This document shows, one piece after another, positions 1-22,046 of a DNA stretch of 22,046 nt. The translations under genes and the position numbers were made by a program. The first letter of the stretch is position 1. Each line of letters begins with the position of its first letter. The notes below the pieces were generated by a model. It worked only from the letters and a program-made list of their open reading frames with translations, did no database searches and was not told the DNA's origin. The stretch is from the IMG/VR virus record IMGVR_UViG_3300022928_000137, positions 1-22,046 of that record. One strand, written 5' to 3'. Origin of the DNA: a virus.

Positions 1-159
1 TAAAGAAATAACCTCAGGTGAGGTTTTATCAATAGCTAGATGAATTCTAAAGTTCTGGTAGCTTTGAACTAATACGCTAGAAACTAACCTTTTTAGATTA
101 TACAGGCAATCACCGTGAATTCTAGCTATTAACTCAAATTTATAAGTTCCTGATGTAAT
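1..159 (-). CDS. GT2-type glycosyltransferase, N-terminal part (runs off the left edge)
   Basis: A minus-strand reading frame is open from about 159 to the window edge (53 codons) and reads like the beginning of a family 2 glycosyltransferase: a first beta strand (ELIARIHGD), then LKRLVSSVLVQSYQNF and a strand ending LAID. This matches the usual SVLxQxYxNFEIxxxD pattern of the nucleotide-sugar-binding half. No ATG, GTG or TTG lies in frame after the last upstream stop near 205. The most likely start is ATT at 159-157, preceded by an AAGG eight bases upstream, which would overlap the end of the preceding glycosyltransferase gene. Alternatively the two proteins are joined by a frameshift, programmed or a sequencing error. 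The family call is fairly secure from the motif; the start is uncertain. The catalytic DxD region lies outside the window. Confidence 0.55.
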   Translation of the reverse strand, partial: MTSGTYKFELIARIHGDCLYNLKRLVSSVLVQSYQNFRIHLAIDKTSPEVISL

Positions 160-1010
160 ATCTCGGGCCTTTCTTTTAAATAGTTTTCGATTTCATCTAA
201 TGGTTTATTCCACCAGTCTTCCAACGTGTGCTGGGAGTTTTCATTAGTTATAACTTCAAGACCCATCAGTTTTGCTTCAATTGTAATCCTAGGACATGTG
301 TCTTCTATAATTGGTAAAAAAATTAAACCTTTATAGCCACTTAATTTTTGAAGCATCTCATCATGAGTCTCAGTTGAAAATACCTCATAAGGTAAATTTT
401 TGGTAATAGCATAATTTACTGACTTACTTACCCCTTTTGCCTGTTGGTGCCACCCCGGATGCCCGTCAATAATAGCATACTTATCTGATTTCTGATTACT
501 TCGATATTCTTTCATTTTCGCAAAAGAATCTTTAGTAAAACAGGAAGATAGCACTTTAGTTTTTTCGGCAGGTATATCCAAAGACACCTCATGTATTTTT
601 CTTTGGCCTTCCGACATGTAGAAAATTTTAGAGGTATATTTTTTTATGTAACTGTAAATATTCCTAAGAGTAGCTGTCTCAGGATTAATCAAGCAATCAC
701 ATTCTTTATTACCTAAAGTCCTGTGTGGTGTCGGACCTCTGAACCTACAAAATCCATAATCAAAATCTATTTTAACAGTAGTTTGAGTCTGAATTATTTG
801 CATTAGAGTCTCGTAAGACTCTTTAGTGAGACCCATAGTATTCCCGATAATCCAAACTTTTGGCCGTTTAAAATCTAAATGGGTTTTTGTTAGATCTGAT
901 GTTTTTATGAACTCGCATTCATGCTTAAAAGGCTCAGTAATAGCGTCTAAGGTGAGTGAAGTACCACCTAAACTAATGGCTGAATCGTCTATAACGGCGT
1001 ATTTTATCAT
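129..1010 (-). CDS. GT-B-fold glycosyltransferase-like protein
   Basis: A 293-residue protein, probably a retaining glycosyltransferase of the GT-B fold acting in the cytoplasm. The C-terminal half carries the signature seen in GT4-like enzymes: a hydrophobic strand GLIFLPI followed by E236-DTCPRITIE-A246, the E-x(n)-E element that contacts the nucleotide-sugar, then LMGLEVITNE. The N-terminal half starts with a short beta strand and a glycine pair (DDSAISLGGTS), as in acceptor domains. Unlike typical members (about 350-400 residues) it is short and carries a cysteine cluster (C88, C104, C106). Its ATG overlaps the stop of the FmdB-like gene by four bases (ATGA), so translation is probably coupled. 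It sits in a run with a second GT-B enzyme and a GT2 enzyme. The sugar and acceptor cannot be told from sequence; modified DNA, virion protein or host surface glycan are all possible. Confidence 0.65.
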   Translation of the reverse strand: MIKYAVIDDSAISLGGTSLTLDAITEPFKHECEFIKTSDLTKTHLDFKRPKVWIIGNTMGLTKESYETLMQIIQTQTTVKIDFDYGFCRFRGPTPHRTLGNKECDCLINPETATLRNIYSYIKKYTSKIFYMSEGQRKIHEVSLDIPAEKTKVLSSCFTKDSFAKMKEYRSNQKSDKYAIIDGHPGWHQQAKGVSKSVNYAITKNLPYEVFSTETHDEMLQKLSGYKGLIFLPIIEDTCPRITIEAKLMGLEVITNENSQHTLEDWWNKPLDEIENYLKERPEILHQELINLS

Positions 1011-1372
1011 TCAATGGTGAAGTTTGAGTTATTGACTTTAGACCTATCTTGAGGATGTTTAGCACCTTTATTTTTTTTACGATAATCACTGAACAACTTT
1101 TCTTTTACTGGATCATGTCCAGCTTTTTCTTTTCTTCTTTCCGATGCTTCTCCAGACTGGTCCCATAAATCACCAACTGTTGAAGCTTTAGCTTTCTCCC
1201 TAAACTCTTTTTGAGAGAAAGGGTCTATTCTAGTATCAATTGAAGCGTTTGGAACAGTATATACTCTGTCGTACTGAACTCCATCTACTGAATACTCGTG
1301 TGACTCATGAATAGTTTGAAAAACTGTTATTTGTTCTTTCGTCTCGGGGTGTTCGTAAATATACTCAGGCAT
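1007..1372 (-). CDS. FmdB-like small phage protein without zinc ligands
   Basis: A 121-residue protein beginning MPEYIYEHPETKEQITVFQ. This matches the N-terminus of FmdB/zinc-ribbon regulatory proteins (MPxYxYxC...), but the cysteine pairs that bind zinc in that family are missing: the ribbon positions are occupied by residues such as HPETKE. The middle (YDRVYTVPNASIDTRIDPF) and the charged, lysine-rich C-terminus look like proteins I know from marine phages, where they are annotated as FmdB-like or hypothetical. The gene starts four bases after the upstream GT4-like gene and overlaps the next gene by four bases, so it is an internal operon member. Function is unknown. A metal-free descendant of a zinc ribbon is an inference from the aligned N-terminus. 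Confidence 0.6.
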   Translation of the reverse strand: MPEYIYEHPETKEQITVFQTIHESHEYSVDGVQYDRVYTVPNASIDTRIDPFSQKEFREKAKASTVGDLWDQSGEASERRKEKAGHDPVKEKLFSDYRKKNKGAKHPQDRSKVNNSNFTIE

Positions 1373-1376
1373 TGAT

Positions 1377-2468
1377 TTATCCTTCTGTTAATATCTGATC
1401 AATTGAATCTACCATTTTCTTATAGGTGTATTCATCTTGAAGTTTTAGGCCCTCTTCATTAATTGGTGAAGATTTGTATCTTTCTACGGCTTCTTCACAA
1501 CCAGCAATGAACTCCTCCTCATTGAAAGTAAAAATATTACCCTGATTAAACGCACCGCCTTTACGGAAAAACACTCCGTCACTAGAGTCTTCTTTACCAT
1601 TGGGCTGTACCATGACGGTATTTTTTTCATTAGCCCAGTCTTGGTAACCAGAACTATTCAAAATAACTCCGTGCTTGCCTAGAGCTACTGACTGAAATTC
1701 AGGTAGCCCCCAACCTTCTCCACCCGACATACCTATAACAATATTCGAAGAGTTTAAAAAATCATTGTATAGGATATTTTTTTGCATTTGGCCAAGAAAA
1801 TTTACATTATAATAAGTTTTCCCTTCCAGTATTTGAGATAACTGATTTTTAAAATCCTGCTCTTTAAGAAATGGATTAGTTATAGCACATTGCAAAACAT
1901 AATCTTTATTATTCCCGTATTTTTTAACCCAAGCTTGGATAACTTCTTTATGATGCTTTCTTTTCTCTAGTTTTCCAGTTAGGTTAAATACAATTTTACC
2001 TTCTAGGTATTGTTGATCTTTTACTTTAAAGTTATTCTTATCAAACCCTAGAGGTACATAATGACAGTTCTGAACGCCTACTGATTCAAATATGTTTTTG
2101 GCGTGATTACTACTAAAAATTAAATTTTTCTGATTCTTGGCAACATTAACTTCATAAGTAGTTGGATGATCTAACTCATAAAAACTGAAAAGAGTTTGAT
2201 CTCTTCCATAAGAAGACAGACTATCCTGATTTAGATGCCATAATCTAAAAATAGGAATATTCCTATCATACTCCTCAAAAGACTTTTTAATTGATGAACT
2301 AATCCATTTTTGAAAGTCTTCGTTTGGTTCTTGTGAGCTTAAGTCAATTTTACCATGTGAGAAAATAAAAGGCTGCACGCCCCTCTCGTAATATTCACGC
2401 AGAAGGGCAGTGCTAACCTGACCAAAGCTTACACCGTTAATTGGTAGATGTAAGGCTATATCGGACAT
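1377..2468 (-). CDS. GT4-type (group 1) glycosyltransferase
   Basis: A 363-residue GT-B-fold glycosyltransferase. The donor-binding C-terminal domain is clear: after the linker VPLGFD (about 138-143), the strand IVFNLTGKLEKRKHHKEVIQ (about 159-178) is the familiar G-K-x-x-x-R-K phosphate-contacting segment. SGGEGWGLPEFQSVALG (about 248-264) is the EGxGLPxxE motif of group 1 transferases. The length is normal for the family. Its ATG overlaps the stop of the upstream 99-residue gene as TGATG, a sign of translational coupling. The partner glycosyltransferases downstream suggest a short glycan pathway rather than one isolated transfer. The family assignment is firm; the substrate is unknown. Confidence 0.85.
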   Translation of the reverse strand: MSDIALHLPINGVSFGQVSTALLREYYERGVQPFIFSHGKIDLSSQEPNEDFQKWISSSIKKSFEEYDRNIPIFRLWHLNQDSLSSYGRDQTLFSFYELDHPTTYEVNVAKNQKNLIFSSNHAKNIFESVGVQNCHYVPLGFDKNNFKVKDQQYLEGKIVFNLTGKLEKRKHHKEVIQAWVKKYGNNKDYVLQCAITNPFLKEQDFKNQLSQILEGKTYYNVNFLGQMQKNILYNDFLNSSNIVIGMSGGEGWGLPEFQSVALGKHGVILNSSGYQDWANEKNTVMVQPNGKEDSSDGVFFRKGGAFNQGNIFTFNEEEFIAGCEEAVERYKSSPINEEGLKLQDEYTYKKMVDSIDQILTEG

Positions 2469-2767
2469 CAGAACAATGCTTCATCGTTTTGTTGTTTTTT
2501 TGCAGCTGGAGCTGCACTACGATTACCCGATCCCTGCTCTTTCATTTCGCTCAAATAAACACGAAGATCTGGAGCATTTTCATTTTTAACTGAACCATCC
2601 TCATTATACTTATTTTTGTTTCTAAAAACAACAAGTGGAACTTTCTCAGAGGTACCTTTCATTGTGATGTGCCCCGTCATGTATTGAGAACCACTATTGC
2701 TTTTCTTTGCCCATAGAGCACCTAGTTCGCGCTCTTGCCAGTCGTTTTTCTTTTCTTCGTTAGACAT
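2468..2767 (-). CDS. Small DUF736-like phage protein
   Basis: The protein has 99 residues if it starts at the ATG at 2767. A longer reading from TTG at 2806 would add 13 residues, but that TTG is better explained as the -35 box of a promoter. The segment LGALWAKKSNSGSQYMTG, the strand KVPLVVFRNKNK and NAPDLRVYL resemble the small DUF736-like beta proteins of phages and mobile elements (about 100 residues, ending in NAPDYRVYL). The tail is low-complexity Ala/Gln/Lys and ends in NDEALF, loosely like the acidic tips of single-strand DNA-binding proteins. It lies between the sigma-like gene and a glycosyltransferase. Function is unknown; the family resemblance is moderate. Confidence 0.55.
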   Translation of the reverse strand: MSNEEKKNDWQERELGALWAKKSNSGSQYMTGHITMKGTSEKVPLVVFRNKNKYNEDGSVKNENAPDLRVYLSEMKEQGSGNRSAAPAAKKQQNDEALF

Positions 2768-2777
2768 AAGAGATTTA

Positions 2778-2806
2778 ATATTGCTAGTACTTTGCGTAAA
2801 TGTCAA
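2778..2806 (-). promoter_or_regulatory. Putative promoter before the DUF736-like gene
   Basis: On the minus strand, a perfect TTGACA (2806-2801) is followed after 17 bases by CAATAT (2783-2778), a weak -10. Transcription would begin only a few bases before ATG 2767, giving an almost leaderless message. The TTG of the -35 box is the apparent upstream start codon of the longer reading of this gene. Confidence 0.35.
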
Positions 2807-2814
2807 TTATTTTT

Positions 2815-3414
2815 TTAAATATTATCAAGGAATTTTTTACTGTCCATTTTTTTTCTCAACATAGACAGTCCTTTGTTGTGAAGGTTTATAGCAGTTTGTG
2901 TGCTGATTTTCATTTGCGAAGCAATTGACGCCCAAGATGGTTTTTTTTCTTCTTTCGAGTAACGAAGTGAAAAAATCTTTTCGATTCTGGAGTCTTTTAA
3001 TTGAGAAAGTATATTTTCAGTATATTCGAAGATTCTTGTATCTTTTTCCTCTTGGCGTTCATCTAGGACATCCAGCATATACTCTTCAAGAGTAACTAGC
3101 CTGTCTTTTGATTTTTTATTTAACTCGTTGAGGCAGTTGTATTTAATTTGATTAGCTAGCCAAGTAGAGAACTTTACTTTTTTTTCAGTATTAAAACTTT
3201 TAGCAGAGCGCCAAATAATTAAATTTTTTTCAGCATGCTTTTCATTTAAACTGATATCATTAATAGAAAAACTCTTAGAGTATCTCTTCATTATCTTAAA
3301 ACACAACCCCGCATGCCTCTCAGATAATTCTATTAAGCTATCCTCACAAGATTGACTCTTTATCCTTTCAACTAGACAGTTATCCGTTAAATTTTCCCTT
3401 GTTCCTTTTTCCAT
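2815..3414 (-). CDS. Phage-encoded sigma-70-family RNA polymerase factor
   Basis: A 199-residue protein with the two-domain plan of a group 4/ECF-like or phage late sigma factor. Residues about 15-45 resemble region 2.1. Residues about 62-103 (EKNLIIWRSAKSF, then FSTWLANQIKYNCLNELNKK) match regions 2.2-2.4, including the FxTWLxxxxxNxxL core. Residues about 158-190 (SWASIASQMKISTQTAINL) form a region 4 helix-turn-helix for the -35 element. The start at ATG 3414 is chosen over GTG 3435 because AAGGAG lies nine bases upstream of the ATG. A TATAAT on the minus strand at 3474-3469 and a palindrome at 3446-3458 lie upstream, suggesting its own regulated promoter. The likely role is to redirect host RNA polymerase to phage promoters. 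A non-sigma HTH regulator is less likely because region 2 is recognisable. Confidence 0.7.
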   Translation of the reverse strand: MEKGTRENLTDNCLVERIKSQSCEDSLIELSERHAGLCFKIMKRYSKSFSINDISLNEKHAEKNLIIWRSAKSFNTEKKVKFSTWLANQIKYNCLNELNKKSKDRLVTLEEYMLDVLDERQEEKDTRIFEYTENILSQLKDSRIEKIFSLRYSKEEKKPSWASIASQMKISTQTAINLHNKGLSMLRKKMDSKKFLDNI

Positions 3415-3445
3415 AAATCCACACTCCTTAAACACTTAAAGTAAT

Positions 3446-3458
3446 ACACTATAAGTGT
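3446..3458. promoter_or_regulatory. Palindrome ACACT-ATA-AGTGT upstream of the sigma gene
   Basis: A perfect inverted repeat with 5-base arms and a 3-base spacer; another ACACTT lies at 3432-3437. It sits just downstream of a minus-strand TATAAT (3474-3469), so it would cover about +4 to +16 of a transcript for the sigma-like gene, a usual place for a repressor operator. Related arms occur before the genes at 9485 and 17562. The protein that binds it, if any, is unknown. Confidence 0.35.
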
Positions 3459-3468
3459 CTGCATGAAT

Positions 3469-3474
3469 ATTATA
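3469..3474 (-). promoter_or_regulatory. Putative -10 box (TATAAT) for the sigma-like gene
   Basis: An exact TATAAT on the minus strand, about 55 bases upstream of the ATG at 3414. I see no convincing -35 box at 16-18 bases, so this is either an activated or non-sigma-70 promoter, or chance in AT-rich DNA. Confidence 0.3.
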
Positions 3475-3514
3475 TGAAATTTTACTAAAGTCTTCTATTT
3501 TTTTTAAAAAAAAT

Positions 3515-4108
3515 TTATTTATAAACCTTTTTAAGCCATTTAAACAGGTTTTGTGAATTAATTACAAGCCTGTTTCGGTCTGTTTCTGTTTTCCAGTTAA
3601 GTATGTAATCAGATTCTTTTTTTACCTTATCATCATTTTGCAGCTCATGAATGTTCGCAGGTTTTACAAAAACTCTTTCTTCGCCCACCTCTTGGTACCG
3701 AGAAACGTGAATTAAAATACCATTTATTTGATTTTTCAACCAATAACACTCGTCTTGTGGATATTCATTGTACCTAATATCTGTAATAATATTTACTTTA
3801 TTACGGTCTAAATCTTTTCCTAACAAACCTGTCCAATGTTTTCCTAATGAAGATTTTCTTTTTATCTCTCCATGAGCAACCAATATTGGCCTTATTAAAT
3901 CTTTATCATCTCTCGAGCAAGTTAAAGGATCAATAGAATACAGTTCTTTACATGTAGACCTTACTTCTGATTTTAAATTATGGGCTAAAGCCCTTTCTTC
4001 CACAGGTAAACCCATTCTGGTTAAAAAAATCCCAATAAGTTCAGCTAAAGTATTCTTACCTGAACCTGCTACTCCGGATATACCTACATTTTTAAACTTA
4101 AATTCCAT
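3515..4108 (-). CDS. Deoxynucleoside monophosphate kinase-like P-loop protein
   Basis: A 197-residue protein with an N-terminal P-loop, GVAGSGKNT (residues 12-20). The GK[DN]T form is what T4 gene 1 dNMP kinase has (SGKDT), rather than the usual GKS/T. The middle has KHWTGLLGK and the strand IITDIRYNEYPQDE, which fits the LID/acceptor region and conserved DxR of phage dNMP kinases. These enzymes phosphorylate dNMPs to dNDPs in the cytoplasm. Together with the dUTPase and ribonucleotide reductase in this window it would feed phage DNA synthesis. It is the first gene of the minus-strand operon and follows a long structured leader. No Shine-Dalgarno is visible before its ATG. A related adenylate kinase-like NTPase of unknown specificity is the main alternative. 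Confidence 0.7.
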   Translation of the reverse strand: MEFKFKNVGISGVAGSGKNTLAELIGIFLTRMGLPVEERALAHNLKSEVRSTCKELYSIDPLTCSRDDKDLIRPILVAHGEIKRKSSLGKHWTGLLGKDLDRNKVNIITDIRYNEYPQDECYWLKNQINGILIHVSRYQEVGEERVFVKPANIHELQNDDKVKKESDYILNWKTETDRNRLVINSQNLFKWLKKVYK

Positions 4109-4160
4109 CTTATTAATTAAACTTTATTAAACTTAATTATATTTATTTTAATAATAATAA

Positions 4161-4440
4161 ACTTTTTCCTAGAAAGTCGAAGTGAAACGGAGACTTTTCC
4201 CGTTTTTGGCGGTTTATTCCAAAACATCGGCAATCTTTTTACTTTTTCCTGAGAATACTCCCCGGTTAGCCTTTTTTGGGTGCGTGGTAGTTTCCACCCA
4301 TATGACATCACCTATACTACTCGCCCAGCTAAGTTCAACACCGCTGGTTCCTCCGGTTACAAGTCTCCACAGTAGAGCCGGACACATAAGATTGCGGACC
4401 TGCCTACCTTTTTAACGTAACAAGGCAGAAATGCTACGCG
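4161..4440 (-). ncRNA. Candidate structured RNA or long 5' leader of the kinase-sigma-glycosyltransferase operon
   Basis: This non-coding stretch is clearly richer in G+C than its neighbours (I count 91 of 180 bases in 4261-4440). Read on the minus strand from a promoter at 4475-4447, it can form these helices: 4428-4423 with 4405-4400; 4382-4378 with 4356-4352, enclosing 4377-4374 with 4368-4365; 4347-4343 with 4329-4325; 4320-4316 with 4291-4287; 4299-4295 with 4282-4278; 4224-4219 with 4209-4204; and 4197-4192 with 4178-4173. The pairs at 4320-4316 and 4299-4295 interlock as an H-type pseudoknot. The 10-base AGGAAAAAGT occurs twice (4250-4241 and 4170-4161). The short reading frames here have no recognisable protein features. 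It could be a stand-alone RNA or a cis-regulatory leader, since no clear terminator separates it from the kinase gene at 4108. I do not recognise the family; marine phage RNA motifs such as manA or wcaG are worth comparing. Confidence 0.5.
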
Positions 4441-4446
4441 TCTACC

Positions 4447-4475
4447 CTTTTATGAGGCAAACCTACACTTGTCAA
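4447..4475 (-). promoter_or_regulatory. Promoter driving the structured RNA and minus-strand operon
   Basis: On the minus strand, a perfect -35 TTGACA (4475-4470) and a -10 TAAAAG (4452-4447, four of six matches) are separated by 17 bases. Transcription would start near 4440, at the edge of the structured, GC-rich stretch. It faces away from the plus-strand promoter at 4508. Confidence 0.55.
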
Positions 4476-4507
4476 CAATATTTTATCATTTCTTGAAAAA
4501 CTAAAGG

Positions 4508-4535
4508 TTGACTTTTGATTTTCAATGATTACACT
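4508..4535 (+). promoter_or_regulatory. Putative promoter for the dUTPase gene
   Basis: TTGACT (4508-4513) is followed after 16 bases by TACACT (4530-4535, four of six matches). The start of transcription would be near 4542, just before ATG 4551. The -35 hexamer, with a following TTT, resembles those at 5788 and 6476. Confidence 0.45.
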
Positions 4536-4550
4536 ACTCTAAATAGGAAC

Positions 4551-5024
4551 ATGAAAATAGATTACAAAAAACTCACTAAAGAAGCTCTAGTCCCACAGCA
4601 AGCGAATCCTGCAGATGCTGGTTACGATTTGTTTTCTACGGAATATGTGACATTAGAACCGGGCCAAAGAACATTAATTTCAACTGGTCTCAGTATTGCT
4701 ATCCCAGAGGGTTATTACGGAAGAATAGCTCCACGTAGTGGACTTGCCGTTAAAAAAGGTATAGATGTCATGGCAGGAGTCATTGATTCGACTTACAGAG
4801 GGGAAGTAAAAATATTATTGATAAACCTAAACTTCGAGGGGTATAATCTTACGCCATCTGTTTATGAATCAATGTTTGGATCAGGAAATAAAATTGATAT
4901 TAAACCGGGTGACAGGATAGCTCAGTTAATTATTGAGAAGTGCTATTCATCAGAATGGACAGAAATGAAAACGTTAACTAATACACAAAGAGGCTCCGGC
5001 GGATTTGGTAGCTCAGGAGAGTAA
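4551..5024 (+). CDS. dut: dUTP pyrophosphatase (dUTPase)
   Basis: A 157-residue trimeric-type dUTPase, which hydrolyses dUTP to dUMP and pyrophosphate, keeping uracil out of DNA and supplying dUMP for thymidylate. All five motifs are present: AGYDLFS (23-29), PRSGLAVKKG (61-70), AGVIDSTYRGEVKILLIN (75-92) with catalytic D79, KPGDRIAQLII (118-128), and the C-terminal RGSGGFGSSG (147-156). The ATG at 4551 is chosen because MKIDYKKL is the normal family start; an upstream TTG at 4515 would fall inside the promoter. Between motifs 3 and 4 there are about 20 more residues (FEGYNLTPSVYESMFGSGNK) than in the compact bacterial enzyme. It is the first gene of the plus-strand unit, with AGGA close upstream. 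Confidence 0.93.
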   Translation: MKIDYKKLTKEALVPQQANPADAGYDLFSTEYVTLEPGQRTLISTGLSIAIPEGYYGRIAPRSGLAVKKGIDVMAGVIDSTYRGEVKILLINLNFEGYNLTPSVYESMFGSGNKIDIKPGDRIAQLIIEKCYSSEWTEMKTLTNTQRGSGGFGSSGE

Positions 5025-5025
5025 T

Positions 5026-5247
5026 ATGAAAGAAGATAGCTCAAAAGATAACTTAATCTCATACAACTCAAAAATGGTAGGGAACGAAGTTTTAGTTGTT
5101 GGCAGAAAAAATCTATCTAATTGGAGAGGGAAAGTCGAAAAAGTAATTGATGAAGAATACTTCGAAATTTCTAAGTACGAAAACCCTCTAGAAACCGAAA
5201 TTATTTCCATGTATGACATAAGGTCTCTTTCTTATGAGTCTAAATAA
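5026..5247 (+). CDS. Small unknown protein, possibly SH3-like
   Basis: A 73-residue acidic protein starting at ATG 5026, one base after the dUTPase stop. An AGGAG six bases upstream decides this start over an earlier in-frame ATG at 5005 that lies inside dut. The central part (VGNEVLVVGRKNLSNWRGKV, then VIDEEYFEI) has the strand-turn-strand pattern of KOW/SH3-like barrels, but this is only a shape argument. It is followed by hairpins likely to end transcription. I do not recognise the family. Confidence 0.6.
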   Translation: MKEDSSKDNLISYNSKMVGNEVLVVGRKNLSNWRGKVEKVIDEEYFEISKYENPLETEIISMYDIRSLSYESK

Positions 5248-5264
5248 ACCTATTTTGTCCCAAT

Positions 5265-5318
5265 ATTGAGACTTTACGACTCAATTTAAATAGCTAAAAA
5301 TAAAAATAGCTATTTTTC
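5265..5318 (+). terminator. Two consecutive hairpins, probable transcription terminator
   Basis: The first inverted repeat is ATTGAG (5265-5270) with CTCAAT (5280-5285). The second is AAATAGCT (5288-5295) with AGCTATTT (5308-5315), followed by a short T run. The second has the form of an intrinsic terminator but with an AT-rich stem, so it may be leaky. It separates the dUTPase unit from hsp20. Confidence 0.45.
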
Positions 5319-5343
5319 CTCAGTAATATTGGAATATGTCAAG

Positions 5344-5368
5344 TTGGCACACCTAGTGCTATAGGTGT
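5344..5368 (+). promoter_or_regulatory. Hairpin and TGGCAC/GTGCT element before hsp20 (RNA thermometer or sigma-54-type promoter)
   Basis: ACACCTA (5349-5355) pairs perfectly with TAGGTGT (5362-5368). The pairing buries AGGTG (5363-5367), which lies five bases before ATG 5373 and matches the Shine-Dalgarno consensus; the opposing arm CACCT mimics the 16S anti-Shine-Dalgarno. This is the logic of RNA thermometers on small heat-shock genes. The same bases also read TTGGCAC-N5-GTGCT, with GG (5346-5347) and GC (5358-5359) ten bases apart, as in -24/-12 sigma-54 promoters. Under the second reading the hairpin would not be transcribed, so the two readings exclude each other. Confidence 0.45.
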
Positions 5369-5372
5369 TTAT

Positions 5373-5741
5373 ATGTATCTATCTAATATATCATATAATC
5401 GGGGCTTGCTTGATCTTGCAATGCCGTTGTTCACGGAATTAGAAAAATCTACTTATGAGAATTATGAAGATTTTTTTGAAAGGGAAGATAGTTATAATTA
5501 TGAGGTAGAAATGGCAGGTTATGACAAAAAAGATATTAAAATTAATATTGATTCAAATGGAGATATTAACCTACAAGCCAAAAGAAAAAGAAGGGGAAGA
5601 GAGATTAATCTCGATAAAGCCTACAGTATCCCTGAGTCAGCCGACCCTAGCAGTTTAAAAGCTAGTCTAGACAAAGGCATACTAACGTTAACGTTAGGCA
5701 AAAAAGAAAAATACAAACCTAGAGAAATAAAAATAAATTAG
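5373..5741 (+). CDS. Small heat shock protein, Hsp20/alpha-crystallin family
   Basis: A 122-residue ATP-independent holdase chaperone. The alpha-crystallin domain covers about residues 41-116: YNYEVEMAGYDKKDIKIN, the strand GDINLQAKRKRR, then the hallmark LKASLDKGILTLTLGK near 97-112 (A-x-x-x-[DN]-G-[IV]-L-x-[LI] pattern). The C-terminal REIKIN supplies the I-x-I motif used for oligomer contacts. The N-terminal arm is short (about 40 residues). Small heat shock proteins are known in T4-like and other marine phages, where they are thought to aid virion protein folding. The gene is monocistronic: hairpins precede it and a strong terminator follows at 5751. Confidence 0.93.
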   Translation: MYLSNISYNRGLLDLAMPLFTELEKSTYENYEDFFEREDSYNYEVEMAGYDKKDIKINIDSNGDINLQAKRKRRGREINLDKAYSIPESADPSSLKASLDKGILTLTLGKKEKYKPREIKIN

Positions 5742-5750
5742 AGTAGGATA

Positions 5751-5775
5751 AACCGGGCTTCTGCCCGGTTTTTTT
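5751..5775 (+). terminator. Strong intrinsic terminator after hsp20
   Basis: AACCGGGC (5751-5758), loop TTCT, GCCCGGTT (5763-5770), continuing into a run of T to 5775. This GC-rich 8-bp stem with a T tail is the clearest terminator in the window and lies ten bases after the hsp20 stop. Confidence 0.92.
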
Positions 5776-5787
5776 GTGTAAACCTAC

Positions 5788-5816
5788 TTGACTTTAACTA
5801 ACCTCTTTAATATTTT
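5788..5816 (+). promoter_or_regulatory. Promoter for the 5825-6474 gene group
   Basis: TTGACT (5788-5793), a 17-base spacer, then TATTTT (5811-5816, four of six matches). It lies directly behind the hsp20 terminator. Transcription would start at about 5822-5824 and the gene begins at 5825, so the message would be essentially leaderless. Confidence 0.5.
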
Positions 5817-5824
5817 TTTAATAC

Positions 5825-6010
5825 ATGAACGACATCAAGATAAATAGAGATACTCATGATCAACTTATAAACCTTATAGATCAACTAATAGAATTTACGT
5901 CTCATCAAGATTCCTTAAACAGACAAACAGATCCCGTAAAGAATTGTGGAGAAGGTTTCTTGACTTCAAAGCTAAACTTGATTAAAAATAGTCTACTAAA
6001 TGACAACTAA
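5825..6010 (+). CDS. Small unknown phage protein (61 residues)
   Basis: A 61-residue protein, mostly predicted helical, with the N-terminal motif HDQLINLIDQLIEFTSHQD. It begins within a few bases of the inferred transcription start, so no Shine-Dalgarno could fit. Its last 11 bases overlap the start of the next gene in another frame, typical of phage packing. I do not recognise the family. Reality is supported by the promoter, the overlap and the packing rather than by homology. Confidence 0.5.
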   Translation: MNDIKINRDTHDQLINLIDQLIEFTSHQDSLNRQTDPVKNCGEGFLTSKLNLIKNSLLNDN

Positions 6011-6329
6011 TCAGAAATTTAACATACTCGAAGAAGAAAGGAAAAAACTTCTTAATTCTGCAGAAATCTGTTTTGATTCTGTTAATTTTTGGGAAAAGAA
6101 AGCAGAAGATCTTTTTGAAAAAATGGAGAATTTTGAAGACGAGTGTGATTCTCTTTCTAACAAAGAGATTGAAAACAAATCTTTAGAGTATTCAAAATCT
6201 TTAAAAAATTTAATGTATAGGTTATCCTTAGAAACACAGCACCTAGACGAACTTGAAAAAGATCTAATTACCATAGAGCTAAAAATAATATCACTTGCCA
6301 AAAAACATGCCAAGAAACAAAAAAAATAA
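6000..6329 (+). CDS. Small coiled-coil unknown protein (109 residues)
   Basis: A 109-residue, highly charged, almost entirely helical protein. Leu/Ile/Phe recur at heptad-like spacing between about 8 and 98 (ILEEERKKLL, LFEKMENFEDE, HLDELEKDLITIELKI) and it ends in a basic tail KKHAKKQKK. A coiled coil is the only structural feature visible. It overlaps the upstream gene by 11 bases and the next small ORF by 23 bases. No family recognised. Confidence 0.55.
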   Translation: MTTNQKFNILEEERKKLLNSAEICFDSVNFWEKKAEDLFEKMENFEDECDSLSNKEIENKSLEYSKSLKNLMYRLSLETQHLDELEKDLITIELKIISLAKKHAKKQKK

Positions 6330-6474
6330 AAAGTATTATTTAGTCGAGTCTTCTCAAAGAAATTGGTCTTATGGGGCTTTTCCTCACACTGAAGAAGGTC
6401 TGGAGAAAGCTCAAAACTACATGGACAAAATGCAAAAGAAAGTCAAAGAAAAACTTAAAATAGTCGAAAAATAA
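6307..6474 (+). CDS. Small unknown protein (55 residues)
   Basis: A 55-codon ORF from ATG 6307 to TAA at 6472-6474, overlapping the upstream gene by 23 bases. It has a basic start (MPRNKKNKKYY), then YLVESSQRNWSYGAFPHTEE and a helix LEKAQNYMDKMQKKV. A short strand, an aromatic turn and a helix make it look like a small folded protein, and the gene group is otherwise gapless. No family recognised; too short for certainty. Confidence 0.45.
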   Translation: MPRNKKNKKYYLVESSQRNWSYGAFPHTEEGLEKAQNYMDKMQKKVKEKLKIVEK

Positions 6475-6559
6475 TTTGACTTTGTACCCCCGCATTATCA
6501 AGATTTAAACACGTAATAAACTGACCTACTTAAGGTCTTTAAACCCATTTTTTAAAATA

Positions 6560-8494
6560 ATGAGCGAAAATAAAAACATAATATCTGACGATTTTTTAAA
6601 CAAATATTTAAACAAACAACCTAACTGGGGTTTTAACGGGCTTGGCTATATAGTCTACAAGAGAACATATGCTAGAATTAAAGAAAACGGGCAACTTGAA
6701 GAGTGGCCAGAAACAGTGGCTCGATGTATTAACGGGGCTCAAAAAATAGGAGCAGGATATACTAAAAAAGAAGCAGAAAAGTTATTTGATTTAGTCTTTA
6801 ACTTAAAATGTAATTTTGCAGGTAGAGGTTTATGGCAACTAGGCACTTCAACTGTAGACAGATTCGGCGGAAATAGTTTGCTTAACTGCTGGTTCACTGC
6901 AATAAGGAAGCCAGAAGATTTTTGTTTCATTTTTGAAAATTTAATGCTCGGAGGGGGCGTGGGATATTCTATTAGAAGGGAAGACGTGCATGAAATCCCC
7001 AGAATTAAAAAAGATGTCAATATTACTGTAAAAAATACAAATGATGCAGATTTTATTGTTCCCGATAGCCGCGAGGGATGGGTTAGGCTTTTAAGTAAAG
7101 TTCTCGAAGCCTATTTCGTAACGGGTAAATCATTTAGTTATTCTACCGTACTTGTTCGCAGCGCAGGGAAACCGATAGGAGGATTTGGAGGCACAGCAAG
7201 TGGTCCTGAGATCCTAGTAGAAGGTCTTGAAAAAATCACGGGAGTAATAAAGAAAAGAGAAGGTAAGAAGCTCCGAAGTCTTGATGTCCTAGACATTGCA
7301 AATATTATTGGTTCAGTTGTCGTGGCAGGAAATGTTCGACGTTCCGCAGAAATTGCTTTGGGCGACCCTGACGATTATCTTTATATTAAAGCTAAACGGT
7401 GGGATCTAGGAAATATCCCTAATTGGCGAGCTATGAGCAATAACACTATTTACTGCGACAGTTATGACCACATAGCAGAAGGGGTATGGGATGGATACGC
7501 TGGGAATGGAGAACCATATGGATTTTTTAATCTGCGTTTAAGTTCTAAATTTGGCAGAACCGGAGAAAAAGCTAAGGAGAACTGCGAAGGAACTAATCCT
7601 TGCGGAGAAATTTCCCTAGCTGATAAAGAGTGCTGTAATTTATCAGAACTCTACTTGAACAACATCTCCTCAAAAGAAGAGTTGATTGAATGCTCTACGT
7701 TGCTCTACAAAACTCAAAAAGCCATTTGCTCTCTTCCTTTTATTCATGAAGACACTAATAAAATTGTTCATAAAAACTTCCGTATCGGACAAGGGGTTAC
7801 CGGTATTTGCCAAGGAATTGATGATAATAAAATAGAATGGCTTAGTGACTGTTATGAAGCTCTAAAAAAATACGATAAAGAATGGAGTAAAAAACAAGGA
7901 TGGCCTGAAAGTATTAAGCTCACCACTGTAAAGCCTAGTGGAACTTTGAGTTTGCTTGCAGGAGCTACCCCCGGGATTCACCCAGCTTACTCTCAGCACT
8001 ACATCCGTCGAGTTAGAATGTCTAGTCAAGACGCTCTAGTAGAAACATGTAAGAGTATGGGTTACCATGTAGAGTTTGTTAAAAACTTTGACGGAACCCT
8101 TAATAGAGATACTGTTATTGTAGAATTTCCTTGCGAGTCAGGGAAAAATGCTAAACTAGCGAAAGACATGAAAGCGGTGGATCAACTAGATCTGGTCAAA
8201 AAAATCCAATCAGATTGGTCCGACAATGCTGTGTCTTGTACTGTATACTACAAAAAGGAAGAGCTTGGAGAAATAAAAGACTGGCTCAGGAAGCATTATA
8301 AAAACAACATCAAGAGTGTTTCATTTTTGCTTCACAATGATCATGGTTTCGATCAAGCCCCCTACGAAGAGATAGATGAAAATACCTACAATAAAATTTC
8401 ATCTAAAGTAAAAGGGATAAGTTCTTTGCAAATTAACAAAGGTAATGTTTTGCAAGACCTCGAGTGTGAAGGCGGAGCTTGCCCCATAAGGTAA
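6560..8494 (+). CDS. nrdJ: Adenosylcobalamin-dependent ribonucleoside-triphosphate reductase (class II, monomeric type)
   Basis: A 644-residue enzyme that makes dNTPs from NTPs using adenosylcobalamin to generate a thiyl radical, without needing oxygen. Compared with the Lactobacillus leichmannii enzyme, the key residues are all visible: C110 in LLNCW (C119 there), the radical C348 and E350 in NPCGE (C408, E410), C359 in KECCN (C419), and the C-terminal redox pair C636/C641 in ECEGGACPIR. AGRGLWQLGT near 87-96 and VKPSGTLSLLAGATPG in the C-terminal half are further hallmarks. It is about 95 residues shorter than the Lactobacillus enzyme (739). Upstream lie a TTGACT (6476) without a good -10 and a small inverted repeat GACCT/AGGTC (6523-6537). 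The next gene follows after three bases. The enzyme ties infection to the host's B12 supply. Confidence 0.93.
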   Translation: MSENKNIISDDFLNKYLNKQPNWGFNGLGYIVYKRTYARIKENGQLEEWPETVARCINGAQKIGAGYTKKEAEKLFDLVFNLKCNFAGRGLWQLGTSTVDRFGGNSLLNCWFTAIRKPEDFCFIFENLMLGGGVGYSIRREDVHEIPRIKKDVNITVKNTNDADFIVPDSREGWVRLLSKVLEAYFVTGKSFSYSTVLVRSAGKPIGGFGGTASGPEILVEGLEKITGVIKKREGKKLRSLDVLDIANIIGSVVVAGNVRRSAEIALGDPDDYLYIKAKRWDLGNIPNWRAMSNNTIYCDSYDHIAEGVWDGYAGNGEPYGFFNLRLSSKFGRTGEKAKENCEGTNPCGEISLADKECCNLSELYLNNISSKEELIECSTLLYKTQKAICSLPFIHEDTNKIVHKNFRIGQGVTGICQGIDDNKIEWLSDCYEALKKYDKEWSKKQGWPESIKLTTVKPSGTLSLLAGATPGIHPAYSQHYIRRVRMSSQDALVETCKSMGYHVEFVKNFDGTLNRDTVIVEFPCESGKNAKLAKDMKAVDQLDLVKKIQSDWSDNAVSCTVYYKKEELGEIKDWLRKHYKNNIKSVSFLLHNDHGFDQAPYEEIDENTYNKISSKVKGISSLQINKGNVLQDLECEGGACPIR

Positions 8495-8497
8495 ACT

Positions 8498-9259
8498 ATG
8501 GACAAAAAAGACATAAAAATATTTTGCCCTGTTATAGGTTATACAGGAATGGTGCACTCTGATTATATGATGAGTATGATCGATTTACTTTCAGAATTCA
8601 GAAAAGAAAATATAAAAGTAGGTTTAAGATCAATATGGTTTGAAAGTCTAATTAGCAGAGGAAGAAATGCTGCAGTAGCATTCATGCTAAATAAAGACTA
8701 TACTCATTTACTTTTCGTAGATACTGATATACAGTTTTTACCACAAGATGTTATTAAGTTGATAAATCAAGATACTGATGTAGCTGTAGGAGTTTATCCT
8801 AAAAAATATTTTAATGTAAAAAAAATGGAGGCTATGGCTAGTACTGGTAAGTTTCCTCAGGGGTGGATGCATTTAGCCACAGATTTTTCTACTGAAATCA
8901 ATTATGAAGAACTCGAAAAGGCAAAACATCAAGAGGCAGTAGAAGCAAATTATGCTGCTACCGGATTCATGCTGATAAAACGAGAGTGTATAGAAAAAAT
9001 AATAAAAGAAAAACCAGAGCTACATTATAAAAACGATATTGATGGCTATATGGATGCAGGAGATAACTTTTATGATATCTTTCAGTGTAAAGTAAACGAA
9101 GAGACTAAAAAATACGAAAGTGAAGATTATGGTTTCTGTAGGCTTTGGAAATCTCTTGGAGGAAGTATCAAAGTTGTATCTGATATAAACTTAGGTCATC
9201 GAGGTTTTAACACTTACCTAGGAAACTTAAAAGCTCAAGCACATTTTTACACAAGATAG
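8498..9259 (+). CDS. GT-A-fold (Anp1-like/GT2-like) glycosyltransferase
   Basis: A 253-residue protein with a metal-dependent GT-A core. RGRNAAVAFML (54-64) and YTHLLFVDTDIQF (68-80) contain the D-T-D metal-binding motif (75-77) after a hydrophobic strand, as in Anp1-like and phage GT2-like enzymes. Near the C-terminus, SEDYGFCRLWKSLGG gives the acidic catalytic/acceptor segment (the ED pair) and NLGHRG a histidine that often completes the metal site. It starts three bases after the reductase stop, so it belongs to that operon. It is the fourth glycosyltransferase-like gene in the window, although on the opposite strand from the other three. The acceptor is unknown. Confidence 0.75.
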   Translation: MDKKDIKIFCPVIGYTGMVHSDYMMSMIDLLSEFRKENIKVGLRSIWFESLISRGRNAAVAFMLNKDYTHLLFVDTDIQFLPQDVIKLINQDTDVAVGVYPKKYFNVKKMEAMASTGKFPQGWMHLATDFSTEINYEELEKAKHQEAVEANYAATGFMLIKRECIEKIIKEKPELHYKNDIDGYMDAGDNFYDIFQCKVNEETKKYESEDYGFCRLWKSLGGSIKVVSDINLGHRGFNTYLGNLKAQAHFYTR

Positions 9260-9269
9260 AAAATATATT

Positions 9270-9464
9270 ATGAACGTATCTGAATTTGAACGTAAAAAAC
9301 CAATTCAAACTCATAAAGCTATTTCTCAGACAAGAAAAAAATATGAGAACATGCTTAAAAATACGATTGTGATGGATGAAATTGACGCAACTAGAGTAAT
9401 GATGGCTGAGGAGTTTTTGGAGGATTTGGAAGAAATTTTTCAAAAATTTATTTCTGGCCATTGA
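9270..9464 (+). CDS. Small unknown protein (64 residues)
   Basis: A 64-residue protein, basic in its first half (FERKKPIQTHKAISQTRKKY) and acidic in its second (MMAEEFLEDLEEIFQKF), probably two helices. It begins ten bases after the glycosyltransferase stop and precedes the AAGTGT/ACACTT palindrome. No recognised family; the spacing supports a real gene. Confidence 0.5.
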   Translation: MNVSEFERKKPIQTHKAISQTRKKYENMLKNTIVMDEIDATRVMMAEEFLEDLEEIFQKFISGH

Positions 9465-9466
9465 TA

Positions 9467-9479
9467 AAGTGTAACACTT
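9467..9479. promoter_or_regulatory. Palindrome AAGTGT-A-ACACTT before the DUF2589 cassette
   Basis: A perfect inverted repeat with 6-base arms around a single A, five bases before ATG 9485. It shares AGTGT/ACACT arms with the palindromes at 3446 and 17516. It could be an operator; as an RNA it cannot form a normal hairpin because the loop is only one base. Confidence 0.35.
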
Positions 9480-9484
9480 AATAT

Positions 9485-10108
9485 ATGGCTAGCACAGCAG
9501 ATCAATTCAAAGGTCTCCCAATCGGGACATTAATCGCCGAGCCACTTCTTGGAGCTGCAAAAGCTCAAGGACAATTGGCTCATACAACTGAACAATTCAT
9601 TAAAGACATCGGACTCGAAGACGATGGTAATGGAAAACTTAAAGCAAGAACAGTAGAATTTGATTATGACGCACCAGTCCAATCAAAAGATGCTAACGGA
9701 TCTATAACCACGAGTATTGAACACCGTAAACTTAGGGTACCGCTTCTTTCAGTTATTCAGACACCTAACTTAGGAGTAAAAAAAGCTACTGTCGATTTTG
9801 ATATGGAAGTTAAATCCAGCACTCAAGACACTAGTTCTGTTAATACAAAAACTGACCTTGGTGTTAAGTACGATAATTGGTGGTCTCCAGTTAAAGTTAA
9901 TTTAAACGCTTCCGTTTCCACAAAAAGTGAGAATATACGAAAAACTGATAATTCAGCAAAGTACACAGTTCACGTAGAAGCTCGCGATGACGGAGCGCCT
10001 GAAGGTTTGATGAAAGTACTTGACATATTAGGTGCAGCAATACAACCTGTACCAGTAAGTGCTGGAGGTGGAGGAGGATCCTCTTCTGGTGGCACTTCTA
10101 ATACGTAA
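9485..10108 (+). CDS. DUF2589-family protein
   Basis: A 207-residue protein matching the DUF2589 pattern as I know it: an N-terminal IGTLIAEPLLGAAKAQGQLA (about 13-32), then TVEFDYDAP (56-64), the strand LRVPLLSVIQTPNLGVKKAT (83-102) and VDFDMEVKSS (103-112), and a conserved end with APEGLMKVLDIL (171-182). The tail is flexible (Gly/Ser-rich from about 193). The family is known from many bacteria but has no established role. It starts the cassette behind a palindrome and joins the next gene by TAATG. The following gene is a diverged paralogue (see findings), so they may form a heteromer. Confidence 0.75.
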   Translation: MASTADQFKGLPIGTLIAEPLLGAAKAQGQLAHTTEQFIKDIGLEDDGNGKLKARTVEFDYDAPVQSKDANGSITTSIEHRKLRVPLLSVIQTPNLGVKKATVDFDMEVKSSTQDTSSVNTKTDLGVKYDNWWSPVKVNLNASVSTKSENIRKTDNSAKYTVHVEARDDGAPEGLMKVLDILGAAIQPVPVSAGGGGGSSSGGTSNT

Positions 10109-10584
10109 TGCCTGACGATAAATTACCTTATTCTAGATCCGGGTCATTTAGAGGTGCTCCAGCGTTAAAAACGTTTGATCATCTTATACAATGTCTCTAT
10201 AATTCCGTTGTTTATGCTCAGAGATACGTAGAAACTGAACATTTAAAACGGGTTATAGGGACATATTTTGATAATGATGGGAGACCTGTTACTAAAAAAA
10301 TACTTCTCCCTACAACAGAAGGAGATCAGGAAGTAGAAATCCCATTAATGTCTCTTGCAGGGCACAATCATCTTAAAATAGAAAACCTTGAGATGGAGTT
10401 CGATGTAGATTTGGGTCAATTTGAAAATTCAGACAATCATCAAAAAAGAAAAATGATTGCCATGATTGGGAGAAAAGACCCTAAGAAAACTTTAGCTAAA
10501 GTAAAACTTACTATAAAAAATGGTGAAACCCCAGAAGGGATAGCTAGAATTAACGATAAAATTGTAAAAATGATCCCAAGTTAA
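10108..10584 (+). CDS. Diverged DUF2589-like paralogue
   Basis: A 158-residue protein whose ATG shares a base with the upstream stop (TAATG), implying coupled translation. It repeats the layout of its neighbour: VEIPLMSLAGHNHLKIENLE (76-95) parallels VPLLSVIQTPNL in the first protein, MEFDVDL parallels VDFDMEV, and TPEGIARINDKI (141-152) parallels APEGLMKVLDIL. The N-terminal part is different, with FDHLIQCLYNSVVYAQRYVE (23-42) as a helix. I infer gene duplication within the family and a joint function; the biochemical role is unknown. Confidence 0.6.
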   Translation: MPDDKLPYSRSGSFRGAPALKTFDHLIQCLYNSVVYAQRYVETEHLKRVIGTYFDNDGRPVTKKILLPTTEGDQEVEIPLMSLAGHNHLKIENLEMEFDVDLGQFENSDNHQKRKMIAMIGRKDPKKTLAKVKLTIKNGETPEGIARINDKIVKMIPS

Positions 10585-10596
10585 TATAATAATAAT

Positions 10597-10827
10597 ATGT
10601 CAAGCAGTTACTTAAAACTAATGTTAGATTCTGCTCGTAGGTGTGCAGCAGCAACACAAGATGCCGCAGAAGACGCAAGAAAAGCTTCTGAGGAAGTAAG
10701 GCAGGAAGCTCAAGAAATTGACCAAATGGCTCAACAAGCAGCAAATAGAGCTATAGAGGCCAATGAAAGAGTTAGAGTCTTAGAGGCAAAAATGGCTGTA
10801 GCTACAGCAGGAGCATCATTAGACTAG
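10597..10827 (+). CDS. Small alanine-rich coiled-coil protein
   Basis: A 76-residue protein made almost wholly of one amphipathic, alanine-rich helix (about 5-68: ARRCAAATQDAAEDARK, VRQEAQEIDQMAQQ, ANERVRVLEAKMAV). It is likely to oligomerise as a coiled coil. It lies 12 bases after the DUF2589-like gene and two bases before the next gene, so it is part of the cassette. No family recognised. A tail or spanin-like role is not supported, because no signal or membrane segment is seen. Confidence 0.6.
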   Translation: MSSSYLKLMLDSARRCAAATQDAAEDARKASEEVRQEAQEIDQMAQQAANRAIEANERVRVLEAKMAVATAGASLD

Positions 10828-10829
10828 TT

Positions 10830-11528
10830 ATGGGAATGTTTGACGATATACATGTCCCTAAGTCTTACTTGAGAAGCTTATTGACAAAAAAACAAGAAAG
10901 ACTCATTGATGGAAGCAGTTATCAAACTAAATGTCTTGATAATAGCCTTTTTCAATACAAGCTCTACAAACAAAAACTTTTTTTAAAAAGCGGTCTGCTT
11001 AAAGGTAAAACTAAATGGGTTAGGCACGAGCATACTGGAGATATTATTTTCTATAACTCTTTTGAAGATAAAGACGGAAACTCTTATTGGGTAGAGTTTA
11101 AATTCTTTTTTGTTAATGGTGTTCTTGATACTAAAGAGCTAGTTAAATTTACTTTAGAGTCAACGCTTAAAGAAAGACAAGAAGCTAAAGAGAAGTTCCA
11201 AAAAAGACTTGAGAAAGTAAAAGCATTCGAGAGCTCTTTTAAATTTAAGATTTTTAAAGGTTTGGAAAATTTATTTTTAGAGCTGTGTAGCTGGGCGCAA
11301 TACCATACGTCTATGGACGAAAAAAACGAGAAAGAGCAGGTCAAACAAATAAACCCATTTCGATTTGTAATAGTTAAAATTTTGTCCCCAATAATTATTA
11401 CTTTTGCTCTTCTTAAAGTGACACTACTTATAAGTGCTAACCCACTGAGCATGTTTATTATCGCACCTGTTTTAATTTTTATTATTTTTTTAATTTTAAA
11501 ATACGGAAGACTCGATAAAGACGTTTAA
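10830..11528 (+). CDS. MGMFDDI-type phage protein with C-terminal membrane helices
   Basis: A 232-residue protein opening with MGMFDDIHVPKSYL, a start found in many phage proteins of unknown role. The middle (about 30-105) has alternating strands, including DGNSYWVEFKFFFVNG. A charged helix follows (LKERQEAKEKFQKRLEKVKA). The C-terminus has two hydrophobic segments, about 179-201 and 205-224, separated by a short SANPLSM turn, consistent with a membrane hairpin with both ends inside. It closes the DUF2589 cassette. Its stop codon overlaps that of the convergent TIG gene within one TTAA. The hairpin suggests that the cassette acts at the inner membrane. Confidence 0.65.
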   Translation: MGMFDDIHVPKSYLRSLLTKKQERLIDGSSYQTKCLDNSLFQYKLYKQKLFLKSGLLKGKTKWVRHEHTGDIIFYNSFEDKDGNSYWVEFKFFFVNGVLDTKELVKFTLESTLKERQEAKEKFQKRLEKVKAFESSFKFKIFKGLENLFLELCSWAQYHTSMDEKNEKEQVKQINPFRFVIVKILSPIIITFALLKVTLLISANPLSMFIIAPVLIFIIFLILKYGRLDKDV

Positions 11529-14500
11529 GACTGAGGGGTGCTACTAATAATAGCCGTTGTTCCATCTGGAAATCTAGTCCTAGTAACTAAAAATACGGTG
11601 CCATTAATAGTTTCCTTTTGGGTAAAGTTTCCTACCCTAGTAGAGCTTGCGGGTACATCATCTTCTTCTACGATATTAAATTCTACTACGCTAGCATCTA
11701 GAATCATTTCGAACTGACCTACATTTTGGTTCGTACCCCCAGATAAGAGTATGTTTGCCATACCTCTTGATTCTATACCTTCTTTGGGAACAGTAGCTGT
11801 AATTTTAGTATGAGAGTTTATAGTAAATTCTGACTCTAGATTTGATCCACTGGGTATTTGAAAGAAAACTCCCGTTACAGCTCTTAAACCTTCTCCTGTT
11901 AATTCTACATTTGACCCAGTAACACCACGAGAAGGACCATAACCAGTCACATTTACTCTCGTTCCATTAACAACATAAGGCTGCGGGAAAAATGAAATTT
12001 GTTTTGCGCTAAAATCTGCATTGTCATTATTACCAATAAAAAACTGCCCAGTGCCGATAAAAGAATTATCTAACCTAAAATCAATTTTAGAGTAAAGAGG
12101 TTCTGGGCCTACTCCTATACCTGATCCAGTCGATATATTAATTATCTCATATTCTTTGACTTGCGGTTGGGACAAATTGTTTCCTGTTCCGCTAATTGAT
12201 ATAAAGTTATCCCCACTTCCATAAATATTAGAATTAAAGTTAATACCAGTTACCGAAATCAAATTACCTGTTGTAGATTGGTAAGATGAGTTAAATCCAG
12301 TTACCCCAGTGATAACTGGTAATGGATTAAAATCAAAAAGCTCGCCAGCACTAGTGTTACTATTACCTGATATTAAAACGCTTCCATTGACTATCCCACT
12401 AGGAATTCTCACAGACAGTACTCCTAACCCACCAGAAACAGCGTTTGCAGTTACTTCAGGTTCTCTAAAACCACCTGTTAAATCTGGGAACCTTAAAGTC
12501 ATACCTGTAACATTTTCACCACTAAGGTCTAATAATTCACCCGGTAATAAATTACTATTAAACCCGGAAGATTGTATTAGATTCATTGGAAATGGACTTA
12601 CAGTTTCTCTATTTAAAAAGTCTTTTATAATAAAATTACCGCTCTGAGCATTTACTCCGGTTGGCAAAACAAAAGAAAGTTCCTGAGGTGATTTAGATAC
12701 AAAATTATTTATACCTATTTGAGAATTCATTCCAAGACCAGTAAAGTTTATACCTGTGACTAAATTTAAAGATTCTCCAGTTAGGGTAATTATGTTATTT
12801 ATAGCAAAAACCTGAGCAGATGAATCAAAAGTGTCTGGTCTTTGACCTGTTTGTTGTGGATAATATCCGCTTAACTCTGGTTTAGCTGGTATTATATTAA
12901 GAAGACCGGTACTTGAAACAAATCCTCCGCTAGTATTTATAGAAATTAAATTAGTGCTAGTTTTCTTTGGGATCGTAAATGTTATGCCAGTAGTATCAGT
13001 TCTAACAAAATCCTCTACAATTTTATCACCTATTTTGACGCCACTAGGATCCAACTCATCAAAAAAACCTGAAACGGTAACGGGTTCTCCCTGCACCCCT
13101 GTAGTAAGACTTACTCCGCTTAAAGTTGGGGATTTAAATCCAGTAACACGATAAAGAGAAGTCCCTGCTCTATCATTCTCGACACGTATTCCATAGGAAT
13201 TACCGGTCTCAAAAATATTCGGATAGTAAAAAACTATTTCATCATAATTATCAGAATACCCACTTATAGCTAACTGTCTTTGAAAATTTTGATTAGATAA
13301 AGTTCCATCCCCACCATATAAATTAACAGTCGTTCCAGAATAAAAACCTTCACCATATATGGTTCCAGTGCTACCCGGGCTTATACCGCTTCCGCCGGGA
13401 ATTATAGTGTGTATTCTAGGTATACTATACACAAAAAATCCAGATTCTATACTAACACTACCAAAGAAACCGGATACATCTAAATCCAAATGCCCTCCTC
13501 CTGTGGCAAAACTATTAGTATCAGGAATAGTAGCCATAATACTTTTACCGGGCACCATACCCACTATACTATTTTCTGAGAATTCTGTTCCGACACCCAC
13601 ATTACCGCCCCTGAAATTTACCCCAGTTATACCGAAAAGGTTATCGCCTTCTATTATAACAGATGTTGCTCCTACTCCTGAATTTGGAGTTAAATTGGAA
13701 ACAGTAGGGCTACCTATACCGGGTCTAAATAAAACTTCGGAAGGGTATTGTTCAGGGTAATTATCGGTAAATAATGAAACTGAATGTCTAGTTATCTCTG
13801 CGTCACCCACCGCGACATTACCACCAGAAATACCCATTTTTAGACCAGTTGGAACTATTCCTGTCAGCCTGTTATATCCACCAGCATCAGTCGTAATTTT
13901 AAAATTACCAGTCTGATCGCCAACCGTAACCAAACAAGAATCGCCGTTCCCTTCCCCAGTATAAAACATACCCGAATTAAAATTGTTGCCACTTATGGTC
14001 ATGATAGTACCAGTGGTGTTTCCAGCTGAAATACTTACCACTTCAGCGAGTGGGCTAAAAAAGAAACCGCTAGGAGGTCGATGAGATACACCGCTGGCAA
14101 GCAAAAGGTCGATAGGCCCTTTAGGTATTGTAAAAACATGTCCACCTACTTGAACTCCAGTTGGGACTTCAGCTTTAACTCCAGTCGCTCCCAATAATTC
14201 AAAATTGTTAAATATAACATCATTTACACTTACCCCAGTAACCCCCGAAAGAGCTTGACCACCAACAATAAAATCTTCCCCAGCTTTTAATTGACCTGAA
14301 TTTATACCTGTGACTACGGGGATAGGGACAAATTTATTATAAGTTTTACCGCTAGCTAATGAGATGTTTCCATTTGCCCCAGTTCTTAAAGAAGAAAACA
14401 CCGTTATGTCATCATAAGTAGCGCCAGTAGGGACAACGACTTCTATTATATTGTCAGATAATACGCTAAATTGAGAAGATTTACCTATACCTGTTCCAAA

Positions 14501-14830
14501 ATTAACATCTGTAATTCTGTAAAAATTTTCCCCAGACAGTTGTAGTATAGTTCCAGCAGCTCCACTAACAAATTCGGGTGTAAGTCCACTTACTAAGACT
14601 TGACTAGAAGAGTCTAAGACAATGTTTTGCTCTCCTAAACTCAGTAACCCTTCATTTATTTGAATATTAATGTCATCAGTTATGGCAGCAGCAGGAACCT
14701 CACCGGATAGTCCAGTATTTCCAAGATAGAACAGTTCTTCTACCTCTTCTTCTCCGAAAAATACCCTTTGGGTAAAGTTGATATTCTGGCCACTTAAGAC
14801 AAAACTTTTTTTTGGGTTAAATATTGGCAT
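11525..14830 (-). CDS. Giant protein of about eleven TIG/IPT-like repeats, putative virion fibre or decoration
   Basis: A 1101-residue protein built from about eleven units of roughly 75-115 residues, each resembling a TIG/IPT immunoglobulin-like domain: a start such as P-x-I/V-x-x-I/L, then a turn G-x-x-V/I-x-L/I-x-G-x-N/E-F/L (examples LQLSGENFYRITDVNFG, VIIEGDNLFGITGVNF, VELTGEGLRAVTGVFF), then VP-T/S-G. The composition is rich in Gly, Ser, Thr, Asn and Ile, with few Cys and Lys. After the last repeat there is a short C-terminal domain (about 1045-1101). A strong GGAGG lies ten bases upstream of ATG 14830, one base after the stop of the previous tail gene. The likely role is an extended tail fibre, tail-surface decoration or adhesin; TIG domains are known in such phage proteins. 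There is no signal peptide, which argues for assembly inside the cell. Confidence 0.8.
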   Translation of the reverse strand: MPIFNPKKSFVLSGQNINFTQRVFFGEEEVEELFYLGNTGLSGEVPAAAITDDINIQINEGLLSLGEQNIVLDSSSQVLVSGLTPEFVSGAAGTILQLSGENFYRITDVNFGTGIGKSSQFSVLSDNIIEVVVPTGATYDDITVFSSLRTGANGNISLASGKTYNKFVPIPVVTGINSGQLKAGEDFIVGGQALSGVTGVSVNDVIFNNFELLGATGVKAEVPTGVQVGGHVFTIPKGPIDLLLASGVSHRPPSGFFFSPLAEVVSISAGNTTGTIMTISGNNFNSGMFYTGEGNGDSCLVTVGDQTGNFKITTDAGGYNRLTGIVPTGLKMGISGGNVAVGDAEITRHSVSLFTDNYPEQYPSEVLFRPGIGSPTVSNLTPNSGVGATSVIIEGDNLFGITGVNFRGGNVGVGTEFSENSIVGMVPGKSIMATIPDTNSFATGGGHLDLDVSGFFGSVSIESGFFVYSIPRIHTIIPGGSGISPGSTGTIYGEGFYSGTTVNLYGGDGTLSNQNFQRQLAISGYSDNYDEIVFYYPNIFETGNSYGIRVENDRAGTSLYRVTGFKSPTLSGVSLTTGVQGEPVTVSGFFDELDPSGVKIGDKIVEDFVRTDTTGITFTIPKKTSTNLISINTSGGFVSSTGLLNIIPAKPELSGYYPQQTGQRPDTFDSSAQVFAINNIITLTGESLNLVTGINFTGLGMNSQIGINNFVSKSPQELSFVLPTGVNAQSGNFIIKDFLNRETVSPFPMNLIQSSGFNSNLLPGELLDLSGENVTGMTLRFPDLTGGFREPEVTANAVSGGLGVLSVRIPSGIVNGSVLISGNSNTSAGELFDFNPLPVITGVTGFNSSYQSTTGNLISVTGINFNSNIYGSGDNFISISGTGNNLSQPQVKEYEIINISTGSGIGVGPEPLYSKIDFRLDNSFIGTGQFFIGNNDNADFSAKQISFFPQPYVVNGTRVNVTGYGPSRGVTGSNVELTGEGLRAVTGVFFQIPSGSNLESEFTINSHTKITATVPKEGIESRGMANILLSGGTNQNVGQFEMILDASVVEFNIVEEDDVPASSTRVGNFTQKETINGTVFLVTRTRFPDGTTAIISSTPQS

Positions 14831-15715
14831 TTATATATTTCCTCCCTCAGTTCCTATACCTACATTAGCTTCCCCACCGAAACTGTCTATTATCGCAGAA
14901 ACAAACACATTTGTATCCTGAACAGAAGCTTGAGTAACGTTAATGGTTTGCTTTATATAATCTCCAACTGCTGAAGCTAAATTTCTACCCCTTACAACAC
15001 CTGAGCAGGTAAAGTTTTCCACTATGGCTCCAGCATTATTTTTTAAATCTACAGAAATCCTAGCAGAATTTCCTGAAACTGGTAAATAGCCAGTAGGGTT
15101 GTCTGTTTCAAAATTCATGTTTACATTTTTTGGGCCAAAGCTAACGGAACTTGGTTTTGTTTCTCCCATTAAGTAAACTGGTTGGACTTCGGATTGGTAA
15201 TTATAAGTTCCAGCAACAAAATCCTCTACTGATCCTGATAATGTAGTATTTTCTATAGGTATATAATGAGCAACAATAGCGTTTCTGAAATTAAGCACCT
15301 CTTTATCGGTAGGTGCCTGCTCTGTTGTAGGGTTAAATTTACCATTTAACTGATCGAAAAAAGATAATGAAGCACTGGCTACAGCAGGGGCGTTAGGGCT
15401 AAAATTAACAGAATATGATGTTAAATAACCACTATCAAAATTTAATCCACCAAAATTACCGGAAATGACCTGACTAGATTTAAAAGGGGCTTCGGCTTGG
15501 CCAGTTATAAAAGATTTAAAATAATCGGTACCTGTTAGGTAATAATTAAAAGATAAAGTCCCACCTATACCATTAGTAGCTGTAAAACTTTCCGTATGAC
15601 GCTGCTTTATATTGTAATTAGGTTGCAGATTTGCCTGAAGAGAGATTTCAGCATTGGAAGCTAAAATTTCATTCCCATTAATCTGCAGTTTAGAATTGTT
15701 CGCGGTATAAAACAC
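14831..15715 (-). CDS. Tail-tube-like structural protein, third of three paralogues
   Basis: A 294-residue, beta-rich protein with few cysteines and no signal peptide. It contains two similar domains: one with PNYNIK (32-37) followed by SFTATNGIGGTLSFNY, and a second with PVYLMG (179-184) followed by GPKNVNMNF. The segment GYLTSYS (96-102) is shared with its two neighbours. I infer the two-layer beta sandwich/barrel of tail-tube proteins, but cannot confirm it. It abuts the paralogue at 15717 with a one-base gap and the TIG gene at 14830 with none. A role in the tail is inferred from neighbours and paralogy. It is the most diverged of the three. Confidence 0.55.
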   Translation of the reverse strand: MFYTANNSKLQINGNEILASNAEISLQANLQPNYNIKQRHTESFTATNGIGGTLSFNYYLTGTDYFKSFITGQAEAPFKSSQVISGNFGGLNFDSGYLTSYSVNFSPNAPAVASASLSFFDQLNGKFNPTTEQAPTDKEVLNFRNAIVAHYIPIENTTLSGSVEDFVAGTYNYQSEVQPVYLMGETKPSSVSFGPKNVNMNFETDNPTGYLPVSGNSARISVDLKNNAGAIVENFTCSGVVRGRNLASAVGDYIKQTINVTQASVQDTNVFVSAIIDSFGGEANVGIGTEGGNI

Positions 15716-15716
15716 A

Positions 15717-16628
15717 TTAATAAGCGGCTGTTAAGGTTTTTTGAGTTCTAATAATATCATCTAACCCCACAGATGCAGAGGTGCTGATTTGTTTTGCATC
15801 TTTTACTCTCACAAAAAGAGGTTCACCACTTGTAGATAGCCCTTTTAGCTGTAAATCATAAGTAGCAGCCGTTTCATCATACTTTAAACCTGAGTTAAAT
15901 ATATCTTCAGAAACGTTTAAACTTTCAGAAGCGTTTGTATAGAATGTAGTTACTGGAAACTCTTGGCCAATTTTATAAATAGGGTTATGGTTAAAACTTA
16001 TTGAGTAATCAGCGCTATAAATGGTACCTGTAGCATATCTATCTCCCGAGGCAGCATCAGCTTGATATAAAGTGGTATTTAAACTAGACGGCATGGTCGT
16101 GTACCTACCATGTGCAATACCAGTGGTTACTGAAGCTCCGACACCTACACCTGCACTTACCCCACTTAACCTACCGCTAACAGGAAGATCACTACCAGAT
16201 CCGAAAAGAGTGAAGGCGGCGCTTGAAGAAGAAATACTATTTGCAGACGTATTAAAACTATAAGAATTTAAAAAACCTACTCCGCTAACATTTGCGCATT
16301 TAATTAGTACTCCACTAGCCTCTGAATCAGTAGAATTTTTGATTGCGTCTGATAAATAGTTAATAATATTACCATTTCTGGAAGTCACTCCAATACCTAC
16401 AATATTTTCAAATTGCCCAGTTATCGTGGTTAAAAAGTTAAAAGAAATATCCCCTACCCTCGCGGCAGAAGGAAACTGACCGATTGGACCCTTTTTACCT
16501 ACAGAATAGATGGGAGACTGTGAATTATTAAAATTTATACTACAGTCCGTCGCTATCAGGGTTTCTCTAAAGTTGGTACCTAGAGCCTGAATTTCAACCG
16601 GAGCCTTATCGTAAAATATTCTTGCCAT
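15717..16628 (-). CDS. Tail-tube-like structural protein, second of three paralogues
   Basis: A 303-residue protein with clear internal duplication. IATDCSINFNNSQSPIYSVG (25-44) and SADYSISFNHNPIYKIG (205-221) are two copies of the same strand-loop-strand with the P-I-Y-x-[VI]-G motif. GFLNSYSFN (118-126) matches GYLETYS and GYLTSYS of its neighbours. A glycine/alanine/serine-rich linker lies between the domains (about 150-175). No catalytic features. Start ATG 16628 has AAAGG immediately upstream. It is likely a virion component; whether tube, decoration or adaptor is unknown. Confidence 0.6.
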   Translation of the reverse strand: MARIFYDKAPVEIQALGTNFRETLIATDCSINFNNSQSPIYSVGKKGPIGQFPSAARVGDISFNFLTTITGQFENIVGIGVTSRNGNIINYLSDAIKNSTDSEASGVLIKCANVSGVGFLNSYSFNTSANSISSSSAAFTLFGSGSDLPVSGRLSGVSAGVGVGASVTTGIAHGRYTTMPSSLNTTLYQADAASGDRYATGTIYSADYSISFNHNPIYKIGQEFPVTTFYTNASESLNVSEDIFNSGLKYDETAATYDLQLKGLSTSGEPLFVRVKDAKQISTSASVGLDDIIRTQKTLTAAY

Positions 16629-16653
16629 AACCTTTTTTGATATTACACTATTT

Positions 16654-17499
16654 TTAACGTAAAATGAAAGATCTTAAGTTAAAATTGATCCTTGCGTTAG
16701 AATCACTAGTTGCATTAAAAGATTCAGATGTTAATAACATGTCATCAAAAGAATACCTTAATAATATATCGTGAGTATTATTTTTTTTCAAAGTTATTAC
16801 AGTATTCTTGAAAACAGTTTCGTCAGGTATAAGACGCATGTTTTTTATTTCATAGTCGTCTGGCTCTATTTCAAAATTTACATTTACTTCGATAGGGGTT
16901 CCAGCAATTACCCCAGTAGGTTCATCATTACCGATTGCATAAATTGGTAACCTTGGCGTAGCTATGTTTACATTAAAAGAATTAACCCTATTAGTAGCAA
17001 AAGTGTCTAAATTTATTTCCATTGACCCATAACTCGTTACATTAAGGCTGGTGGGGGTTTCAGAGGTTTGTTCCCATGAGTTAAATTGAGCATCAGTTCC
17101 AAAATTTCCATAAATTACAGAACTCGTTGAAGATTGAGGTATTTGGCCGACTGCACAAGTAGCCGAATACGTTTCTAAATAACCTTCCGTAAAGTAAAAC
17201 TTTTTACTTCCATGATCTACTATACCACTAAAAGGCAAGGTTCCTGTATAGTTTTGCATAGGATCACGGGACGTGTATTCACTAAACTCGTCAGGAATTG
17301 GTAAAAAATTAGTTAACAGAGTATTTACTTCCAAAGTGGCCTGTTGCGGACCTTCTGGGTAATACTGTATTGAATTTATACCTAAATTAGACACTGGTCT
17401 AGCTACGGATTGATAAGACGCGCTTAAAGATTGCACTCCTTGTATTCCGCTACCGTTGATTGTGAGCCTTTCAGCCTCCCTTGTTATTCTACCTAACAT
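16654..17499 (-). CDS. Tail-tube-like structural protein, first of three paralogues
   Basis: A 281-residue protein and the first gene of the minus-strand structural block. It opens with LTINGSGIQGVQSLSASY (12-29), the initial strands of a tail-tube-like domain, then PVSNLG (35-40). Its second domain contains VNSFNVNIATPRLPIYAIG (172-190). GYLETYS (106-112) is the shared middle motif. The tail ends in SFILR. The ATG at 17499 is separated by 62 bases from the divergent gpM gene, with a palindrome and AT-rich promoter region between them. I infer a tail protein that arose by domain duplication and then gene triplication. Confidence 0.6.
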   Translation of the reverse strand: MLGRITREAERLTINGSGIQGVQSLSASYQSVARPVSNLGINSIQYYPEGPQQATLEVNTLLTNFLPIPDEFSEYTSRDPMQNYTGTLPFSGIVDHGSKKFYFTEGYLETYSATCAVGQIPQSSTSSVIYGNFGTDAQFNSWEQTSETPTSLNVTSYGSMEINLDTFATNRVNSFNVNIATPRLPIYAIGNDEPTGVIAGTPIEVNVNFEIEPDDYEIKNMRLIPDETVFKNTVITLKKNNTHDILLRYSFDDMLLTSESFNATSDSNARINFNLRSFILR

Positions 17500-17515
17500 T
17501 ACTTTATCTTTATTT

Positions 17516-17535
17516 TACACTCTTTTTTCAGTGTA
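17516..17535. promoter_or_regulatory. Palindrome TACACT-N8-AGTGTA in the divergent tail promoter region
   Basis: A perfect inverted repeat with 6-base arms and an 8-base, T-rich spacer. It lies in the middle of the 62-base gap between the two divergent tail operons and next to the TATAAT at 17537, so a protein bound here could control both directions. The arms are the same ACACT/AGTGT as at 3446 and 9467. Confidence 0.4.
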
Positions 17536-17536
17536 T

Positions 17537-17542
17537 TATAAT
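17537..17542 (+). promoter_or_regulatory. -10 box TATAAT for the gpM-gpL-gpK-gpI-gpJ operon
   Basis: An exact TATAAT lies 20 bases before ATG 17562, with AAGG (17554-17557) as ribosome-binding site. No usual -35 is seen, which fits a late phage promoter read by a modified or phage-specific polymerase factor. This is an inference. Confidence 0.4.
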
Positions 17543-17561
17543 AATAAAGGATTAAGGCAAA

Positions 17562-18158
17562 ATGGCTAATGATAGTATATACAATATTCCAGAACATAAC
17601 TCTGCTCGGAGCTATGTAAAAAACGCTATAGTTTTCGTTCAAGAAATCATTGAAGGGACTAACGGAGTCCCAAAAAACATTAAATACTACTATGCGTTAC
17701 AAGATGTACCATCTAGCACAGCTGTTACTAATGTAAATTATTGGGGCGGTTTTACTAGAACATTAGGAGCTGTTGGTATAGGTACCACTAGTAATGGGAG
17801 TCAACTTTTACCAGAATTTTTATGGATCCCCTCGTATAATGTAAGTGTTAACAATCAGCCTAGTGTGAATCCCATAGTTTTTGGGAATGGTTATGAACAA
17901 AGAATACAAAATGGTATCTACAACACACTAATAAAAATTGATTTATCATTTGATATGCGAACCGATATAGAAGCTAGAGCTATCTTACATTTTCTTAAAG
18001 CTAGAAAAGGCACAGAAAGTTTTGTAATGAGACATTTACCATCTATTTATGCTGATGGAGGTTATAAAAAGAGATTTTATTGTGCTAATTTTACTTCAAG
18101 CTTTGTTTTTCATGATAATCACTCTGTCAAAGCTACATTTATAGAAACCAATACCTAA
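17562..18158 (+). CDS. Lambda gpM-like minor tail protein
   Basis: A 198-residue tail-tip protein. The C-terminal two thirds match the gpM family: VFGNGYEQRIQNGIYNTLIK (the FGxGYEQR..xG signature), AILHFLKARKGTESFVMRHL (the FLxxRxGxxxF segment), then KKRFYCANFTSSF and VKATFIETNT at the end. The N-terminal 75 residues are longer than in lambda gpM (109 residues overall) and include a small domain around VQEIIEGTNGVPKNIKYYYA. It is the first gene of the tail-tip operon and precedes gpL by two bases. In lambda, gpM caps the distal tail tube and links it to gpL. Confidence 0.85.
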   Translation: MANDSIYNIPEHNSARSYVKNAIVFVQEIIEGTNGVPKNIKYYYALQDVPSSTAVTNVNYWGGFTRTLGAVGIGTTSNGSQLLPEFLWIPSYNVSVNNQPSVNPIVFGNGYEQRIQNGIYNTLIKIDLSFDMRTDIEARAILHFLKARKGTESFVMRHLPSIYADGGYKKRFYCANFTSSFVFHDNHSVKATFIETNT

Positions 18159-18160
18159 TC

Positions 18161-19480
18161 ATGCCAGATTACTCACAAACACCAGAAAAAGCTAGAAGTT
18201 CAGTCAAGTCTTTAAACGCGGAAATTGCTAACCTCGCACCTTCAGCAATGGTTACCATGTTTGAGATTGATATTTCTCAACTTGCGCTAGATTCCAACAT
18301 AAATCTTTCACAAGACGCTGAATCTCAAGGAATTCAACAGGGGCAAGCAGAAGATGGGATATTGAGGTTCCATAATAACATAAAAGTTTTTAATTCTTAT
18401 ATCGTGTGGCAAGGTAAGACTTACTATCCTGCTCCGATAAATGCTTCAGGTTTTGAAACCACCACAAAAGGCTCTTTACCACAACCAACTCTCTCTATTT
18501 CAGCTAATTCTGAAAACGGTATTGATCAGATAGCACTTCTAAAATACGAAATACGAAAAATGGGAGATATAGTTGGGGCTAAAGTCACTAGAAAGAGAAC
18601 TTTCGCCAAATATTTAGATTTAGTTAATTTTGGCTCCAATAAATTAGCCAGAGTATCAAATCAAAGTAATATGCTACCTGATGGATATGAACCTGATCCT
18701 TATGCCTATTTGCCAGATGATATTTACTATATCGAAAGAAAACAAACAGAAAACAAAATTAATTTAACTTATCAGCTCTCCTCAGTGTTGGACTTAGAAG
18801 GTACAAAACTTCCCAAGAGAGTACTGCTGGCAGATAAATGTGTTTGGCAGTATAGAGGTATTGGATGTTGGTATCAGCACCCAGAACAGGGAAATCAAGC
18901 AGGAGGAGGAGAACTACAAAATTATTCTACATCCAACACTACTCCTGAAAATGTAGAGATACCTATTTTAAGAAAAGCTAGACTAAAAACTTTAAGAAAT
19001 GACGGTATAATACAAGACGAGAATAATAACGCTGTCACAGAGAACTCATCAGACAAAATAAAACTTCAAGGTTGTGGAATGCTGCTTAATTCTCCCCCTG
19101 TAGCTACTGATTCTGATGATGATATAATTACTGAAGCATTGCAAAACCAATTAGTAGACAATTTTTCTTTCGAGAATCTAGGACTTTTTAATAAAGAGTC
19201 CTCGGATGGTTACAAAATTGGAAATTATGTATATGTAGTAAAAGATTCAGTCAAATATTATTATGTTTGTAAAAAAACTATGAGCGCCGGACAAATTGTA
19301 GCACCGCCTAACACTGACTATTGGGTTGCTGATCAATGCTCAAAAAGTTTAACAGGATGTAGATTAAGGTGGGGAGCGCGAAATAGAAAAACTGCTAATA
19401 AAGGCGGTTGTCAAATTCAAATCGGAGAATTGCCATACGGAGGATTTCCTGCCGCTAAAAAAATAGCAAGAGGAGGATAA
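18161..19480 (+). CDS. Lambda gpL-like tail tip protein with an inserted CBM-like module
   Basis: A 439-residue protein. The N-terminal domain has the gpL features LRFHNNIKVFNSYIVWQGKT (67-86) and LLKYEIRKMGDIVGAKVTRK (126-145). LPKRVLLADKCVWQYRGIGCWY (217-238) is the family signature. Lambda gpL binds an Fe-S cluster through C173, C182, C205 and C212; here C227/C236 (nine apart) and C393/C400 (seven apart) keep both spacings. About 134 extra residues separate the pairs. The last part of this insert (about 350-391), with GYKIGNYVYVV, KYYYVC and PPNTDYWVA, resembles a CBM5/12-type carbohydrate-binding module. AGGAGG inside its 3' end serves gpK. The insert is probably surface-exposed on the tail tip. 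Confidence 0.85.
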   Translation: MPDYSQTPEKARSSVKSLNAEIANLAPSAMVTMFEIDISQLALDSNINLSQDAESQGIQQGQAEDGILRFHNNIKVFNSYIVWQGKTYYPAPINASGFETTTKGSLPQPTLSISANSENGIDQIALLKYEIRKMGDIVGAKVTRKRTFAKYLDLVNFGSNKLARVSNQSNMLPDGYEPDPYAYLPDDIYYIERKQTENKINLTYQLSSVLDLEGTKLPKRVLLADKCVWQYRGIGCWYQHPEQGNQAGGGELQNYSTSNTTPENVEIPILRKARLKTLRNDGIIQDENNNAVTENSSDKIKLQGCGMLLNSPPVATDSDDDIITEALQNQLVDNFSFENLGLFNKESSDGYKIGNYVYVVKDSVKYYYVCKKTMSAGQIVAPPNTDYWVADQCSKSLTGCRLRWGARNRKTANKGGCQIQIGELPYGGFPAAKKIARGG

Positions 19481-19485
19481 AAAAA

Positions 19486-20214
19486 ATGAAACTCACTGAA
19501 GATATAAAAAAATCAATAAAACTGCATTCTCTTAAAGAAGCTCCAAAAGAATGCTGTGGTTTAATCGTGTCTCGTGATAATTCTAATCAAGTTTTTAATT
19601 GTCGAAATGTCTCAGATGAACCTACCAAACATTTTTCAATCTGTACTCTGGATTATGTTAGGGCAAGTGACTCTGGGGATATAAAAGCTGTATATCACTC
19701 TCATCCATCCACCAGTGAAAAATTTTCATCCTACGATATGTTGAATAGCAAGGGTCATGATCTTTTTTATATCCTATATAATATTGAGAAAGATATTTTC
19801 TCTACATTCGACCCTAAAAAAGAAAAAACATTTATTCATGATAAGCCTTTTGTAATGGGTAAAACTGATTGTTATAATTTTGTAACAGAATATTATAAGA
19901 GCTTAAATATAAATCTATCAGACTCTCCAAAAACACGAGATGAAGAATGGCAAAGTAAAATACCTAACCTACCTGAAGAAATAGCGTCAATGAATCCCTC
20001 TCTAAAAGAGATTGATGATTTTTCATTGGCAAAGAAACATGACATATTACTTTTTAAAATGGTTCCCGGAAGAAAAGCTAATCATGCCGGTGTATACTTA
20101 GGAGATAAAAAGATAATTCATCGACCTAGAAATATGTATACGACAATCGAGAACATGTCTGAAAAAATCATAAAAAAAATCTATAAAATTTATCGTAATG
20201 AGCAATTTAACTAA
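19486..20214 (+). CDS. Lambda gpK-like tail tip assembly protein (JAB/MPN plus NlpC/P60)
   Basis: A 242-residue, two-domain hydrolase. The N-terminal JAB/MPN metalloprotease domain has E22 in ECCGLIV and the JAMM motif H71-S-H73-P...S81-x-x-D84. The C-terminal NlpC/P60 domain has the catalytic C129 in GKTDCYNF, H200 in NHAGVYLG and H212 in IIHRP. In lambda, gpK is needed for tail tip assembly, and the P60 domain is thought to cut peptidoglycan peptides. AGGAGG lies nine bases upstream. It overlaps gpI by 17 bases. Both catalytic sites appear intact. Confidence 0.9.
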   Translation: MKLTEDIKKSIKLHSLKEAPKECCGLIVSRDNSNQVFNCRNVSDEPTKHFSICTLDYVRASDSGDIKAVYHSHPSTSEKFSSYDMLNSKGHDLFYILYNIEKDIFSTFDPKKEKTFIHDKPFVMGKTDCYNFVTEYYKSLNINLSDSPKTRDEEWQSKIPNLPEEIASMNPSLKEIDDFSLAKKHDILLFKMVPGRKANHAGVYLGDKKIIHRPRNMYTTIENMSEKIIKKIYKIYRNEQFN

Positions 20215-20962
20215 CATTAAAGTTCATGGCATTTTAGCTGAACAATTAGGAAGAAAGGAATGGAAACTTTCGGTAAACAGTGTTTCTGATGCTATCAGAG
20301 GTGTGGAAGCCAACTGTAAAAAGTTTTACAAAACCCTTTGGGAGAATGATAGAAAAAGTATAAAATATAGAGTCCTGATAAATAAAAAAGATTTTGCAAT
20401 TGAAGAGGGGAAAAACCCTAACACTTTAGAAGGTCTCGGTTCCTCTGAGCTGATGTTAAATAACCCTAATATAAAAACAATCGACATAGTGCCGGTTGTG
20501 GAAGGAGCTGGAGGAGATGCAATGTCAATCATCACTATTGTTGTAGGCGTAGCTCTTATAGCTGCAGGGGTAGGAGGAGCGATAGCAGCTGGTGGCCTTG
20601 GTAAAATGACTGCGGTGCAAGGGGCTATGGTTATCGGCGGTTTAGGTTTAGTAGCTGCCGGTGTCACAAACCTCCTAACACCTATGCCTAAATTCGGAGA
20701 TTTTAGAGAAATAGAACAAGGGGGATCAAAATCTTATTTTTTTAACGGTCCCGAAAATACAATTCGAGAAGGGGGTCCGGTATATGTAGCTTACGGAAGA
20801 TTACTTGTTGGTAGTCATGTTATACAAAGTGCTGTAGATACTCTAGATATAGATGCAGAAGTACAACCTAAAGACGAATGGGGTAACCCTACTGATGGGC
20901 TAAAATATTCTTTTAACCCAAGTATACCTATAAACACAACAAATTGGAATAGAGGAGAGTAA
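20198..20962 (+). CDS. Lambda gpI-like tail assembly protein
   Basis: A 254-residue protein. Residues 1-95 form the ubiquitin-like domain of gpI (IKVHGILAEQLGRKEWKLSV, SVSDAIRGVEANCKKFYKTL). A Gly/Ala-rich hydrophobic stretch at about 108-165 is typical of the family and is not a normal membrane anchor. The C-terminal FFNGPENTIREGGPVYVAYG (about 188-207), then GRLLVGSHVIQSAVDT, is the conserved part seen before gpJ. Its start overlaps gpK. It is needed in lambda for tail tip formation but is not in the finished virion. Confidence 0.85.
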   Translation: MSNLTNIKVHGILAEQLGRKEWKLSVNSVSDAIRGVEANCKKFYKTLWENDRKSIKYRVLINKKDFAIEEGKNPNTLEGLGSSELMLNNPNIKTIDIVPVVEGAGGDAMSIITIVVGVALIAAGVGGAIAAGGLGKMTAVQGAMVIGGLGLVAAGVTNLLTPMPKFGDFREIEQGGSKSYFFNGPENTIREGGPVYVAYGRLLVGSHVIQSAVDTLDIDAEVQPKDEWGNPTDGLKYSFNPSIPINTTNWNRGE

Positions 20963-20969
20963 TAAAAAA

Positions 20970-22046
20970 ATGCCATCTAAGAAAAAACCTAAAAAAGCAC
21001 GTAATCCAGTAATAGATGTTGCTGCAGTAAGAGTAGACTCAGATTCAGACGGAGTACCAGAGTACGTAACATCTCGCTCTTATGCTGAAGTTGTAGATTT
21101 AATTTCAGAAGGACCTATCGAAGGAATAACTAGCGGTAACTATAGTTATACTAGAAACGACAATATAACAGGTTATCAAAAAGTACAATTCACTCATTAT
21201 ACAGCTACAGGAGTAAACTTAGACAGTGACGACCAGCAAGCAAAAGATCTTGGTTTTTTAAGGTCAGTTTATTGGAATGAAGTGCCTGTTGTAGATGACA
21301 GCGGATTTTACAATTTCTCCTCAGTTAACTTAAATTATGTAAAAGGTAACCCTTCTGGAGATGTACCTAAAGTAAATGAAAACCTTCCGACTTTCGGCGC
21401 TGTACCTTCCAACAGGATAATGGACCTTTCCATCAACAGAACGATAGGAGAGAGACTTTATGGACCTGAAATTAAAGGAGGAGACGATTCGCCCACTAAC
21501 ACCAAGCATGCAATATCAAAATCTCCAATAGATAAATACGCAAAGACTTATAGTATACTTAATAAAGAATGTAATGAAATTATAGTTCGAATAAAAGTAC
21601 CGTCATTACAAGAAAACTTACAATTCGGCGAAAAAACTTACAAAAAACGACAAGCAGCGACAGGTTATGGGGACCAAAAAGCTCGCATTATAGAATATAG
21701 TATTTTTTATCAACCTATGTTCAATGATAGGTTCAGCTCAAATAAAACGACAAGTGATACATTGTCCCAATTCTCCACTGAATCTTGGGAGCTTGCTAAA
21801 AATGAAATAATAGAAGGTAAGATAGAAGAAGGATATATTAGATCCACTACCATTGATCTTTCAGACAAAGGATTTCAAGATAAAGATAACTTCGAAGGAT
21901 GGAGGATTAGGATCGTAAGAACGACCCCGGAATCTATTACTTCCTTTTTAAGAAACCAATCTTTTGTAGATTCTATTGTTGAAGTTTATGGAACAAAATT
22001 AAGATACCCTTACTCATCCATGGTCTATTCTTTATTTGACGCAAGA
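20970..22046 (+). CDS. Lambda gpJ-like host-specificity (central tail tip) protein, N-terminal part
   Basis: The frame is open for 359 codons from ATG 20970 to the window edge, so the gene is truncated only by the window. The start is basic (MPSKKKPKKARNP). Then SYAEVVDLISEGPIEGI (about residues 40-56) and VYWNEVPVVDDSGFYNFSSV are the DLxxEGPIEGL and baseplate-hub-like elements that open gpJ. KECNEIIVRIKVPSL and WRIRIVRTTPES are later conserved strands, and KLRYPYSSMVYSLFDA starts the next domain. AGGAG lies 12 bases upstream, after the gpI stop. gpJ forms the tail hub/fibre and contacts the receptor. The receptor-binding C-terminus is outside the window. Confidence 0.88.
   Translation, partial: MPSKKKPKKARNPVIDVAAVRVDSDSDGVPEYVTSRSYAEVVDLISEGPIEGITSGNYSYTRNDNITGYQKVQFTHYTATGVNLDSDDQQAKDLGFLRSVYWNEVPVVDDSGFYNFSSVNLNYVKGNPSGDVPKVNENLPTFGAVPSNRIMDLSINRTIGERLYGPEIKGGDDSPTNTKHAISKSPIDKYAKTYSILNKECNEIIVRIKVPSLQENLQFGEKTYKKRQAATGYGDQKARIIEYSIFYQPMFNDRFSSNKTTSDTLSQFSTESWELAKNEIIEGKIEEGYIRSTTIDLSDKGFQDKDNFEGWRIRIVRTTPESITSFLRNQSFVDSIVEVYGTKLRYPYSSMVYSLFDAR

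Follow-up and report, generated by a model that had tools for sequence, protein, structure and literature searches.

A conserved, predicted RNA of about 280 bases with pseudoknots between a promoter and the kinase-sigma factor operon in a group of uncultured phages

The sequence analysed is the 22,046-nt IMG/VR virus record IMGVR_UViG_3300022928_000137, and its full length is called the window (W) here; related loci carry L numbers. On the minus strand of the window, a deoxynucleoside monophosphate (dNMP) kinase gene (3515-4108; PHROG 139, E 1e-5) is followed by a sigma-factor gene (2815-3435; Pfam Sigma70_r2, PHROG 351) that lies beside the kinase in nearly all relatives fetched, and then by genes for a DUF736-like protein and a glycosyltransferase. 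The plus-strand neighbours encode a dUTPase, Hsp20 and ribonucleotide reductase, and nucleotide metabolism is thus found on both sides of the intervening region. This region holds the putative structured RNA (4161-4440, minus strand), which extends from the predicted transcription start at about 4440 to the second copy of a GGRAAAAGU motif. The initial annotation had noted a promoter directly before it on the minus strand, and its coordinates were confirmed (4447-4475; TTGACA at 4475-4470, 17 bases, TAAAAG at 4452-4447), with the RNA 5′ end coinciding with the start predicted from it. The form TTGAC[A/T]-N17-TA was retained upstream of the RNA across homologues; promoter-like sites in general are no commoner in the window than in shuffled sequences. 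The region had also been singled out by its composition, about half G+C in 4261-4440, and this holds (50.6% G+C, reached by only 0.2% of the 180-base windows in the 22 kb); 4260-4161 is not GC-rich but is very well conserved, and 4161-4440 overall has 46% G+C. A search for tRNA and tmRNA found none.

The RNA was found in 11 further contigs (12 sequences including the window), in one copy per contig and with the same gene neighbours wherever the contig is intact. A search with the kinase gave three IMG/VR contigs containing the upstream region, one of them identical to the window, and more homologues came from a search with four aligned kinases. When all fetched loci were searched with profiles, W, L011-L017, L018, L019 and L122 proved to have the RNA upstream of the kinase. 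The family was defined with a hand alignment and a covariance model (R1) as the order PK1-P3-P4-P5-PK2-P9-PK3 of the elements described below, behind TTGAC-17-TA and before a dNMP kinase. The hand-aligned W, L011-L019 and L122 meet this definition; L053 has the right place and shares K2 and P7 by eye, with a borderline E of 0.64 with model R1. L172, a contig binned with a Dehalococcoidia metagenome-assembled genome, was found by DNA pattern, aligned by MAFFT and also counted as a member; its kinase side is unreadable. It holds the RNA in 1-1330 and bacterial-type genes in 1330-4091; since the contig is probably chimeric, the hint of a Chloroflexota host is weak, and L172 was not used as a case of the RNA without the kinase. 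Other DNA-pattern matches (L090-L111, L117-L167, L170 and L171) do not contain the RNA and were due to chance.

In all 11 intact loci the RNA lies directly upstream of the kinase, and the gene on its other side varies. In the nearest two relatives, the RNA is 88-92% identical, compared to 60-66% for the kinase gene (88.5% and 65.8% between W and L011). The initial annotation could place the RNA in no known family, and the scan it had proposed gave the same answer: the window and 14 related loci had no match in Rfam 15 (4227 families) at the gathering score, and allowing E up to 10 added nothing but chance-level matches that scored far under that threshold. Neither the region nor the kinase or the sigma factor had a BLAST match among 50,697 phage records, and the glycosyltransferase had one weak match; no record of that collection is related to the phages that carry the RNA. 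A literature search turned up no description of an RNA of this kind.

The predicted architecture comprises 12-13 helices and three pseudoknots (all coordinates on the minus strand). A 5′ pseudoknot lies at the predicted start, a long-range helix closes a domain that contains the second pseudoknot as well as three hairpins, and a 3′ helix with a probable third pseudoknot makes up the remainder; a purine motif occurs in three places. The 5′ pseudoknot, PK1 (4400-4439), consists of P1 (4438-4432/4422-4416), which is weak in L018, and P2 (4428-4424/4404-4400), which changes from CUGCC/GGCAG to CCGUC/GGCGG, UCAUC/GAUGG and AGAGC/GCUCU. The central domain is closed by P3 (4230-4395; 4395-4389 with 4236-4230), in which GCAAUCU/AGAUUGC is replaced by GUAAUCU/AGAUUAC, GUGUUCU/AGAACAC or GAUCUC/GAGAUC. 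P4 (4352-4382; 4382-4378 with 4356-4352) varies from UCCGG/CCGGA to UCCAG/CUGGA and CACGG/CCGUG, and its inner 3-bp helix (4374-4372 with 4360-4358) is UAC/GUA in the window and UGC/GCA elsewhere. The P5 hairpin (4325-4347; 4347-4343 with 4329-4325) occurs in five forms (CCAGC/GCUGG, CUAAC/GUUAG, CUUGA/UCAAG, CCAAU/AUUGG and GUUAU/AUAAC).

The central pseudoknot, PK2 (4264-4320), is the one already present in the initial annotation, and its positions were exact. It is formed by K2 (4320-4316 GUAGU with 4291-4287 ACUAC), which crosses P6 (4264-4312; 4312-4310/4266-4264 and 4306-4304/4271-4269) and P7 (4278-4299; 4299-4295 GGGUG with 4282-4278 CACCC). K2 also appears as GUAGG/UCUAC, GAGGG/UCCUC and GAGGC/GCCUC, and P7 as GGAUA/UAUCC. 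Behind P3 follows the P9 hairpin (4204-4224; 4224-4219 with 4209-4204), in which UUUGG/CCAAA changes to UUUGA/UCAAA, UUUAG/CUAAA or CUUAG/CUAAG. In the putative 3′ pseudoknot, PK3 (4173-4203), K3 (4203-4199/4191-4187) crosses P10 (4197-4192/4178-4173). P10 is invariant in all sequences and so speaks neither for nor against pairing, and K3 has a single two-sided change, from ACGGG/UCCGU to GCGGG/UCCGC in L172; on this basis PK3 is considered probable.

Single-sequence folding gave no signal on either strand (z = -0.21; 39 of 100 shuffles do equally well). Folding energy was thus no sufficient basis for accepting the helices, and the decision rested on the comparison of homologues. Eleven RNAs were parsed by hand into helices, with every string checked against the DNA. 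The parse showed that 12 of the 13 helices vary in sequence while pairing is nearly always kept, P10 being the only one that never varies, and at least 11 helices, including those of PK2, stay paired through changes on both sides. We then compared these changes with a tree-aware null in which the inferred substitutions were placed on random branches; this is our own simple version of the R-scape null, and the alignment was hand-fitted. P1, P2, P3, P4, P5, K2, inner P6, P7 and P9 reached p ≤ 0.001 (p = 0.0005 each for P1 and P2). PK1 is therefore well supported among the predicted elements and is as strong as PK2, apart from the weak P1 in L018. As a check, we used MAFFT's own alignment of nine homologues including L172, which had played no part in drawing the structure. 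In this alignment, 98.2% of the pair cells were paired and 23 of the 63 pairs showed two-sided changes, a number reached by none of 500 shuffles. As a control, structures slid by 1-3 columns were only 27-46% paired, with 1-5 two-sided pairs. RNAalifold, run unguided, recovered most nested helices.

The same comparison leaves practically no room for the view that there is no RNA element at all, only a decayed or small protein gene or a chance resemblance. Minus-strand reading frames of 64 and 57 amino acids do exist, but they are not kept among homologues, and the indels (1, 2, 5, 7 and 8 bases) do not come in threes and leave no shared reading frame; chance is contradicted by the number of two-sided changes relative to the shuffled and slid structures. 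A coding or chance origin of 4161-4440 is thus refuted by the homologues. The initial annotation had proposed covariation as the check on its new structured RNA and conservation solely as a coding frame as one possible refutation; compensatory changes were found with both the tree-aware null and the MAFFT alignment, in nearly all helices across the 12 sequences and in the named pseudoknot, whereas its count of at least eight helices and one pseudoknot was too low. Taken together, these comparisons of DNA sequence show that minus strand 4440-4161 encodes a conserved, predicted RNA of about 280 bases whose shape is maintained by selection. It adds an undescribed and well-supported RNA family with two firm pseudoknots and one probable one.

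The purine motif AGGGAAAAGU is found three times, as M1 within the central domain, as a similar copy within the 3′ pseudoknot, and as M2 at the RNA 3′ end; the three GGRAAAGU copies in the window lie at 4250-4241, 4203-4192 and 4170-4161 on the minus strand. M1 (4241-4250) is AGGAAAAAGU in the window, AGGGAAAAG in near relatives and AGGGAAGU in L018, L019 and L122. M2 (4161-4170) repeats M1 as AGGAAAAAGU in the window and is likewise identical to M1 in L018, L019 and L122, so that the two change together between lineages. Six columns separate the window alone from its seven nearest relatives; three of these are G-to-A changes at the end of a G-run, one per motif copy, and two form a compensatory base pair. 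In the RNAalifold structure, the GGG of M2 pairs with a CCC before P3, and in the window GGA pairs with UCC. Since the M1/M2 repeat is not above chance within single sequences for most W-type RNAs, the argument rests on the parallel change only. We infer that the three copies may share one partner, in trans or, through alternative pairing, in cis; this would account for the parallel changes, and such a partner can be looked for.

Between the RNA and the kinase start lies an A+U-rich stretch (4109-4160, minus strand) without a Shine-Dalgarno (SD) sequence, which has the same character but another sequence and length in homologues. No terminator-like site was found on the minus strand from 4440 to 4108, no SD was found before the kinase, and no second sigma-70-like promoter was present between RNA and kinase in 9 of 10 W-type loci scanned; candidate promoters within the A+U-rich stretch gave no consistent site. 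Without a terminator and an SD, an ordinary riboswitch platform is not evident. Downstream, L011 (L002), L014 (L007), L015 (L003), L018, L019 and L122 have a gene of about 145 amino acids between kinase and sigma gene that is absent in the window (3435-3515).

Loci fetched via the neighbouring sigma gene include about 18 distinct relatives without an RNA at this site, which still keep the kinase and sigma gene together. In these, 6-8 bases separate the end of a promoter of this form from the kinase ATG, and their kinase mRNA would thus be leaderless. The distance between promoter and kinase ATG is therefore bimodal, 318-402 bases in RNA-bearing phages of the W type and 6-8 bases in the relatives without it. 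These TTGAC-N17-TATAAT-like promoters were seen in L031, L033-L036, L039-L041, L043, L052, L054, L066, L069-L072, L083 and L084, and several of the loci show the same arrangement before other genes (IMP dehydrogenase/GMP reductase-like and DUF736-like); these relatives seem to use leaderless mRNAs widely. The window itself has a 61-aa protein gene on the plus strand (5825-6010, within 5788-6010) with TTGACT-N17-TATTTT ending 8 bases before the ATG, for which a leaderless mRNA is predicted, and this arrangement is kept in L011-L017. Because the same promoter form stands directly at the kinase ATG in the relatives without the RNA, the RNA is most likely the 5′ leader of the kinase-sigma-DUF736-glycosyltransferase mRNA, as inferred from promoter and synteny without transcript data. 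The initial annotation had left the choice between such a leader and a stand-alone RNA; the leaderless relatives favour the leader, and a stand-alone RNA is not excluded.

Our best guess, for which we have no experimental data and only moderate confidence, is that the RNA is a cis-acting control element of the kinase-sigma operon that works through an RNA-binding partner. Host RNA polymerase would transcribe the leader and the operon from the TTGACA promoter. In the relatives, the corresponding promoter would give a kinase mRNA that can be translated at once, while in the window the folded RNA would sit between the promoter and the A+U-rich start region, where it may control ribosome access to the kinase start through a bound phage or host protein or a small ligand, the binding being inferred. 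This is supported by the compensatory changes, the higher conservation of the RNA than of the kinase gene in near relatives, its fixed place before the kinase, the bimodal promoter distance, the beginning of the RNA at the predicted start, and the lack of a terminator-like site or, in 9 of 10 loci, of a second promoter before the kinase. Of the features expected of a riboswitch, a conserved folded domain in an inferred 5′ leader is present, but no expression platform (a terminator/antiterminator or a masked SD) was found, and a simple switch would not usually be of this size and conservation. The A+U-rich stretch varies freely, so no direct contact between the fold and the start codon is visible. 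Control that does not involve an SD cannot be excluded.

In size, structural density and very high conservation, the RNA resembles a functional RNA more than a switch. A stand-alone RNA with a target in trans (host or phage RNA polymerase, ribosomes or defence, for example) remains possible though clearly less probable. Its release would depend on processing or on a non-canonical 3′ end behind the compact 3′ pseudoknot, which is followed by a U-rich stretch; the kinase would then rely on read-through or on a further promoter. A G+C-rich 3′ hairpin is present in the different RNAs that occupy this site in L046, L048 and L076, and a possible second promoter just before the kinase in L048 and L076 counts against cis control and would suit a separate RNA. 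However, a trans-acting RNA has to account for the missing intrinsic terminator, the missing second promoter in 9 of 10 W-type loci scanned and the invariable position before the kinase in the intact loci. The start at the first transcribed base and the long same-strand gene run behind it would also fit a nascent leader that modifies RNA polymerase, in the manner of put RNA from phage HK022, and lets it transcribe the long operon processively; neither an SD nor a terminator would then be needed nearby. This is unlikely, as no known antitermination RNA was matched in Rfam, the RNA is far larger than put, and the relatives manage without a leader. Very little supports a role of the transcript in priming or opening a replication origin, with a structured RNA and then A+T-rich DNA between divergent operons. 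Although the A+T-rich stretch, the divergent genes and a nearby minimum of the cumulative GC skew would suit it, the skew tracks gene direction throughout the window, the gene that immediately precedes the RNA in L018 and L053 is not divergent, and relatives without the RNA keep the kinase and sigma gene together.

Among known systems, the closest to the preferred cis-acting leader are pseudoknotted 5′ leaders that bind a protein or ligand, such as riboswitches and the phage T4 gene 32 leader. These share with the window RNA a folded, pseudoknotted leader and an A+U-rich start before a phage gene of nucleic-acid metabolism; the window RNA differs in its size of about 280 bases, its three pseudoknots, the lack of an SD to mask or a terminator, a first gene that encodes a dNMP kinase, and the lack of a known ligand. 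The put RNA of HK022 has two stem-loops, lacks a pseudoknot and is much smaller. Like put, the window RNA is structured and stands at the very start of an early phage transcript, so the position fits, but its larger, pseudoknotted fold does not, and no Rfam match was found. GOLLD, ROOL and OLE are larger and are not fixed in front of one operon. The window RNA, in contrast, is smaller and fixed before one operon, and it matched none of them in Rfam. Those large ornate RNAs were found by comparative search in uncultured phages or bacteria and are highly structured, with unclear function (PMC12286853; PMC2864571), and to that extent the window RNA, which is also large, highly structured, found by comparison and of unclear function, resembles them.

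The relatives with leaderless mRNAs and those with a 280-base leader form a natural comparison, by which the effect of a large leader on translation can be tested in a system of leaderless mRNAs. Two further sets of loci (L046/L048/L076 and L051/L074/L080/L081) carry different stretches of about this length behind a TTGAC promoter and before the kinase, and helices were recognised in them by eye. None of the seven could be included in the W-type family, as model R1 gave no match over the RNA. We suggest, tentatively and with considerable doubt, that large structured RNAs regularly occupy the site between promoter and kinase in a wide phage lineage that otherwise uses leaderless mRNAs. Several unrelated or very distant RNA classes would share one job there, such as controlling host RNA polymerase or recruiting or gating ribosomes independently of an SD, as a bacterial equivalent of an internal ribosome entry element. 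The stretch in L051 (3025-3412), L074 (3020-3436), L080 (3030-3392) and L081 lies behind the same kind of promoter, and its closing helix (GCGGUG/CACCGC, UUCGAUU/AAUCGAA, CCGAUU/AAUCGG) and inner helix (CCAAUC/GAUUGG, AUCGAUC/GAUCGAU) change in concert; a piece of 14-15 bases recurs at or in the kinase start of L051 and L074. The stretch in L046 (2455-2901), L048 (2935-3379) and L076 (2600-3014) is the one with the G+C-rich 3′ hairpin; the promoter-like sequence of L048 and L076 lies shortly before the kinase, and a AAAGGAAAGTTT-like motif is repeated in L046 and L076.
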